In this document: piece after piece, positions 1 through 64,000 of the stretch | Layout of the letters: each line of letters starts with the position of its first letter | How positions within the stretch are numbered: the first letter of the stretch is position 1 | Assembly: GCA_938018185.1 (NCBI GenBank) | Contig: CALIIW010000128.1 | Location: forward strand, 1 to 64,000 | DNA: 64,000 nucleotides | Direction of reading: 5' to 3' | From: an uncultured Saprospiraceae bacterium | GTDB taxonomy: Bacteria > Bacteroidota > Bacteroidia > Chitinophagales > Saprospiraceae | The notes under the pieces: model-generated | What the model saw: only the letters and a program-made list of their open reading frames with translations | Databases searched by the model: none | Told to the model about the DNA's origin: nothing | Made by a program: the position numbers and the translations under genes

Positions 1-134
1 CCGAATCCTTTTGATCTTCCTGTAAATTTGTCCATGATGATCTTAACAGAATCAACGGCACCGAAAGCTTCAAAAGCGTCTTGCAAACTTGACTCTCTAG
101 TGTCAAAGTTTAATTTTGCAACAAAAATATTCAT
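1..134 (-). CDS. RRM-domain RNA-binding protein, N-terminal part (cut by window start)
   Basis: Translating the minus strand from the ATG at 134 gives 44 codons that run off the window. The start MNIFVAKLNF carries an RNP-2-like strand (IFVAKL) and the end (DKFTGRSKGFG) carries the RNP-1 core (R-S-K-G-F-G), with the expected spacing for one RRM fold. Small single-RRM proteins of this kind in bacteria are cytoplasmic single-stranded RNA binders, often induced by cold. The C-terminus is missing, so total length and any Gly-rich tail are unknown. The family is clear; a cold-shock role is inference from relatives. Confidence 0.9.
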   Translation of the reverse strand, partial: MNIFVAKLNFDTRESSLQDAFEAFGAVDSVKIIMDKFTGRSKGF

Positions 135-151
135 AAATAAAAAATTAAATC

Positions 152-169
152 TCTCGCTCTTAGGCGAGA
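152..169 (-). promoter_or_regulatory. Short perfect hairpin in the 5' leader of the RRM gene
   Basis: TCTCGC and GCGAGA form a 6-bp perfect stem with a 6-nt loop, ending 17 nt upstream of the RRM start codon. No T-run follows, so it does not look like a terminator. Its place in the likely 5' UTR of an RNA-binding-protein gene suggests an autoregulatory or temperature-sensitive structure, but this is inference only. The rest of 170-413 is AT-rich; I see nothing in it I would call a gene. Confidence 0.35.
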
Positions 170-413
170 ATAGTAAAAAAATACACCGCGTTTTAAGACG
201 GCAAAAAATAAAATGAGAAAACTAAGGAAGGTAAAAAACCAAAAAGGTGAGTATTATCCTGAGAACTTAATTAAATCACTGCAAGTTTACATTAAAAATG
301 TGACTTATGCTTCTTTTGACGCAAGAATAATTTAAAGTAACCTATATATGTAACTTACTTATGCATAAAAACTCAAATATTAAGTTAAATTGTGCCGTTT
401 GAGCGAAAATCCG

Positions 414-671
414 CTATTCCTCTTCACCATTATCCTCCTCTTCATCCAATCGCTCCACTAATGAAAGCACCCAATTAATAACCTTTATACTGAGGAACTT
501 GGCTATACCTGCCTTCTTCTGAGCTGTTTTTAAAATCTTGATATTTTTATATCCTATGCTCCTAGCTTCTGCCTCATCAATATATTCTTGCCAATCTTCT
601 GGTGTATACATATTGAATTGCCCCCGCATTATATCTTGGTCTGTTGGATCCTGTAAGTCGTATTCCGGCAT
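414..671 (-). CDS. Hypothetical 85-aa protein with acidic C-terminus
   Basis: I do not recognise this protein. It has no signal peptide and no clear membrane segment. A mixed charged body (YIDEAEARSIGYKNI) is followed by a short hydrophobic stretch (VINWVLSLV) and a very acidic tail (LDEEEDNGEEE). It starts 27 bp after the stop of the DPP-IV-like peptidase gene on the same strand, so it is probably co-transcribed as the last gene of that unit. The start ATG begins MPEYDLQDP. Base composition matches its neighbours. Function cannot be inferred. Confidence 0.6.
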   Translation of the reverse strand: MPEYDLQDPTDQDIMRGQFNMYTPEDWQEYIDEAEARSIGYKNIKILKTAQKKAGIAKFLSIKVINWVLSLVERLDEEEDNGEEE

Positions 672-698
672 TTTTTTTCTTTATCTATTTTAAACCAA

Positions 699-2945
699 TT
701 AAAACTCAATATCCCAAATTGGTTCTACATTCAAAAGATGTTCAACAAAATAATTCCATCTCTTTTTCCTAAAGTAATCTCGATAGGCTCCTTGATATCC
801 ATGTCTTTGACTAGGAATAATAAGTAAGTCAAATTGCTTATCCGCTTTGATTAATGCTTCAGATAATTTAAAAGTTGATGAAGCATTAACATTGTCATCT
901 AATGCACCGTGAACTAATAGAAGCTTTCCCTTGAGCTCTTTTGCCATGGTAACATTTGAGACTTCATGATAAGTAGAATCAATTGGCCACCCCATATACA
1001 TTTCTGGCCACCAAGCTTTTTCCATTCTAAAATCATGATCTGCAGAACTGGCCACTGCCACCTTATAGGTATCTGGGAAGGCCAACATCGCATGAGCGGC
1101 ATCATAGCCACCAGCTGAATGTCCGAATATGCCAACCCTATTTCCATCTATCCATTTGTACTTACTAGCCAAATACTCAATTGCTAATACATGGTCTTCC
1201 AAATTATTGCCCATGTTCTTATAACTATGTGCTCTAAAAGCCAAAGACCTTTGTGCTGTCCCTAAACCATCTACTTTAATTAAAATAAAACCTAACTCTG
1301 CCAGACTCTGTAAATCAAAAGCACGGTTAAAACTTTTTGGAAAAACAGAAGTATGTGGTCCAGTATAAGTAGCATCAATGATTGGATAACTTTTAGCAGG
1401 ATCAAAATTAGTGGGCTTCCAAATGGCGCCATAAATTTTTGTCTTTTTATCTTTTCCAATTAAAGAAAATGTTTCTGGATATTGCCAACCTGAAGAAATT
1501 TTAGTGCTAGCATCTGCTTTTGTCAAATCCAATACCTTCTGTCCTGTTTTACTTTTACAAAGGATTGTTTTCGTAGGACTTGAAATTGAAGAAACATTAT
1601 CCACATAATACTTCCCATCAGGTGAAAAACTAACTTCATGATTTAGATTATCTGATGTTAAAGAGCTCACTTGTCCCTTGAAGTTTACTTTATATAATTG
1701 TTTGAGATATGGATTGATGCTTTTGTTTTTTCCAGAAGCAAGAAAAAATATTTCTTCTCTTTTTTCGTCAACATATACTATCTCTTGTACAAAGTAATTC
1801 CCCTTACTTAGTGGCTCTATCTTTTTTGTCTCTAAGTCTAACAAATATATTTGTCGCCAGCCAGAGCGTTCAGAAATAAATACAAACATTTTTTTTTCTG
1901 GCAAAGGCCAATAAACAAAATTGTCAATTCCAATATTCGAGACTTCTTCAAACAGAATTTCTTTTGTGGCCTCCTTGAGATTAATTTTATAAAAGGTTTC
2001 TTTCAAAAAACCTCTTTCTTTTTGTCGATAAATTAATTCATCTTCTTTTGGCCCCCATATAAATGTAGCAGCAGAAAAATGTGCATTTCTTCCAAGATCG
2101 ATTGGCACTTTTTTCTTTTCTTCAACATCAAAGACCATAGGCTCATAATAGACAATATTCGTATCACCGGGTGATGCTCTATAATAAGAAAGTAGCGCTG
2201 GTTTAAACAAGCTGTCTTGACTATAATCAAGCATGTACATTTTTTCGGCTTTACTAATGTCGGTTAGTCTGGAGTAAATGTATTTGGAATCAGGAGACCA
2301 ACTTATATTAAAGCGTTCTGGTCTATCTGAATTCTCCCCATACATTTTATCAAACCATCCATAATAGGAGCCATGGGTTCTATCTTTTGTTCCGTCAAAA
2401 GTTAGTTGATATTCTTTTTGAGTTTTCGTTGAACGTAAATAAAGATTATATGCCTCAACATATGCCACCCAGTTTCCATCTGGTGATTCTGTATCTATAA
2501 TTGGAATTGATTCTTCTTGAACAATCTTATTTAAGGTTTTTGTTGTTTTGTCCCAAGAATATTCTAGTCCTTGGTGTGTGAAGAAAATCTTCTTATTTTT
2601 ATTTTCAATTTGGCTTAATTCTAAATTTGATGCAAGGACTTCTTTTTCACTTTCTTTAGAAAGGGCTACTGCCAATTTATCATGATCAAACATTGTTTTG
2701 ATCTTTGGAGAATCAAAATGAAGTGACTTATAAGTTCCTCCATCAATGTTATGATCTACAAAATATAAGCCTGTACTATCAGCAAACCAATTCACTGAAG
2801 TATGCAAATTGTAAACAGATTTATTAGCTAAATTCTTGGGTACATAAGAAAGTGCTCTTTCATAATCCGTCTTATTCAGTTCTTGTCCCTTAAGATTGCC
2901 AAGAAAAAAAGAACATACAATTAAAAGCTTGATCAGTTTCATCAT
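699..2945 (-). CDS. S9B prolyl oligopeptidase-family peptidase (dipeptidyl peptidase IV-like)
   Basis: A 748-residue exported serine peptidase expected to remove N-terminal X-Pro (or X-Ala) dipeptides from peptides outside the cytoplasm. A signal peptide (MMKLIKLLIVCSFFLGNLKG) is followed by a DPPIV N-terminal beta-propeller (about residues 90-440; repeated blocks such as ISWSPDSKYIYSRL) and an alpha/beta-hydrolase domain (about 530-745). The catalytic triad is visible: nucleophile Ser near 610 in GHSAGGYDA, Asp near 683 in GALDDNVN, His near 715 in SQRHGYQG. The nucleophile elbow reads GHSAGG rather than the GWSYGG of classical DPP-IV, so substrate range may differ. Length is normal for the family. 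It probably forms a transcription unit with the small gene downstream. Confidence 0.93.
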   Translation of the reverse strand: MMKLIKLLIVCSFFLGNLKGQELNKTDYERALSYVPKNLANKSVYNLHTSVNWFADSTGLYFVDHNIDGGTYKSLHFDSPKIKTMFDHDKLAVALSKESEKEVLASNLELSQIENKNKKIFFTHQGLEYSWDKTTKTLNKIVQEESIPIIDTESPDGNWVAYVEAYNLYLRSTKTQKEYQLTFDGTKDRTHGSYYGWFDKMYGENSDRPERFNISWSPDSKYIYSRLTDISKAEKMYMLDYSQDSLFKPALLSYYRASPGDTNIVYYEPMVFDVEEKKKVPIDLGRNAHFSAATFIWGPKEDELIYRQKERGFLKETFYKINLKEATKEILFEEVSNIGIDNFVYWPLPEKKMFVFISERSGWRQIYLLDLETKKIEPLSKGNYFVQEIVYVDEKREEIFFLASGKNKSINPYLKQLYKVNFKGQVSSLTSDNLNHEVSFSPDGKYYVDNVSSISSPTKTILCKSKTGQKVLDLTKADASTKISSGWQYPETFSLIGKDKKTKIYGAIWKPTNFDPAKSYPIIDATYTGPHTSVFPKSFNRAFDLQSLAELGFILIKVDGLGTAQRSLAFRAHSYKNMGNNLEDHVLAIEYLASKYKWIDGNRVGIFGHSAGGYDAAHAMLAFPDTYKVAVASSADHDFRMEKAWWPEMYMGWPIDSTYHEVSNVTMAKELKGKLLLVHGALDDNVNASSTFKLSEALIKADKQFDLLIIPSQRHGYQGAYRDYFRKKRWNYFVEHLLNVEPIWDIEF

Positions 2946-3056
2946 TTATAGATTGATTTATATCCCAAGATATTAAATATCCTTAAGCCATAAGAAAGGA
3001 AGCCTTGGCTTAACTTTTCATTTAAGTTTGAAAAGAGCTAATGGAATTAACTAAAA

Positions 3057-3794
3057 CTAGGCTTTTAGTTTAGAGAGTAGCTCATCCTTTTTATCTCTTG
3101 ACACAGGAACTGTCGCACCATCTTCCATGATGAGTTCCCCTCCTCTGCCTCTAATGTATTTTTGCACACAATCTAAGTTCACTAAATGAGATTGAAAGAC
3201 ACGCATGAAGTCATGATCCTCTAATAGCATTTCATATTCTTTTAGAGTTTGACTCACTACTATTTTATTACCACCTCTTAGATAGAATGTTGTATAATTT
3301 TTCTGTCCTTCACATCTAATAATTTCTTTAATCTCTATGATATCAAAACCTCCAAAGTTAGGTAAAGTCAATTTTGTATTTCTTCCCTGTTTATGAGATG
3401 TCTTAAGTTCTTTGATTCTACTTTCATTATTATATAATTTAGAAGCTCTTATTCGTTCTACGCATTTTCGCAATTCTTGAAGATCAACAGGCTTTAATAA
3501 ATAATCAAATGCGGAATACTTAAATGCCTTAATCGCATACTGATTAAAAGCTGTAACAAATACTAAATGAAAATTAAACTCCTCTATCTCATCTAATAAA
3601 TCAAAACCAGTTCCATCCTCCATATTAATATCTAAAAAAACAACGGCTGGTTTCAGCGCAGCTATTTGTTCCAATCCTGATTTCACTCCAGTGGCATGGC
3701 CAATAACTTCTACATTTTTTACAAATTTTTGGAGCAAAACTTCTAGTGCAGCTCTTGCATCCTTCTCATCATCTATAATTAGTACTTTCAGCAT
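3057..3794 (-). CDS. LytTR-family response regulator
   Basis: A 245-residue cytoplasmic regulator. The receiver domain (residues 1-120) has the acidic pair DD at 8-9, phosphoacceptor Asp55 in VVFLDINMEDG, and the conserved Lys in LLKPVD. A LytTR DNA-binding domain covers about 145-245 (IIRCEGQKNYTTFYLRGG, FMRVFQSHLVNLDCV). The gene begins 45 bp after the stop of the histidine kinase on the same strand, so the two form a classic LytS/LytR-type pair. Targets are unknown; the divergent outer-membrane/S41 protease operon across the 6 kb intergenic region is a natural candidate. The family assignment is secure; the phosphate source and target are inference. Confidence 0.95.
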   Translation of the reverse strand: MLKVLIIDDEKDARAALEVLLQKFVKNVEVIGHATGVKSGLEQIAALKPAVVFLDINMEDGTGFDLLDEIEEFNFHLVFVTAFNQYAIKAFKYSAFDYLLKPVDLQELRKCVERIRASKLYNNESRIKELKTSHKQGRNTKLTLPNFGGFDIIEIKEIIRCEGQKNYTTFYLRGGNKIVVSQTLKEYEMLLEDHDFMRVFQSHLVNLDCVQKYIRGRGGELIMEDGATVPVSRDKKDELLSKLKA

Positions 3795-3839
3795 TTGTAT
3801 TTATTTGAGCTTTTAAATTTATAACAATGATTTAATTAA

Positions 3840-5939
3840 TTAAATCGCCAACAAGACTTTTGTTCCGATTTTGTTATCACCATCAAGAATATCAAGTTTC
3901 AAATTCTTGTTGTACTTTAAATTTAGCAACTGTACTCTTTGAACAACCAAATTAGTACCCATTGATTTTTTCTTCTTTTGATCTTTAGATTTTCTACTAA
4001 GAGAAAAGGCTCGTCCTACCCCGTTGTCTTCCAAACTTATTTTTAATTGACTATTTATCTTACTTACATTCAACTCTATTAGTCCTCTTTCTTCTTTTGG
4101 AATAATGCCATGCCAGATAGAATTTTCTATAAATATTTGCAAGATCATAGATGGAATTTCCTCATTATAAATATCGACTCCTTCTCCAATATTAATTGCG
4201 TAATCAAATTTATTATTGGTTCTTACCTTTTCTAGTTCTAGGTAGTTGACTAACATTTCAATTTCCTCGTTTAGTGGGACAAAAGCTTTTTCGGAATTCT
4301 CTAACACCTGTCTCATTAGGTTAGAAAATTTATTAAAAAGATGAATGGTCTTTTCTTTATCATCAAGTAAAAAAGAAGACTGTATGGAGGCTAGGGTGTT
4401 AAATATAAAATGCGGATTGATTTGAATTCGCAATAAATTTTGTTTTACTTCAGCAAGTTCTTTTTCAATGCTCAACTTTCTATTTCTAGAATAAAAATAA
4501 GAGACAATTCCTAGAAAGATAAGGCTACCTAGCAAGCCTAAAATGATATTCCTTCTTTGCGTAATTTTTGCGCCAAGCAAAGATTTTTCTGATTCAAGTT
4601 GTTGAATTTCAAATTTACTTTGCTCAATCTCTTTCTTTGATTCCTCGGCTAAGATCAAACCGATTCTATTCATACTTACTAAGGTATCTAATAATATTTC
4701 CTTTTCTCTAACTGCGTAATAAGCTTGTTTATAGCTTCCTGATTTTTCAAATATGCTAGCACGTAATTCTTTTAATTCTAATTCCGTCCGCATATCCTCC
4801 ACTTCCATTAGAAGTGCTTTTTTTATTTCAAGAAGAGCTTCTTCATATTTCTTTTCATTAGAATAATACAAGGCTCTTCCCAATAAGATATCAGGCAAGA
4901 TACTGGCCAATTCATCACTCACACATTCGTTCTCTGCAAAAGTATATAATTTGCGAGCGCGTTCCTTATCACCTTTTACCCAGTTAATCTTTGCCCTTAA
5001 AATTGTTGCTTGGCAATGTAGTTTTATTGGTTTAAACACTTCATCTTTCTCTGAGAATTTAGCCAAGGATTCATCAGCCTGAATAAACTTGCCTAGGTAA
5101 TATTCAGCTTTTGACTTATCCAATAAACTGTAAGGGGTAAAACGATCCATCTCAATTTCTTGAGCTAGTTGTAAACTTTCATCGGAATATTTTATAGCTT
5201 CCTTAAATTGACCAAGAACCATATAGAGTTCAGACATCTTTGAAGCATAGACAACCGCATCTTGTTTGTAATTATTTTCTTTAGCAAACAAATAGGCTTT
5301 ATTATATAATTCTGCAGCCTTTGGAAAGAATTGCATTGCAAAATAAATGTTACCCAAACTTGCTTTAGCTTGCATCTCATTCTTAGCATCGCCAAATTTT
5401 TGAGCTATGGTTGCACATTCTTCCGCTGCATCAATTGCTTCGTCATATTTCTTGAGTAGTCTTAAATTATTTGAATAATTCTGTAGAATTTTTCTTTTGG
5501 CCGAAAGATCCCTTTTTGTGTCAACCATTTTTAAGGCCTCTTCAAACAACAATTTTGCTTTCTTATACTCAATAGTTTCCAGATAAAATTTGCCTTTTGC
5601 ATTTAAATATTCCCACATCCGACTTTTTGCGGAGCTATCAATATTCTTTTTAGCTTTTTCCAAATGAAAATAAACCCCATCTCTAGCTCCAACTTGTAAG
5701 GATAGATCTTGGATTTCAAAAAGATAGTCTATTAAGGTCTTAGGGAAAGATTTTAATTCATCTCGACTGAGATCCTCCTTTAATTGTTTTAAACATTTTT
5801 TAAATCCAATTTTTTCTTTATTTGCCAATATATTATTTAGTCGTTCAATAAAGTAAGTCTCCTCTTGAACGACATACTGAGCCTTAGCATTAAAATTAAT
5901 ACTAAGCAGGAAAAATAAAATTATAAATATCTTTTTCAT
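3840..5939 (-). CDS. TPR sensor histidine kinase, LytS/His_kinase (PF06580) type
   Basis: About 699 residues from the preferred start. I use the ATG at 5939 (MKKIFIILFFLLSIN...AKAQ, a clean signal peptide) instead of the in-frame ATG at 5957, which would put six extra residues before it. The exported N-terminal half is helical with TPR-like repeats (about 60-400), then a coiled coil, one membrane helix (ILGLLGSLIFLGIVSYFY, about 462-482) and a cytoplasmic kinase core. The phosphoacceptor His is near 510 in QINPHFIFNTLASIQ; the ATP-binding lid has ENSIWHG and DNGVG. It should phosphorylate the LytTR regulator encoded immediately downstream. The periplasmic TPR part suggests that it senses a protein or peptide ligand, which is inference. 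Confidence 0.95.
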   Translation of the reverse strand: MKKIFIILFFLLSINFNAKAQYVVQEETYFIERLNNILANKEKIGFKKCLKQLKEDLSRDELKSFPKTLIDYLFEIQDLSLQVGARDGVYFHLEKAKKNIDSSAKSRMWEYLNAKGKFYLETIEYKKAKLLFEEALKMVDTKRDLSAKRKILQNYSNNLRLLKKYDEAIDAAEECATIAQKFGDAKNEMQAKASLGNIYFAMQFFPKAAELYNKAYLFAKENNYKQDAVVYASKMSELYMVLGQFKEAIKYSDESLQLAQEIEMDRFTPYSLLDKSKAEYYLGKFIQADESLAKFSEKDEVFKPIKLHCQATILRAKINWVKGDKERARKLYTFAENECVSDELASILPDILLGRALYYSNEKKYEEALLEIKKALLMEVEDMRTELELKELRASIFEKSGSYKQAYYAVREKEILLDTLVSMNRIGLILAEESKKEIEQSKFEIQQLESEKSLLGAKITQRRNIILGLLGSLIFLGIVSYFYSRNRKLSIEKELAEVKQNLLRIQINPHFIFNTLASIQSSFLLDDKEKTIHLFNKFSNLMRQVLENSEKAFVPLNEEIEMLVNYLELEKVRTNNKFDYAINIGEGVDIYNEEIPSMILQIFIENSIWHGIIPKEERGLIELNVSKINSQLKISLEDNGVGRAFSLSRKSKDQKKKKSMGTNLVVQRVQLLNLKYNKNLKLDILDGDNKIGTKVLLAI

Positions 5940-5973
5940 TACTAATGTAATATGCATCTTTTGTTGTTTTAAA

Positions 5974-5981
5974 CAAAGATA
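5974..5981 (-). promoter_or_regulatory. Candidate promoter -7 element (TATCTTTG) for the kinase/regulator operon
   Basis: TATCTTTG on the minus strand fits the Bacteroidota TAnnTTTG -7 consensus exactly. A transcription start a few bases further would leave about 30 nt before the ATG at 5939. I see no good -33 TTG at the usual 19-20 bp; that place is near the first copy of a repeated GCCAGATTATTC motif, so activator dependence is possible. Confidence 0.5.
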
Positions 5982-6003
5982 AAGGCCTTGACTTTAACGG
6001 CCT

Positions 6004-6190
6004 GCCAGATTATTCGATGGAACAACCACATTATTCATTCAATAAAAACAACAACTTAGACCTAGGCCAAAAGGCATATTTCATTGACCTTTCCAAGCAT
6101 AAAAATTAAAATAAACCTTGGCTGAGCATCCTTTTATTTGAATTCAGTCTATTCCTTGCCATGTTATTCATTAGGTCCGCCAGATTATTC
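6004..6190. promoter_or_regulatory. Repeated motifs in the divergent 5958-6266 intergenic region
   Basis: GCCAGATTATTC occurs exactly at 6004-6015 and 6179-6190, same orientation. TTATTCATT occurs at 6031-6039 and 6164-6172. The two kinds of motif lie close together at each end, in opposite order. The region separates the LytS/LytR-type operon from the divergent barrel/S41 operon, so these are candidate regulator sites for both promoters. They do not obviously match the published LytTR consensus. Nothing else, and no gene, is visible in this 309-bp gap. Confidence 0.35.
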
Positions 6191-6266
6191 AAAGGGACTT
6201 TTTAAGAATACAAATGCCTGTATAATTGCATTGTAATTAATATTTAAATCATCAAATATTTAAAAT

Positions 6267-7064
6267 ATGAAAAAGTATATCATTTTAATTTCAAGTCTAC
6301 TATTAAGCATTTTGGCTTCTGGACAAACCAATTCCTTAATAGAAATCGGATCTTCTAAAACATACAATCATCAGATTGGATTATCTATTGGATCTAATAC
6401 TGGTATTATGAAAGACACAAATTTTTCGCCCTTACATTATAAGGAAAGAGGTATTTTGTACAAATTGTCTTATGAAAATAGCAAGTCATCCTCAAAAAAC
6501 ATTTTCTTTTCGAATTTAGCATTTTCAAACGGTTCATTAAAAACAAACGCCTCTGACTCTCTCGAATCAATATATATCTACGGAGATATCGAATTAGGAT
6601 ATCTAAGAAAATTCTATACAAAAAATAAAAAAATTGATTTTGCACTTGGCGCTAAATATCATTTGGATTTTAGCGAGGCAATATTTAATAATGTCTATGA
6701 ATCCTTTACATTCAATATAACGCACAGATTAGATTTAAGTGCAAGATTAAACTATCAAATTAATGAGAAGCACAACCTAACTGCAAATCTGTCTGCTCCA
6801 ATTGTTTCTCTACTTGTTAGACCACCTTTCAGCGGTTACGATGATGAGCTAAATGAAAATACAGAGAAACCATTGGCACTAATTACAAATGGAAATTTTG
6901 TTTCAGGGTTAAAACACAGAGCTATCAAATTTGATCTGATTCATAGATATGAATTGAACAATAAATTAAGCACAATGGTACAATATGAATTCAACACACA
7001 AAGCAATAAAGAATACAAGCAATTTCAAAACCAGATCACTGTAGGTCTAAACTATAAATTTTAA
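6267..7064 (+). CDS. Putative outer-membrane beta-barrel protein
   Basis: 265 residues with a signal peptide (MKKYIILISSLLLSILASGQ). The mature part alternates hydrophobic and polar residues in strand-like runs (KLSYENSKSSSKNIFFSNLA, LDLSARLNYQIN, MVQYEFNT) and ends in Phe (VGLNYKF), as outer-membrane barrels do. I do not recognise a named family. It lies 4 bp upstream of the S41 peptidase lipoprotein gene, so the two are almost certainly one operon, divergent from the LytS/LytR-type pair. A barrel is inferred from composition and the C-terminal aromatic residue; it could instead be a periplasmic beta protein. Confidence 0.7.
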   Translation: MKKYIILISSLLLSILASGQTNSLIEIGSSKTYNHQIGLSIGSNTGIMKDTNFSPLHYKERGILYKLSYENSKSSSKNIFFSNLAFSNGSLKTNASDSLESIYIYGDIELGYLRKFYTKNKKIDFALGAKYHLDFSEAIFNNVYESFTFNITHRLDLSARLNYQINEKHNLTANLSAPIVSLLVRPPFSGYDDELNENTEKPLALITNGNFVSGLKHRAIKFDLIHRYELNNKLSTMVQYEFNTQSNKEYKQFQNQITVGLNYKF

Positions 7065-7068
7065 TATC

Positions 7069-8118
7069 ATGAGAAATCTAGTTAACACTTTAATAGCAAT
7101 ACTAATTATTACGAGTCTTACTTCTTGCGAAAAAACAATTATTGGAACCGAGGTAGGCAATACACCTAGAGAAAATTTCGAATTATTTTGGAATGACATC
7201 AATGAACATTACGGTCTATTTCAGGTACGAGGACACGACTGGGATAGTATCTACAATCAGTATAATCCACAAGTGACAGGATCAACAACGGAAGATGAAC
7301 TTTGGGACATAATGGTGGCAATGAATGAATATTTAGATGACAGCCATACTTTTATCTATGATAGAGAGAATCAAAAAATAGAAGTTTCTGGTTACGAGTC
7401 AAACATGGCAGCACATGAAGTTTTTGAAGCAAATCCATTTGTTTCAAATTACCTCGAAAATCATAGGTCCTTAGATCCCAATGATTATTTTCAATCTGCA
7501 AAAATCATGGACAAAGAAATAGGTTATCTCTACATAGGTGCCATGGATGGTTGGGATGAGACTTTGATAGACGAAGTAATAAAGGAGCATGAATCAAAAA
7601 AAGCTATCATAGTTGACATCAGAAGTAATACAGGAGGTGATGCAAACTTCTCTAGATTTCTAGCAAGTAGATTTTCAGATGGCGTTCATTTCACGCATAC
7701 TACAGAAGACAAAATTGGTCCTGGTCGAGATGAATTTTCAGAAAAAACGAAATGGTATTCATCAGTTGGAGGACCTAGACAATTCACTAAGCCAATAGTA
7801 GTTATTACAAATAGGGCGACAATTAGTGCGGGAGAAGATTTTCTCACAACAATGAAGTCATTTGGACATGTAAGTCAAGTCGGAGATATAACAGCTGGTG
7901 ATTTTTCAAATACATCCATGCATAGATTTTTGCCTATTGGTTGGGAGTATAGGTACTCTACTCAAAGAACTTTACTGCCAGATGGTTCGTCTCTAGACGG
8001 AATAGGGCATGTTCCAGAAATTTTGGTCAAAAATGAGATGGAGAATGTAATATCTGGAGAAGATAAAGTAATTGAAACTGCATTACAATATTTAACAGAT
8101 AGGTATGGTATAAATTAA
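7069..8118 (+). CDS. S41-family peptidase, lipoprotein
   Basis: 349 residues. A lipobox (SLTSC, Cys20) predicts a lipid-anchored envelope protein. The body matches the S41 tail-specific protease / tricorn-core fold: a substrate-binding VVDIRSNTGGD-like strand-turn (IIVDIRSNTGGDANF) and the nucleophile motif RATISAGEDF, followed by a conserved VGDITAGDFSN turn. I see no PDZ domain, so it is the short type. Such proteins trim or degrade envelope proteins and peptides from C-terminal tails. It is the second gene of a two-gene operon with the barrel protein and is closed by a hairpin terminator about 30 bp downstream. The specific substrate is unknown. Confidence 0.9.
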   Translation: MRNLVNTLIAILIITSLTSCEKTIIGTEVGNTPRENFELFWNDINEHYGLFQVRGHDWDSIYNQYNPQVTGSTTEDELWDIMVAMNEYLDDSHTFIYDRENQKIEVSGYESNMAAHEVFEANPFVSNYLENHRSLDPNDYFQSAKIMDKEIGYLYIGAMDGWDETLIDEVIKEHESKKAIIVDIRSNTGGDANFSRFLASRFSDGVHFTHTTEDKIGPGRDEFSEKTKWYSSVGGPRQFTKPIVVITNRATISAGEDFLTTMKSFGHVSQVGDITAGDFSNTSMHRFLPIGWEYRYSTQRTLLPDGSSLDGIGHVPEILVKNEMENVISGEDKVIETALQYLTDRYGIN

Positions 8119-8150
8119 GTCAAATAAACAGTCAAAAATATTCAATAATT

Positions 8151-8208
8151 GGCAAACGTCATTAAGGCATAAAACGCATGCTTTAAACATACGTTTGCCT
8201 GTTTTTTT
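8151..8208 (+). terminator. Long hairpin terminator after the S41 operon
   Basis: GGCAAACGT at 8151-8159 pairs with ACGTTTGCC at 8191-8199, with a second imperfect inner stem (AAGGCAT / ATGCTTT). It is followed by a run of seven T. Position just past the S41 stop codon supports intrinsic termination. Confidence 0.7.
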
Positions 8209-8456
8209 GTACTAATACATGAAAATATTTGTATTTGATTAAACCAATTTCGAGACTAGCATGCAGTTAATAATAACAAAATTAATTTTGTTGCTAAATT
8301 ATTTATCAGCGAATAATAAGTGACGAAATATCAAACCCTTTTTGGCTTAAAGTTTGAGTCCTATGTCACTATAACCCGTAAAACAGTTCTAAAATTAATT
8401 TCGAAAAAAATATGTATCAAGCTTGGTTTAAATAATTTATTCAAGCATTTGATTTC
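8209..8456. other. Gene-free stretch before the orphan kinase
   Basis: With the terminator, the gap 8119-8456 is 338 bp. Beyond the hairpin it is plain AT-rich sequence with short self-complementary patches (for example ACAAAATTAATTTTGT). It should contain the promoter of the downstream kinase, but I cannot point to a convincing -7/-33 pair. Confidence 0.5.
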
Positions 8457-9851
8457 ATGATTTTAGAACTTTTTAAAAAGACAATAGATTTGAATTTAAA
8501 CTGGCTATTACCTGAGACTAATTCTGAGATTGATTTGACGAGAGCAAAAATCTTATCTACTACCTGTATTGCCTTTTCTATTATAACTCTCATTTTAAGT
8601 CCAATAGCTTTATATTTTACACATTCTAATTTCCCTTTCTTTCTACTATCCATAGCAATGCTATCTCTTGCATTGGTTTTTAAATATACTGGATCTTTAA
8701 TTTTAGTTGGAAACATTCTATGTTGTATTACATACATTGCCTTCTTCCTGCTTATTCCTAAAACTGGGGGCATTTTTTCAGAAGATTTACATTCCATGTT
8801 CATTGTGCCTTTAGCAGCTTTTGTTCTTGTGGGGTATAGGTCAGGGATCGTATGGTCAGCAATTTCATTTATAACAATTGGATATTTCTATTCACAGATA
8901 AATAGCTCAGTTGATGTACTTGCCTTTAGATCTCAACTTGTTAATTTAAATGCTAACTATTATTTAGTTATTAGTTGTATAAACATTTTAATTGCTTGTG
9001 TTTTATCAACAATCCTTATACGTGAAAATCAAAAGCTTGTTAAAAAAATTGAGGGTCAAAACACAGCCCTAGAAAATTCAAATTCAAAACTATTAAAAAC
9101 AGAAGCTAAATTAAAGCACAGAAACAATGAGCTAAATAAATTTGCTTCTATAGTTTCGCATGACTTGCAACAACCGATTCGTACAATTCAAAATTTTTCA
9201 GAAATTTTAAGAGAGCATTTAGAAGAAAATGGAAACCCTAGTTCACCACAACTGACTTATATTAAATTTATTGAAGAAGGTTCAGGAAGAATGAAAAGAC
9301 TGGTGACAGACTTGTTAGACTATGCTAGGTCTACAAAAAAACAAAAGGATTTTCATTTTTCTTCTTTAGATGACATCCTAAATGAAGTAATTATGGATCT
9401 TGATAATCAAATTTCGAATAACAATGTTTTGATCAGAAGAAAACCTCTTCCGAAAGCAAATGTTGTCCCAGTTAGAATATATCAAGTTTTTCAAAATTTA
9501 ATTTCTAACGCTTTAAAATTTAAAAAGGATGGTCAGCAATTAGTTTTAGATATCTATGCGATTGAAAAGGAAAAATCAATTACAATTGCCATCAAAGACA
9601 ATGGGATAGGAATCAAGGAAATTCACATTAAAGACATCTTTGAGCCTTTTAAAAAATTACATAGTAAGAATGAATATGAAGGCTCTGGAATAGGACTTTC
9701 TACTTGCCAAAATATTGTTGGGATCCATAAGGGGAAGTTGTGGGTAGAATCCACATATGGAGAAGGCAGTACTTTTTTCTTCAGCATCTCAAAGAAATTA
9801 AAAGCAGTACCGAAGGCAACTGGACAAAGAAGAGTTAGTAGTTCAGTTTAA
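8457..9851 (+). CDS. Membrane sensor histidine kinase (HisKA/HATPase_c), orphan
   Basis: 464 residues. The first ~190 form about six hydrophobic segments (for example IAFSIITLILSPIALYF, FPFFLLSIAMLSLALVF, YLVISCINILIACVLSTIL), an integral-membrane sensor with no large periplasmic loop. A coiled coil follows, then HisKA with phosphoacceptor His235 in FASIVSHDLQQPIRTI and an HATPase_c domain (N box NLISNALKFKK, G1 DNGIGI, G2 GSGIGLSTC). The HisKA subtype resembles bacteriophytochrome-like kinases with a DLQQP motif. No response regulator gene adjoins it, so its partner is elsewhere. It is flanked by gene-free sequence and looks monocistronic. The signal sensed is unknown. Confidence 0.93.
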   Translation: MILELFKKTIDLNLNWLLPETNSEIDLTRAKILSTTCIAFSIITLILSPIALYFTHSNFPFFLLSIAMLSLALVFKYTGSLILVGNILCCITYIAFFLLIPKTGGIFSEDLHSMFIVPLAAFVLVGYRSGIVWSAISFITIGYFYSQINSSVDVLAFRSQLVNLNANYYLVISCINILIACVLSTILIRENQKLVKKIEGQNTALENSNSKLLKTEAKLKHRNNELNKFASIVSHDLQQPIRTIQNFSEILREHLEENGNPSSPQLTYIKFIEEGSGRMKRLVTDLLDYARSTKKQKDFHFSSLDDILNEVIMDLDNQISNNNVLIRRKPLPKANVVPVRIYQVFQNLISNALKFKKDGQQLVLDIYAIEKEKSITIAIKDNGIGIKEIHIKDIFEPFKKLHSKNEYEGSGIGLSTCQNIVGIHKGKLWVESTYGEGSTFFFSISKKLKAVPKATGQRRVSSSV

Positions 9852-10047
9852 GTAATTATTCTTTTAATATGTTCTTACTCCTTAGCAATTTTCATTTAAT
9901 TGACTTTGCTCAAATAAGAAATAGTATCAAGCTGAAATATAAAAGATGATTTAAAGATTTTCCATTTAGTAGTTTTCTCATGTAGACTTACAATTAAGGC
10001 TGCATAAGATATCTTTTCAAGTACTAAATGAAAAATCTCACAAGACC

Positions 10048-10152
10048 TTATCCATTCTTTGATTTTTTCAAACGTTTTTCAGCTCTTTTCTCTTTCAAGC
10101 TTTTAGTCGCTTCCTTTTTAACCGCTTTTTTAGAATCTTTACCTTTTGCCAT
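10048..10152 (-). CDS. Tiny Lys-rich protein (34 aa)
   Basis: Read on the minus strand from the ATG at 10152: MAKGKDSKKAVKKEATK at the N-terminus, ending LKKSKNG, about 40% Lys, with no hydrophobic segment. Very similar short basic proteins beginning MAKG.DSKK are, to my recollection, common in Bacteroidota and annotated as hypothetical. The high charge suggests a nucleic-acid or ribosome partner, but that is only inference. It stands alone between the orphan kinase and the DUF1456 gene. The composition is far from random for a 105-bp stretch of AT-rich DNA, which is the main reason for calling it. Confidence 0.65.
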   Translation of the reverse strand: MAKGKDSKKAVKKEATKSLKEKRAEKRLKKSKNG

Positions 10153-10209
10153 TTTTATGGATTTTAATTTTGTGGAATAAATTATGCAATTATAAACAAT
10201 TATTCAAAG

Positions 10210-10731
10210 TTACCACTTTTTCGAATCTGTTTTTTTATCTCTTAATATCTCTTTTTCAATGATTGCTTTGTCTTCTTTTCGATAATGCAATTGCAAACCT
10301 TGTAGAAATCTCCTAAGTACTTGATCCAAACATAAGCGATATTGACTTTGTCCTGGCTTGCGAAAAAAAGCAGAAAGTTCATGTTTACTGAGTCTAAAGT
10401 CTGCCAATTTCAGCATTGCTAAAATATCATCATCCTTTAAATTTAAAGCAATTTTAATCTTCCTAAGGATTAGATTATTATTTAAGGTCTTTTCAGCTTT
10501 TGCTTGTGGTCCTTCTCTTTTCCCTCTTTTATAATTTATAAATCCATTTAAGAAGGTTGCTAAATGCTTATCATACAAGCTTATAAAGTCTGGATCCTCT
10601 TCACGTTTCAACCAAGCACTAACTTGCGCTCTAGTCGCTTCTATACCACCTGAAGCGAAAGTCTTCATCATTGTATCATCATTGAGATCGAAGATATATC
10701 TGATCCTTCTTAGTATATCGTTATTTTGCAT
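10210..10731 (-). CDS. DUF1456 family protein (YehS-like)
   Basis: 173 residues in two similar halves, each a DUF1456 repeat: NDILRRIRYIFDLNDDTMMK at the start and NLILRKIKIALNLKDDDILAML in the middle. Each half is followed by a helix ending in a conserved LSAFFRKPG / VSAWLKREED segment. E. coli YehS has the same duplicated layout and length. The function of the family is unknown; the small helical, basic domain may bind nucleic acid or protein. The gene is 30 bp upstream of the UDG-family stop on the same strand and may share transcription with it. Confidence 0.9.
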   Translation of the reverse strand: MQNNDILRRIRYIFDLNDDTMMKTFASGGIEATRAQVSAWLKREEDPDFISLYDKHLATFLNGFINYKRGKREGPQAKAEKTLNNNLILRKIKIALNLKDDDILAMLKLADFRLSKHELSAFFRKPGQSQYRLCLDQVLRRFLQGLQLHYRKEDKAIIEKEILRDKKTDSKKW

Positions 10732-10761
10732 TTATGTATTAATTTATAAAATTCATGCAAT

Positions 10762-11334
10762 TTAGTGAATTATCTCTTTTACAGTAGATTGTAAGACTGG
10801 AATAACTGCTTCATTAAACCAATCATTTTTTTTCATCCATATATTGTTGCGTGGAGAAGGGTGTGGTAAAACAAAATACTTAGGTAAGTAGTTCTCAAAT
10901 TGTCTTACTCTTTCAGTTAAGTTTTTCTCCCTGTCATCTTTCAAATAATACTTTTGCGCATAAGTCCCAATTAATAAAATGAGTTTAATATCTTCTACAC
11001 CTATAAATAGTAAATCATGCCACTTAGGTGCACATTCCTTCCTCGGAGGAAGATCACCAGACTTCCCTTTGCCTGGATAACAAAATCCCATTGGGACTAT
11101 CCCTATCTGTTTTGGATCATAAAATACTTCTTTTGAAATATCCATCCATGCTCTCAATTTTTCGCCACTTTTATCATCCCAAGGAATACCTGAAGCATGC
11201 ACTCTTGTTCCCGGCGCTTGTCCAATTATTATGATTTTACTTTTCTTATGAAGACTAACAACGGGTCTCGCTCCTAATGCCAATTGTGGTTCACAAATTT
11301 TACAATTAGAAACTTCCGCAAGTAATTTTCGCAT
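10762..11334 (-). CDS. Uracil-DNA glycosylase family protein
   Basis: About 190 residues from the ATG at 11334 (MRKLLAEVSNCKICEPQL). A longer reading to 11418 would add a 28-residue hydrophobic extension without family support, so I prefer the shorter start. Motif 1 is GQAPGTRVHASGIPWDD, with a long conserved block ending PPRKECAPKW, and motif 2 is HPSPRNN. These identify the uracil-DNA glycosylase superfamily (COG1573-like). An N-terminal C-K-I-C pair is present, but I do not see the full four-Cys set of iron-sulfur family 4/5 enzymes, so it may lack the cluster. The expected role is base excision of uracil or a related lesion; the substrate is not proven. Confidence 0.88.
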   Translation of the reverse strand: MRKLLAEVSNCKICEPQLALGARPVVSLHKKSKIIIIGQAPGTRVHASGIPWDDKSGEKLRAWMDISKEVFYDPKQIGIVPMGFCYPGKGKSGDLPPRKECAPKWHDLLFIGVEDIKLILLIGTYAQKYYLKDDREKNLTERVRQFENYLPKYFVLPHPSPRNNIWMKKNDWFNEAVIPVLQSTVKEIIH

Positions 11335-11463
11335 TTTTAAAAGTAAGAAATATTCTATACTAATATGACAAAGTTGAAAAAAAATGGCCAACCAAGTTTC
11401 CCTGATCGGCCCTACCAAAATCTATAAAATATTTACATGCTAGTCTTTAACACAAGCTAAAGT

Positions 11464-14400
11464 CTAGCCACGAGATTTTATAAATCTTTGAGTATGTGAA
11501 TGTCCTTCATCGTCTTGAATCAATATTTGATATACTCCTGAATTCAAAGTTCCTATTTCTATAGGAATCATTTGTATCCCATCAATAACATCTATTGATT
11601 CTTCCATTATCAATTGTCCATCCATGTTATAAACTTCCATTTGGATTTTTTCTGTTTCTAAACTTTGAATTTCAATATGTATCAGATCTGTAGCTGGATT
11701 GGGAAATAGTTTTGTAATTTTTAATCTTTCTGAATTATAGGTGCTCTTGCTAATAGCAAATTCATTGTTATGATCAAAAAAAGCAGTTGCAGTATTTGAG
11801 CACTCTACTTCTATTAATAATTTTCTTTTTGTCCATCTTCCATCAAGTCCCCATGTTCCATCCCAAAAATTCATATATGCATAATCACCACTAGCTGAAT
11901 TCGTAGTTGTAAAATTATTGTAGTTGTACCCTGCACCAGAATCCCAGACAAAGCTACCTTCGACTTGTTCATCATTCAAACCAATAAATACAATTTCACT
12001 ATTTAATCTTTGGTATATAAATTGATTTTCAGCAGCAGAATTTATGGATACCAAGTTACCTAGATTGTCTTGCATATATGTTTGTCCCTCTTGCCAATTG
12101 TATTTAACATTACTCATGAAATACTTGCTATTTCCAAACTCTCCTAGATAGGTAGCATTTGAATAAATATCAGAACAATCAGTTCCACCTGAGCCTACTT
12201 CAAAAGTGCTTGATGCTACCAAAACATTATTCCCTTCATTTAACTCATTCAATTCATCATTCGCATCCACAACAAGAATGACATAATAATTTCCATCAGA
12301 CAAATTAGCAGGCACCGTTAAGGCTCCTCCAACTCCAGATACTGTTTGACCTGCAGCAAAAAAGCTTGTATTTATTATTCCATCTTGAATATCATCTAAG
12401 CTTAAATTTCTATCTGTGGAAATGTATGACTTTAAATTAAAGCTACCCGATACTGCTGTACCAATATTTGAAATATCAACTTTAAAAGAAAGAATATCTC
12501 CTGATGAAACAGCTGTTTCATTATAAAAGAAATTACTCAAAGTCATGTCAGGCTTTGGTCCGTCCTCTGTTGCCAATACCGAAATTATAAAACTACATAT
12601 TTCTACATTACCACAATTATCCGTTGCTTCTATAGACATAAAATATGAACCTGCCGTGAAAGCTCCCCCTGAATCTGGGCCTCCAAAAACTTCATAAGTC
12701 AATCCTCCTTGCTCACAATCCGTTGACAAGATTACTGGATAATCTATAAGCCTACTTTCTTCGTCTACATTTAAAGTGATATCGATATCAGCCGGACAAG
12801 TCAAACTAATATCTGAATCTTCTTGGCCAAGACAAGGTACTTCCAAAATAAAATACCTTGAAGTCCAAGGACCATCTAGCCCCCATCCTCCATTCCAGAA
12901 ATTCATATATCCATTGTCTACAGCAAAAGTATTTTCCACTTCCAGCTTACTGAAGATATATGGCTCGCCTGAATCCCAGACAAGATCTCCTTCATTTTGT
13001 CTATCTGCCAAACCGATAATCACAATCTCATTTCCGATTTTGGAACGAATAAATTCATTCTCTTCTTCTGAACTAATTGAAATTAAATATCCGTCTGTAT
13101 TTACTTTGACATACAATTCTGCCTCTTGCCAATTTTTCTTTGTGTTGGAGATATAATATTTGCTATCATTATATTCTCCAAGAACAGTAAAACCATCAAT
13201 ATCTTCTGGGCAGTCGCCTCCTTGATCAGGTGCTAAAACGCTCACTTCAAAATTGCAAGAAGCATTACTTCCACAAATTGCTTCTGCTCCCTCTTCTCTC
13301 CAGACATAATCTATTTGATGTGTTCCAATTGGTATAAGATCGCCAGAGGAATAGAAACCTTGATAAGTAAGTGTCAAAGCTTCGCAGTCCGTCGTTGGGA
13401 TGGGTTCGTCCCATGTAACAACTGCTCCATTTATATCAGCTGCCACTACTGTAATATCTTCTGGGCAAGTTGCCGAAGACTCGTGCACTCTAGTTTTTAA
13501 ATCTACATAAAACGAGCAAGTTTCCTCATTTCCACAAGGGTCAGTTGCTGTTACTTCAATAGGATACCTACCGAAAATACCAGTTCCTCCAGAAGGAATA
13601 CCAGAGATGCTAATGCTAACATCTCCTGAAGGACAATCTGTCGTTGCACTTACATCATAAATCACTTGTCCACTTGTTTGCTGGAATGGAAGAAGTATTT
13701 CCAAGTTCCCTGGACAATTTAAGCTAATGCCTGAGCCAGGATTGGTACTGCAAGGGATCTCCATTAGGTGGGCTTTTCTAACATTCTCTCCAACAAAAGT
13801 CCAAGAGCCATCCCAAAAATTCATCATTCCATAATCATTATCAGCTGTGTTGCTAATGACATTATTATAACTTAGGGTCTGTCCCGAAATCCAGTTTAAA
13901 TTTCCTTCTGTAGTACGATCATTCAAACCAATTAAAATAAAGTTGCTTTCTAAATTAGATCTCACAAATTCATTTTCCTCCGCACTGTTTATTGTTACAA
14001 GATGCCCTCCGTTTTGAACACATAAGGCTTCTGCTTGGCTCCATGTCAATATATCATTTGACAAATAGTAATTATGGTTTTCAAAAGTCCCATAAAATGA
14101 ATACCCGTTAATATTTTCTTCACAATCAGATCCTTCCGTTTCACAGCTAGGGCATACTCCCCCACAATCTATACCTGTTTCATTTTGATTTTGAATACCG
14201 TCTTGACAAGTTGCTATGGTTTCGCAAGCTGGACAAATACCGCCACAATCTACCTCCGTTTCATTTTGATTTAAGATGCCATCTTGACATGTGGCTTGGG
14301 TACCGTCTGTAGGTGTACCACATATATAAACCTCTCCTAGGTGCGCGCCAATTTCTCCTTTTGTAAAAGTGATGTATCGACTTTGCCAGTTTAGATTTTC

Positions 14401-16587
14401 TAAGCTTTCCCATCGGATTGGCCAAGCACTACAATCGAAAGAAACTTCTTGCGTTGAGTTGACATTTGGCAATGTTGGTTTTATCTTGAATTGTCCCTGA
14501 CCATTTGTATCATAATAATAGATAGACGAAATATTGTACACTTCTCCTAGGTCTAAATAAACTTTTTGATCTGGAGCATAAGGAGTTAGCCAAGGGGATT
14601 CCATATTTCCTCCTAGCCCAAATGGTGGTTCCCCAATTGTATTTTGCTCATCAAACAAACTTGCTCCTCCCGAGTTAGCAGAAGCTTGGCTACCATCTGG
14701 ATTAAAAATCATATCAGATGAAATAGGAATCTGACAAGAACTCTTTGCTCCGTTTAAATCTCCTCTTACAAGTATATTATCTAAATTAAGACTGTAAGAA
14801 TCTTGTGTGCGATAACTGTATTGAAATTCTATTTTTACTTTTTCGTTTTCAAACGAACTGATATCAATTGAAACGGCTTTATAACTCTCTATAGCATTTG
14901 GTGGTGCGTCAATTACTGTTTGCAAGTCATAATCTGACTTTTGCCACAACACCTCTGCTTCTCCATCACATCCTCTGTAAGCTACCACCTTTAAAGTATG
15001 CCCATCCGGTGCAAAATCTTGATGCCTTGTAAAAGAATATTTAAATAATAATTTTGCATTGTTGTAATTGGTCAAATCGACCAACGGTATTTTTAATGCA
15101 GCGATATCCTCTTCTCCTTCTGTCGTACTATAAGAAGAAGCAGATAGCCAAGTGTTTACACCATTTCGTACATGATACCAACGAGAAAAAGTACTAGCCC
15201 CTAATCCGTAAGAGCTATATCCATATGGCAATTGGCTGTAATCTATATCATCATAGGATTCGAAATCTTCAAAATACTCCGGTGTTACTTCTACGTTTTC
15301 TACTGTATTATCATATACAATACTTAACATATCGTAGGTCGAAATTTCATCTTGTTGTCCGTTGGGATTTAATACTTCTATATCAATTGAATTCTCCCCA
15401 AATTGCGCTTCTATACCATCTAAAGTAAAATAGTCGGAAGCTCCATAAGCCAAGGATGTGTTTACAATAATACTTTTGTAAGTACCTCCATTCATTCTAT
15501 ACCTTGCCTCAAAACTTGTTAACAACTGTGAACCTTGATTCATTACTTTTATTACTGGTGACACAAGTTCTCCACAGGTAGGCAAATTAAAATCCCTAGC
15601 TTCTAACAATGAAACATTATTTGTTGGCAAAGAGGATGCGCATCCCAAAGAAGACAATAGAGGTCTTCTAATTGGACCTTCGATTGTTGCATGCATTCTT
15701 TCCTTTTGACCTGGAGTAAAAAGCAAATAGTTCCCGCAATAACTCATGAAGTTGTTAGACGAGTTTTCAAAATAGTCCGTGTCGATGCATTGACTGAATG
15801 AACAATCCCCAACCTGATGTGCTGGCGTATCACAAACCCGATCTCCTTGTGTTTGACAATCTTCGTTTTCAATACATTCTTCTCTATTGCCATCAAAAGT
15901 GTGGAACAAATTAAGGTTATGTCCAAGTTCATGCGCAAACACGCCAGAGTTTAAATTACCAGGTTGCATAACGACTCCATCATAAAGCCCTCCATTAGGA
16001 TATGTCGCATAAGCTCCTGCATTGCCACTAATTCTATGTGCAACCCAGACATTCATGTATTGTGAAGTTGGCCATCTGCTTAAATCTTTAACAAGTGAAC
16101 CTTCTGTACCAAAATCACCATTATATCTGATTCCGTAATCGATGTAGCCAGGAAGTGAAGATCCATCTACCCTATTAATACCATTGGTAGGATTTCCTTC
16201 AGGATCAATAGAAGCTAGGCAAAATTCAATTTCTGTATCTATGTTACCATTATATAGACTACCATTAAAGTCATTGTTTAACTTTTCCATTGCTAAATGA
16301 ACAATTTCTTCCGATACATTAGAAAAGTGTTCCTCCCCAATGTGGATGATATGGATTACCATTGGCAAGACATAAGGTCCGTTTTGGGAATTTCGAGAAG
16401 CAATTTGTGGATCTTTCACCCTTTGCTTCATATAAGCTTCATTCTTCATATATCCTTCCTGATAGATAGGATCTGAAGCCATACAATTTTCATGGTGTTC
16501 TTGAATCCCACAATCTTGAGAATAAGATGAAAATTGCAATAAAAAGAGTACAAATACTAAAAGTGCAAATCGGATTAATTTGTTCAT
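11464..16587 (-). CDS. Giant secreted M43 metalloprotease with three C-type-lectin domains and T9SS tail
   Basis: 1707 residues. A signal peptide precedes an M43 (pappalysin/cytophagalysin) domain: zinc motif HELGHNLNLFH near 219, the GDRVCDTPA block, and Met-turn FMSYC. The usual Gly of HExxHxxGxxH is Asn here. Then come an adhesive middle region (about 430-770), a doubled Cys motif NQNETxxDCGGxCPxC (about 775-815), and three C-type-lectin-like domains near 819-950, 1127-1255 and 1469-1595 (each with xxExxNGGHLVTINS- or FWDGxW-type signatures). HYR domains lie near 957-1115 and 1262-1340, a CARDB domain near 1345-1460, and a Por sorting domain at about 1630-1707 (KLFPNPATDLI...). It should be a secreted or surface-attached glycan-binding protease. 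It lies downstream of a hybrid sensor gene that may control it. Confidence 0.93.
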   Translation of the reverse strand: MNKLIRFALLVFVLFLLQFSSYSQDCGIQEHHENCMASDPIYQEGYMKNEAYMKQRVKDPQIASRNSQNGPYVLPMVIHIIHIGEEHFSNVSEEIVHLAMEKLNNDFNGSLYNGNIDTEIEFCLASIDPEGNPTNGINRVDGSSLPGYIDYGIRYNGDFGTEGSLVKDLSRWPTSQYMNVWVAHRISGNAGAYATYPNGGLYDGVVMQPGNLNSGVFAHELGHNLNLFHTFDGNREECIENEDCQTQGDRVCDTPAHQVGDCSFSQCIDTDYFENSSNNFMSYCGNYLLFTPGQKERMHATIEGPIRRPLLSSLGCASSLPTNNVSLLEARDFNLPTCGELVSPVIKVMNQGSQLLTSFEARYRMNGGTYKSIIVNTSLAYGASDYFTLDGIEAQFGENSIDIEVLNPNGQQDEISTYDMLSIVYDNTVENVEVTPEYFEDFESYDDIDYSQLPYGYSSYGLGASTFSRWYHVRNGVNTWLSASSYSTTEGEEDIAALKIPLVDLTNYNNAKLLFKYSFTRHQDFAPDGHTLKVVAYRGCDGEAEVLWQKSDYDLQTVIDAPPNAIESYKAVSIDISSFENEKVKIEFQYSYRTQDSYSLNLDNILVRGDLNGAKSSCQIPISSDMIFNPDGSQASANSGGASLFDEQNTIGEPPFGLGGNMESPWLTPYAPDQKVYLDLGEVYNISSIYYYDTNGQGQFKIKPTLPNVNSTQEVSFDCSAWPIRWESLENLNWQSRYITFTKGEIGAHLGEVYICGTPTDGTQATCQDGILNQNETEVDCGGICPACETIATCQDGIQNQNETGIDCGGVCPSCETEGSDCEENINGYSFYGTFENHNYYLSNDILTWSQAEALCVQNGGHLVTINSAEENEFVRSNLESNFILIGLNDRTTEGNLNWISGQTLSYNNVISNTADNDYGMMNFWDGSWTFVGENVRKAHLMEIPCSTNPGSGISLNCPGNLEILLPFQQTSGQVIYDVSATTDCPSGDVSISISGIPSGGTGIFGRYPIEVTATDPCGNEETCSFYVDLKTRVHESSATCPEDITVVAADINGAVVTWDEPIPTTDCEALTLTYQGFYSSGDLIPIGTHQIDYVWREEGAEAICGSNASCNFEVSVLAPDQGGDCPEDIDGFTVLGEYNDSKYYISNTKKNWQEAELYVKVNTDGYLISISSEEENEFIRSKIGNEIVIIGLADRQNEGDLVWDSGEPYIFSKLEVENTFAVDNGYMNFWNGGWGLDGPWTSRYFILEVPCLGQEDSDISLTCPADIDITLNVDEESRLIDYPVILSTDCEQGGLTYEVFGGPDSGGAFTAGSYFMSIEATDNCGNVEICSFIISVLATEDGPKPDMTLSNFFYNETAVSSGDILSFKVDISNIGTAVSGSFNLKSYISTDRNLSLDDIQDGIINTSFFAAGQTVSGVGGALTVPANLSDGNYYVILVVDANDELNELNEGNNVLVASSTFEVGSGGTDCSDIYSNATYLGEFGNSKYFMSNVKYNWQEGQTYMQDNLGNLVSINSAAENQFIYQRLNSEIVFIGLNDEQVEGSFVWDSGAGYNYNNFTTTNSASGDYAYMNFWDGTWGLDGRWTKRKLLIEVECSNTATAFFDHNNEFAISKSTYNSERLKITKLFPNPATDLIHIEIQSLETEKIQMEVYNMDGQLIMEESIDVIDGIQMIPIEIGTLNSGVYQILIQDDEGHSHTQRFIKSRG

Positions 16588-16747
16588 AGTTTTCTAGTTT
16601 AACTTTATTATTTGATTGTCAGGTCAAATGTTACTATCAACTTACAATATGCTTCATTTATTGATAAAATACCTTTGAATATGTATTAAAAAGCCTTTGA
16701 TTTCGTAAGCCAACAAGAGATTCTTACTTAGAATAGGGATTAAACAC

Positions 16748-16769
16748 TAATCTTAACACATTAAGATTA
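16748..16769. promoter_or_regulatory. 9-bp perfect inverted repeat upstream of the M43 protease gene
   Basis: TAATCTTAA and TTAAGATTA are separated by CACA. The site lies about 160 bp upstream of the protease start codon and about 80 bp beyond the stop of the hybrid regulator gene. No T-run follows in a way that would make it a good terminator. A dyad operator is possible, but AT-rich palindromes arise easily by chance. Confidence 0.25.
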
Positions 16770-16849
16770 AATATTAGAAAAACCAAAGACTATAGAATTA
16801 ATAGGTACTCTATCCATATTAAAAAGTATCACGACCAAAAACTTAGGTT

Positions 16850-19534
16850 TTACTTTTTTAAAAATTCCTTGGGACTTTGTTTGAAATGCTCTTTAAAAAC
16901 AGTACTAAAATATTCAGGACTAGAAAACCCACATGAGTAAGCCGTTTCAGAAACAGACTTGTCTCCATTTTCCAGACTCTTTTTTGCTTGATCTAATCGA
17001 TGCTTTTTTATCAATGCAGATGGAGAAGAGTCTATTAAGGCTTTAGATTTCTTAAATAATTGAGTTCTACTTATTTTAAGGTTGTTAGCTAAGGCGTCAA
17101 CATTGTATTTACTATCAGTATAATTTAATTCAATATTTGAAACCATTAAATTGATAAAAGGATCATCCTTCTTTAACTTCATAACCGGATCATTTCTTTG
17201 ATATCGAATCTTTAGCCTCCTCCTATTTTGAATCAAATTATTAATTGTTAATAAAAGCTCCTTCTGTTTAAAAGGTTTTGTTATAAAACTATCCGCTCTA
17301 TTTTTTAAGGCAAGGTGATGGATCTCTTCGTTGTTTAAAGCAGTAAGTATAATGATTGGTATATGATCCGTCAAAATATGTTCTTTCAAATCCTTACATA
17401 ATTCTAATCCAGTTTTGCCTGGTAACATTTGATCCGAAATTATAATATCTGGCAAATGCTTAAGTGCTAATTCTATTCCTTTTTCAGCGGAATCGGCTGT
17501 AAATACATCATACATTTCTGATAACAAGTCTTTGAGATATACTAGGAGTTCAGGATGATCTTCAATGATTAAACAGCTTGTTTCTTTTATATTTTCTTTG
17601 AAGGAATTTGGCTCAAGTCTTTCAATCTTTCTTGCTTCAAATGATTGCACTTCTGAGATTTTTTCAATAGGTAAAATCAAAGAAAAAACTGACCCAACTC
17701 CTTCAGTTGAAGTGAAGTTCAATTCTCCTTTCATTAGTTTGCTTAGCTCATTTGAAAGAGCCAAGCCAACGCCAAAACCTGAAGAGTTATTCAAGTCAGT
17801 CTCTTGTGCTCTTTGGTACCAATTAAAAATTTTATCTTTCACCGTTTCAGAGATTCCGATTCCATTATCTTCCACACTAATTTTCAGTCTATCTTCAGAT
17901 TCCAACGCCATCTTTAAAATAACTGTCCCTCCTTCTGGAGTATATTTAGCGGCATTACTTAGAAGATTTTTGACGATAACTTTTAGCTTTCCAAAATCTA
18001 ATTCAAGTGTCAACTTTTCAGGAAAGATATCATAAGACCATTGTAGATTCTTAGTCTCAAAATTACTTCGTGTTGAGAGAAATACTTCTTTCATAATAGC
18101 AGCAGCGTCTCCCAATGCTGGACTCAGAACCATAGCTTTTGCCTCCGTCCTTTTCCAATGTAATAATTGATCAATTTGAGCTAACAGATCTGAAGCATTA
18201 CGATCTAATTTTTTTGTAATTTTTTGATCGGATTTACTTAGGTCTCCATTCTGCAGCTGCTCTATTTGCCCAACTATTAAGGTTAAAGGGGTACGCAATT
18301 CATGGGTAACTGATGAAAGTAAATTTTCTCGAACTTTTTGTATTTCATCCTCTTTAGATTGAAGTAATAATGTCTGCTTTCTTTTTGATCTTTGACTATA
18401 AATCCAAAAAATTAAAATGGTCAACAAGAAACTAAAAAAGCCAACTAAATAAAAAAGTCTGTTTCTAAATTTATTCCTTTCTATCTTTTGCTGATATTCT
18501 AATTCTTTGACAATTTGCTTTTGTTCAAATACCTCTAATTGTTCCTGAGCCTTTATGTTCTTAGTTTCATTAAATTGAGTTAAAAGAGAATCTTGATGCG
18601 CACTTTTTAATTTTGAAAATTCTAGTGCTTTATCATAATATTTTTGCTGCTCATATAAGCTTATCAATTTATCTCCAGTTGTAACAATTGAGTTGTGATT
18701 GTTATTTTCTAAACTCCAGTCAATAGATTGCTTCATTAACTTTTCGGCTTCATCAAAATTTTTCAGCTTCATTTCTATCTCCCCTAACTTTGATATAGCA
18801 AATCTATAATTTACATGATTAGTACGCTCAAGTATTGGGAGTATCTCTAATAAAAGACCTCTTGACTCATCTAACCTTTCGAGATGTATTAAATCTACAG
18901 CCTTGCAGAATTGAGAACGCAGTTTCCAAGGTTCATTTTCACTACTTTCAAAATAATCAAATGCCTCATCAAAAAATTTAATGGCTTTCTCCGAATCATT
19001 CTTCTCAGAGTGATATACTCCAAGACCATTAAGTGAAACTCCAGTTTTAAAGTCATCTTTAAGATGCTTATAAAACTTCAAAGCCTTTTCCATTTCTATG
19101 ATAGCTTCATCCGTCTGATACTCCCAATAAAAAGTGAAGGCACGACTAGCAAAAAAGTCAGCTTTAATTTTTACCCATTCCTCTTCTTCAGTACCATATT
19201 CATGAATGAGTTCTGCTACTTTAGTCAAGTAGGGTGTGCCCAATTGATGTTTCCTTAATTTTCGATAGGAATCGAAAATTTCGTGATAAATTTGAGCAAG
19301 AATTTGAGGGTAAAGATTAACCGATTCTAATGCTGACGCTTCTTCTAATAAAATATTTAATATTTCATTTGATTTGGGCTTAGTTGCTCTTGCCTTTTCT
19401 AGAACTACTATCGCTTTTTCAGGGTAAGCATTTCGGTTAATATCCTTTGATTGAATATCAAATTGTGCCCCTATGCTTAATGCAAGCAATGAAAAAAAAC
19501 ATATTAAAAAGATCCTTATCAAGGATTGAATCAT
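16850..19534 (-). CDS. Hybrid two-component regulator: TPR sensor, histidine kinase, receiver, AraC HTH
   Basis: 894 residues combining sensor and transcription factor. A signal peptide (MIQSLIRIFLICFFSLLALS) leads an exported helical TPR region (about 30-345), a membrane helix near 357-380 (FYLVGFFSFLLTILIFWIYS), HisKA with His near 411 (SSVTHELRTPLTL), HATPase_c (NLLSNAAKY, DNGIGI, GFGVGLALS), a receiver with Asp near 701 (DIIISDQMLPG), and a C-terminal AraC helix-turn-helix (AYSCGFSSPEYFSTVFKEHF). The layout resembles Bacteroidota HTCS regulators, but with TPRs where polysaccharide-sensing HTCS have a propeller. It lies just upstream of the giant M43 protease, a plausible target. It is alone in its transcription unit as far as I can see. 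Confidence 0.95.
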   Translation of the reverse strand: MIQSLIRIFLICFFSLLALSIGAQFDIQSKDINRNAYPEKAIVVLEKARATKPKSNEILNILLEEASALESVNLYPQILAQIYHEIFDSYRKLRKHQLGTPYLTKVAELIHEYGTEEEEWVKIKADFFASRAFTFYWEYQTDEAIIEMEKALKFYKHLKDDFKTGVSLNGLGVYHSEKNDSEKAIKFFDEAFDYFESSENEPWKLRSQFCKAVDLIHLERLDESRGLLLEILPILERTNHVNYRFAISKLGEIEMKLKNFDEAEKLMKQSIDWSLENNNHNSIVTTGDKLISLYEQQKYYDKALEFSKLKSAHQDSLLTQFNETKNIKAQEQLEVFEQKQIVKELEYQQKIERNKFRNRLFYLVGFFSFLLTILIFWIYSQRSKRKQTLLLQSKEDEIQKVRENLLSSVTHELRTPLTLIVGQIEQLQNGDLSKSDQKITKKLDRNASDLLAQIDQLLHWKRTEAKAMVLSPALGDAAAIMKEVFLSTRSNFETKNLQWSYDIFPEKLTLELDFGKLKVIVKNLLSNAAKYTPEGGTVILKMALESEDRLKISVEDNGIGISETVKDKIFNWYQRAQETDLNNSSGFGVGLALSNELSKLMKGELNFTSTEGVGSVFSLILPIEKISEVQSFEARKIERLEPNSFKENIKETSCLIIEDHPELLVYLKDLLSEMYDVFTADSAEKGIELALKHLPDIIISDQMLPGKTGLELCKDLKEHILTDHIPIIILTALNNEEIHHLALKNRADSFITKPFKQKELLLTINNLIQNRRRLKIRYQRNDPVMKLKKDDPFINLMVSNIELNYTDSKYNVDALANNLKISRTQLFKKSKALIDSSPSALIKKHRLDQAKKSLENGDKSVSETAYSCGFSSPEYFSTVFKEHFKQSPKEFLKK

Positions 19535-19656
19535 AAGAAAATAGGCTAAATTAAGGGGCTAGCTTGCAATTTGCAGAAAAGGATTCTTATTGTCAAATCT
19601 AATATATCATTCTAGTATTGGAATACTATCAAAAAATAATCGTTTTTAGTCATCCT

Positions 19657-20325
19657 TTAATTCAAACAATCTAGCATTTGATTCAACTCCTTCTCATAAC
19701 CAAGCTTTTCCCATAAGTCAATACTAGGTCGAAGTGTAATTGCTTTTTGGCCTGATTCGATATAGGATTCTATGGATTTCAAAACTGGGTCATTTTCTCC
19801 TTCTAAGTTCAAAATAGCTCTTGGCCCAGGGATTGAATACCCCCCTTCATACTCATAGCAAAACACCAACACCTTATCCCCTTTATTAAATTTTGTTTTA
19901 TAAAAACAATCACTAGTGAAGTATGATTGCTTGTTAAATTTTTCCTTTTTCAAATCTCTTTGAAAAAGTACCCTATCAATATTTAAAAAACCTCTTTGAG
20001 AAGTGTAGCTACCAGTTTTTTTGTCTCTGATCTTTTTTTTGATCTCCTTTATAGTACCTAAAAAAACTAAGGCATATTGATCCCCACATAGCCCCATAAA
20101 TGGACCACCATCTTTTTGCCAATAAGTATATTTCACTCTAAATGTTGGATCAATCCAATTACCTGAATCATCCAAACCTCCTCGATTCAAATCCTCCCCT
20201 TTTTGTTTGATTATTTCCTTTGGAATAAGTTCCTGTACTTTTGACTTTGGCTTTTGATCTTGATTTACGCAAGCCAAGAGTACCCCCATTAATATTAGTA
20301 ATAAAATTAAATTGATTTTTTTCAT
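19657..20325 (-). CDS. Hypothetical lipoprotein
   Basis: 222 residues with a lipoprotein signal ending VLLACVN (Cys19). The mature part is basic and includes a small-domain look with several Cys (GLCGDQYALVFLGTIKEIKK, YFTSDCFYKTKFNKGDKVLVFC). The VFLGTIKEI... and KGDKVLVFCYEYEGGY strands suggest a small beta-barrel, possibly of the TIMP/NTR-like kind, but this is weak. It is 20 bp downstream of the methyltransferase gene on the same strand and may be co-transcribed. No function is assigned. Confidence 0.7.
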   Translation of the reverse strand: MKKINLILLLILMGVLLACVNQDQKPKSKVQELIPKEIIKQKGEDLNRGGLDDSGNWIDPTFRVKYTYWQKDGGPFMGLCGDQYALVFLGTIKEIKKKIRDKKTGSYTSQRGFLNIDRVLFQRDLKKEKFNKQSYFTSDCFYKTKFNKGDKVLVFCYEYEGGYSIPGPRAILNLEGENDPVLKSIESYIESGQKAITLRPSIDLWEKLGYEKELNQMLDCLN

Positions 20326-20345
20326 GAACTATGATTAATTTTCTG

Positions 20346-21170
20346 CTAATCCTCTTTTCTAAATTGTAAATATAAAATTGGGATGTTCATTTTAAATGCT
20401 CCTGTTTCTTGAATGACAGCATCGATCTTGGATTTTAATATCTCAAAAAACTTATCATGGACTGACTCTGGAATTATTTTCTGCCAAGTTGCTAAAAAAC
20501 CAATTCTAATTAATCCATGATCAAATATAGCCGAAGCATCAACAAACCGCATATAGGTCTTATCCTCAATTGCTTTTTCTAAGACAAATCCCATCCTATC
20601 AAAATCATCAACTATTTTCTCTTTACTTTCTCTATGCGAAACATATTCCCTAAATATACCTATGGCTTCCTCTAGTTCAAGTTCTTTCAGTACTTCTTCA
20701 AACAATAAAAAGAAAGCTTCAAATGTACCTATAGGATTCGTACTTATACAGAGGTTCCCTCCATCTTTTAACACACGAAAACATTCTAAAAGAATATCTC
20801 CCTTATTGTTAAAGTTGTTGACACCTAAGTTAGAACATATCAAATCAATGGAACCATTATCTAGTGGTATTTTCTCCGCACTTTGCTCAAAGAGCTCCAC
20901 ATTTTTTATATCTAAAGTTTTAATTTTAACTTGCGCTCTTTTCACAGCTGCTGGCCAAATATCCATACCATAAATTGTTGAGCCATCTCCAAATCTTTGA
21001 GCCAATTCTATTATTGGAAATCCTGTCCCAAAACCAAGATCTAGAATTTTTGCATTTTTCTGCATCGGAATATATTCCAAGAGTAATCTTCCAAACGGTG
21101 CGGCCCAAAGACTTATCTCATCATAAATATTAACAATTTCTTCTTTCTGAAAATCAAGGATTTCTTTCAT
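20346..21170 (-). CDS. Class I SAM-dependent methyltransferase
   Basis: 274 residues, cytoplasmic. The Rossmann SAM site is clear: motif I ILDLGFGTGFPIIELAQ near 40-56, motif II acidic IYGMDIWPAAV, motif IV IDLICSNLGVNNF, and motif V VLKDGGNLCIST. The C-terminal half is variable (helical, FREYVSHRESKEKI) and does not reveal the substrate. The sequence is UbiE/type-11-like by motif order. The downstream lipoprotein gene may be co-transcribed. A small-molecule or lipid substrate is as likely as any; I would not go beyond methyltransferase. Confidence 0.88.
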   Translation of the reverse strand: MKEILDFQKEEIVNIYDEISLWAAPFGRLLLEYIPMQKNAKILDLGFGTGFPIIELAQRFGDGSTIYGMDIWPAAVKRAQVKIKTLDIKNVELFEQSAEKIPLDNGSIDLICSNLGVNNFNNKGDILLECFRVLKDGGNLCISTNPIGTFEAFFLLFEEVLKELELEEAIGIFREYVSHRESKEKIVDDFDRMGFVLEKAIEDKTYMRFVDASAIFDHGLIRIGFLATWQKIIPESVHDKFFEILKSKIDAVIQETGAFKMNIPILYLQFRKED

Positions 21171-21302
21171 GTATTAGCTTTTTCAAAAAATTTATCATGC
21201 AAAATTGTAAAGCTAAGAATTTTGATTGTCAATGTTGTCAAGTAGTTGTTTTTGACTGCTGTTATGGAATGAAATTAATTTTAACGCATGACACAACATT
21301 CT

Positions 21303-21333
21303 AAAAAAAAGGCCAACTGTAAAACAGCTGGCC
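21303..21333 (-). terminator. Intrinsic terminator of the DUF1508 gene
   Basis: GGCCAACTGT (21311-21320) pairs with ACAGCTGGCC (21324-21333) with one mismatch and a tight loop. On the minus strand it is followed by eight T. It lies 24 bp past the stop codon. Confidence 0.85.
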
Positions 21334-21356
21334 CTTATATTCTGATTAAATAATTT

Positions 21357-23831
21357 CTAACTATTTGTATCACATTCCTTAAAAAAGAAGTGATTTCCAC
21401 AGGTCTTCATAAAATGTAAATCGCAGGTATTCTTTGCTTTAATTCTAAAAGCTTCTAAATCCCTTGCATTGATAGGATCAAGTTTTCTATGAACCGTTTG
21501 ATGATCCCGCTTGGTACCTAAATTTCCAGATACTCCTCTTGGTACAGTCACAGCTGTAAACATACCTGCAGTTGCATCAGCAAAGCCACCATCATATCCC
21601 ATCTGTTTAAAAATGGCATCTAAGAATCTTTTTTCAGACCCAGAGCTTGCATACTTTGATTTTAATTTATTGTAAAATCCATTAGCATCTAAACTATGTA
21701 AATCTCCGTATTCTGGAGCAGAGCCTAGCGCAGTAGTAGTCTTAGGTGCTGGTCCACCTGGGATTGTAAATATGTAATGATTTAGATCTTCACATTTACA
21801 TCTAGGTGTAGGAGCAACTGGAGGAGGCACAGCTTTTACCGGCGGTGGTACGACTGCTTGCTCAACAATTTGCTCTTGAACTGGAGGTGGGGTAACTGAA
21901 GAAACTACAGTTGAAGGATTCATCCAATTCCAAGCTAAAAATAATAGAGGTATCAATAAAAGCAAAAGTGGAATCCACCAAAACTTTGCTAAATTTAAAT
22001 CCCCTGCAGCTGGAGCTGCATATTGAGTTACTCCTTCTTTATAAGAAACAGTTTCTCTTACAACACCTGTTTTTCTCTTTGCTGATACATATTTTTCAGT
22101 TCTAACTTCAGAAACATGATTTGTAGACTTGGCCTTGTTTACTACAACAGCAGATGAAGCTGCAGCCACTGCGGTAGCAGCCGTTTTAGTGTTAGTTCCT
22201 GCAGCAGTTTTATTCTTTATTTGCTTCAAGCAAGATCTACCTACTTCTCTCCCTGTTTTATCTTTCAATACATCATAGAAAAAACCCTTTCTTGGTTCTT
22301 CTCTGGTGTACATTGACTTATTATTTTTTAATTTCAAAACAGCTGACAGTTCTTCATCTCTTTTGTTAGCAGTTTCAAAACCTTCTGACCTAAGTCTAAC
22401 ATTTCCCTCTTTGCCATACAAAGCAAAATAATATTGTCCATTAGAATGTTTGAACAGAGCTACATTATTCACCTTGTCGTTGACCTTATGGTTTTCATAA
22501 GCACTACATACTAAGTAGTCATCTTCTTTACTAGTGCTTACTTTGTCAACAGGGTTTGTCCCTTTAGTAGTTTTATCTGTTTTACCAGAAGAAGTACCTG
22601 TATTAATTCCCGCAGCACTAGCAGCTGCAACAGTAGTAGTCAAAGGTGTCCATGAAGCTGCAGCTTTATTTTGATATGCCCCCGAACGACCAATTTCTTG
22701 ATGATTGGCTGCCTTAAGAATGCTATAAAATTTACCATTTTCTTCTAGAACAGACCAATGTTTCTCAATAGTCATATTTTTCATCACAGATTCCATCCCA
22801 TTATCTCTAGCCTTTTCTGATTTATAAGCTTGAGATCTCAGCTTGACCTCCCCTGTGTTTGAATGCAAGGCAAAATAGTGATGCGCATCATGAGTAAAGC
22901 TGGTAAAATTCTTGTTTGAAGATTTTTCACCTCTATTTTTATATTCATTTACTGGCAGGTATTCATCATTTGAACTAGAAGTCTTACTTGATTTGTTACC
23001 TCCTCCAGAAGTCAATCCCGCACCAGTTGCCACTGTCCCTGCTACAGCTGATGTCGCAGCAAGTCTATCAGAAGAATCCGTCGTATTTTCGGTAGTACCT
23101 TCATTTGTAGCTTTAGCCTGTTTTAGATCATCTACTTGAAGTGGAGACCTTCCAATCTCTGTACCATCTTCATCTTTTAGTACCATCATGTGGTACTTCC
23201 CTTTTCTTATTATTTGGTAACGGTCCGCATTGTTATGATGCTTTATCACAGCAGACAATTCTTTGCCTCTATTCAAAGCCGTTTCAAATCCTTCTGATCT
23301 GATTTTAACTGAGCCGTCATTATGATAAAGAACAAAATAAAATTGACCATCGGTATGTGTAAACATGGCCACATTATTAGTTTTATCTTTTATTGGATGG
23401 CCTTCATAAAATTTAGTTGGGAGATAATCATCTTCTTTCTCTTCTTGCTTGGCACTACTTGAGTCAACTAAGTTTAAAAAAGTATTTTTCATACTTTCTG
23501 CTTTAGCTTTAGAGCGAAAGATATCTGATCTTGCGATTTCTTTATGATTACCAGCCTTTAAAACCAAAACAGTATTATTGTCTTCCTCAACAATGAACCA
23601 TCGTTCAGGTATGTCACAGTTTTTCAAAACTGATTCCATGCCGTTGTCCCGAGATTTTTCTGTCGCATATCCCTCACTCATCATAAAAGCTTTGCCTTTA
23701 TTTAGTAAAGTGAAAAAATAATGATCTTGGTAAGTAAAGGTTGAGAATCTAGGTGTTTCCTTTGATTTTGGATGTCCTTGGTATTTGGCAAATTCTAAAT
23801 ATTCGTCTTCGCCGAATTTTTGGTTTCCCAT
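21357..23831 (-). CDS. Membrane-anchored protein with four DUF1508-type (YegP-like) units
   Basis: 824 residues, no N-terminal signal peptide. Four related units, each opening D[ED]YL..Y, start near residues 7, 128, 290 and 447 (GKAFMMSEGYATEKSRDNG; GSVKIRSEGFETALNRGKE; GEVKLRSQAYKSEKARDNG; GNVRLRSEGFETANKRDEE). Units 1 and 3 share RDNGMESV, units 2 and 4 ELSAV, so the pattern is A-B-A-B. Linkers are Thr/Ser/Ala-rich. One membrane helix lies near 615-636 (FWWIPLLLLLIPLLFLAWNW), then a Pro-rich spacer and a C-terminal domain (CKCEDLNHYIF to the end) that I do not recognise. DUF1508 function is unknown. The gene has its own strong promoter and terminator. Topology suggests that the repeats are cytoplasmic and the C-terminal domain periplasmic; this is inference. 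Confidence 0.85.
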   Translation of the reverse strand: MGNQKFGEDEYLEFAKYQGHPKSKETPRFSTFTYQDHYFFTLLNKGKAFMMSEGYATEKSRDNGMESVLKNCDIPERWFIVEEDNNTVLVLKAGNHKEIARSDIFRSKAKAESMKNTFLNLVDSSSAKQEEKEDDYLPTKFYEGHPIKDKTNNVAMFTHTDGQFYFVLYHNDGSVKIRSEGFETALNRGKELSAVIKHHNNADRYQIIRKGKYHMMVLKDEDGTEIGRSPLQVDDLKQAKATNEGTTENTTDSSDRLAATSAVAGTVATGAGLTSGGGNKSSKTSSSNDEYLPVNEYKNRGEKSSNKNFTSFTHDAHHYFALHSNTGEVKLRSQAYKSEKARDNGMESVMKNMTIEKHWSVLEENGKFYSILKAANHQEIGRSGAYQNKAAASWTPLTTTVAAASAAGINTGTSSGKTDKTTKGTNPVDKVSTSKEDDYLVCSAYENHKVNDKVNNVALFKHSNGQYYFALYGKEGNVRLRSEGFETANKRDEELSAVLKLKNNKSMYTREEPRKGFFYDVLKDKTGREVGRSCLKQIKNKTAAGTNTKTAATAVAAASSAVVVNKAKSTNHVSEVRTEKYVSAKRKTGVVRETVSYKEGVTQYAAPAAGDLNLAKFWWIPLLLLLIPLLFLAWNWMNPSTVVSSVTPPPVQEQIVEQAVVPPPVKAVPPPVAPTPRCKCEDLNHYIFTIPGGPAPKTTTALGSAPEYGDLHSLDANGFYNKLKSKYASSGSEKRFLDAIFKQMGYDGGFADATAGMFTAVTVPRGVSGNLGTKRDHQTVHRKLDPINARDLEAFRIKAKNTCDLHFMKTCGNHFFFKECDTNS

Positions 23832-23877
23832 AACTTAGTTTATTGGTTAATGAATAGTTTTGATAGATTAATATAAA

Positions 23878-23907
23878 CAAATATATTCATTTATAATAAA
23901 GCACCAA
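23878..23907 (-). promoter_or_regulatory. Bacteroidota-type promoter of the DUF1508 gene
   Basis: On the minus strand TATATTTG (23878-23885) matches the TAnnTTTG -7 consensus exactly. A -33 TTG (23905-23907) stands 19 bp upstream, the standard spacing. Transcription would start about 40 nt before the ATG at 23831. Confidence 0.75.
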
Positions 23908-23957
23908 TCTTAATATGTTTTTAAAACTTATTTTTCGAGGATTAAACCTTGATTAAA

Positions 23958-24944
23958 CTACATTTCAATTTTCGAGCAATTAAAATGGCCTAGAGGGCAT
24001 TCCTTTTTCCCTGTAATCCCACAAGGTCTACAAGCTAAAGGCTGCTCAATTTGTTTAATTTCTTGTATATCTGATAATGGCCCAAAACCAAAAGATGGGA
24101 CCGTAGAACAGAAAAAAGCGGTTACTGGTGCATTCATGGCGGAAGCCAAATGGAGGGGCGCAGAATCATTGACATAATTCATTTTTGCTCTTGACATTAG
24201 TGCAGCTGATTCAAGCAAACTAAGCTCAGAGGCTTTCACTACAATATTAGGATGATCACTTTTAGATGCCAAATCTTCACAAAAGGTCTTATCTGTTGGT
24301 GCCCCCAAAAGAAATATTTTGGTGTCCATTGGAATTTTGTTCATTAACAAAATCCAGTTTTTTGAAGGCAATTGTTTTGTGTACCAAACTGAGGATGGTG
24401 CGATCGTTATATAGCTCTCTTCTATTTTAGTTTTTTCAAAGGCCGCTTGAGATGGATAGAGTTTAGGCTTCTCCGCCTTAGCATCAGTTAGATCCGCTAT
24501 TAATTGATGATTTCTATATATTTCATGCGGGGAATTTTTATCTGTAGAAATTTCATGCTTGAAGGCTTTCGAGAAAAACAGTGATAGGGGATTTTTCTTG
24601 AAGCCTCGAATCTCCTTTGCTTTTGATCGGGCTGCAATAAATCCAGAAGAGAAAAAACGTTGTAGATTTATTAGCAGATCATATTTTTGATTTCGGATTT
24701 CCTTTGAAATCTTTAGGAGATTAGAAATCTTATTTTGTTTTTTATTCCAGACCAAGACTTTATTTACAAAGGGGTGCCCCTTCAACAAACTTTCATTTCC
24801 TTTTCTTACTAGCACATCAATCTGAGAATCAGGGTAGTGCTTATACAGTTTTTCCAATAGGGAGGTGGCCAATATCACATCTCCAATAAAAGCGGTTTGA
24901 ATAACTAAGATCTTATTTATAATTCCCTTATTTGACAAGCACAA
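23958..24944 (-). CDS. Glycosyltransferase family 9 (heptosyltransferase-like)
   Basis: About 328 residues. The N-terminus ILVIQTAFIGDVILATSLLEKLYKHYP is the hallmark of ADP-heptose:LPS heptosyltransferase-like GT9 enzymes. The second half has the nucleotide-sugar part (ITIAPSSVWYTKQLPSKNW and NYVNDSAPLHLASAMNAPV). The C-terminus includes CRPCGITGKKECPLGHFNC. It would add a sugar to a lipopolysaccharide core or similar surface glycan at the inner membrane. No ATG is available near the N-terminus; I give the TTG at 24944, and a second TTG lies two codons later, so the exact start is uncertain. It converges on a shared hairpin with the EF-G-like gene upstream. Confidence 0.88.
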   Translation of the reverse strand: MCLSNKGIINKILVIQTAFIGDVILATSLLEKLYKHYPDSQIDVLVRKGNESLLKGHPFVNKVLVWNKKQNKISNLLKISKEIRNQKYDLLINLQRFFSSGFIAARSKAKEIRGFKKNPLSLFFSKAFKHEISTDKNSPHEIYRNHQLIADLTDAKAEKPKLYPSQAAFEKTKIEESYITIAPSSVWYTKQLPSKNWILLMNKIPMDTKIFLLGAPTDKTFCEDLASKSDHPNIVVKASELSLLESAALMSRAKMNYVNDSAPLHLASAMNAPVTAFFCSTVPSFGFGPLSDIQEIKQIEQPLACRPCGITGKKECPLGHFNCSKIEM

Positions 24945-25007
24945 AATTTAGAATCACAATGTACTCAAAAAGTATTGGTAAATAGTCTGCTCTATTTATG
25001 AAAAACA

Positions 25008-25039
25008 AAAACCGGCTGCGACGAATCGCAACCGGTTTT
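25008..25039. terminator. Strong terminator between the EF-G-like and GT9 genes
   Basis: AAAACCGG-C-TGCGA pairs with TCGCA-A-CCGGTTTT around a CGAA loop. The stem has A-rich and T-rich ends, so it can work on both strands. On the minus strand it closes the EF-G-like gene about 65 bp after its stop; the GT9 gene then needs its own promoter. Confidence 0.85.
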
Positions 25040-25103
25040 AAGGTTTTGGTTAAAAACCACCTTTAAATGGTTTTACGTTTTGTTTGTAATCAATAATTGG
25101 AAT

Positions 25104-27230
25104 TTATGCTTCTTGTGCTTGTGTTTGATAAGATGAAATAAGTTTTTTCTGAATATCTGGCAGTACTGGCATGTACTCTGAAAATCTCCGAGTAAATTTT
25201 GCCCGACCTTGAGAAATCGACCTCAAGGTTGAAGAGTACTGATACAATTCTGCCAACGGTACTTTAACCGAAATTTTCTGATAATGCCCTTCTGAGCCCA
25301 TCCCTTGGATGATGGCTCTTCTAGTTTGGAGATCTCCCATGATATCTCCCATGACTTCATCAGAACATAAAATCTCCATACTATAAATAGGTTCTAAAAG
25401 CTGTGGACCTGCAGATTCAAAATTTTCTTTAAAGACCATTGAAGAGGCAATCATAAAAGCCATATCATTAGAGTCGACAGGATGCATTTTCCCATCATAA
25501 ATACAGACCCTTAAATTTTGACAGTTCGAGCCAGTCAGTGGTCCTTCTTCCATTTTCTGAAGGATTCCCTTTTTGATTGCATTAGAATATTTTGCATCAA
25601 TTGATCCTCCAACAATGCACCAATAATAAACCAACTTGCCTCCCCAAGGCAAAGTTTCTTCTTCCTTTTTTCTAACGGTCATATCAGAAGGATCAGGCAT
25701 CCCTTCAAAGTAAGGTTCAATTCTCATATGAACCTCTCCAAACTGGCCAGAACCACCAGATTGTTTTTTATGACGATAAGAACCGTTTGCTTTTTTTGTG
25801 ATTGTTTCTCTGTAAGGAATTTTAGGTCTTTCAAATTCCATCAAGATATCGTTTACTTTTTCGATTCTATATTTGGTTATATCTAAATGCAGTTGTCCTT
25901 GACCATGAAGCAAGGTTTGCTTTAATGCTTTCGATTGTTCAATAATAAGTGTTGGATCTTCCGCAGCAATCTGATTTAAAGCTTTCATCAGCTTTTCCAT
26001 ATCATTTTTACTCGGCGGATTAACTGCCACTCTGATTCTTGATTCTGGAAACACCATTGGCGCAACTTTCATTTCAGATCCTTTGGTCGACAAAGTTTCA
26101 TTTGTCTTTGTCTCCTTAAGTTTTACAGTTACTCCAAGATCTCCTGCACAAAGACTTTCTTCTGAGTTTCTATTTTTTCCATTTGAGGAAAATATTTGTG
26201 ATATTCTTTCTGTAGATCTATTGTCTGTATTTACAAGTTCATCCCCACTTCTGACAGTGCCTTGGCAAACTTTAAAATAACTCACATTTCCAACTCTAGG
26301 CTCCGACATTGTTTTATAGACAAATAAACAAGTAGGACCTGTTGAGTTAATATTCATGATTGTGCCATCTGCCATTTCTACTTCTGATCTGTCAGCTGGT
26401 GATGGGCAAATATCATTGATAAAGCCCATTATTCTGCCTGAACCCATGTTTCTTGTTGAAGAACAACAAAAGACAGGATATATTTCTTGCTTGGTTATTG
26501 CCAATCGTAATCCTTCAGCAAGTTCTTCTTCATTAAGAGAACCCTCCTCAAAGAATTTCTCCATCAGTGCTTCATCGTTTTCTGCAGCTGCTTCGACCAA
26601 TTGGTTATGCATTTCTTGAGCCCGATTTAATTCAGACTCTGGAATTTCTTTTTTCTCAGGTTTGCCACCATCTACTGGAAATACATAAAGCGTCATCCGC
26701 AATGCATCCACTATTGTATTAAAACCTTCGCCTTGGTTTAATGGGTATTGAACTGGCAAAACTTTATTGCCAAATCTAGCTTTTGCTTGTTCTAGGGTTG
26801 TATCAAAATCTGCTTTTTCGTTGTCTACTTGGTTTATTACAAAAATTGATGGGGTTTTATACTTTTCAACATACTCCCAAACCAACTCGGTTCCTACCTC
26901 CACACCAGATCTTGCGTTTAGTATAATGACTGCTGTGTCTGTCACTTTAAGAGCTGAAATAACTTCTCCACCAAAATCATCCAATCCTGGTGTATCGATG
27001 ATGTTAATTTTAGAATCCTTCCATTTTGCGTTCATCAAAGTTGCGAATATAGAATTTCCTCTTTCGCTTTCGATGTTTGTATAGTCTGAGACTGTATTCC
27101 TTTCTTCTATCGACCCTCGCCTACTTGTTGATTTTGATTCAAACAACATGGTTTCAGCGAAGGTCGTTTTCCCACACCCAGAATGCCCCAATAGGACCAC
27201 ATTCCGTAAGTTTTTTGTATTGTAACTCAT
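25104..27230 (-). CDS. EF-G-like translational GTPase (second-type elongation factor G)
   Basis: 708 residues. The GTPase domain has G1 GHSGCGKTT (about 15-23), G3 DTPG (about 79) and G4 NQVD where NKxD is usual. Domains II-V follow with EF-G order (PSKNDMEKLMKALNQIAAEDPTL in domain III; GGSGQFGEVHMRIEP in IV; PIYSMEILCSDEVMGDIMGDL in V). The divergence from canonical EF-G (switch I RGNSIFATL, G4 Gln) marks the EF-G2/EF-G-like branch that coexists with a canonical FusA in many bacteria. Role in translocation or recycling is therefore not certain. It is monocistronic, with a terminator on the 3' side. Confidence 0.88.
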   Translation of the reverse strand: MSYNTKNLRNVVLLGHSGCGKTTFAETMLFESKSTSRRGSIEERNTVSDYTNIESERGNSIFATLMNAKWKDSKINIIDTPGLDDFGGEVISALKVTDTAVIILNARSGVEVGTELVWEYVEKYKTPSIFVINQVDNEKADFDTTLEQAKARFGNKVLPVQYPLNQGEGFNTIVDALRMTLYVFPVDGGKPEKKEIPESELNRAQEMHNQLVEAAAENDEALMEKFFEEGSLNEEELAEGLRLAITKQEIYPVFCCSSTRNMGSGRIMGFINDICPSPADRSEVEMADGTIMNINSTGPTCLFVYKTMSEPRVGNVSYFKVCQGTVRSGDELVNTDNRSTERISQIFSSNGKNRNSEESLCAGDLGVTVKLKETKTNETLSTKGSEMKVAPMVFPESRIRVAVNPPSKNDMEKLMKALNQIAAEDPTLIIEQSKALKQTLLHGQGQLHLDITKYRIEKVNDILMEFERPKIPYRETITKKANGSYRHKKQSGGSGQFGEVHMRIEPYFEGMPDPSDMTVRKKEEETLPWGGKLVYYWCIVGGSIDAKYSNAIKKGILQKMEEGPLTGSNCQNLRVCIYDGKMHPVDSNDMAFMIASSMVFKENFESAGPQLLEPIYSMEILCSDEVMGDIMGDLQTRRAIIQGMGSEGHYQKISVKVPLAELYQYSSTLRSISQGRAKFTRRFSEYMPVLPDIQKKLISSYQTQAQEA

Positions 27231-27592
27231 GGTCGCACAATTTTTTCAGGTTAAAAAATATGGATTATAAAATATTCGTCTGACTGTTCATAGAATGGAA
27301 CAATTAAATTAGGAAAATTTAATGAATAGACAAAGAATTACCTGCTTAATTAGCCAAAGGAAGTATAGTATTTTGAATTATACTTTAAAGGATAGAGGAT
27401 TTGCTAGTACTTATTAGGAATATAGTAGATGTGATTGTGACCAAAACAAGCTAAAGATTGAAGCAGAGCATGCGTTCTATCTTATAAAGAAAATGAATCT
27501 AAATGCTAGAGTCTTTAGATTTAAAAATGTTTGAACAAACGAGCATCCAAATATTAAAATATTTGACTACTCGTTTGCTCATTTGCCTAAAA
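27231..27592. other. Gene-free 362-bp stretch between the EF-G-like and S46 genes
   Basis: It should contain the EF-G-like gene promoter at the low-coordinate side. I see no convincing -7/-33 pair and no gene; the longest start-to-stop stretches are about 30 codons with no family look. The high-coordinate end carries the palindrome listed separately. Confidence 0.5.
27536..27577 (-). terminator. 42-bp palindromic hairpin after the S46 peptidase gene
   Basis: CAAACGAG (27536-27543) pairs with CTCGTTTG (27570-27577), and inside it CAAATATT pairs with AATATTTG; a 4-nt by 4-nt internal mismatch lies between. It is 15 bp past the S46 stop codon. The T-run that follows on the minus strand is broken (CATTTTTAAAT), so termination is likely but not certain. 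Confidence 0.5.
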
Positions 27593-29857
27593 CTATCTAT
27601 TTGGCGCCTTGCCTTTCACTTTATTTTTGGCTTTTATTTTCGCTTTCTTACCTGATTTTACATCTGTCTTTACACTTGGGTTCAACTTCACCTCCTCCGC
27701 TTTTTTCGGATTAACCAATTTCATCTCATCCACCAAATGTCCAGCACCTGCATACTTGTCTACAATAAATAAAACAAATCTGATGTCTACCATGATGTTT
27801 CTACAAATGGAAGGATCATAATTAATATCACTCATTGTGCCTTCCCAAACCCTATCAAAATTCAATCCGATTAGATTGCCATGCGCATCGATGGCTGGTG
27901 ATCCAGAATTTCCTCCAGTAGTATGATTAGAACCAATAAAACAGACTGGCATTTTACCATTGTCAGCATATGGACCATAGTCTTTTGCTGCATGTAAATC
28001 TCTTAGTTTTTCTGGAACATCAAATTCATAATCTCCTGGCTTGTATTTTGCCATGACTCCATCAAGATAAGTCACCGGCGTATAATAAACGGCATCTCTC
28101 GGGTGGTAGCCGTTTACTTTGCCATAAGACACACGCATGGTGCTGTTGGCATCTGGAAAGAATCTTCTCTCTGGAAATACCTCCATCAAAGCCTTCATAT
28201 AAATACGTTGAAGCTCTGATATCTCTGTATTGAGTGCGGTGTATTTTGGTTCAACATTTTCATTGTATGCCTTGGTAAGTTTTTGCCCAAAGTCATAAGC
28301 AGGATCCTTTTTTATCGCTTCAACTGCTTTTTCTGGCTCCATTGAAAATACTTTGGTTGTCGCTTCTGCATTGGTAAACATGGTATTGTCATATACCGAA
28401 TTTGCAAGTCCTTGGTAGCCTGATCTTAACATAGGTACTAGAGGATCACTCAAAGCTGCAATAGGAACTTCGGCTGTATATTTTTCAATTAGCGCAGTAA
28501 AAACTTCTTTGTCAATTGTAGCATTATAGTCTTTAAAAAAATTGCCCATGTAGCCACTCAACCTATTTTTATAGGCATTGTACCCTTCTGCCCCATTGTT
28601 TTCATATACTGAAACCAGGCGATTTAAATAATTCATATTTCTTAAAAGCTCGACATTTCTGAACACGATCTCATTGTACATGTCCCTACTCAAAGCATAA
28701 GGCTCTATTTCCTTATACAACTTTTCGAAACGAGGCAAAATATCTCGATAAGGAATCAAGGCCTTATCCTTTACAGATACTTTTTCTGTGAATTCTTTCT
28801 CAAGTTTATGTTTTTTTCCAATCCCATCAGTTGCTTTAATACCTGTACTTTCTCCAATCCATTTTTTCCAATAATTGGCAACTCGTGCAAACTTAGAAGC
28901 ATATTGAAGCCTTGTCTTTTCATCTTGTCTCATATACTTATCGATGATGTTCAAAGCTGATTCTCTAATTCCAATTTTTGCAGGATTCAAAACATCTACT
29001 GTTTGGGATACTGCATAAGAAGGTAAATACTGATTGGTTCTACCTGGAAAACCAAAAACCAAAGTGAAATCTCCTTCTTCAATTCCATCCATAGAAATTG
29101 GAAGAAAATGTTTAGGCTTGAATGGAACATTTTCTTTTGAATATTCAGCGGGCAAATTATCCGGACCAGCATAAATTCTAAAAAGACTAAAATCTCCCGT
29201 ATGTCTAGGCCATACCCAGTTGTCTGTGTCTGAACCGAATTTCCCTATTGATTCAGGTGGTGCTCCAACCATTCTTACGTCTTTGTAAGTTCTAGTTACA
29301 AATAAAAAGTATTGATTCCCTTTGAAGAAAGGTTTGATCATCACGTCATCATAAGACTCTATCTGCTTGGCTTTTTTAACGGCATCAAGATTTTTATCAA
29401 TGGCAGATTGCCTTTCTTTAGAAGTCATATTTTCATTCACTCCTTTTAAAATCTGTTCTGTAACATCTTCCATACTAACTATAAAAGTGGCAACCAAATC
29501 TTGATTAGGCAATTCTTCTGATTTGTTCATTGCCCAAAATCCATCTCTTAGATAATTATTTTCTAAAGTACTATGACTTTGAATTTGGCTATAGCCACAA
29601 TGATGGTTTGTCAATAAAAGCCCTTCTGCAGAAATCAACTCAGAAGTACAACCACCATTAAAATGAACGATGGCGTCTTTTAAGGAACCTTTGTTTATGC
29701 TATAGATGTCTTCCGCAGACATCTTCATCCCCATGTCTTGCATCTCCTGTTCATTTAGTGCTTTTAAGAGAAAAGGAAGCCACATGCCTTCTCCTGCAAG
29801 CAAGATATTCGCGCAGAAAACCAAAATAATTACTTTAACAATCCGGATACTGTACAT
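27593..29857 (-). CDS. S46-family dipeptidyl peptidase, DPP11 type (Asp/Glu-specific)
   Basis: 754 residues with a signal peptide. The chymotrypsin-like S46 fold is marked by the catalytic His near 86-87 in LLTNHHCGY and Ser near 649 in TGGNSGSPAID. Eighteen residues after that Ser the sequence is NFDRVWEG; in Porphyromonas DPP11 an Arg at this position (673, Ser 655) sets specificity for Asp/Glu at P1, while DPP7 has Gly. The enzyme should thus release acidic dipeptides in the periplasm or at the surface. The last ~35 residues are very Lys-rich (KSGKKAKIKAKNKVKGK), an unusual tail that might bind the cell surface. Monocistronic. Confidence 0.93.
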   Translation of the reverse strand: MYSIRIVKVIILVFCANILLAGEGMWLPFLLKALNEQEMQDMGMKMSAEDIYSINKGSLKDAIVHFNGGCTSELISAEGLLLTNHHCGYSQIQSHSTLENNYLRDGFWAMNKSEELPNQDLVATFIVSMEDVTEQILKGVNENMTSKERQSAIDKNLDAVKKAKQIESYDDVMIKPFFKGNQYFLFVTRTYKDVRMVGAPPESIGKFGSDTDNWVWPRHTGDFSLFRIYAGPDNLPAEYSKENVPFKPKHFLPISMDGIEEGDFTLVFGFPGRTNQYLPSYAVSQTVDVLNPAKIGIRESALNIIDKYMRQDEKTRLQYASKFARVANYWKKWIGESTGIKATDGIGKKHKLEKEFTEKVSVKDKALIPYRDILPRFEKLYKEIEPYALSRDMYNEIVFRNVELLRNMNYLNRLVSVYENNGAEGYNAYKNRLSGYMGNFFKDYNATIDKEVFTALIEKYTAEVPIAALSDPLVPMLRSGYQGLANSVYDNTMFTNAEATTKVFSMEPEKAVEAIKKDPAYDFGQKLTKAYNENVEPKYTALNTEISELQRIYMKALMEVFPERRFFPDANSTMRVSYGKVNGYHPRDAVYYTPVTYLDGVMAKYKPGDYEFDVPEKLRDLHAAKDYGPYADNGKMPVCFIGSNHTTGGNSGSPAIDAHGNLIGLNFDRVWEGTMSDINYDPSICRNIMVDIRFVLFIVDKYAGAGHLVDEMKLVNPKKAEEVKLNPSVKTDVKSGKKAKIKAKNKVKGKAPNR

Positions 29858-30033
29858 TTCTTATTTTTTTATTTCTTTAAATTTGATAGTAGTTTCAAAG
29901 GCTTATTTGAATCAAAGCACTTTGAGGGCATTCCAAAAATAACAATATTCTTGCTCTTTTATGGCATAAGGCATTCTATCCTAGCAACTTTTTATTACCA
30001 AATCACAGTATTTTCATACCTTAAAAAAAAAAA

Positions 30034-30903
30034 ATGATGAAAAGGAGGCGATTTATTAAAAAAAGTGCCCAAGCTGCAGTCGTACCTGCAATGACTGGTT
30101 TACACTTTTCTAGCAGTTTTATTTCTCAAAAAGAAAATTTGAAAAACAATATCAATCACTCCGTTTGTAGATGGTGCTATAGCAAGATGCCAATGGGGCA
30201 ACTTATTGAAGGTGCTAAGGAAATAGGGGTTCAATCTATAGAACTACTAGATCCTTCTGAATGGGAGGAAGTATTAAAAAGTGGGCTCTCTTGCGCCCTT
30301 TCCAATGGTAGCACCTTGGGAATCCCAAATGGCTTTAATAATCCAGCAAATCATTTAGAGCTAAGCAAGCAATACCTAAAACTCATTCCATTGGCAGCTG
30401 AGAAAGGAATCAAACAAATAATATGTTTTAGCGGCAATAGAAATAAGCTCACAGACGAACAAGGACTTGAAAACTGTGCAGCTGGTCTAGATAGAGTTGT
30501 AAAGCTAGCAGCTCAATATGATATTATCATTACCATGGAATTGCTAAACTCAATAGTCGACCACAAAGACTATATGTGTGACCATACTGCTTGGGGAGTT
30601 AAATTGGTAGACAAAATTGGTAGCCCACATTTTAAATTGCTTTATGATATCTATCATATGCAGATTATGGAAGGCAATGTAATTGCTAACATCACTGAAT
30701 ACAAAGATTATATTTCACATTTCCATACAGGAGGAGTACCTGGAAGAAATGAAATAGATCATAGTCAAGAGTTGAATTATCCTGCCATCATGGAAGCTAT
30801 CGTTAAAAACGGTTTTGAGGGTTTTGTAGCTCAAGAATTTATTCCAACTAGAAATAAGCCTCTAGATTCATTGCAAGATTGTGTTTTGATTTGCGATGTT
30901 TAA
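30034..30903 (+). CDS. Tat-exported hydroxypyruvate isomerase-like TIM-barrel protein
   Basis: 289 residues. The N-terminus MMKRRRFIKKSAQAAVVPAM carries a twin-arginine signal (RRRFIKK). The rest is a sugar-phosphate isomerase/AP endonuclease 2 TIM barrel (HSVCRWCYSKMPMGQLIEGA, ITMELLNSIVDHKDYMCDH, FKLLYDIYHMQIMEGNV, HFHTGGVPGRNEID, GFVAQEFIPT). The acidic and His residues that would bind a metal in Hyi-type enzymes are present (E, D, H, E in those segments). An exported isomerase or epimerase of a small sugar acid is likely; the substrate is unknown. The gene is followed at 30977 by a phosphoesterase gene on the same strand. Confidence 0.88.
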   Translation: MMKRRRFIKKSAQAAVVPAMTGLHFSSSFISQKENLKNNINHSVCRWCYSKMPMGQLIEGAKEIGVQSIELLDPSEWEEVLKSGLSCALSNGSTLGIPNGFNNPANHLELSKQYLKLIPLAAEKGIKQIICFSGNRNKLTDEQGLENCAAGLDRVVKLAAQYDIIITMELLNSIVDHKDYMCDHTAWGVKLVDKIGSPHFKLLYDIYHMQIMEGNVIANITEYKDYISHFHTGGVPGRNEIDHSQELNYPAIMEAIVKNGFEGFVAQEFIPTRNKPLDSLQDCVLICDV

Positions 30904-30976
30904 GAAATTTAAAATCATTAAACACAAGCATTGAAATTGAATATTTTTGGTTCAATTTCCGAAAATTAAATCAAAA

Positions 30977-31726
30977 ATGATCATCGTACAAATAACAGAC
31001 CTCCATATAGGTCAAGCCAATGCAGATACCTACGGAGTAGATATTCGCCATAACTTTTTAATGGTATTAGGGGAACTCAAAACCTTAGATCCTGATTACA
31101 TCGTTATCACAGGAGATTTGTGTTATGAGTATGGAGAGTTGGAAATCTATCGCTGGATTAAATCAAAAATGGATAATCTAAAGATTCCTTATTTAGTGAT
31201 TCCAGGCAATCATGATGATAGTGCAATGATGCGAGAAGTTTTTGAAATAGAGTATACTCAAGAAGAAGACGAAATATTCTTTGCCAAGAGACTTGGCAAA
31301 CAACGGGCACTTTTCTTAGACAGCTCTCAGGCATCTATGTCTGATATTCAGCTCAAATGGCTCAAAAGACAATTAAAACAATCCGCTGATGAGCCTCTTT
31401 TGATTTTTACTCATTATCCGCCGATGAAAGCAGGAGTGCCTTTCATGGATACTAAACATAGCTATAAAGAAAGCTCAGAACTTTTAGAAATCTTGGAAGA
31501 ATACCCTTCAAATATTTATTTATTCTGTGGACATTATCATATAGACAGGTTGCTATCTCAAAAGAAGCTTCACGTTCAAATAAGTCCATCCATCATTTGC
31601 CAAATAGACTCCTATTCAAAAGAATTTAAAATAGATCATTATAAAGCTGGGTATCGAGTAATTGAGTTAAGTAAAGAAAGCTTGATTACTAGTTTACATT
31701 ACTTAGAAGGAAAGATGTTGGCTTAG
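30977..31726 (+). CDS. Calcineurin-like metallophosphoesterase (CpdA/Icc-like)
   Basis: 249 residues from the ATG at 30977 (MIIVQITDLHIG). An in-frame TTG at 30947 is possible but the ATG places the first metal motif at the normal distance from the N-terminus. Motifs in order: DLHIG, GDLCYEYGE, GNHDD, THYPP, GHYHIDR. These are the five blocks of class III cyclic-nucleotide phosphodiesterases of the CpdA type, dinuclear-metal enzymes of the cytoplasm. cAMP as substrate is plausible, not shown. It probably shares transcription with the upstream Tat-exported protein. Confidence 0.9.
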   Translation: MIIVQITDLHIGQANADTYGVDIRHNFLMVLGELKTLDPDYIVITGDLCYEYGELEIYRWIKSKMDNLKIPYLVIPGNHDDSAMMREVFEIEYTQEEDEIFFAKRLGKQRALFLDSSQASMSDIQLKWLKRQLKQSADEPLLIFTHYPPMKAGVPFMDTKHSYKESSELLEILEEYPSNIYLFCGHYHIDRLLSQKKLHVQISPSIICQIDSYSKEFKIDHYKAGYRVIELSKESLITSLHYLEGKMLA

Positions 31727-31775
31727 GAAATGAAGGAAATAATGAGAGTCTTTTAAAATTACAGGTAGGCCTAAA

Positions 31776-31843
31776 AAAATAGTAAGTCGTAACAACAAGT
31801 GTTACGACCCACTACAACAAATTATAATCCCATGAACATATCC
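31776..31843 (+). repeat. Hairpin repeat, copy 1
   Basis: A 68-bp unit. AAAATAGTAAGTCGT opens it; GTCGTAACA pairs with TGTTACGAC around ACAAG, with an outer TAGT/ACTA pairing. A conserved 3' part ends in CCCATGAACATATCC. Copy 2 lies 130 bp further. From the ATG in the conserved part a 22-codon reading (MNISELVTALKRF...) runs to a stop at 31900. It could be the end of a vanished mobile element or a REP-like unit; I cannot name it. Confidence 0.7.
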
Positions 31844-31905
31844 GAATTAGTAACCGCGCTTAAACGGTTTTTAGTTTTGATCTCCTCCCTCCATTCTTGA
31901 GTTTG

Positions 31906-31972
31906 AAAATAGTAAGTCGTCCCTCAGCGGGACAACTCACTACCAACAAATTATAATCCCATGAACATATCC
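31906..31972 (+). repeat. Hairpin repeat, copy 2
   Basis: A 67-bp unit with the same 5' block (AAAATAGTAAGTCGT) and the same 3' part ending CCCATGAACATATCC. Its stem GTCGTCCC / GGGACAAC around TCAGC differs in sequence from copy 1 but keeps pairing. The reading from the shared ATG stops after nine codons. The pair of copies fills most of the 31727-31972 gap. Confidence 0.7.
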
Positions 31973-32230
31973 AAAACTATTATTTATTAAATGTTAACCA
32001 GTATTTAATAAAATGTCTCTTTATTGATTAATAATTGTTTTTAACCAATTTGATATTACAATAATCTATATTATTTCTAGGTTCAACAAATACAAAAAAA
32101 GTCTATTGTGAAATATTTATTTATGATATGAAAATAAATTAATTGCAACAAACCCCTATTTTATTGAATAGTTATATACTATCGCTTGTTATTTTGTGAA
32201 AAAATTATCAAAATAAATCCTTTATAATCC
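31973..32230. other. AT-rich gene-free stretch
   Basis: Between the hairpin repeats and the subtilase terminator there is about 260 bp of very AT-rich sequence. I see no gene, tRNA or convincing promoter in it. Confidence 0.5.
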
Positions 32231-32265
32231 AAAAAAAAAGGGTGATATTTTTTCAAATACACCCT
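32231..32265 (-). terminator. Intrinsic terminator of subtilase A
   Basis: AGGGTG (32239-32244) pairs with CACCCT (32260-32265); on the minus strand nine T follow. The same structure recurs after subtilase B. Confidence 0.85.
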
Positions 32266-32313
32266 AATTTTTGTCAATAAATTTCAGTTTGCCCAAATAA
32301 GAAGTCCATGGTA

Positions 32314-35300
32314 CTAATTCAAATGTTTAGAAATTTTTCTAAAAATCTGTCTTTTACCCATTTGAATTCTCAATAAATAAATACCTACAGGTAGGTTTTT
32401 ATCCAAATCAAATTTAAAAACATTCAATCCACCTTTTAATTCTTTAGATTGCCCCATTCTCTGAATTCCTGAAACATCGTATAATTTAAACTCAGCTTCT
32501 GACTCATATTGATTATGCAATTGAACAGTAATGTCATTTGTAAAAGGATTTGGGTAGACCTTAAGATCCTCTTCCAATACATCTTTTACTCCTAAGGGGA
32601 GATCTTCAAAGACAATATCGTCCAATCTCATTCTTCCTTCTCCAATTAGTTCAAATTTTATCTGAGTACTAGCACTTAAAAATTGACCATTATTTGTTAG
32701 CGTAGATGTAATATTGTAATTGTTACTATTTTTCCATTCATCCGCTTTATCTAGATCCGAAAGAAGAATCCATTCATCTAGGTCACTTCCTCTTAGGTAA
32801 ACAAGTGCTCTTAGCGCATCGTGTTGGTACTTGAAGTTCATATAGATTTGATGATCTGAATAAAACGAGCTAGCATTCAGAGTTATCTGGGAATGACTTG
32901 TACTATTTTCAATGTTGTAAATATTTAAAGAATGATTTCCACTTTGTACTTCCATACGAATATGATTCATATCATTGCCTCCATTTACATAATCCCATTT
33001 TTCCAAACTCCTTAATCCAATCCTTGAATCGTCAATAAGAAATGGCTCGTTCCCATTAAAAGATTCAATGTAAGGAAGTTGGATTGGTTCATTGCTCAAT
33101 TGTTGAACATGGAAAGTCCCAATTAGACTATCATTATCAAGAAATAAATCTTCCTTTGAGGATATCCAAGCATCAAAATAATAGTTGCCAACTTCACTTA
33201 GGTCAAAGCCATGATCAAAAGGATAATTCACTTCCATACCACTGTAAAGGATTGAGTCAAAATCTTCTTCTACTTCAATTTCATCATTGAGTCTTGCATG
33301 AAATTTAATTTCATTTAAATCTTCTCTGCCTATGTTTTTAATTTGCATGGAAAGGATTTCATTATCAGTTAAGGAAAGAGAGGTAAACGCTCTACCTGTT
33401 GTTATCCCTGACAGCTCCTTCAATTTTATATCTACATCTCTAGGGCAAGAATTCACCTCTTCAAATATTGCTGAAACAGCAATTGTTCTCTCTGTTCTTT
33501 CTCCACTACTGTGAATTCCTTGCACTGCTATCCAATAGGTTTTATCGAGTTCAAAAGCAGCTTCTATTTCGAAATGTTCAGATTCTGTTGTTCCTTTGCT
33601 TATCATCTCACCTTCTTCATATAAGAAGATTTCGTATGATGCCATCTCATACAATCTATCCCAAGTCAATTTCAATAGATCTTGACACAAGGCTGTGGCT
33701 ACTAAATTTCTAGGCGTCTCTAAAATATTAAATGGTAAAATATTACTACTACTTGCTCCGTTTCTTAATACTCTTATATACCCTGCTGTAGTAGAGGTCA
33801 CTGGTACTTTCCATATTATATTTGTTCTATTCGCAGAAATTTTTTCTGCAATCGGATGCCAAATTTGACCACCATCTATTGAGAAATCAATTGTATAAGA
33901 ATCATTTGAAGAGCCATAATCTACCCACGATATAGGATACTCTTGACCCGGTATCAAACTTTCTTTTCCAACAGGATAAATCAAATCCAAATTGTTCTCT
34001 AGAAAATCATAAACAAGATTAAATCTCTGTCCTCCGAAAGGCACAGACTTCCCTTTTACGATGAGCTTATATGTTCCTGGAATAGGATTGTATATTGTAA
34101 CTTGTTCTATATTATTCAAATTGTCAATTCCTTGTTTTGCTGGATCATCTACTTTGGCAGGATCTGCATTTAATATCAAAGGATTAAATCTTATTCCATT
34201 TGGATCTTCTACCATCAAATCCAAGTTGTTTACCAAGGCAATTGCTGGGTAAGCTTCTGATTCATGATCATGCCAATAATTCATGATTTTTAATTTATCT
34301 ATACCAGCAGGAACAATGATTTGTTTTATTATCTCCTCTCCATCGTAAACTTCATCTACAAAATAGTTTTTATCTTCAATGCAGTCTAGAGCGTTTGCCA
34401 GATTAGCTAATCCGAAGCCATATTTATAATCGGGACCTAGGTTGCCAAGATCTTCTGCGGTATTGCAAATAATCGCTTTCATCAAGTCACCATAAGCTTG
34501 TGCACCATTTATTTGCTTGTATTTTTCATACATCAAGGCCAAACAACCTGTCACTGCTGGAGTCGCCATGCTTGTCCCACTATTTACAAAGTAATTGTTA
34601 TCTCTTCCTGTTGAAATAACATTAACCCCAACTCCAACAATCTCTGGCTTGATCCTTCCATCTGCTACTGGGCCTTTAGCCGACATGGAAGATAATTTCT
34701 TCTCTTCATCAACGGCTCCAATTGTAAGGACATTTTTTGCAGAACCATAAAATTTCAAAACAGTGTTAAACCCTTGTGGAAAATCTCCACAAACATTTGT
34801 TCCATTATTACCCGCCGCAAATAAATGCAATAATTGAGGAATTTCTCTCAGCTGCTTATCTAGACTCAGGCTATTATAATTATAGGCTCCATTATATTCA
34901 CAATCAAATTGGACTCCCCAAGAATTGTTTGTCAAAACCATGTTATGTTGCTTATAATATTCTTCTGCATTATTAATAATATTTTGAGTCTTAGCAATTA
35001 CCAAAGTAGACTGAGGAGCTACTCCCTTATGTCTTGGATCTAAAAGACCTCTTCCTGCAATTGTTCCTGATACATGATCTCCATGTGCTCCAAAGTTTGC
35101 AGCAGGCTCTTCTGTTTCGTCAAAATGAAATCCTTTGTTGTCAATGTGATCTCCCAGCGCTCCACCATCACCTACTCCAATTACAACTCCTTGGCCTTCT
35201 AAAGCTATTCCATGCATCCCACTATTAGCATATTTTGCACCTTGCAATGCAGCAACCTCATAATTTAATGGGATCAACTCTGGCGTTATGAAATCAACAA

Positions 35301-35808
35301 ATGAAACTAATGGATGTTCGTTCAATTTTTCGATCTTCGCTTGATCGGCTACAACACTAATAATCTGACCTTTAGAAAAAATATCATTCACCTCTAAACC
35401 CATCTCTGAAATAAATTTTCCTAATTTATCTTCATTCAATTCTTTGTTAAGGACAATTGCTATTTCTAGGTTTTTACCATTTTTTGCATGCATTGGAATA
35501 TCTGACGAAAGAATGCGGCTACTTATTTTGTTGTTCTTTTTTTGCTGCCTATAGGAGCTTATCCCATATTCAGATAAGCTGCTTAGATCAATTGTTTTTG
35601 GCAAAACAACCTTATACTTATTATTACCTAAATAGCTAGTCAACTCAATCTTATGGGCTTCTAGGTTTAATATACTTTCTTTGTTTGGGATGTTTTCAAA
35701 TGTAACTTCTAAGTAATAGAACTCCTTGTAGCTGAGTTCAGACTTGTGCTGGGCACTTAGAATAGTCAATGTGAATAAAAAGATTAAAATACCAATTCCC
35801 CTCATCAT
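32314..35808 (-). CDS. Subtilisin-family (S8) secreted protease A with T9SS sorting domain
   Basis: 1164 residues. Signal peptide (MRGIGILIFLFTLTILSAQ), an inhibitor-like propeptide (about 25-185), then the S8 catalytic domain: Asp near 212 in GVGDGGALGDH, His near 243 in GAHGDHVSGTIAG, Asn in LTNNSWG, Ser near 412 in SGTSMATPAVTG. A proprotein-convertase P-like domain follows (about 480-600; IMNYWHDHESEAYP, NLDLMVEDPNG), then Ig/FN3-like modules (for example LICPVG- and LTWDRLYEM-type), a CARDB-like section, a jelly-roll segment and a Por sorting domain (VYPNPFTNDITV to the end). Secreted by Sec then type IX. Own terminator; paralogue immediately upstream. Confidence 0.95.
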   Translation of the reverse strand: MMRGIGILIFLFTLTILSAQHKSELSYKEFYYLEVTFENIPNKESILNLEAHKIELTSYLGNNKYKVVLPKTIDLSSLSEYGISSYRQQKKNNKISSRILSSDIPMHAKNGKNLEIAIVLNKELNEDKLGKFISEMGLEVNDIFSKGQIISVVADQAKIEKLNEHPLVSFVDFITPELIPLNYEVAALQGAKYANSGMHGIALEGQGVVIGVGDGGALGDHIDNKGFHFDETEEPAANFGAHGDHVSGTIAGRGLLDPRHKGVAPQSTLVIAKTQNIINNAEEYYKQHNMVLTNNSWGVQFDCEYNGAYNYNSLSLDKQLREIPQLLHLFAAGNNGTNVCGDFPQGFNTVLKFYGSAKNVLTIGAVDEEKKLSSMSAKGPVADGRIKPEIVGVGVNVISTGRDNNYFVNSGTSMATPAVTGCLALMYEKYKQINGAQAYGDLMKAIICNTAEDLGNLGPDYKYGFGLANLANALDCIEDKNYFVDEVYDGEEIIKQIIVPAGIDKLKIMNYWHDHESEAYPAIALVNNLDLMVEDPNGIRFNPLILNADPAKVDDPAKQGIDNLNNIEQVTIYNPIPGTYKLIVKGKSVPFGGQRFNLVYDFLENNLDLIYPVGKESLIPGQEYPISWVDYGSSNDSYTIDFSIDGGQIWHPIAEKISANRTNIIWKVPVTSTTAGYIRVLRNGASSSNILPFNILETPRNLVATALCQDLLKLTWDRLYEMASYEIFLYEEGEMISKGTTESEHFEIEAAFELDKTYWIAVQGIHSSGERTERTIAVSAIFEEVNSCPRDVDIKLKELSGITTGRAFTSLSLTDNEILSMQIKNIGREDLNEIKFHARLNDEIEVEEDFDSILYSGMEVNYPFDHGFDLSEVGNYYFDAWISSKEDLFLDNDSLIGTFHVQQLSNEPIQLPYIESFNGNEPFLIDDSRIGLRSLEKWDYVNGGNDMNHIRMEVQSGNHSLNIYNIENSTSHSQITLNASSFYSDHQIYMNFKYQHDALRALVYLRGSDLDEWILLSDLDKADEWKNSNNYNITSTLTNNGQFLSASTQIKFELIGEGRMRLDDIVFEDLPLGVKDVLEEDLKVYPNPFTNDITVQLHNQYESEAEFKLYDVSGIQRMGQSKELKGGLNVFKFDLDKNLPVGIYLLRIQMGKRQIFRKISKHLN

Positions 35809-35946
35809 TAGATGTCTTAAATTAACAATAGATGGTGCTAACCAAATGTTTTAAATTTTCCGATAAACATCCCATATGAATTTTTCAGATTCATATATCA
35901 GCGTTGACCGAATAAGGGGGGAATTATTTTGTTAATTAGGGTATTA

Positions 35947-35970
35947 TTTTTTCTCATAGTATTGAACCAA
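35947..35970 (-). promoter_or_regulatory. Conserved 24-bp block upstream of subtilase A
   Basis: The block, whose core is TCTCATAGTATTGAACC on the plus strand, is identical to 39959-39982 upstream of subtilase B, while flanking sequence has diverged. It sits about 140 bp before the start codon. A second conserved patch, GTGACAGGAGTT, lies near 36046. These look like regulatory footprints. The rest of the 500-bp gap 35809-36309 shows no gene. Confidence 0.5.
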
Positions 35971-36191
35971 AAGAGCTCGATTCAATAACTACTTGTAATG
36001 TATTGGAAGAATGAATAAGTATTGTTAGGAATTTGCTGAATCTGTGACAGGAGTTATTAAAAACGTACGGAATAACTTATATATGTGCATACTAATTGTT
36101 GAGCTGTTCTTTAGCGCCTCTAGTCTATTCTTGTTATTATCTTACCTCTTAATTGAAAGAATTTAATCGAAATCATCATATTCTTAAACAT

Positions 36192-36223
36192 AAAAAAGGG
36201 ATGAATTTTTTCAAATTCACCCC
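36192..36223 (-). terminator. Intrinsic terminator of subtilase B
   Basis: GGGATGAATTT pairs with AAATTCACCC around a short loop (one G-U-type mismatch). A T-run follows on the minus strand. It is the counterpart of the terminator after subtilase A. Confidence 0.85.
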
Positions 36224-36309
36224 AATTTTAGTCAGTAGATTTCAACTTGTCCCAAAGGTCCTATTATGCCAAGAGTACTATAAAATACCTTTGGATGGAT
36301 CCTTTAGAA

Positions 36310-39300
36310 TCAATTCAAATGTTTGGAGACCTTCCTAATAATCTGATGTGCTCCCATTTGAATTTTTAAAAAATAGATTCCAGCAGGTAAAGCCTTTTCC
36401 AAATCAAAGTTGAAGATACTTAGTCCTTCTTCCAATTCTTTGGATTGACTCATCTTTTGATTTCCAGCTGCGTCAAAAAGTTTAAAGTCAACTTGCCCTG
36501 CAAATTCGTTACGCAAGCTTACATTTATATTATTTGTAAAAGGGTTTGGATACACTTCTAGGTCTTCTTGCAAAAGATCTTCAGTACTTAAAGGAATATT
36601 TTCAAATTCCAAATCATCCAAACTCATTTCACCTTCTCCAATTAGTACAAACTTTATTTGTGTACTTGTACTATATAATTGATCATTATTTCTTAAGCCT
36701 GAAGTAATATTGTAATTGTTAATTTTTTTCCAATCTTCTGCTTGACCAAGATTTGCAACTAATATCCAATCGTTTAAATCATTACCTCTCATATAAACAT
36801 GAGCATCAAAATCATCTACTTGATCAAGCTTATATTTAAAATTCATAAGAATTTGTTGATCCATTGAAAATGAAGTTGTATTCAATGTTATTATTGTTTG
36901 AGTGGTACTATTTTCAAAATTATTTAATTTTATCGAATGATTTCCTCCATTTAATTCTGAGCTTATGCTATTCAATTCACTTCCTCCGTTGATATAATCC
37001 CATTTTTCTAAGTCCATTAAGCCAATGGTAGATTCTTGTATTGAGAACAAACCACTATTATTAAAAGATTCACTGTACGGAAGCTCAATTGGATCATTGC
37101 TTAATTGTTTAACACTGAAGGTCCCAATCAAACTATCATTTTCAAAGTACAAATCCTCATTGGAAGATATCCATGCATCAAATTTATAATTGCCATCATT
37201 TGTTAAATCAAACTCATAGCCAAAAGGATAATTTAATTCCATCCCACTATATAACATAGAATCAAAATCATCCGCAAATTCATCTTCATCGTTTAGTCTT
37301 ACATGAAATTTGATTTGACTCATATCTTCTCTGCCAATGTTTTTAATTTGCATCCTAAGAGTTTCACTGTCTGATAGTGAAGCCGAAGTATGAGCTCTTC
37401 CAGTTTTGATTCCAAAAAGCCTCATTAATTTTATATCATTTTCTCTAGGGCAAGAGTTCATTTCTTCAAATATAACAGGAACAGCAATTGTTCTCTCTGT
37501 TCTTTGTCCACTACTATGAATTCCTTGTATTGCAAACCAATACGTTTGATTGATTTCAAAGGAATTTTCTATTTCAAATCGTTCTGATTCTGTTGTTCCT
37601 TTACTTAGCATCTGACCATCTACATACTGAAACACCTCAAAAGAATTTATCTGACTTGGTTTATCCCACGATAGCTTCACTATGTCTTGGCATAATGGGG
37701 TAGCTATTAAATTCTTAGGCTTTTCAAAAATATTAAAAGGTAAAATATTTTTACTACTTGATCCAACTCTTTCTACTCTAACAAATCCAGTTGTAGTAGA
37801 AGTCTCTGGCACTTCCCAAAAAATGTTACTATTAATTGATGATACTTTTTCCGCAATTGGATGCCAAGTTTGTCCTCCATCTATTGAAAAATCAACATTG
37901 TAAGAATTATTTGTGCTGCCATAATCCACCCAAGAAATTGGATATTCCTGCCCCGGTGTAAAACACTCCTTTCCTACCGGATAAACCAATTGTAAATCAT
38001 CTTCTAAAAAGTCATATACCAAGTTAAATCTTTGTCCACCAAAAGGGACAGACTTGCCTTTTACAAATAATTTATAGACCCCAGGAATTGGATTTTTAAT
38101 TGTAACCTGTTCGATATTATTCAGATTGTCAATTCCTTGCTTCGCTGGATCATCTACTTTATTAGGATCAGAATTTAATACCAAAGGATAAAATTTTTGA
38201 CCATTTGGATCTTCAACCACCAAGTCCAAATTGTTTATCAAAGCGATGGTTGGATAAGCTTCAGATTCGTGATCATGCCAATAATTCATGATTTTTAATT
38301 CGCTTAAACCTGAAGGGACGTTAATCTCATTTACTATTTCCTCTCCATTGTAAATTTCATCTACAAAATAATTTTCATCTTCAATACAAGCTACAGCATT
38401 AACTAAGTTAGCGAGCCCAAATCCATATTCATAATCTGGTCCATAGTTACCTAGATCCTCTGCCGTATTGCAAATAATGGCTTTCATTAAATCCCCGTAA
38501 GCTTGCTTTCCATTTACTTGTTCATACTTTTCATACATCAAAGACATACATCCAGTAACTGAAGGAGTTGCCATACTTGTTCCACTACTTGTAAAGTAGT
38601 CATTGTTTCTACCAGTAGAAACGACATTTACTCCAACACCTACAATTTCAGGTTTGACTCTTCCGTCTGCTACAGGTCCTTTTGCGGACATAGAAGAAAG
38701 TTTCTTTTCTTCATCGACTGCTCCTACTGTAAGGACATTTTTGGCAGCGCCATAAAATTTTAGAACCGTATTAAATCCTTGCGGAAAATCTCCACAAACA
38801 TTTGCACCATTATTTCCTGCTGCAAATAAATGCATTAATTGTGGTGTCTCTCTTAATTGCTTATCCAGATTAAGACTAGTATAATTGTATGCTCCATTAA
38901 ATTCACAATCGAAAGTTACCCCATAGGAATTGTTTGTCAATACCATATTATATTGCTCGTAATAATCTTCTGCATTATAGATAATATTCTGCGTCTTTTG
39001 AACAACCAAAGTAGACTGAGGTGCTATGCCCTTATGTCTTGGATTCAAAAGTCCTCTACCAGCAATTGTACCTGACACATGATCTCCGTGAGATCCATAA
39101 GATGAATAAGTACCATCTGCTTCATTAATGTGAAATCCGTTGTTATCAATGTGATCCCCCAAGGTTCCTCCATCACCTACTCCAACTACTACGCCTTTAC
39201 CTTCTAATCCTTGACCATGTACAACACTATTTAGGTATTTTGCTCCAAGCAAAGCCGAAACCTCATGATTCAATGGCTTTAATTCTGGTGTAACAAAATT

Positions 39301-39810
39301 GACAAACGAGACTAAGGGATGAGCTGTTAATCTTTCGATGGTAGCTTGATCCGTTTCAGCTCTAATAATTTGCCCTTTAGAAAAAATGGCATTTACATTT
39401 AATCCCATCTCTGAAATAAAGACGTTTAATTTATTTTCAGTTAAAGATTTATTGAGCACTATGGCTACTTCAAGGTTTAGACCTTTCTTAGCATGAGAAG
39501 GGATTCCTGATTCAATTATTCTCTTACTTATTTTATTGTTTTCTTTCTGCTGACTATACGTTAATATTCCGTATTCAGATAATGTCCCTAAATCAACTTT
39601 TTTTGGTACAACAAGCTTATAACGCTTATTGCCCAAATAACTAGTTAACTCAATATTCTGAGCCTCCAAGTTTATTAGATCATCTTTATTGGGTATGTTC
39701 TCAAATGTAGCTTCTAAATAATAATATTCATTATAGCTTAGCTCTACTTTATCCTGTGCGCCAAGCCAGGTGCATGTGAATAAAAAAATTAAAATACCAA
39801 TTCCCCTCAT
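36310..39810 (-). CDS. Subtilisin-family (S8) secreted protease B with T9SS sorting domain
   Basis: 1166 residues, the tandem paralogue of protease A with the same domain order. Catalytic residues are intact: Asp near 212 (GVGDGGTLGDH), His near 243 (GSHGDHVSGTIAG), Asn (LTNNSYG), Ser near 412 (SGTSMATPSVTG). The C-terminal Por domain (VYPNPFTNNINV to KVSKHLN) is complete. Differences are concentrated in the propeptide and the segments after residue 600, where substrate or surface contacts would be. The start MRGIGILIF is the same as in A, minus one Met. Both copies should be secreted by type IX; separate promoters and terminators allow separate control. Confidence 0.95.
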   Translation of the reverse strand: MRGIGILIFLFTCTWLGAQDKVELSYNEYYYLEATFENIPNKDDLINLEAQNIELTSYLGNKRYKLVVPKKVDLGTLSEYGILTYSQQKENNKISKRIIESGIPSHAKKGLNLEVAIVLNKSLTENKLNVFISEMGLNVNAIFSKGQIIRAETDQATIERLTAHPLVSFVNFVTPELKPLNHEVSALLGAKYLNSVVHGQGLEGKGVVVGVGDGGTLGDHIDNNGFHINEADGTYSSYGSHGDHVSGTIAGRGLLNPRHKGIAPQSTLVVQKTQNIIYNAEDYYEQYNMVLTNNSYGVTFDCEFNGAYNYTSLNLDKQLRETPQLMHLFAAGNNGANVCGDFPQGFNTVLKFYGAAKNVLTVGAVDEEKKLSSMSAKGPVADGRVKPEIVGVGVNVVSTGRNNDYFTSSGTSMATPSVTGCMSLMYEKYEQVNGKQAYGDLMKAIICNTAEDLGNYGPDYEYGFGLANLVNAVACIEDENYFVDEIYNGEEIVNEINVPSGLSELKIMNYWHDHESEAYPTIALINNLDLVVEDPNGQKFYPLVLNSDPNKVDDPAKQGIDNLNNIEQVTIKNPIPGVYKLFVKGKSVPFGGQRFNLVYDFLEDDLQLVYPVGKECFTPGQEYPISWVDYGSTNNSYNVDFSIDGGQTWHPIAEKVSSINSNIFWEVPETSTTTGFVRVERVGSSSKNILPFNIFEKPKNLIATPLCQDIVKLSWDKPSQINSFEVFQYVDGQMLSKGTTESERFEIENSFEINQTYWFAIQGIHSSGQRTERTIAVPVIFEEMNSCPRENDIKLMRLFGIKTGRAHTSASLSDSETLRMQIKNIGREDMSQIKFHVRLNDEDEFADDFDSMLYSGMELNYPFGYEFDLTNDGNYKFDAWISSNEDLYFENDSLIGTFSVKQLSNDPIELPYSESFNNSGLFSIQESTIGLMDLEKWDYINGGSELNSISSELNGGNHSIKLNNFENSTTQTIITLNTTSFSMDQQILMNFKYKLDQVDDFDAHVYMRGNDLNDWILVANLGQAEDWKKINNYNITSGLRNNDQLYSTSTQIKFVLIGEGEMSLDDLEFENIPLSTEDLLQEDLEVYPNPFTNNINVSLRNEFAGQVDFKLFDAAGNQKMSQSKELEEGLSIFNFDLEKALPAGIYFLKIQMGAHQIIRKVSKHLN

Positions 39811-39958
39811 CTTTGGATTATTAAATAATTAACAATAGACGAGTGTTGATCAAAATGTTTTTGCCTTTTCGATAAATATCAAATAGGAATCTAATTGTGA
39901 TTCATATTTAAAACCGATCGATCCTGAGGGGGGATGTGTGTTTTGTTATTTTGGATAC

Positions 39959-39982
39959 TTTTTTCTCATAGTATTGAACCAA
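39959..39982 (-). promoter_or_regulatory. Conserved 24-bp block upstream of subtilase B
   Basis: Identical to 35947-35970. It sits about 150 bp before the start codon of protease B, with GTGACAGGAGTT again about 75 bp further out (near 40056). The 337-bp gap 39811-40147 otherwise shows no gene. Confidence 0.5.
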
Positions 39983-40147
39983 TAGATTTTGATTCAAACA
40001 TACTGTAATGTATTGCTGTGTTTGATGAGAAATTTTGAAAAAAAAATGAATTTGTGACAGGAGTTTTCAGGACATATAAAATACTTATTATATGTGTATA
40101 TATCCGAAATGTCTTAGATAAATATTAGATAAATAATTAATGTGATA

Positions 40148-41299
40148 TTAGTTAAAGGGATTTGAATACCTTTTGTCTTTGATGAAAGTTGTATCAGTAA
40201 GAGTCTTTAGAAAGGCCAATAGATCTGCTCTGTGATTTTCATCAATGTAATCAGGTTTTGATGGATCATCGTGATTCTCCATTAATGGATCCTTGTTAGG
40301 AGATTCTTTGATCCCAGAAATGTAATGGTCTAATACTTCATCAATTGTTGCGAATCTACCGTCATGCATATAGGGTGCATTAAATTCCCAATTGATTAAT
40401 GAAGGGGTTCGAAATTTCCCATTGTCAAATTTATTGCCAGTAAATTCTCCTCTCCCTTTGTCAACAAAATCCTCTAAATCTGACACTTCATCTAAGCCAT
40501 TATTACGGTATTCATTTTCAGTAAATAATGGTATGGCATGGCAATGTCCACATTGGCCATCAGGAAGATCTGGAGAGGTGTCAAAAAAGATATCATAACC
40601 ATTTACTTCAGCATCGGAAAAAAAGCCTTCTTGTCTTAAGAAAATGCTATCAAACTTTGAACTTCCACTATTAATAAGCGTTCGTTCAAATTGAGCAATT
40701 GCTTTTGCTGCGAGCTCCTTTGTTATTTCTGTTTTATTTGTGATGCCAAATGCTTTTCTAAACATTGCTGGATACTCCTCATGACATTTTAGTTTTTCGA
40801 TTAGATCATCCCAATTATTGTGTAGTTCGATTGGGTCTTCTACTGGAAGTAAAGCTTGATCTTCTAAAGTACTTGATCGGCCATCCCAGAAAAAACCATT
40901 CGGATTATAAATTAGATTCATTAAGCTCATAGAGCTCCTTTTTCCTGCAATACCATCAATACCAGTACTGATAGTTAAATTATCTGTAAATGCACCATTC
41001 TGCTTATGACAACTGCTACAAGACATGGTACTATCTGCTGATAATATTGGATCATAAAACAAATGTCTACCTAACAATACGCCATCTACTGTGAGCTCAT
41101 TGTCTACAGGCTGCTCAACTGGCTGAAAACCTACTGGTATAACCAAATTATAAGATTCTGGATTATAGTCGATAATTAATAATTCAGCTTCTGGATCACA
41201 GACTTCGACAAAATCTCCTGTTCCATCATCATCACAACATGATAGGGAGAAAATTAAAACAGCAAAAACAAAAAGGAAATGAAAATATTTGATGATCAA
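40148..41299 (-). CDS. Di-haem cytochrome-c peroxidase family protein, MbnH-like
   Basis: 383 residues. A lipoprotein-type signal (VLIFSLSCCDDD) is followed by two CxxCH haem c sites, CSSCHKQ near 92 and CGHCHAIP near 250, and the family blocks GRHLFYDPILS, FWDGRSSTLEDQAL, FRTPSLINWEFNAPYMHDGRFAT. This is the bacterial di-haem peroxidase/MauG family, envelope-located. Two MbnP-like lipoprotein genes lie directly upstream in the same operon, so it is probably the MbnH type that oxidises a partner protein rather than a plain peroxide scavenger. The start is a TTG that lies one base after the stop of the previous gene, implying coupled translation. Confidence 0.92.
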   Translation of the reverse strand: MIIKYFHFLFVFAVLIFSLSCCDDDGTGDFVEVCDPEAELLIIDYNPESYNLVIPVGFQPVEQPVDNELTVDGVLLGRHLFYDPILSADSTMSCSSCHKQNGAFTDNLTISTGIDGIAGKRSSMSLMNLIYNPNGFFWDGRSSTLEDQALLPVEDPIELHNNWDDLIEKLKCHEEYPAMFRKAFGITNKTEITKELAAKAIAQFERTLINSGSSKFDSIFLRQEGFFSDAEVNGYDIFFDTSPDLPDGQCGHCHAIPLFTENEYRNNGLDEVSDLEDFVDKGRGEFTGNKFDNGKFRTPSLINWEFNAPYMHDGRFATIDEVLDHYISGIKESPNKDPLMENHDDPSKPDYIDENHRADLLAFLKTLTDTTFIKDKRYSNPFN

Positions 41300-41300
41300 T

Positions 41301-42077
41301 TTATTTAATGACTAAAGCTTTTCCAAAGTTAGCCCTTAAAATAGTCATTATTGGATCAAAATCCGAGTTTGAAGTAGATAATTGAGTATCAAAATTAATG
41401 TTTTGCAAAAGAGTATGCACATCTAACTCCATTAAAATCTCATTATCTTGATCAGCAAATACTTCAAGATCAGGAAGTGCAATTTCAAGATCAATATAAG
41501 AATCTTCAAAAATTAACTTGTAAGAGAAAGAATCCTCATAAACTCCATCATTATTTTGATCGATGTCACCTTCTAATATTAAAAATATATAGCTTCCTAC
41601 CTCCTCCAAATAAAGCTCACTATTGCTTAAAGGGTGATTTCCCCCATACTCAGAAGGCTTAGATCTATTAAGTTCTCCTGATACGCCAAAACCGACATTT
41701 AATTGATCGAAAATAGTCTTGGTTGGTGCTCTGCCAAGATTGACTAAAATTCCATTATCTGCGGCAGTTTTACTATCAAAAAGGGTTGGATTGAAATATT
41801 CTATTTCATCTAATGCTATATTATCTTCAGTATTTTGGATCAGCAGAGCAAAGTTCGAAAGGAAAAAGTTAAAATTGGTAAATTTTAATGTTTTTGAACC
41901 AAATACATATTCATGGTCAGATTGGCCAGACTTCGTAACCAAAAAAGTTTCGCCATCAAACTTTGAGGCAATCCTCAAGTTGATATCTGCATTTTCAATG
42001 ATTACACCTCCAATGTCATCATTACAAGAATAAAAACAAATGCAAAAAAGAAATAATATAGTTTTATTAAAGCTCAA
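41301..42077 (-). CDS. MbnP-like lipoprotein, copy 2 (no tryptophan)
   Basis: 258 residues starting at a TTG (no in-frame ATG is available). Lipobox FYSC (Cys18). It has the MbnP-type layout: INLRIASKFDG strand, LKFTNFNFFLSNFALL, NVGFGVSGELNRSKPSEYGGNHPLS and GSYIFLILEGDID. MbnP proteins bind copper with the help of tryptophan-derived kynurenine made by the MbnH partner. This protein contains no Trp at all, and where many relatives have YWSW before the GY..LEG strand it reads LYLEEVGSY. It can hardly use that chemistry, so another role (or partnership with the other copy) is likely. Family assignment is by recalled pattern, moderately sure. Confidence 0.75.
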   Translation of the reverse strand: MSFNKTILFLFCICFYSCNDDIGGVIIENADINLRIASKFDGETFLVTKSGQSDHEYVFGSKTLKFTNFNFFLSNFALLIQNTEDNIALDEIEYFNPTLFDSKTAADNGILVNLGRAPTKTIFDQLNVGFGVSGELNRSKPSEYGGNHPLSNSELYLEEVGSYIFLILEGDIDQNNDGVYEDSFSYKLIFEDSYIDLEIALPDLEVFADQDNEILMELDVHTLLQNINFDTQLSTSNSDFDPIMTILRANFGKALVIK

Positions 42078-42101
42078 ACTTTTAAATATGTTGTAATTTA
42101 A

Positions 42102-42974
42102 TTATTCATTATATTCAAGTGACGATGTCAAATTATTTGACATTTTACTAGTCAATTTATCATTATTGTCTAAAGCAAAATCAATGCCTTGAAACCATTC
42201 AAGGTAATTAATCCTCAACTTTAAGAGTTTATTTTGACCATTTTCCACTATTTGGGGGGGCTGGAAATTGAAACCAACATGTTCCGTTCTAAAAATGTTG
42301 ATTGTGTCATTTATAGTATCAGCAAAGGTATCCTTTTTTAAGATAACTTGACAGTTTATGTATCCTTGTATTGGATTAAATTGCATAATTGGGTTCTGTA
42401 TTCCTAAAGGATGGTCCTCTGGCAAGGATTCTACTAGAGCGTTATTAGCAGGAGCGTAAACACCATATTGCATGCTAAGGCTATCATAACTGCCAGAACC
42501 TTGAATTTCTCCGATATTGTATGAAAATACTCCAGGCCGTACCAAAACAAAATTGTCCTCCAAAAAAATATTTTCTTCAATCCCACTTGTAGTTACAAGG
42601 CTCACATTAATGCTATCTCTAATATACAATGGCTCAATTCCATGCAACTCAAATTTTGATAAATAGAACTGAACACTTTCGACTATAAATAATCCATCTC
42701 CCACTGGCCAATCATATCGTTTGCCAAGCGTAAAGTTATCAATACTATCTCGTGTTTCTTTATGAGCTATGTCCAATGTTAAAGATGGATATTCACAACA
42801 ACAAGCTTCCTCATCGCAGCAATCCTCATCGGCATCAAAATCAAAATTAGTAGCTTTAATATCTAAGCACCCCTCCTTATTCTCATAGCAACTAAACATG
42901 GAGCATGTTAGAATAAATAATAGTGCGACTGCAAAATTATTATTAAGCTTCTTTCTTTTCCATTTCCTTTTCAT
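42102..42974 (-). CDS. MbnP-like lipoprotein, copy 1 (Cys-rich N-terminus)
   Basis: 290 residues. The signal ends SMFSCYENK (Cys29). An acidic Cys cluster follows (DADEDCCDEEACCCEYPS), a possible metal site. The rest fits the MbnP layout: SLTLDIAHK, VESVQFYLSKFEL, MQYGVYAPANNALVESLPEDHPLG, QGYINCQVIL. Trp is present (YDWPVGD, YLEWFQG). The start codon overlaps the end of the exonuclease gene by 32 bp, so the two are one transcript. As partner of the di-haem enzyme two genes downstream, it is the better candidate of the two MbnP-like proteins for Trp oxidation. The metal is inferred to be copper from the family only. Confidence 0.75.
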   Translation of the reverse strand: MKRKWKRKKLNNNFAVALLFILTCSMFSCYENKEGCLDIKATNFDFDADEDCCDEEACCCEYPSLTLDIAHKETRDSIDNFTLGKRYDWPVGDGLFIVESVQFYLSKFELHGIEPLYIRDSINVSLVTTSGIEENIFLEDNFVLVRPGVFSYNIGEIQGSGSYDSLSMQYGVYAPANNALVESLPEDHPLGIQNPIMQFNPIQGYINCQVILKKDTFADTINDTINIFRTEHVGFNFQPPQIVENGQNKLLKLRINYLEWFQGIDFALDNNDKLTSKMSNNLTSSLEYNE

Positions 42975-43776
42975 ACTCTTTAAATAACTTTCTGACCATC
43001 TGTTTTACTTGCGAGGAAAACTCTTTTGTCAAAATCCAATTATAATAATTTCTATCTTTATACAACACTTCTGCAGCAGGCTGATTTACGTATTTTCCAA
43101 AATTAAATACAACCGTTCCTTCACTATTGTACTTTAATTTTTGAGTTGCATCGATTGTCTTGAGATCTGTCGTAAAATCGTGCAGGACTTTGATATCGTT
43201 TTGGATTGGAGCCTTAATTGTTTCTTCTTCATTTTGAATCAAGTCCACATCCTTATATTTTTTAAGCTGTCCTTTTAACACCTCTACTGTGGCTCTTACA
43301 TCAGCGAGTGCATCATGTGCATTCTCAATATGTTTTTCGCAATAAAATCTATAAGCAGCACTCAAGGTTCTAGGCTCCATCTTATAAAAGATACGTTGCA
43401 CATCAACTGTAGAACGCTTATCCATATCTAATTCCAACCCAGCTCGATGAAACTCTTCCATCAGCATTGGTATATCATATCGATTAGAATTATAACCAGC
43501 TAGATCCGAATCTCCTACGAAATTATAAATCTTCTGGGCCACTTGCTCGAAAGTTGGTTTCCTTGCCACATCCTCATTTGAAATGCCATGCACGGCCCTA
43601 GCCTCCTCAGAAATCAATGTTGCTCCTGGGTTTATCAACATGTTTAATTCTTCTGGCTCCGGATTTCCAGGAGTATATTTTATCATTGCAATCTGAATGA
43701 TTCGGTCTCTCACAACACTCAAACCAGTTGCTTCAATATCAAAAAATACTAAAGCCTTCTTTAAATTAAATTCCAT
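42943..43776 (-). CDS. DnaQ-like 3'-5' exonuclease (DEDDh)
   Basis: 277 residues, cytoplasmic. Exo I VFFDIEATGLSVVRDRIIQ, Exo II GYNSNRYDIPMLMEEF, Exo III HDALADVRATVEVLKGQ: the complete DEDDh set (Asp, Glu, Asp, His, Asp). About 95 residues follow (VFNFGKYVNQPAAEVLYKDRNYYNWIL), a small C-terminal domain often seen in Bacteroidota exonucleases of this kind. It could act in repair or RNA turnover; it is too short to be a polymerase. It stands oddly between ApbE and metal-lipoprotein genes, one base after the apbE stop. Confidence 0.92.
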   Translation of the reverse strand: MEFNLKKALVFFDIEATGLSVVRDRIIQIAMIKYTPGNPEPEELNMLINPGATLISEEARAVHGISNEDVARKPTFEQVAQKIYNFVGDSDLAGYNSNRYDIPMLMEEFHRAGLELDMDKRSTVDVQRIFYKMEPRTLSAAYRFYCEKHIENAHDALADVRATVEVLKGQLKKYKDVDLIQNEEETIKAPIQNDIKVLHDFTTDLKTIDATQKLKYNSEGTVVFNFGKYVNQPAAEVLYKDRNYYNWILTKEFSSQVKQMVRKLFKEYEKEMEKKEA

Positions 43777-43777
43777 A

Positions 43778-44884
43778 TCAAATTGCCTTTTTTTTAGTTA
43801 AAAATTTGCTTGCACCTTTGGTAAATTTTTCGCCCAATGTGCCATCTTCCTTACTATATATAAAATATGCTTCAATTCCATTCATTGACTCTACCTTCTT
43901 TAATGATTTTTCTAGACCCATTACCATGCATGCCGTTGCATAAGCATCTGCAACCATACACTTATCAGTAAAGATTGTACAGCTTAAAAGATTTGATCTT
44001 TCAGGATAGCCCGTTTGGGGATTAATAGTATGACTGTAAATCTTTTTATCTAATTCAAAGTAGTTTCTATAATTTCCAGAAGTAGCAATAGAGGTATTTT
44101 CCAATTGCAAGATTCTAAAAAATTCATCACTAAGAGAACCTAAGGTTGGTTTACTAATTCCAATTCGCCAAAATTCGCCCTTTTCATTTACTCCTCTAGC
44201 ACGTACTTCTCCGCCTATTTCTATCATATAATTTCCTACTGCATTCTGCTCAAGCATAAAAGCTATTTTGTCTAAAGCATATCCTTTGGCAATTGCACTA
44301 AAGTCCAACTGGACTTCTTTATTGGATTTTTCTAAATATAATTTCTGTTCGGAACCAACAAGCCTTGTCTTAACATTATCAAAATTTACAAGTTCACTTA
44401 AAGCTTTAACTTCTTCTGGATTTACAGTTTTAGGATTTTTTTTATTTGGCCCAAATCCCCAGAAATTAACTAAGGGCATAACTGTTGGATCAAAAGCTCC
44501 CTCCGTTTCAATGAAAATAGTTTTTGACCTATTGAAGACGGCCTTAAAGTGCCTATTCATATTTATAGGACTTTTGGTTTCTTGCAAAACTACTCTTGAA
44601 TCTGCTACATTAAATTTTGAAATTATCGCTTCGGGAATGTAAGTACTAACTTCATTATTGATATCCAGAAGTAGCTGGTCAATTTTTAACTGGATCCCAG
44701 GAACAATTCTACCTAAAGTAATGTGATAAGTTGTCCCCATGGTTTTGCCAACAAGCTTTTCATATCCTTCAGAAGTGATTGTTTTTTTGTTAACAACAAT
44801 GGAAGGTTTTGAAGTCTGTTCTGATTTACATCCAAAAAAGACAAACAAAATAATTCCAAAACTGATCCTTATTAATTCATTCAT
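43778..44884 (-). CDS. apbE: FAD:protein FMN transferase (ApbE), lipoprotein
   Basis: 368 residues. Signal ending FFGCKSEQ (Cys19) anchors it outside the inner membrane. Family blocks are present: GTTYHITLG, GAFDPTVMPLVNFWGFG, DFSAIAKGYALDKIA, MIEIGGEVRARG, IATSGNYRNYF, YSHTINPQTGYP. The enzyme attaches FMN through a phosphodiester bond to Thr/Ser of exported flavoproteins such as Rnf/Nqr subunits. No obvious flavinylation target is in the window. Start overlaps the DoxX stop by 4 bp (ATGA) and the exonuclease follows at once, so translation is coupled across the operon. Confidence 0.93.
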   Translation of the reverse strand: MNELIRISFGIILFVFFGCKSEQTSKPSIVVNKKTITSEGYEKLVGKTMGTTYHITLGRIVPGIQLKIDQLLLDINNEVSTYIPEAIISKFNVADSRVVLQETKSPINMNRHFKAVFNRSKTIFIETEGAFDPTVMPLVNFWGFGPNKKNPKTVNPEEVKALSELVNFDNVKTRLVGSEQKLYLEKSNKEVQLDFSAIAKGYALDKIAFMLEQNAVGNYMIEIGGEVRARGVNEKGEFWRIGISKPTLGSLSDEFFRILQLENTSIATSGNYRNYFELDKKIYSHTINPQTGYPERSNLLSCTIFTDKCMVADAYATACMVMGLEKSLKKVESMNGIEAYFIYSKEDGTLGEKFTKGASKFLTKKKAI

Positions 44885-45291
44885 TCTTTACCTATTCTAT
44901 GATCTATTGAATACTTACCAGGTCCTAATAAAAAGATGCATAGGTAAGCTATTAAATACAAAATTGCTAATTCTTTATCTCCAAAAGGATCCGATCCATG
45001 AATTAAAAACGCAGCTATGACCATTGTAATAATTAATGGTACAGAAGACAGTCTTGTAAACAATCCTATTAAGATTAAAAAAGCACATAGGAGCTCCGAG
45101 AATACTGCTAGACTCAATGATATTCCAGTACCTAAACCAAACACATCGGCAAATTTATAAGGTGCACCCTCAAGCAGCTTCATTAATTTAGGTATTCCAT
45201 GCTGAAAGAGCATGATTCCTCCAAAAAACAAACGTAATAGCAAAAGGCCTACAGAATTTTTCAGCACAGATAGATTTTCAACCTTTGACAT
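44881..45291 (-). CDS. DoxX family membrane protein
   Basis: 136 residues with four membrane helices (LLLLRLFFGGIMLFQHGIPK, GISLSLAVFSELLCAFLILI, LSSVPLIITMVIAAFLIHG, LAILYLIAYLCIFLLG). The RLFFGGIMLFQHGIPKL start and FTRLSSVPL loop are DoxX/DoxD hallmarks. These small inner-membrane proteins have varied links to thiol or quinone redox. First gene of the DoxX-ApbE-exonuclease-MbnP-MbnP-MbnH operon, which supports a redox or metal task for the group. Specific reaction unknown. Confidence 0.9.
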   Translation of the reverse strand: MSKVENLSVLKNSVGLLLLRLFFGGIMLFQHGIPKLMKLLEGAPYKFADVFGLGTGISLSLAVFSELLCAFLILIGLFTRLSSVPLIITMVIAAFLIHGSDPFGDKELAILYLIAYLCIFLLGPGKYSIDHRIGKE

Positions 45292-45382
45292 GAATAAAAA
45301 TTTTAATTGATGAATAATAATCCATAAAGCTGCAAGCTAAGCAACTAATAAATTATAAATACAAAATTGAGGAATTTTAAAT

Positions 45383-46681
45383 CTACGCTTTACTTAATTC
45401 CTTCACTGCATCAACCAAAAGGTCCAGATCCTTTTTCAGTGTATAAACATTTGGAGAAATCCTAACACCTTGTAAATTACCCAAATTTATCATGGTAGCA
45501 TGTATGTGGTATTTGAGATATAATTTGTTAAGTAAAGTAGCATGTTCGAAACCTTCAAGAGTAAAAAGAGCTATACCTGCACTAAATTCTTTGGAATTAG
45601 GTGTCAATATTTTTACACCTTGGATTTTTGATAGCTTTTTAACCCAATAGTTCTTCAAATAAAATAGTCTTGCGGATTTACGTTCAATTCCAATTTTTAA
45701 ATGAAAATCGATGGCTTCATTTATAGCTTGCTCAATAGCAAAAGATCTTGTTCCTAAATGTTCGAATTTGGTGATTTTATCTTCTTCATCATCAGGTGCT
45801 GCAAATAAAGGATATACCTTTTTTATTTTGTCTTTTTCGATGTAAAGAAATCCTGTTCCAAATGGTGCTGACAACCATTTATGCAAACTCACTCCTGCAT
45901 AATCAATATTCATTTCTGAAAAACTAAATGGTATTTGTGCAAAAGAATGGGCAGCATCTAAGATTACCTCTGCTCCAATTTTCTTGGCCTCGACTGCAAT
46001 TTCTTTGGCTGGCAAAATCTGTCCATTCCAATTAATCAAATGTGTAATTTGTACAATCTTTGTCTTATTTGTAAAGGCATTTTTATATGCATTAATCAGA
46101 TAGCTTTTATCTTCTGATGGTAGATTTAAATCTACCCATTTCAAAACGATTCCATCTCTTTTTTCTCTTTGCTTCCAAGCATTCTGCATGCTCTGATAAT
46201 CCTGTCTACTTAATACAACCTCATCTCCTTTGTTCAAACTCAAGCCAAAAATCACTGTTTCCAAAGCTTCTGTAGCATTTCTATTAATAGCGATTTCCTC
46301 TGGCAAACAACCCGCTAATTCAGCTAATTTAAATCTTAATGGCTCTCTACCCTTATTTAAAACTCTATATAAATTATAAGAAGGAATCTTATTAGCAATC
46401 TGATTATATTTAATTACAGCTTCCATAACTGGAGAAGGAGACGGAGCAACACCTCCATTATTAAGATTGATAATTTCTTGATCTAATTCGAAAAAAGATT
46501 TGATTTTTTTCCAGTAGGCTTCATTTTTTGTGAGATCTTCAGTTGCTCCAAATTCTTCTAAGATTTGTAGTTCATCTTCCGAATAGATATCATTCAGAAA
46601 TGCAGGAGTTAAAAGACCACCGGTGGCAATAGATAGCGAATTGATAAAATTTCTACGAGATAATAAAAATTCAGTTTTCAT
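45383..46681 (-). CDS. Class V aminotransferase-fold PLP enzyme with Tat signal
   Basis: 432 residues from the ATG at 46681 (MKTEFLLSRRNFINSLSIAT). A longer reading to 46708 adds nine residues before the twin-arginine signal and is not preferred. The fold-type I class V core shows the PLP Lys in VSLHKWLSAPFGTGFLYI, the Asp of DAAHSFAQIPF, and NRNATEALETVIFG. It resembles isopenicillin-N epimerase/cysteine-desulfurase-like proteins. A Tat leader on a PLP enzyme makes export likely with cofactor already bound. The neighbouring cys operon has its own promoter region and terminator, so a link to sulfur is only positional. A TATCTTTA element just upstream could be its -7. Confidence 0.88.
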   Translation of the reverse strand: MKTEFLLSRRNFINSLSIATGGLLTPAFLNDIYSEDELQILEEFGATEDLTKNEAYWKKIKSFFELDQEIINLNNGGVAPSPSPVMEAVIKYNQIANKIPSYNLYRVLNKGREPLRFKLAELAGCLPEEIAINRNATEALETVIFGLSLNKGDEVVLSRQDYQSMQNAWKQREKRDGIVLKWVDLNLPSEDKSYLINAYKNAFTNKTKIVQITHLINWNGQILPAKEIAVEAKKIGAEVILDAAHSFAQIPFSFSEMNIDYAGVSLHKWLSAPFGTGFLYIEKDKIKKVYPLFAAPDDEEDKITKFEHLGTRSFAIEQAINEAIDFHLKIGIERKSARLFYLKNYWVKKLSKIQGVKILTPNSKEFSAGIALFTLEGFEHATLLNKLYLKYHIHATMINLGNLQGVRISPNVYTLKKDLDLLVDAVKELSKA

Positions 46682-46694
46682 ATAAATAAAGATA

Positions 46695-46727
46695 CAAAAA
46701 AAAGCCAATTAGCTTATAATTGGCTTT
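46695..46727. terminator. Terminator of the sulfur assimilation operon
   Basis: AAAGCCAATTA (46701-46711) pairs perfectly with TAATTGGCTTT (46717-46727). On the minus strand a T-run follows (TTTTTTTG). It closes the operon 30 bp after the reductase stop and leaves room for a separate promoter for the Tat-exported PLP enzyme. Confidence 0.85.
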
Positions 46728-46757
46728 CTTTCACTATACTTTTATAAATATTTTATA

Positions 46758-47768
46758 CTATTCTTCAAAGCCTTGAACCCCATTTACAGTAGTATATTTA
46801 AAACTTAATTTTTGATCTGGATAAATGTATTTAAAAGCAGATTGTACCATCATGGTTGCCTCGTGAAATCCACACAATATTAATTTGAGCTTGCCAGGAT
46901 AGTCATTTATATCCCCTATAGCATATATTCCTTCGATATTAGTTCTATAATCCAAGGTATTTACTTCTATAGCATTTTTATTAATATTGAGCCCCCAATC
47001 CGCAATTGGGCCTAGCTTTGGCGACAAACCAAACAAAGGAACAAAATGGTCAGTAGCTTGATCAAACTCTCCTCGCTCTTTGTGCTTAATAACCACATCT
47101 GTTAGCTTTCCATTACCTTTCAAACCGATGGCTTGTGCATCTGTCAACAATTCAATTTTTCCAGCTTCCGCTAGATGCATCACCTTCTCTACGGAATCTA
47201 GAGCCCCACGAAATGATTTTCTTCTGTGAATGAGCATTACCTCTTCTGCCACATCTGACAAAAATATAGTCCAATCCAATGCAGAATCTCCTCCTCCTGC
47301 TACTACTACTCTTTTGTCCCTATAAAATTCAGGATCTTTGATTATATACTCTACTCCTTTGTCTTCAAATTGATTAAGATTTTCTATTGGTGGTTTTCTT
47401 GGCTCAAAGCAACCCAAGCCTCCTGCTATAGCAATGACTGGTGCCTTTATTTTTGAACCTCGACTTGTTGTTAAAATAAAATCCCCATCATCATCTTTTT
47501 CTATTTTTTCCGCTCTTTCACCTAAGGTAAAACCTGGTTTAAATGGAGCAATTTGTTCCATCAAACGGTCTACCAACTCCCCAGCCAATATACTTGGGTA
47601 TCCTGGAATATCATATATGGGTTTTTTCGGGTAGATTTCACTTAACTGACCTCCAGCCTGTGGCAAGGAATCCACTAAATGGCATTTTAATTTTAAAAGG
47701 CCAGCCTCAAACACAGTAAAAAGTCCGCATGGACCAGCTCCTATAATCAGTATATCAGTCTTTATCAT
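46758..47768 (-). CDS. Ferredoxin/flavodoxin-NADP+ reductase (thioredoxin-reductase-like)
   Basis: 336 residues. FAD site GAGPCGLFTVFEAGLLKLKC at the start, NADPH site VVVAGGGDSALDW, and C-terminal FAD block GIYAIGDINDYPGKLKLILC. There is no CxxC redox pair in the middle, so this is the YumC-type reductase and not a thioredoxin reductase. In this operon it plausibly feeds NADPH electrons via ferredoxin to the siroheme sulfite reductase. It starts 48 bp after the APS reductase stop and is the last gene before the terminator. Confidence 0.92.
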   Translation of the reverse strand: MIKTDILIIGAGPCGLFTVFEAGLLKLKCHLVDSLPQAGGQLSEIYPKKPIYDIPGYPSILAGELVDRLMEQIAPFKPGFTLGERAEKIEKDDDGDFILTTSRGSKIKAPVIAIAGGLGCFEPRKPPIENLNQFEDKGVEYIIKDPEFYRDKRVVVAGGGDSALDWTIFLSDVAEEVMLIHRRKSFRGALDSVEKVMHLAEAGKIELLTDAQAIGLKGNGKLTDVVIKHKERGEFDQATDHFVPLFGLSPKLGPIADWGLNINKNAIEVNTLDYRTNIEGIYAIGDINDYPGKLKLILCGFHEATMMVQSAFKYIYPDQKLSFKYTTVNGVQGFEE

Positions 47769-47816
47769 TGTTATCGATTTCAGTGCGTAAAAGTAATGGT
47801 TTTATGAAGAAGTTCT

Positions 47817-48560
47817 TTATTCATTTTCTTTCTTCTGCTTTCTATTAAAATAATTTGGATGAAGGCCACATTCATCTTTTTTGGAATCCTTCCATCTACC
47901 TGACCTTCCTTCTCCTTTGGCTGTACAATGCACACAACCGATACTTCCGTATCCTTCCGCCTCTAAAGGATGCCTCGGTAACTTGTAATAATCAAGATGA
48001 TATAAAAACTCCCCCTCATCAATGTCTAACAATGGATGAAACTTTAATATATCTCCTTGCTTTTCAAAAACACGCAAATGTGACCTAAAGTTTGTTTGAT
48101 AGGACATTAATCCGGATATCCAGATATCATGTCTGGCAACTATTGGCTCTAATGGTGCCAATTTATTTATTGTACAACACATTTTTGGATGATCTGTCCA
48201 CCAAGATTCTTCTCTTGTTAAAGCATTTTCCAACTTATTAGGCTGCACATCAATAACTTGCATATCAAATTCTCTAGCAACTTGTTTTTTATATTCCAAA
48301 GTCTCTTCAAAATGATAAGTTGTATTTATAAAATGGATCTTCTGACTTGGTTTGATTTGATGTAACAAGTGAAGTAAAAATATTGACTTGGTTCCAAAAG
48401 AGGAAGTATATAAAATCTGTTCCTCTTTATAAAATTTATACAAAGTTTCTAGTCTAGCCTTAAAGTTTAAAGGTTGGAATATTTGATTGAGTTCATCAAT
48501 ATTCATATTGACACCCTCCATTGTCTTTGGCCAATTTATTTTATTTATATTTTTTGTCAT
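47817..48560 (-). CDS. cysH: Adenylyl-sulfate (APS) reductase, CysH family
   Basis: About 247 residues from the ATG at 48560; an ATG at 48593 gives 11 more, and another at 48506 fewer. The PP-loop (YTSSFGTKSIFLLHLL), MCCTINKLAPLEP, GSIGCVHCTAKGEGRSGRW and the catalytic ECGLH are present. The CC plus CxxC set binds a 4Fe-4S cluster and marks APS rather than PAPS reductases. It reduces activated sulfate to sulfite, using thioredoxin or glutathione-like donors. It overlaps the siroheme gene by 20 bp or more and shares the polycysteine-leader operon. ATP sulfurylase and sulfate uptake genes are not in the window. Confidence 0.93.
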   Translation of the reverse strand: MTKNINKINWPKTMEGVNMNIDELNQIFQPLNFKARLETLYKFYKEEQILYTSSFGTKSIFLLHLLHQIKPSQKIHFINTTYHFEETLEYKKQVAREFDMQVIDVQPNKLENALTREESWWTDHPKMCCTINKLAPLEPIVARHDIWISGLMSYQTNFRSHLRVFEKQGDILKFHPLLDIDEGEFLYHLDYYKLPRHPLEAEGYGSIGCVHCTAKGEGRSGRWKDSKKDECGLHPNYFNRKQKKENE

Positions 48561-49173
48561 TGTTATTTGTCTTTTGAGTATTATTCTCTTCAACTAAAAT
48601 CGAAGTTAGTTCATTCAGTTTTGTTACTTTCTCTTCAAAATCACCTTTGAGTTGATCTCTGAAGTGCTTTAAATTCAATATTAATTCTTCCACATTTCGT
48701 GGTAATATTTCTTCGAGTATCTGTCTAAATCGTTTTGCAAAAGTAGGCGATTGACCATTGGTAGAAATCGCTACTTTCAAAGGCCCCCTAGTCACTATTG
48801 ATCCTAAATAAAAATCACATAAGGCCGGAGTATCTGCTACATTAATAAGCTTTCCTTTTGCTTTGGCTGCATCCCGGATATCTCTATTTAGTTCTTTTAT
48901 ATTTGTAGCTGCTATAATCAGATCATGCCCATCTATATCTATAGATTCAAATTCTTTCTTTATGATCTTTACTGAATAACTATTTGTCTTCAATAATTTT
49001 TCAATCTCAGGATTGACCCATGGAGCAACTAAAGTTATCCGCGCATCTGGGCTGCTCTTTAATATGAAAAATAACTTTTCATAACCAACTTCTCCAGCTC
49101 CAACAACAAGCATGTTTAACTCATGTAGCTTTAGAAAAATAGGGTACAGTGGGTTTGTATGTCCATTTATCAT
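48541..49173 (-). CDS. Precorrin-2 dehydrogenase / siroheme synthase N-domain (Met8-like)
   Basis: 210 residues: LYPIFLKLHELNMLVVGAGEVGYEK carries the NAD-binding motif, followed by DARITLVAPWVNPEIEKLL, DLIIAATNIKELNRDI, LINVADTPALCDFYLGSIV and LKVAISTNGQSPTFAKRFR. This is the oxidation/ferrochelation half of CysG, turning precorrin-2 into siroheme. With the methyltransferase just upstream (4-bp ATGA overlap) it forms a split CysG. It supplies siroheme for the sulfite reductase of the same operon. Confidence 0.93.
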   Translation of the reverse strand: MINGHTNPLYPIFLKLHELNMLVVGAGEVGYEKLFFILKSSPDARITLVAPWVNPEIEKLLKTNSYSVKIIKKEFESIDIDGHDLIIAATNIKELNRDIRDAAKAKGKLINVADTPALCDFYLGSIVTRGPLKVAISTNGQSPTFAKRFRQILEEILPRNVEELILNLKHFRDQLKGDFEEKVTKLNELTSILVEENNTQKTNNNDKKYK

Positions 49174-49934
49174 TTCTTGAAATTTATCTTTTCTACAGCC
49201 AAATTAAGCTCAGGATGTAAGGATACTACCTCCCCAATTACAATAATCGCTGGCGTCCCTATGCCTTCCTGTTTTACTTTATCGATAATGTTTTCTACTG
49301 TCCCCAATGCATATTTTTCATTTTCGAGGGATCCGTTCTGGATGATCATAACTGGCGTTGCAGCTTTGCCATTTTTTGTAAATTCCGCAACAATTAAAGG
49401 GAGTTTTTTCATCCCCATTAATATGACGGCAGTGGCTGTTGATTGGGCAGCTATTTTGATATCATTAGACAAGTCACCAGTTCTAGTGCAAGCAGTCAAT
49501 ACCCAAAAACTTTCATTCACGCCTCGTCTTGTCAAAGGCACTTTTTGCAACTCAGGCACTGCTATACAAGACGAAATTCCTGGAATGATCTCTGTTTCTA
49601 TATCGAATGAATCTGCATAATTGATTTCTTCATGTCCTCTACCAAAAACAAATGGATCTCCACCTTTCAATCTAACAACATGTCCATAGGAATATGCATA
49701 CTGAACCATCATAATATTGATTTCGTCCTGTGGATAGGAATGTTCGCCTGCCCTTTTGCCTACATAAATTTTTTGACAATCAACTTTTGTTAGATTCAAC
49801 ATCTCTTCATTGATCAAAGCATCATACAGGATCACATCCGCTTTCTGAATGGCTTTATAGGCTTTTACCGTCAAGAGATCTATGTCCCCTGGGCCAGCTC
49901 CTACAATTGAAATTTTTGATTTATTCTTTACCAT
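49170..49934 (-). CDS. cobA: Uroporphyrinogen-III C-methyltransferase (SUMT)
   Basis: 254 residues. ISIVGAGPGDIDLLTVKAYK, ADVILYDALINEEML, VVRLKGGDPFVFGRGHEE, EIIPGISSCIAVPEL and the YALGTVENI block are those of SUMT enzymes. It adds two methyl groups from SAM to uroporphyrinogen III, making precorrin-2. It starts 26 bp after the sulfite reductase stop. The following gene overlaps by 4 bp. Its place in the sulfur operon argues for siroheme, not cobalamin, as the end product. Confidence 0.94.
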   Translation of the reverse strand: MVKNKSKISIVGAGPGDIDLLTVKAYKAIQKADVILYDALINEEMLNLTKVDCQKIYVGKRAGEHSYPQDEINIMMVQYAYSYGHVVRLKGGDPFVFGRGHEEINYADSFDIETEIIPGISSCIAVPELQKVPLTRRGVNESFWVLTACTRTGDLSNDIKIAAQSTATAVILMGMKKLPLIVAEFTKNGKAATPVMIIQNGSLENEKYALGTVENIIDKVKQEGIGTPAIIVIGEVVSLHPELNLAVEKINFKK

Positions 49935-49960
49935 GTGCTTCTAGTGTTTTAGTCTTTAGC

Positions 49961-52102
49961 TTATGCTTTATAATGTGAATTAATGACTTCCTTATCCCCA
50001 CCATCTTTTAAATCTTTTTCTCTGTAAAGACTTACTAGTTTTACAAATACAGAAGCCTGATTATGATAGTTGGAAGCAAAAGCATGTTTCGGTTCATATT
50101 TGTTCAACTGTAATACCAAAGCATGAAAATCTTCTATTTGAGGGATTAACTTTGTTTCTACAAAGTGTTTTTGAAAGTCGTTTATGATATTTATATGTGT
50201 ATTGCATTTTACATCTGCGCTTAACAACAAAGCTTTTGCAGAAATTACAAATCCAGTGTACGCATGAAAAATTGCATCAGCCCACTTTTCATTTAGCAAG
50301 CATTCTGAAGAGAGCAGGATTTTATTTTTAGCATCATTTAATATGCTACCAACTACGTCCAAAGAAGCACCGGCGCATTCTCCTACCCCAATCTCTTGAA
50401 CATAATCTTCTTCTTGTCCCCAATCCTTAAATTCGTCTGCAGTTATATTTTCTACATTTCCTAGTTCTTTAAGCAAATCGTAGAAATAAATTTTTCCTTT
50501 GGATCTATAATAATCGTTAAAGTATTGTCCTTCTTCTGAATTAGATTCGTAATCATTTAGGATTAAGGATACCGCAATTAATATTCTCTTGGTCGGTAGT
50601 TTAATTACTTTTTCGGCAATATTTGCTTTCCCATCTGGATCAACCCCTCCACCCAAAACAATTTGCATGGCCGGTATTACCAAGGGTCTTTTTTTGATGC
50701 TAGATCCATGAAATCCAATGTTAGCAATCATATGTTGGCCGCAAGCATTCATACAGCCACTGATCTTCATTTTTATATTTCTTTCATCTAAAAATTGAGG
50801 ATACTCCTTTTTTATAAATGTCTCTAATTGTTCTGCCAATCCCATAGAATTCGTCACCCCAAGTGCGCAAGTATCTGTACCTGGGCAGGAAGTTACATCA
50901 GCTATTGTATCAAAGCCCGGCTCAGCAAATCCTATGGCGTCTAAGTCATTAAAAATATTTGAAAAGTATTCCTTGGGAATAAACTTCAACATCAAACCTT
51001 GGTTGATCGTCAAGCGGATATCATCTGCGGCATATTTTTTCACAATTGCTGCTAGGGCTCTTGCCCTTTTAGCATCTATGTCTCCTTTTAATACTCTTAT
51101 TTGTACCGCGTAAAACCCTTCTTGCTTTTGCTCATAAATATTCGTTTTTAACCAGAGATCATATTTCTTCGCATCTTTCGCTTCAACATTTGGAAAAACT
51201 TTAAAAGCTGGAATCTTATCTTGGTGTAAACTTCTATCTACAAAAAAAGATTTATTTTCTATAGCCGCTCTTTCTTCTTCTACTAACTTTAAAAATGCCT
51301 CTAAGCCCAAAGTCTTAACTAGAAATTTCATTCTTGCCTTGAACCTTTTTTCTCTTTCTCCATGTCTATCAAATACTCGAATTGCAGCTTCCATAAATGG
51401 AATGATCTGATCTTCTTCCAAAAATTCAAAGGCGGTAGGTGCTATAATTGATTGAGCCCCTAAACCTCCTCCAACAACAACTTTAAATCCTCTTATTAAT
51501 TTCCCTTCAACTTTTTTCACTCTTGGTATAAAACCAAAATCATGAAAAAAAGTAAAGGCAGTATCCTGTTCGGAAGAAGAAAAGGCAGGCTTAATTTTTC
51601 TACCCATATCTTGACAGATCGGGTTTCTTAAAAAATATTCATAAGTGGCCTGAACATAAGGACTGACATCAAAAGCTTCTTCTGGATCTATTCCTGCATG
51701 CGCGGATGCTGTAATGTTTCGAACGGTATTTCCACATGCTTCCCTAGCTGTAACGCCAGATTCAGATAGCTCCGCCCAGATAGCTGGAGAATCTTCTACT
51801 TTCACATAGTGCATTTGTATGTTCTGCCTGGTAGTAAGGTGCAAATTTCCATTTGTATATTTTTCGGATACATCTGCTAATTTGATCAATTGATCAGCAG
51901 TCAGTTTTCCAAAAGGAATCTTAGTTCTGAACATTTGCACCCCTTTTTGACGCTGGCCATAAACGCCCCTAGTCAATCGGTAATGCTTGAAACGTTCTTC
52001 GTCCATCTTTCCTATTTTGAAAAGATTTATGTTTTGTTGAAGCTCTATAATGTCTTTTGCAACCTCATTTGTCAACTTTGATAAATCCAGATTTTGACTC
52101 AT
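49961..52102 (-). CDS. Ferredoxin-type sulfite (nitrite) reductase with C-terminal HEPN domain
   Basis: 713 residues from the ATG at 52102 (MSQNLDLSKL), preceded by AAGGAAT. An upstream start at 52141 would lie inside the terminator hairpin and is rejected. It has two ferredoxin-like/nitrite-reductase halves, with siroheme-4Fe4S ligands CPGTDTC near 401-408 and CMNAC near 449. After residue ~570 comes a helical HEPN domain (SSECLLNEKWADAIFHAYTG, ISAKALLLSADV), making the protein about 150 residues longer than usual. With APS reductase and siroheme genes in the operon, sulfite is the likely substrate; nitrite cannot be excluded. Expression is probably gated by the two cysteine attenuators just upstream. 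Confidence 0.93.
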   Translation of the reverse strand: MSQNLDLSKLTNEVAKDIIELQQNINLFKIGKMDEERFKHYRLTRGVYGQRQKGVQMFRTKIPFGKLTADQLIKLADVSEKYTNGNLHLTTRQNIQMHYVKVEDSPAIWAELSESGVTAREACGNTVRNITASAHAGIDPEEAFDVSPYVQATYEYFLRNPICQDMGRKIKPAFSSSEQDTAFTFFHDFGFIPRVKKVEGKLIRGFKVVVGGGLGAQSIIAPTAFEFLEEDQIIPFMEAAIRVFDRHGEREKRFKARMKFLVKTLGLEAFLKLVEEERAAIENKSFFVDRSLHQDKIPAFKVFPNVEAKDAKKYDLWLKTNIYEQKQEGFYAVQIRVLKGDIDAKRARALAAIVKKYAADDIRLTINQGLMLKFIPKEYFSNIFNDLDAIGFAEPGFDTIADVTSCPGTDTCALGVTNSMGLAEQLETFIKKEYPQFLDERNIKMKISGCMNACGQHMIANIGFHGSSIKKRPLVIPAMQIVLGGGVDPDGKANIAEKVIKLPTKRILIAVSLILNDYESNSEEGQYFNDYYRSKGKIYFYDLLKELGNVENITADEFKDWGQEEDYVQEIGVGECAGASLDVVGSILNDAKNKILLSSECLLNEKWADAIFHAYTGFVISAKALLLSADVKCNTHINIINDFQKHFVETKLIPQIEDFHALVLQLNKYEPKHAFASNYHNQASVFVKLVSLYREKDLKDGGDKEVINSHYKA

Positions 52103-52125
52103 ATTCCTTAGTGTTATTATTAAAT

Positions 52126-52160
52126 AAAAAATCCCTTCCAATATGATATTGGAAGGGATT
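52126..52160 (-). terminator. Attenuator terminator 2 (after the Cys6 leader)
   Basis: AATCCCTTCCAAT and ATTGGAAGGGATT form a 13-bp perfect stem with a small loop. On the minus strand TTTTTTATTT follows, then the reductase start codon at 52102. A terminator directly before the first structural gene only makes sense if it is conditional. Its 5' arm can instead pair with 52184-52197. Confidence 0.9.
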
Positions 52161-52183
52161 GCTTAAACTATTATTCATAGTAA

Positions 52184-52197
52184 AATCCTATTCCAAA
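52184..52197 (-). promoter_or_regulatory. Antiterminator segment 2, overlapping the Cys6 leader stop
   Basis: On the minus strand TTTGGAATAGGATT includes the last codons and TAG of leader 2. It mimics the 3' arm of terminator 2 (TTGGAAGGGATT). It can pair with the 5' arm as GGATT/AATCC and TTGGAA/TTCCAA, 11 bp with a small internal bulge. A ribosome at the stop codon would cover it; one stalled in the Cys run would not. Confidence 0.8.
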
Positions 52198-52295
52198 TCA
52201 CGATAGTGTGTGAAACAACAGCAGCAACAACATGTCATATAACAATTGTATTGATTACCGATGGAGAGGATTTTATTATTTTTCAATTTCTTCAT
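52188..52295 (-). CDS. Cysteine leader peptide 2 (six consecutive Cys)
   Basis: A 35-codon ORF starting MKKLKNNKIL and ending NCYMTCCCCCCFTHYRDLE. The six adjacent Cys codons (TGT TGT TGC TGC TGT TGT) lie at codons 22-27, with one more Cys at 18. It begins 14 nt after the T-run of terminator 1 and its stop lies 28 nt before the stem of terminator 2. This is the classic placement of an attenuation leader: translation speed through the Cys run reports Cys-tRNA charging. The peptide itself need not have a function. Too short and too odd to be a normal gene; the Cys run in this very operon is the evidence. Confidence 0.9.
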   Translation of the reverse strand: MKKLKNNKILSIGNQYNCYMTCCCCCCFTHYRDLE

Positions 52296-52308
52296 AAAAG
52301 TTTTATTC

Positions 52309-52348
52309 AAAAAAAAACCTTCCCAGAGTATACTTACTCTGGGAAGGT
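52309..52348 (-). terminator. Attenuator terminator 1 (after the Cys5 leader)
   Basis: A perfect 14-bp stem: ACCTTCCCAGAGTA against TACTCTGGGAAGGT, 4-nt loop, followed on the minus strand by eight T. It lies between the two leader ORFs. Its 5' arm (CCAGAG part) can pair with CTCTGG at 52372-52377 instead. Confidence 0.92.
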
Positions 52349-52371
52349 ATTTTACAATTGAGCTTGTAGAT

Positions 52372-52377
52372 CCAGAG
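52372..52377 (-). promoter_or_regulatory. Antiterminator segment 1, just after the Cys5 leader stop
   Basis: CTCTGG on the minus strand starts 6 nt past the leader 1 stop and repeats part of the 3' arm of terminator 1. It can pair 6 bp with CCAGAG of the 5' arm. A ribosome terminating at 52383 would mask it. Weaker than segment 2 but in the right place. Confidence 0.65.
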
Positions 52378-52382
52378 AAATC

Positions 52383-52454
52383 TTAATTGAATAAACAACA
52401 ACAGCAACAAGTTGCTGATTGAGGTACGTTCAATATTTGATTTGTCTTTTTCAT
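52383..52454 (-). CDS. Cysteine leader peptide 1 (five consecutive Cys)
   Basis: A 23-codon ORF starting MKKTNQILNV and ending PQSATCCCCCLFN. Five adjacent Cys codons (TGT TGC TGT TGT TGT) are four codons from the stop. The Cys-codon region can also fold on itself (CAGCAAC with GTTGCTG, 52402-52417), a possible pause hairpin. Terminator 1 begins 34 nt past the stop. A promoter-like pair lies just upstream. As first element of the sulfite/APS reductase leader it should sense Cys-tRNA charging. Confidence 0.9.
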   Translation of the reverse strand: MKKTNQILNVPQSATCCCCCLFN

Positions 52455-52475
52455 TAAATTAGTTCAATAGTCCTA

Positions 52476-52506
52476 CAATATTAAAGACTATTTTCACCTA
52501 AAGCAA
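52476..52506 (-). promoter_or_regulatory. Candidate promoter of the sulfur assimilation operon
   Basis: On the minus strand TAATATTG (52476-52483) differs from TAnnTTTG at one base, with a -33 TTG (52504-52506) 20 bp upstream. Start of transcription near 52471 would give a leader of about 370 nt before the reductase gene, with about 17 nt before leader 1. Confidence 0.45.
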
Positions 52507-52576
52507 TTTTGGAGCAAAAAAAATAAACATATTTATATTCTTTATTCGATTCATCGAGGCCGTCAATATTTTCGAC

Positions 52577-53614
52577 TTAATCCAATTGACATTCTAAATG
52601 TAGTTTATTTCCTAGCCCTTTAATGTCTGCTGTAACTTTTGGCTCTGATCCTGACCAATCTATTCGAAGGACACCAAAATTTAACTGGGCAATGATATCT
52701 CCAACTCGATATTGATTAGGCTCTGATTTCATTTTTGACCATGAATGTGTCAGTCCACTAGATGTTATCTCATAGATGGATTTATTGGCACCAACATCTC
52801 CCATTGAAATTTCTGCCATGTGACGATCGCCACTTAGTATATATAAATTAGCAGGGCTTGTTTTTGCGATTAATTTTAATAATTTTTGTCGTGCTGCAGG
52901 AAAATTTGCCCACTTTTCAAAATGATGTTCTTTTGGGAGAACTTGAATACTGGAACATAGCAAATGAATCTGAGCATCAGAATTAGTTAATTCATTTTCT
53001 AACCATTGCCATTGTTTAAAACCCAAAACATCTCCTACTTTATTAATTTCATATCTAGGCCCATCTCCCTTTTGATTTTTCATCAATTCATCTCGAAAGT
53101 ATCTTGTGTCTAAAAGAATAATTTTCACCTTTCTTCCTTCAGGTCCAAAAGTATAGCTTTGATAAGCACCTGGTCTTTTCCAAGCAGGATTAGTCTTTGG
53201 GACATTTAAAAAATTTAACAGCAGTTCTTTTGATTGGTCTTTTTTCGGAAAAGTTTTGCAGCCATCATTGACACCATAATCATGATCATCCCATGTTCCA
53301 ACAATCTGACATTGAGCTGCAAATTTAGCATAAGAAGGATCATTCTTCTGACCTTGATAAAGGTCTGCCATTTTTCTCATGTCATCTGTATCCGCATAAA
53401 TAATATCTCCAAGCCAAACCCAAAGGTCAGGTTTGTTTTGAGCAATGTCCGGCCAAATACTTTGTTTTTTTTCTTCATCATTGCAAGAACCAAAGGAGAT
53501 TGTGTTCAGCTGTTTGCTAAAGTCAAGAGATCTAGGTGTAAAAACTTTTGATTGACTATGAGCAAAAAAATTCAAGATTAAAAATAAGCTGCTCGATAAA
53601 AGTACTTTAGACAT
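52577..53614 (-). CDS. PhoD-like alkaline phosphatase / metallophosphoesterase
   Basis: 345 residues with a Sec signal (MSKVLLSSSLFLILNFFAHS). Blocks ISFGSCNDE, LWVWLGDIIYADTDDM, IVGTWDDHDYGVNDG, ILLDTRYFRDEL and LYILSGDRHMAEI are those of the PhoD family (binuclear metal, phosphomonoester or diester cleavage outside the cytoplasm). No TAT motif is visible, unlike classic PhoD. The gene precedes the sulfur operon on the same strand, but a 122-bp gap holding a promoter candidate separates them. The physiological substrate is unknown. Confidence 0.9.
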   Translation of the reverse strand: MSKVLLSSSLFLILNFFAHSQSKVFTPRSLDFSKQLNTISFGSCNDEEKKQSIWPDIAQNKPDLWVWLGDIIYADTDDMRKMADLYQGQKNDPSYAKFAAQCQIVGTWDDHDYGVNDGCKTFPKKDQSKELLLNFLNVPKTNPAWKRPGAYQSYTFGPEGRKVKIILLDTRYFRDELMKNQKGDGPRYEINKVGDVLGFKQWQWLENELTNSDAQIHLLCSSIQVLPKEHHFEKWANFPAARQKLLKLIAKTSPANLYILSGDRHMAEISMGDVGANKSIYEITSSGLTHSWSKMKSEPNQYRVGDIIAQLNFGVLRIDWSGSEPKVTADIKGLGNKLHLECQLD

Positions 53615-53806
53615 CTAAAAAGAATTAAAATTAGAACTAAATAAAAGACTGCTATTTTAGTTTACAAGTATAACTATTTTAGCTCGCTAATAGGAAACTA
53701 ATTGCCTAACAAAAATATTGTTTCCCAAAATTTATCCTTTTTATTTATGATTAAAACCTAGTGTAAACCATAGAATTCGTAAAACTTTGTATTACTTTAT
53801 AAAAAA

Positions 53807-54715
53807 TTGCCTTTGGATATAGATACTATAAAGATAAATTTTGATCAGGACCAGCTATTTTTACTCAATATATGCTTGGCATTTCTTATGCTAGCTGTAG
53901 CCATCGATATTAAACCTTCTGACTTTGTCAAAGTATTCAAAAAGCCAAAAGTTCCAATAGTCGGCTTGATTTCCCAATTAGTGCTGCTGCCTTTGTTGAC
54001 TATTCTATTGATTCTAATATTTAAACCACCAGCCTCTATTGCCTTGGGAATGATATTAGTAGCCTCCTGTCCAGGTGGAAATGTGTCCAACTATGCGGTA
54101 CACTTATCTCAAGGAAATACTGCTGTGTCAATCATATTAACTTCAATTACTACAATTTCAGCTATTTTCTTGACTCCTTTAGCCTTTAGTTTATGGTCTC
54201 AGGTACTCCCAGATTTGAAAATTGCAGGTGAAACCATCTTTGTAGATCCAATTCTGATGATTAAATCAATATGCTTTGTTATCGTGACTCCTTTAATCCT
54301 TGGCATGTTATTAAACCACTATTTAAAGGAATTCACAAATAGAATACGGAAGCCAATGAAATACATATCCATGTCTATTTTTATCGGATTTGTAATTTTC
54401 GGGATTTATGGAAACTTGGAAAATATCATGAATTACCTGGGTTTGGTTTTTTTAATCGTCTTGGTTCATAATTTTGCTGCATTGACTATGGGTTATGGCT
54501 TTGCAGCAATGAACAAACTTTCGGAGCCTGACAGGAGGGCAATCTGCCTCGAAACAGGAATTCAAAACTCAGGATTAGGCTTAATTATCATATTTAATGT
54601 CTTTGACGGACTGGGAGGTATGGCCCTAATTGCTGCTTGGTGGGGCATTTGGCACCTCATTTCTGGGTTTTCTTTGGCTTTATTTTGGGAAAAACGTCCC
54701 ATTAAGCAACATTAA
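53807..54715 (+). CDS. Bile acid:sodium symporter (BASS) family transporter
   Basis: 302 residues from a TTG at 53807; no ATG precedes the first helix. Nine or ten hydrophobic helices cover the protein (LFLLNICLAFLMLAVAIDI, VPIVGLISQLVLLPLLTILL, ...). The BASS blocks SCPGGNVSNYAVHLSQGN (the crossing-helix motif) and CLETGIQNSGLGLIII are clear. Members move organic anions such as 2-oxo acids, pantoate or steroids with Na+. No neighbour indicates the substrate. Divergent from the PhoD-like gene. Confidence 0.9.
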   Translation: MPLDIDTIKINFDQDQLFLLNICLAFLMLAVAIDIKPSDFVKVFKKPKVPIVGLISQLVLLPLLTILLILIFKPPASIALGMILVASCPGGNVSNYAVHLSQGNTAVSIILTSITTISAIFLTPLAFSLWSQVLPDLKIAGETIFVDPILMIKSICFVIVTPLILGMLLNHYLKEFTNRIRKPMKYISMSIFIGFVIFGIYGNLENIMNYLGLVFLIVLVHNFAALTMGYGFAAMNKLSEPDRRAICLETGIQNSGLGLIIIFNVFDGLGGMALIAAWWGIWHLISGFSLALFWEKRPIKQH

Positions 54716-54897
54716 AGGCACTTTCATCGAATAAATCATCAATTATATCTACTTTTGAGCAGTATAGGGTGACTTTGTAATTGGCATTACGTTAAAAGTA
54801 GGTGCATATTCAATAAGGTAAAATTCGATAATACTTAATCTATTATATATTTTTAATTTCTTTCATTGATTTAAATTCAATTCAAAATCAGAAACCT

Positions 54898-56466
54898 ATG
54901 TCTATTAATTTGTTAAAAATGCTTCAAGATCAAATGGGTGACTCCGTTATGGATCAAGCAAGTAAATTCTTGGGTGAAAATTCATCTGTTACAAAATCTG
55001 GTGTTGCCGCTCTTCTTCCAACTCTTTTAGGAGGATTGATCAACAAAGGTGGGACTGAGTCAGGTGCAAGTGGAATCCTTGATATGGTAACTAAAGGAAA
55101 CCATGATGGTGGAATCCTTGACAACTTAGGTGGCCTTTTTGGTGGAGGTAGCTCAACGAGCAACTTCATGAATGCAGGTAGCCTTATCACAAGTGCATTA
55201 TTCGGTGGTAGCAAATTAGGAGGAATCCTTGACGTTGCTACAAGACTTACTGGAATGAGAAGATCTTCTTCTTCTTCATTAATGAACTTATTAGCTCCTA
55301 TGGTAATGGGAATGGTAGGACGTTATGTAAGAAAGAACGGATTAAATGCAAGAGGTTTGATGGATATGCTTAGTGGTCAAAAAGAGCATGTAGCATCTGC
55401 TATCGATCCTGAAATCTCATCTGCTCTAGGATGGGCTAAATCTGCTACTTCAAAAGTAACAGGTAATGTTAAGTCAACTGCTTCTGCTGCAGCTGCTACG
55501 GCAAAAACTGCAACAAGAGAAACTGTTGAAGAAACATCAAGATCAGGTGGAGGAATCCTTAGATGGGCTGTTCCTTTATTATGTCTTTTAGGTGTTGGGT
55601 ACTGGTTAATGAACAGAGGCGGTGCTGAAACTGTTTCTGGTGTAGTTAACGATGGTACTGAAATGGTATCTGGTGCTGCTGGATCTGCTGTTGATGCTGC
55701 AGGAACTGCTGTAAACGCAACTGGAAATGCTGTAAAAGGAGCTGGTGAAGCTGTAACTAATGCTGCTGGAAACGCTGCTAATGCTGCTGGATCTGCTGTA
55801 ACTAATGCTGCTGGTGCTGTAACAACTGCTGCTGGAAATGCTGCTAACGCTGCTGGTTCTGCTGTAATGAGCATGACTGATATCGTAAAAGGAGCTGCTG
55901 CTAAAGGTTGGTCTCACACGGTTGATGCTTCTGGAAATCTTATTGACGTTAAGTCTAGCAAGGTTATCGCTAAAGCTGGTGAGTGGTCTACAAACGCAAA
56001 AGGAGAAGTTGTAGATGCTTCTGGAAAAGCAATGTCTGGTGTAGCTAAATTTGGTGAAATGATCAAAGGTGCTGCTAAGAAAACAGGTGCTGCTATTGGT
56101 GGTGCTGCTGACAAAGCAGGTGATGCGCTTTCTGGTGCTGCTGCTAAAGCAAAAGAAAAATTCTCTAATGTATTTAAGTCTGGTGCAAAGGCTCAGCCAG
56201 TTGCATTTAGTAACATCGAATGGGATGGTGCTAAGATCAAGTCTTATGACAAAGATGAATTTTTAGGTCTTGCTTCAAGTTTGAAAGCTAATCCTGATGC
56301 TAAAATCACTATCGAATCTTTCGGAGACAAGAAAATGATTTCTAAGCAAAGAGCTGAATGGGTTAAAACTATGTTGAAAAACTTAGGTGTTAACGCTGGA
56401 CAGATCAGCACTAAAGGTGTTGTTGAGGCTGGTAAAAACGGAACTCAATTAGTTGTTTCTAAGTAA
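54898..56466 (+). CDS. DUF937 protein with Ala-rich repeats and OmpA-like C-terminus
   Basis: 522 residues. DUF937 covers about 1-170 (LLKMLQDQMGDSVMDQASKF, GVAALLPTLLGGLINKGG, helical Gly-rich). One membrane helix follows (ILRWAVPLLCLLGVGYWLM, 221-240). Residues ~245-340 are short Ala/Gly/Asn repeats of the type AGNAANAAGSAVTNAAG. The end (about 435-522) resembles an OmpA-family peptidoglycan-binding domain (ITIESFGDKKMISKQRAEWV), though the usual Asp and Arg contacts are only partly visible. The codon choice (mostly GCT, GGT, AAC, strong uniformity) looks like a highly expressed gene. Likely an envelope-spanning structural protein; function unknown. Own terminator. Confidence 0.85.
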   Translation: MSINLLKMLQDQMGDSVMDQASKFLGENSSVTKSGVAALLPTLLGGLINKGGTESGASGILDMVTKGNHDGGILDNLGGLFGGGSSTSNFMNAGSLITSALFGGSKLGGILDVATRLTGMRRSSSSSLMNLLAPMVMGMVGRYVRKNGLNARGLMDMLSGQKEHVASAIDPEISSALGWAKSATSKVTGNVKSTASAAAATAKTATRETVEETSRSGGGILRWAVPLLCLLGVGYWLMNRGGAETVSGVVNDGTEMVSGAAGSAVDAAGTAVNATGNAVKGAGEAVTNAAGNAANAAGSAVTNAAGAVTTAAGNAANAAGSAVMSMTDIVKGAAAKGWSHTVDASGNLIDVKSSKVIAKAGEWSTNAKGEVVDASGKAMSGVAKFGEMIKGAAKKTGAAIGGAADKAGDALSGAAAKAKEKFSNVFKSGAKAQPVAFSNIEWDGAKIKSYDKDEFLGLASSLKANPDAKITIESFGDKKMISKQRAEWVKTMLKNLGVNAGQISTKGVVEAGKNGTQLVVSK

Positions 56467-56492
56467 TTAGAACAACTAAGTAAAATTATACA

Positions 56493-56529
56493 AGCAGCTG
56501 TACTTTAATTAGTACAGCTGCTTTTTTTT
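56493..56529 (+). terminator. Intrinsic terminator of the DUF937/OmpA-like gene
   Basis: AGCAGCTGTACT pairs perfectly with AGTACAGCTGCT around TTAATT, followed by seven T. It lies 27 bp after the stop codon. Confidence 0.92.
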
Positions 56530-56709
56530 AATGTTGGTTGTAGTTGTTACTTGTTCGAAAAGTCAATGCTTTGCTAAGCTTGTGTTTAGCCCGCGGGATA
56601 GCGAAGCTTTGTAAAGCTATTTCTCGTGCTCCTAGCTGTTTTTTCGATCCATTTAAATTCTCTCGTCAAGCTCTTGTTCTCATGTTGGAATGCTTGTTTG
56701 TTCGATTGC
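56530..56709. other. Structured intergenic stretch, richer in G+C
   Basis: Between the terminator and the DinB-like gene there is a stretch with several short inverted repeats (GCTAA/TTAGC; AGCTTT-GT-AAAGCT) and the GC-rich core AGCCCGCGGGATAGCG. No gene, tRNA or transposase remnant is recognisable. It could be a degenerate palindromic repeat element. Confidence 0.35.
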
Positions 56710-57306
56710 TCACAAAGACTTCCTCCTCGGTCCTTTCTTTCCCTTCCACATATTCTGATGCTTTTCCAATTCTTGCATGGCTTGAATCATATGTCGTTCT
56801 GTGTGCAGGACAATTAGTTTAAGTCCATCCTCTAACGTAAATTTCAACTTTTCAGAACTTGGAGATCTCAGTTTAATCTTTCTAATTTCAACAGCTTTTA
56901 ACTGGCTGACAACCTGGTCGAGTTGTTGCAAATGCAAATTAAAAGCTTGGGCAACAGAAGAGCTTTCTAATTCAAAATTGGCTGGTTCATAGAGACCATA
57001 GGTTTTGCTAGGTTCAGATCCTGGAGTTGCCGCCTCAACCAGGGTTCGTCCTACGGACTTACTAAAAAGGGCAATAAATGGATTTTTATGTGTCCCATCT
57101 ATAATATCTTTAAACTGCTTTAGGTACAATTCATTGAATACAATGATATGCTGTAAACATTCATTTGCAGACCATTTATCTGGAGCTGAGCTATATTCCA
57201 TCTGCTCCTTGCTAAATCTTTTGAAGTTGGAGTTGTTGTGATTTATAAAAGATTGAATCTTTTCTGACAGGAATTGATTCCATTGTTGTTTTTTCATATT
57301 TCGCAC
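56710..57306 (-). CDS. DinB-like (DinB_2/YfiT) superfamily protein
   Basis: 198 residues, a four-helix bundle. CLQHIIVFNELYLKQF, and the pair HTERHMIQAMQELE give the three His (QH, H..RH) that bind a divalent metal in this superfamily. The helix SAPDKWSANECLQH is the usual second block. Members include thiol (bacillithiol/mycothiol) transferases, but no specificity can be read here. The C-terminus is basic (KGKKGPRRKSL). Two candidate ATGs are three codons apart. Confidence 0.88.
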   Translation of the reverse strand: MRNMKKQQWNQFLSEKIQSFINHNNSNFKRFSKEQMEYSSAPDKWSANECLQHIIVFNELYLKQFKDIIDGTHKNPFIALFSKSVGRTLVEAATPGSEPSKTYGLYEPANFELESSSVAQAFNLHLQQLDQVVSQLKAVEIRKIKLRSPSSEKLKFTLEDGLKLIVLHTERHMIQAMQELEKHQNMWKGKKGPRRKSL

Positions 57307-57472
57307 CTTGTTCTCCTAAAGTTAATAGAATTTCTAAAGAAAATATAACCCTGACGACAGGTTATATCTCCAAAATTAAATTGCTATTTAATTGTCTTAA
57401 CAAAACTTTAAGTGTTCTTCATGCATCGCTTTGGGTCTTTTCGTTGTTATTAAGGTAAGAAAGACGAAAGAC

Positions 57473-57748
57473 ATGAATTTGAAAAAAATTAAACTTGCAA
57501 TAATCACCAATTTGATAAATCATGCAGATGTAAAATATCCGCTTAGTCAGGTTAAAAAATTGATGAAAGAATTTGCAGAAGAAGTTGGGACTTTTTTAAG
57601 TATTGATTTATTAAGTCAATTGAGATTAAGTAATGTTTTGGAACAAGAAAACTTTGAATTGAAATACGAAAACCTAACTGTCAATTTACAGTTGGTTAGA
57701 AATACCAAAACCAATGCAACAATAATTAAGGATTTTATAGTTAAATAG
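57473..57748 (+). CDS. Hypothetical 91-aa protein
   Basis: Starts at the ATG in MNLKKIKLAIITNL; a TTG 14 codons upstream is not favoured. The sequence is a helix-rich, slightly basic chain (HADVKYPLSQVKKLMKEFAE, LSIDLLSQLRLSNVL) ending in a beta-like section (ELKYENLTVNLQLVRNTKTN). No signal peptide or recognised domain. Followed by a good terminator, so it is expressed as a single gene. I do not know its function. Confidence 0.6.
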   Translation: MNLKKIKLAIITNLINHADVKYPLSQVKKLMKEFAEEVGTFLSIDLLSQLRLSNVLEQENFELKYENLTVNLQLVRNTKTNATIIKDFIVK

Positions 57749-57788
57749 ATAGTTTAATAGATTCTCGAAAAGATAACCATAAACCGTT

Positions 57789-57822
57789 GAAGGCTTGCTC
57801 CTATACAAGCCTTCTTTTTTTT
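57789..57822 (+). terminator. Intrinsic terminator after the 91-aa protein gene
   Basis: GAAGGCTTG pairs perfectly with CAAGCCTTC around an 8-nt loop, followed by eight T on the plus strand. The convergent APC permease gene ends just beyond it. Confidence 0.88.
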
Positions 57823-57857
57823 GCCTTACAAAGCTTTCCTTTAATACTTGTCAAAAT

Positions 57858-59216
57858 TTATCCTTCCATACTTTTATCCTTTTTCCATTTAAAGGCATAA
57901 AAAACAATAAGCCCACAAGCCAAAACCGTCACCCCCGCAATAGCTTGCTCTCTAGTTGAATCATCAAAAAATACATAGCCTACAAATAGCATGGAGATGA
58001 TTACAAAAAAAGCTGGAACAAATGGATATCCCCAAACTTTTATCGGACGTTCTAAGTCAGGTTTTTCAAGCCTCAACTTAAATAATGCTACACCAGCCAA
58101 GCCCATGAATATAATATCCATGAAGGTCACGTACTTAATCAAGTTGCTAAAGGAGCCCCAAAAAAGTAATAACAAGATAGCCCAACCTGCTTGAAGCATC
58201 ATTGCATTTACAGGCGTTTTAAATTTAGGATGAATTTTAGAAAGTCCTTTAAAAAATACCCCATCTTCAGCCATAGCATAATATATTCTTGGAGCAGACA
58301 TTGTGTAAATAGCTATGGTCCCAAAAATTGAAATTGTGATGGCCACTGCAACTAACTTTCCTCCATTATGAAAGACCGTTGCCATGGCATCAGAAGCCAC
58401 TTTATTACTTACTGCAATGGATTCGATTGACATCAAATTCATGTAAGCGATATTGATCAAAATATAAACAATTGTGACGCTGACTACCCCTATAACCATG
58501 GCTCTGGGAACATTCTTTTTAGCATTAATGGCCTCGCCAGATAAATAGGAAGTGTGATGCCAGCCTCCAAAAGACCATAGGACCCCGACCAAGGCAAGCA
58601 TAAGTAAACGAAAAGAATCGTTGGGCAAAGTATTCACACTTAAGTCCATCTTAAAACTTGTTGGATCATGGTAAATAAAGCCAACTGCGATAATCGCTAG
58701 GATAGCAATTAATTTTAAACCAGTGAAAAAGTTGACAAAAATTTGCGAGGTCCTTACCCCGGTAATATTAATAAGGGTAAGCCCAATTATTACTGTTATG
58801 GCAAATAAAGATTTAGTAGTAAACACATAAGATCCCAGACTAAAAACGACGCCATTCAAAGGAATAAAGGCCGTCATAAAATCTGCCAAAATAATTGCCA
58901 AAGCTGCCAAAGCACCAGTGTTTATAACCAATAGTATGACCCAGCCATATAGGAAGGCCGTCAACTCTCCAAATGCTTCTCTTAGATAAACATATACACC
59001 TCCAGCTTTGGGATACATGGACCCAAGCTCAGAAAACGTCAATGCTCCCGTCAATGCTATCATACCTCCTAAAGACCATACCACTAAAATTAGCAGATGA
59101 TGGGGAACATTTTGAGTAACATCAGAGGGTGCGGCAAAGATACCTGAGCCTATACAGCTGCCAATAGCAATCATTGTCAAGCCATATAATGTTAGTTTTT
59201 TGTTAAGCTGTGGCAT
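57858..59216 (-). CDS. APC-superfamily amino acid permease
   Basis: 452 residues with twelve hydrophobic helices. The first carries IGSCIGSGIFAAPSDV, the unwound TM1 G[S/A]GIF signature of the amino acid-polyamine-organocation family; TM3 onwards GGVYVYLREAFGELTAFLYGW and the TM6 block WSFGGWHHTSYLSGEA are also typical of the LAT-like subgroup. It probably exchanges or takes up amino acids at the inner membrane. Substrate unknown. Convergent to the 91-aa gene and divergent from the lipoprotein gene at 59391. Confidence 0.92.
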   Translation of the reverse strand: MPQLNKKLTLYGLTMIAIGSCIGSGIFAAPSDVTQNVPHHLLILVVWSLGGMIALTGALTFSELGSMYPKAGGVYVYLREAFGELTAFLYGWVILLVINTGALAALAIILADFMTAFIPLNGVVFSLGSYVFTTKSLFAITVIIGLTLINITGVRTSQIFVNFFTGLKLIAILAIIAVGFIYHDPTSFKMDLSVNTLPNDSFRLLMLALVGVLWSFGGWHHTSYLSGEAINAKKNVPRAMVIGVVSVTIVYILINIAYMNLMSIESIAVSNKVASDAMATVFHNGGKLVAVAITISIFGTIAIYTMSAPRIYYAMAEDGVFFKGLSKIHPKFKTPVNAMMLQAGWAILLLLFWGSFSNLIKYVTFMDIIFMGLAGVALFKLRLEKPDLERPIKVWGYPFVPAFFVIISMLFVGYVFFDDSTREQAIAGVTVLACGLIVFYAFKWKKDKSMEG

Positions 59217-59390
59217 ACCTAAATATAGGAAAAGCTTTTATATATAAGGATACTTCCTATCATTAACAAAATAATCTGTTTTTCTTAGTAGGAACTTGCA
59301 GCGTTTGTAGAAATCTGGATATTATATAAGTGAAAAGCAATGAAAATATAAAGCTATGAAGCTAAAACACTATATAAAAGGCAGTTTTTT

Positions 59391-60242
59391 ATGAAATTTC
59401 ATTTCCTTATCTCTTTTTTTTTCCTTTTGAACTTAATGGCTTGCCATAAAGATTCTGTTGATGAAATACAGACCAATACAGTAAGGTATGTTTTAAGCCC
59501 CGATTCAGATAAATTTGTAGCTGATCTCATAGGTAAGGTATATGATGAAGAAAAAAAGCCAGTTATTGATGCAATAGTAAAATATGAAGATCTAGTAACT
59601 ATAACTGATCAGAATGGCGATTTCCTTTTTGAGAATGCAAATTTGGATAAGAAAGGCTCTTATGTCAGAGTTGAAAAAGAAGGTTATTTTTTTGGTTCCG
59701 ATCTTACTTATCCTACTGATTCCATTAACGAGACCAACATTCAATTATTGAATATAAGAAACACCCGGAATTTCGATTCCACCAGCGGAGCAACAATGGA
59801 CATTGACCAGGGTGGGTCGATTACCTTTGATCCATCTTCCATTGTCTCAGAAAATGGCAGTACGTATACAGACATTGTATATGTTACTGCCCTTAGGCTG
59901 GCTGCAAATGATCCTGATTTACATGATAAAATGCCAGGAGGCTTAATTGGGAGAGATGATAGTGGTGAAAAAAAGGCATTAGCTACACTTGGAATGGTAG
60001 CTGTAGAAATACAAGACGCGGCAGGAAACAAACTGGATTTAGCTCCTGGAGCTAAATCAAAAATTAAATTCCCTGTATTACCCGAGGACCTAGATGCTGC
60101 GCCAGCGACCATTCCATTATGGCATTTTGATGAAGGTGAAGGCATTTGGATTGAAAAAGAAGAGGCCATCTTAGTTGGTACCGATTACCACGGATTAGTA
60201 AGCCATTTAGGCTTTTGGAATTGTGGAATAAAATTAAACTAA
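59391..60242 (+). CDS. Lipoprotein with carboxypeptidase-regulatory-like domain
   Basis: 283 residues; lipobox LMACHKD (Cys18). Residues ~45-115 form a CarboxypepD_reg-like Ig domain (FVADLIGKVYDEEKKPVIDA, ITDQNGDFLFENANLDKKGS, VRVEKEGYFFG). The rest is beta-rich (ITFDPSSIVSENGSTYTDIVYV, LATLGMVAVEIQDAAGNKLDLA). Surface or periplasmic; it may be an adhesin-like or structural lipoprotein. A 12-codon reading (ATG at 59356) ends in ATGA over this start and might couple translation. Function unknown. Confidence 0.8.
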   Translation: MKFHFLISFFFLLNLMACHKDSVDEIQTNTVRYVLSPDSDKFVADLIGKVYDEEKKPVIDAIVKYEDLVTITDQNGDFLFENANLDKKGSYVRVEKEGYFFGSDLTYPTDSINETNIQLLNIRNTRNFDSTSGATMDIDQGGSITFDPSSIVSENGSTYTDIVYVTALRLAANDPDLHDKMPGGLIGRDDSGEKKALATLGMVAVEIQDAAGNKLDLAPGAKSKIKFPVLPEDLDAAPATIPLWHFDEGEGIWIEKEEAILVGTDYHGLVSHLGFWNCGIKLN

Positions 60243-60454
60243 GTAAAGACTTAGTGTAATCTGAAAGATTTAGTTAGCAATTCAATTTGCCAAACGATGA
60301 TCAAAAATTTATCATGAGACAACATGGATTGATCTATTCAGATTTTATATAAGTATAATACAATTTGTAAAATATAGAGCTTTAGACAATTAATACCGTA
60401 GAAGGTGGAATTCCTCCCTCTAGTTTTGTATCTTAATGTTAAACAAGGTATCAT

Positions 60455-61027
60455 TTGAATTTAAAGAAAGTCATACAAGGCTGTAAGGATCAGGATCCTG
60501 TGTATCAGGAGAAGCTGGTCAAACATTACGCGCCTAGCCTATTGAGGTTATGTAGTCGCTACCTGTATGATGATCATTTAGCATATGATGCCCTCCAAGA
60601 TTGTTTTATGAATGTCTTCAAATATATCGGAGGATATAGAGAAGAAGGCAAATTTGACGCTTGGATAAAACGAATTGCTGTTAACTGTGCCTTAGGGGTA
60701 AGAAAAAAAATGTCTGGTAGTATCAATATTGATGATATTGAGTATACAAATGAGGCGCCTACCTATGTTCCTGATTACGCTTCTCAGTTTAGTGAGAAAG
60801 AAATCTTGAATCTAGTGAATCGCCTGCCGACATCAGCCGCTACAATTTTTAACTTATATGTCGTTGAAGGTTATAGTCACAAAGAAATAGCAGAGTTGTT
60901 GGACATTAAAGAAAGCTCTTCTAGATCACAATTGACTCGGGCAAGAGTCAAAATGGTTGAAATGATTGAAGAAAAAAAAGAAGCGGAAAGCTTTAGATTA
61001 GATCAAGTCCAAATACAATATCAATAA
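60455..61027 (+). CDS. RNA polymerase sigma factor, ECF (sigma-70 family)
   Basis: 190 residues from a TTG at 60455 (no ATG is available; an in-frame stop lies just upstream). Region 2 is YAPSLLRLCSRYLYDDHLAYDALQDCFMNVF and KFDAWIKRIAVNCAL; region 4 is LPTSAATIFNLYVVEGYSHKEIAELLDIKESSSRSQLTRAR. It directs polymerase to a small regulon. The next gene starts in the TAATG overlap and encodes a membrane protein that could hold the factor, as an anti-sigma protein. The signal is not known. Confidence 0.93.
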   Translation: MNLKKVIQGCKDQDPVYQEKLVKHYAPSLLRLCSRYLYDDHLAYDALQDCFMNVFKYIGGYREEGKFDAWIKRIAVNCALGVRKKMSGSINIDDIEYTNEAPTYVPDYASQFSEKEILNLVNRLPTSAATIFNLYVVEGYSHKEIAELLDIKESSSRSQLTRARVKMVEMIEEKKEAESFRLDQVQIQYQ

Positions 61028-62559
61028 TGGATTATTTAGATTTTGAAAAGAATATAAAAAACACCCTCTCCTCTTCGAGGAAAGAACTTAATATGGACCA
61101 GCTCCTTAAGGATTTGGATATTAAGCCAGAAAGAAAAACAAGGAAGGGCTTTGCATACATAGGCGGACTTTCTCTTATTGGGCTTTTACTCATGGGTAGT
61201 TTAGGATGGTACTTTTATACTAATAGCAATACAGAATTACTTTCAAATCAGAATCAGACGATTGTAAAGACAAATGAAAACCTTAAAAATTCTAATGCTT
61301 CTTCCATGAGCATTATTGATTCAAAAGAAACCAATCTTAATACTTCAAATAATAGTGAAACAAAAGTTCAAGTCCTAAATAACAAGCTGGACAAAATTGA
61401 TACTAAAACAAGTAATTCTGATGTAAAAATTATACCACTTCAAATTACTGAAAGACAAATAGAGACAAACAATCAAAATCAAAACTTTAAAAAAGCAGCT
61501 ATAAACAAAACCTCACTCCAAAATTCAAAACCTTCAATTCAAAATGAATTGGCCTTAAATTCAAAATCAATAAAATCAAATATTAAGCCTCTAAAAACTC
61601 AGAGTTCTTTCCCACAATCTGGGGCTGTAGAAATAACTTCTAAAGAAAGTAGAGCAACACCTGCTATTGGTATTGATCTAGAAAAAGCTAGCATTTTAAA
61701 ATCTGCTTCAGCAGAGAAGTTGGAATTGTTATCTACCTTACCTCAAATTGAAAACTTAAGTGTTGAATTAGAGGAGGAGGAAACCTTAGCTTCTTTACCA
61801 AAATTACAAGGTTGTCCAACTTTTAAAGATCGTAGTTGGTCTTGGTCCTTTTTACCTGAAATAGGATATGGCTGGCCAATTAAGAATCTAGAACAAAATC
61901 TTCCAGGCTATGAAGATTTGTTTGACGCTAGGTCTTTTAATGAAATCTCTTTAGAGTCTTTCCAGTTGGGTGGTTATTTAGAACTTAAAAACCATACTGG
62001 CCTTTACATTAAAACTGGTTTTGCTTATGCTACTATTACAGAACAAATGACATTAAAGCAAAGATTGATTCTTAAAGATACTGTTAGAGAAGTGATCAAT
62101 ATTATTGAAGTGCAAGATAGTGTTACCTATGTTTGGGGAGATGTAATTTATGAAACAGAAATTAATAAAAACAATAAAGTACATTATACCCTACATTCCT
62201 ATGATATTCCTGTTGCAGTAGGATATTCTCACTTATTAAGAGATTTTACATTGGATTTTGAAGCAGGTGTTAGGTTTAACATAAAGACAAAAGGAAAAGG
62301 AAGGATCTTCACTACAGAAAATCAATTTGTTGACATAAGAAATGATGGGCAGCAATTTAAAAAACAAATTGGGCTAGGCGTGTTTGCTGGACTTTATATC
62401 AAAAAACAATTAAGCGAATTTGGAGAAGTTTACCTTGCTCCAAGATTTGTATTCAATACCGATTCCGTTTCTTCGAATAACAATCCGATTAAGCAAAAAT
62501 ACCATAGTTTTGGTTTGCACCTAGGATATGTATATACCTTTGCAGTTAATAAATTATAA
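61027..62559 (+). CDS. Membrane protein paired with the sigma factor; barrel-like C-terminus
   Basis: 510 residues. A cytoplasmic N-terminus of ~40 residues, one membrane helix (42-64, FAYIGGLSLIGLLLMGSLGW), a long Asn/Ser/Lys-rich linker (about 65-255) and a C-terminal domain of beta-strand repeats (FLPEIGYGWPIKN, LGGYLELKNHTGLYIKTGFAY, GLHLGYVYTFAV) resembling a PorT/OmpA-like barrel. It starts with a one-base overlap (TAATG) on the sigma gene, so it is translationally coupled. An anti-sigma role for the N-terminus is inferred from position; no ZAS or other known anti-sigma fold is evident. Confidence 0.8.
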   Translation: MDYLDFEKNIKNTLSSSRKELNMDQLLKDLDIKPERKTRKGFAYIGGLSLIGLLLMGSLGWYFYTNSNTELLSNQNQTIVKTNENLKNSNASSMSIIDSKETNLNTSNNSETKVQVLNNKLDKIDTKTSNSDVKIIPLQITERQIETNNQNQNFKKAAINKTSLQNSKPSIQNELALNSKSIKSNIKPLKTQSSFPQSGAVEITSKESRATPAIGIDLEKASILKSASAEKLELLSTLPQIENLSVELEEEETLASLPKLQGCPTFKDRSWSWSFLPEIGYGWPIKNLEQNLPGYEDLFDARSFNEISLESFQLGGYLELKNHTGLYIKTGFAYATITEQMTLKQRLILKDTVREVINIIEVQDSVTYVWGDVIYETEINKNNKVHYTLHSYDIPVAVGYSHLLRDFTLDFEAGVRFNIKTKGKGRIFTTENQFVDIRNDGQQFKKQIGLGVFAGLYIKKQLSEFGEVYLAPRFVFNTDSVSSNNNPIKQKYHSFGLHLGYVYTFAVNKL

Positions 62560-62580
62560 ATGTTATTTATGATTTATTAA

Positions 62581-62615
62581 AAAAGCCATTGTGTTAATCG
62601 CAATGGCTTTTTTTT
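62581..62615 (+). terminator. Intrinsic terminator of the sigma operon
   Basis: AAAAGCCATTG pairs perfectly with CAATGGCTTTT around a 9-nt loop, followed by T's that run into a TATCTTTG promoter element. Confidence 0.85.
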
Positions 62616-62622
62616 ATCTTTG
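62615..62622 (+). promoter_or_regulatory. Promoter -7 element (TATCTTTG) for the pyrophosphohydrolase gene
   Basis: An exact TAnnTTTG element overlaps the T-tract of the preceding terminator by one base. Transcription would start about 14 nt before the ATG at 62641. The only TTG upstream (23 bp away) lies in the terminator stem. Confidence 0.55.
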
Positions 62623-62640
62623 CAGCAAAAGATAAATACT

Positions 62641-63138
62641 ATGTCATCAAGCAAGCAAGAACCTATTTTAGAAAAAATAGACCCATTAAATCAAGTCGCT
62701 GAATTCCACAATACTTTTCAACATCCCATACTATCTAACCCTACCATCCCATCAATTGATAGATGTAAACTAAGAATTAGTTTGATTGCAGAAGAATTGA
62801 AAGAATTGGAAGAAGCTATAGCTGCAAATGACCTTGTGGAAGTAGCAGATGCCTTATGTGATATTCAATATGTACTCTCCGGTGCGGTTTTAGAATTTGG
62901 ACTTGGTCCAAAATTTAAAACGCTTTTTGATGAAGTGCAAAGATCAAATATGAGTAAGGCTTGTACAAGTATTGAAGAAGCGGAAGCCACGGTCGCCCAT
63001 TATAAAGAAAACAAAGGAGAAGACAGTTACATAGAACAGAAGGGAGATAAATATTTGATCTATAGAACAGGAGATAGAAAGACCTTAAAGTCCATCAATT
63101 ATTCTCCTGCTGACTTAAAAACGATCTTGGAGGCTTAA
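62641..63138 (+). CDS. MazG-like nucleoside triphosphate pyrophosphohydrolase
   Basis: 165 residues from the ATG at 62641 (MSSSKQEPILEK). A TTG at 62620 would start inside the promoter element and is rejected. The all-alpha NTP-PPase core is clear: LRISLIAEELKELEEAI with the ExxE..E metal ligands and LVEVADALCDIQYVLSG with the second EVxDxxxD set. The length and family fit the PRA-PH/MazG-like single-domain proteins that hydrolyse non-canonical or excess nucleotides. Substrate unknown. Own promoter and monocistronic. Confidence 0.9.
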   Translation: MSSSKQEPILEKIDPLNQVAEFHNTFQHPILSNPTIPSIDRCKLRISLIAEELKELEEAIAANDLVEVADALCDIQYVLSGAVLEFGLGPKFKTLFDEVQRSNMSKACTSIEEAEATVAHYKENKGEDSYIEQKGDKYLIYRTGDRKTLKSINYSPADLKTILEA

Positions 63139-63426
63139 TTCAAAATGATTTTTTTTAGCACATGATGCTCTCAAATTTCTTTATATGAATTTAATCCTCT
63201 ATTTATAAAGTCTTGTGTATAAAACAAAGTGCTAGCCAAACAATTTGAGACACAATTGTTAGCTTGAGAGAGTATCTAAGGTTTAGTTTATCATGATAAA
63301 AAATGGTTAATAGAATTTTTATCAAAATCACTCGAAATAAATAAACCTGATACTAAGTCAAAACATTTGACATTATAAGGATGGAATAAGAGAATTTTCT
63401 TTAATTTAATGAATAGATTGAATTAG

Positions 63427-64000
63427 ATGAGATTGCTTTTATTCCTTTTTTTTTCTTGCTTCTTTTTGGGCCTAAAAACCGATCTATTAGGGCAAGCTTT
63501 TGGTTTTCAAATACCTAAAAACCAAAAAATGGTCAAAATTCCTTTTGACTACATCAACAACTTCATTATTATCGATATAAAGTTTAATGACCAGATTCCT
63601 TTAAAGTTTATTTACGACACTGGTGCTGAAAATACTTTGATTACCAAACGAGAGATCATCGATATTTTTGGAATTCCACTTGGTAGAACTTTCACTGTTA
63701 TTGGCTCTGATCTCAAAACAGAATTAACAGCGCATTTAGTACAAGGCATTAGCCTTTCTACAGAAAATATCAGAGCAGAAAAACAAGATATATTGGTCTT
63801 AGAAGAAGATTACATTGACTTCGAGCGACTAATCGGAATGCAGATACATGGAATCGCTGCAGCAGATCTATTCAAAAGGTTATTTGTCAAGATCGACTAT
63901 GTCCATCAAGAATTGGTTCTCTATAAATCAAAACCTGATCTTTCGAAAAAATATGAAGAGATAGCTATTGAAATTATTAAGTCTAAGCCTTATGTTAAAA
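63427..64000 (+). CDS. Retropepsin-like aspartic protease, N-terminal part (cut by window end)
   Basis: 191 codons are visible, open at the end of the window. A signal peptide (MRLLLFLFFSCFFLGLKTDL) is followed by the catalytic motif FIYDTGAENTLI with Asp64, the retropepsin/gag-polyprotein-like signature, and the second family block (ERLIGMQIHGIAAADLFKRL). Bacteroidota relatives usually carry a PDZ domain after this point, beyond the window. It would be a dimeric or single-domain aspartic protease in the envelope. The 288-bp gap upstream shows no gene. Confidence 0.88.
   Translation, partial: MRLLLFLFFSCFFLGLKTDLLGQAFGFQIPKNQKMVKIPFDYINNFIIIDIKFNDQIPLKFIYDTGAENTLITKREIIDIFGIPLGRTFTVIGSDLKTELTAHLVQGISLSTENIRAEKQDILVLEEDYIDFERLIGMQIHGIAAADLFKRLFVKIDYVHQELVLYKSKPDLSKKYEEIAIEIIKSKPYVK

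Follow-up and report, generated by a model that had tools for sequence, protein, structure and literature searches.

In the trp and his operons of Proteobacteria, the position of a ribosome on a leader peptide decides whether an antiterminator or a terminator forms. A comparable arrangement is found upstream of cysS in Rhodobacterales, where the uORFC-8-2 motif has a Cys leader followed by an intrinsic terminator and transcription attenuation has been predicted (PMC8632094). Polycysteine leader ORFs precede mycobacterial cys genes, where they are without terminators (PMC1262725) and are described as translation attenuation (PMC13236596, citing Canestrari 2020). Two attenuators in tandem, mgtM and mgtP, serve ATP and proline in the Salmonella mgtCBR leader, which has been called a singular example (PMC3641672). 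In Bacteroidota, there are hints of leader-peptide attenuation without a mechanism (PMC9723704, PMC7366714), and a literature search, in which one 2010 survey was not covered, found neither tandem same-signal amino acid attenuators nor Bacteroidota Cys attenuators.

The window considered here is the whole 64,000 nt stretch of DNA from an uncultured Saprospiraceae bacterium. Its minus strand carries an operon in the order sir, cobA, a cysG-N-like gene, cysH and a TrxB-like gene, and domain and protein analysis upheld the assignment of these genes in the first-pass annotation to sulfite reductase, siroheme synthesis and APS reductase. No match to the window Sir was detectable in two genomes of the same genus, G127 and G236, whose assemblies are 91% and 87% complete, and the operon thus appears to be patchy within the genus. 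The same annotation had placed two short ORFs with adjacent Cys codons in tandem before the operon, each followed by a strong intrinsic terminator and with an alternative partner for the terminator 5' arm near the leader stop. All of these features were located there (Table 1). Leader 2 also holds one Cys codon outside its six-codon run. Both terminators have stems of 14 pairs on the minus strand with U-rich tails, terminator 1 having a 4 nt loop and U8, and terminator 2 a 3 nt loop and then TTTTATTT. The sir ATG at 52102 is 28 nt past terminator 2. The A1 partner strand forms 6 bp and lies shortly past the leader 1 stop (p = 0.045 against shuffles), and A2 forms 11 bp with a bulge across the leader 2 stop (p = 0.02 against shuffles). 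When the unit 2 transcript is cut before the terminator 3' arm, it has a fold of -14.6. Scanning of 1600 nt revealed 4 terminator-like sites, with 0.6 expected, and 2 of the 4 overlap the leader 1 Cys run.

Table 1. Positions of leader elements and operon genes in the window, and of a third Cys-run unit in the same genome.
Feature	Position	Strand	Remarks
Probable promoter region	52473..52523	-	Precedes leader 1; the window has no clear full match
Leader ORF 1, MKKTNQILNVPQSATCCCCCLFN	52383..52454	-	Five adjacent Cys codons, 52395-52409
Predicted antiterminator strand A1	52371..52377	-	Pairs with terminator 1 5' arm, -10.1 kcal/mol
Terminator 1, intrinsic	52312..52353	-	Core stem 52317-52348; U tract
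Leader ORF 2, MKKLKNNKILSIGNQYNCYMTCCCCCCFTHYRDLE	52188..52295	-	Six adjacent Cys codons, 52215-52232
Predicted antiterminator strand A2	52183..52196	-	Pairs with terminator 2 5' arm, duplex -10.1 kcal/mol
Terminator 2, intrinsic	52130..52160	-	U-rich tail
sir, nitrite/sulfite reductase family hemoprotein	49961..52102	-	First gene of the operon; Pfam NIR_SIR, NIR_SIR_ferr
cobA-type uroporphyrinogen-III C-methyltransferase	49170..49934	-	
Precorrin-2 dehydrogenase, siroheme synthase N-terminal type	48541..49173	-	CysG-N/Met8-like
cysH, APS/PAPS reductase family	47817..48593	-	
Thioredoxin-reductase-like (TrxB-like) NAD(P)H oxidoreductase	46758..47768	-	
Region of the third Cys-run unit	L001:1470-2596 (G000:C51)		Leader MIKNLNLHNVCCCCCLSETLSRERRM with terminator

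Both leader regions fold better than dinucleotide shuffles (z of -6.8 and -3.7). A structured leader with terminators is also what a metabolite- or tRNA-binding riboswitch (T-box-like) would present, the Cys runs then being incidental. However, an Rfam search of the window leader gave only sub-threshold chance matches and no family at gathering score, and of the reading frames only that of the Cys codons is both open and conserved, leaving this explanation scarcely credible. The window leader very probably combines, on a single transcript, two serial transcription attenuators that respond to cysteine. Like the trp and his leaders, it would use ribosome position on the leader peptide to choose between antiterminator and terminator, but the amino acid is different, the device is doubled and a clear protecting 1:2 hairpin was not found. 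With the cysS leader it shares a short ORF with adjacent Cys codons, an intrinsic terminator and predicted Cys-tRNA-dependent attenuation. However, uORFC-8-2 is a single unit with two Cys codons that precedes an aminoacyl-tRNA synthetase gene in alpha-proteobacteria, and no relation by descent is indicated. The mycobacterial cys operons likewise respond to cysteine and have a leader ORF with consecutive Cys codons ahead of sulfur assimilation genes; those leaders are terminator-free, described as translational and partly leaderless, whereas the window has intrinsic terminators, antiterminator pairing and two units. The mgtCBR leader RNA also has two leader ORFs, with alternative structures for each, but it reads two different signals and both window units would read the same amino acid. 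On sequence grounds, the tandem Cys leader is best read as ribosome-mediated transcription attenuation doubled for one signal, its relatives being single, translational or different-signal.

A contig scan with the Sir protein yielded a first set of 80 loci, mainly from Saprospiraceae and Cytophagales. A short ORF with at least 3 adjacent Cys codons was present no more than 1.2 kb upstream of sir in 55 of the 80, and the two window leaders have counterparts in relatives with Cys runs at the same positions. In a hairpin search, most Saprospiraceae had a strict leader-terminator-leader-terminator order. Aureispira (L058), a relative that can be cultured, carries the tandem leader. Nearly all leaders in this first set (83/86) have their own terminator, at a median of 28 nt past the leader stop. 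In a further sample of 150 Saprospiraceae genomes, 53 had a close Sir and 50 loci were readable upstream. Two units, with a terminator for both leaders, were found in 25 of these 50 sir loci and a single leader-terminator unit in 12; a leader without a terminator was seen in 2, and the other 11 had no leader, though 2 of the 11 have cut-short upstream regions. The upstream regions scanned at sir loci of the Neolewinella/Lewinella and Roseivirga groups contained no Cys-run leader (L031, L039, L040, L047, L048, L057, L066; L068, L069, L071, L078, L081, L086).

The 600 nt upstream of the 50 sir genes contain 59 ORFs with at least 4 adjacent Cys codons, against none antisense and 0.02 per shuffle; other frames of the same repeats gave 1 Val/Ala and 9 Leu runs. 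After deduplication, 112 units remained (42 first, 41 second and 29 single). TGT and TGC are mixed in 98 of the 112 Cys runs, indicating that the amino acid rather than a DNA repeat is under selection. Outside the run, leader peptides have essentially zero pairwise similarity across loci and their length is not conserved. Terminator stems vary in sequence across loci and retain their base pairing. The comparison with relatives proposed in the first-pass annotation thus had the outcome expected there: across related sir loci, Cys runs are kept with terminators conserved beside them, and compensating changes preserve the alternative pairing of the terminator 5' arm.

Pairing between the stretch from run to terminator and the terminator 5' arm is, at class level, stronger than in shuffles (mean z of -1.72, 49% at p<=0.05). 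Controls were at chance: 7% reached p<=0.05 when this stretch was tested with the 3' arm, and 5% when the region before the Cys run was tested with the 5' arm. Each stretch also pairs better with its own 5' arm than with swapped arms of the same class from other loci, by 2.3-3.4 kcal/mol, hence strand A and the terminator 5' arm covary. In transcripts cut before the 3' arm, 9.9 antiterminator pairs are expected compared with 5.9 in shuffles, and in 80% of full-length transcripts the terminator is the minimum-energy fold. A significant A:B duplex is absent in about half of individual units, more often second ones, and in some units the best partner of the 5' arm is at another place; the alternative pairing thus appears to be a property of the class, not of every unit. 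At about -10 kcal/mol, A:B is far weaker than B:C (-19 to -25), and antitermination must therefore be kinetic. Strand A starts at a median of 15 nt past the last Cys codon (IQR 12-18), with a spread of 9.9 compared with 17 in the null. A ribosome that stalls on the last Cys codon would reach to about this point, and one at the leader stop would cover strand A in most units. A search across units for a protecting hairpin gave a weak excess (z of -0.67, 17% at p<=0.05); with no clear hairpin of this kind, the gates might stay open without translation.

Promoters in Bacteroidota carry the signature TTTG, a spacer and TAnnTTTG. A motif of the TTTG-N20-TAnnTTTG type was detected upstream of 19 of 69 first leaders (4.9 expected), with a spacer of 20 in 13 of the 19 matches. 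No enrichment was seen before second leaders (4/41, 4.1 expected) or before sir (3/70, 3.7 expected). The best match in the window, ATTG-N20-TAATATTG, is weak at 8/10. The gap between terminator 1 and leader 2 has a median of 38 nt in the deduplicated units and is as short as 5 nt. By comparison of the loci, both units would sit behind a single promoter on one transcript. These results also bear on whether the ORFs encode functional Cys-rich mini-proteins that bind metals or thiols, with terminators that just end small transcripts. Metal binding by Cys runs is conceivable and the ORFs are clearly kept. However, peptide length and every residue beyond the run are unconserved, whereas the distance from the run to strand A and to the terminator is kept, and no promoter signal lies between the units and sir, making mini-proteins very improbable.

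The preferred reading, two attenuators in series, draws on features that comparison of the loci shows, namely the ORFs, the terminators, A:B pairing with its covariation and its distance from the Cys run, and the confinement of the promoter signal to the region before unit 1. Each unit would be transcribed in the order leader ORF, strand A, hairpin B:C and then U, and ribosomes would translate both leader ORFs, with Cys-tRNA presumably the signal. With plentiful Cys-tRNA, the leading ribosome would reach the stop and cover A, so that B:C forms and transcription ends. With Cys-tRNA in short supply, the ribosome would stall in the Cys run and leave A free, A:B would pair once B is made and the polymerase would continue; even a stall at the last Cys codon would leave A free, as A begins about 15 nt downstream. 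Before arriving at sir, the polymerase would have to clear first gate 1 and next gate 2, so that readthrough probabilities would multiply, giving lower leak and about doubled sensitivity; this benefit of a second gate, lower leak with a steeper response, would follow as arithmetic from the architecture. Most likely, the tandem leader turns the pathway on only under cysteine shortage.

Cys leaders also precede other sulfur genes. A pattern search of 61 Saprospiraceae genomes gave 20 in-frame Cys-run candidates that were examined, 15 of which have a sulfur gene downstream. This gene is sir in 8 cases, the O-acetylhomoserine/O-acetylserine sulfhydrylase gene (MetY) in 3, and in one case each cysH (with a tandem pair), cysteine synthase (cysM), a SulP permease and a TrxB-like reductase. 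The TrxB-like gene, which has its own Cys leader in L151, is a relative of the copy in the window. Five candidates lacking both a terminator and a recognisable sulfur gene (L149, L154, L158, L161, L167) were discarded as chance, and a class-wide search for a Cys run followed by a CCYTYY motif was dropped as it returned mostly coding repeats. Cys leaders before cysH were found in further genomes as well. Tandem Cys leaders with terminators precede cysH in L163 (minus strand, G134:C56) and also in L270, with no close sir found in the genome, which indicates that the tandem arrangement is not restricted to sir.

At the three MetY loci (L155, L156, L164), Cys-run ORFs lie 79-131 nt upstream and an intrinsic terminator was not found, so these leaders perhaps exert translational control by the same signal. 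Some members of the family may thus act as in mycobacteria, where the polycysteine leaders have no terminators (PMC1262725) and are presented as translational (PMC13236596). A stall in the Cys run would then make the ribosome binding site of the following gene accessible, with any hairpins either incidental or blocking initiation. At sir, however, hairpins with a U tract are found in nearly all units, including both units of the window, where the mycobacterial pattern of an RBS-masking hairpin without a terminator is not found. Moreover, the alternative pairing is specific to the terminator 5' arm, and hairpin 1 is too distant from sir to mask its start. Translation attenuation is therefore an improbable explanation of the sir leaders.

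A third Cys-run unit with a terminator is present in the genome of the window (Table 1). Its terminator arm, GCCTTCTC, has an alternative partner, GAGAACGGC, near the leader stop. The genes behind it are a RimK/GSH-S-like ATP-grasp gene, the product of which is possibly a cysteine-using ligase, and then an arylamine N-acetyltransferase gene. Among 119 genomes of the class, a single clear relative of the ATP-grasp protein was found (G058, 31% identity).

In a tree of 94 Sir proteins, a Saprospiraceae clade has 46 members, of which 28 are tandem loci and 9 single ones, the other 9 being without a leader. Further Bacteroidia lineages have tandem units as well (L229, L230, L243, L246, L043, L076), and well-supported branches of the tree force at least 7 gains or losses of units. 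Outside Saprospiraceae, tandem two-Cys forms were observed in L236, L237 and L244. Leaders with two or split Cys codons and terminators (CCMCM, MCMCCM, CCTMCCTCC), some of them tandem, were seen in L237, L244, L236, L223 and L247; such split or short leaders in other Bacteroidia point to a gradation of run lengths that extends to short ones.

Terminators sort by position across loci, being classified as first or second in 68 of 83 cases (p of 1.6e-9). The two units are therefore old and distinct, in agreement with the earlier view that they do not stem from a recent duplication. Across the 41 paired loci, second leaders contain a higher total of Cys codons (8 against 6, p of 1e-5) and more codons past the Cys run (10 against 7, p of 1e-6), which leaves room for different thresholds. 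A refinement of the series reading, in which the two attenuators have different roles such as different thresholds, would fit these differences, the separate terminator classes and the Cys-run lengths of first and second leaders, which are uncorrelated in the 41 loci. However, both units would respond to one amino acid and they share their geometry, and the differences are modest and could reflect packing constraints; separate roles can be proposed only tentatively, and we consider them rather less likely than equivalent ones.

Overall, we lean towards a Cys-leader attenuation regulon across sulfur assimilation in Bacteroidota in which two attenuators for the same signal have been kept at the costly first operon, with several gains or losses, as a genuine two-gate device that leaks less and responds to Cys-tRNA more steeply, possibly with two thresholds. 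In Bacteroidota, there are few descriptions of leader peptides that place transcription under amino-acid control, and the units found here form a large, testable family. They pose a question of design, namely why half of the Saprospiraceae sir loci sampled retain two same-signal gates in series that also recur elsewhere, and they offer the same operon in natural forms with one gate and with two for comparison. The Cys-leader signature also points to genes linked to cysteine supply, including the ATP-grasp gene in the genome of the window.
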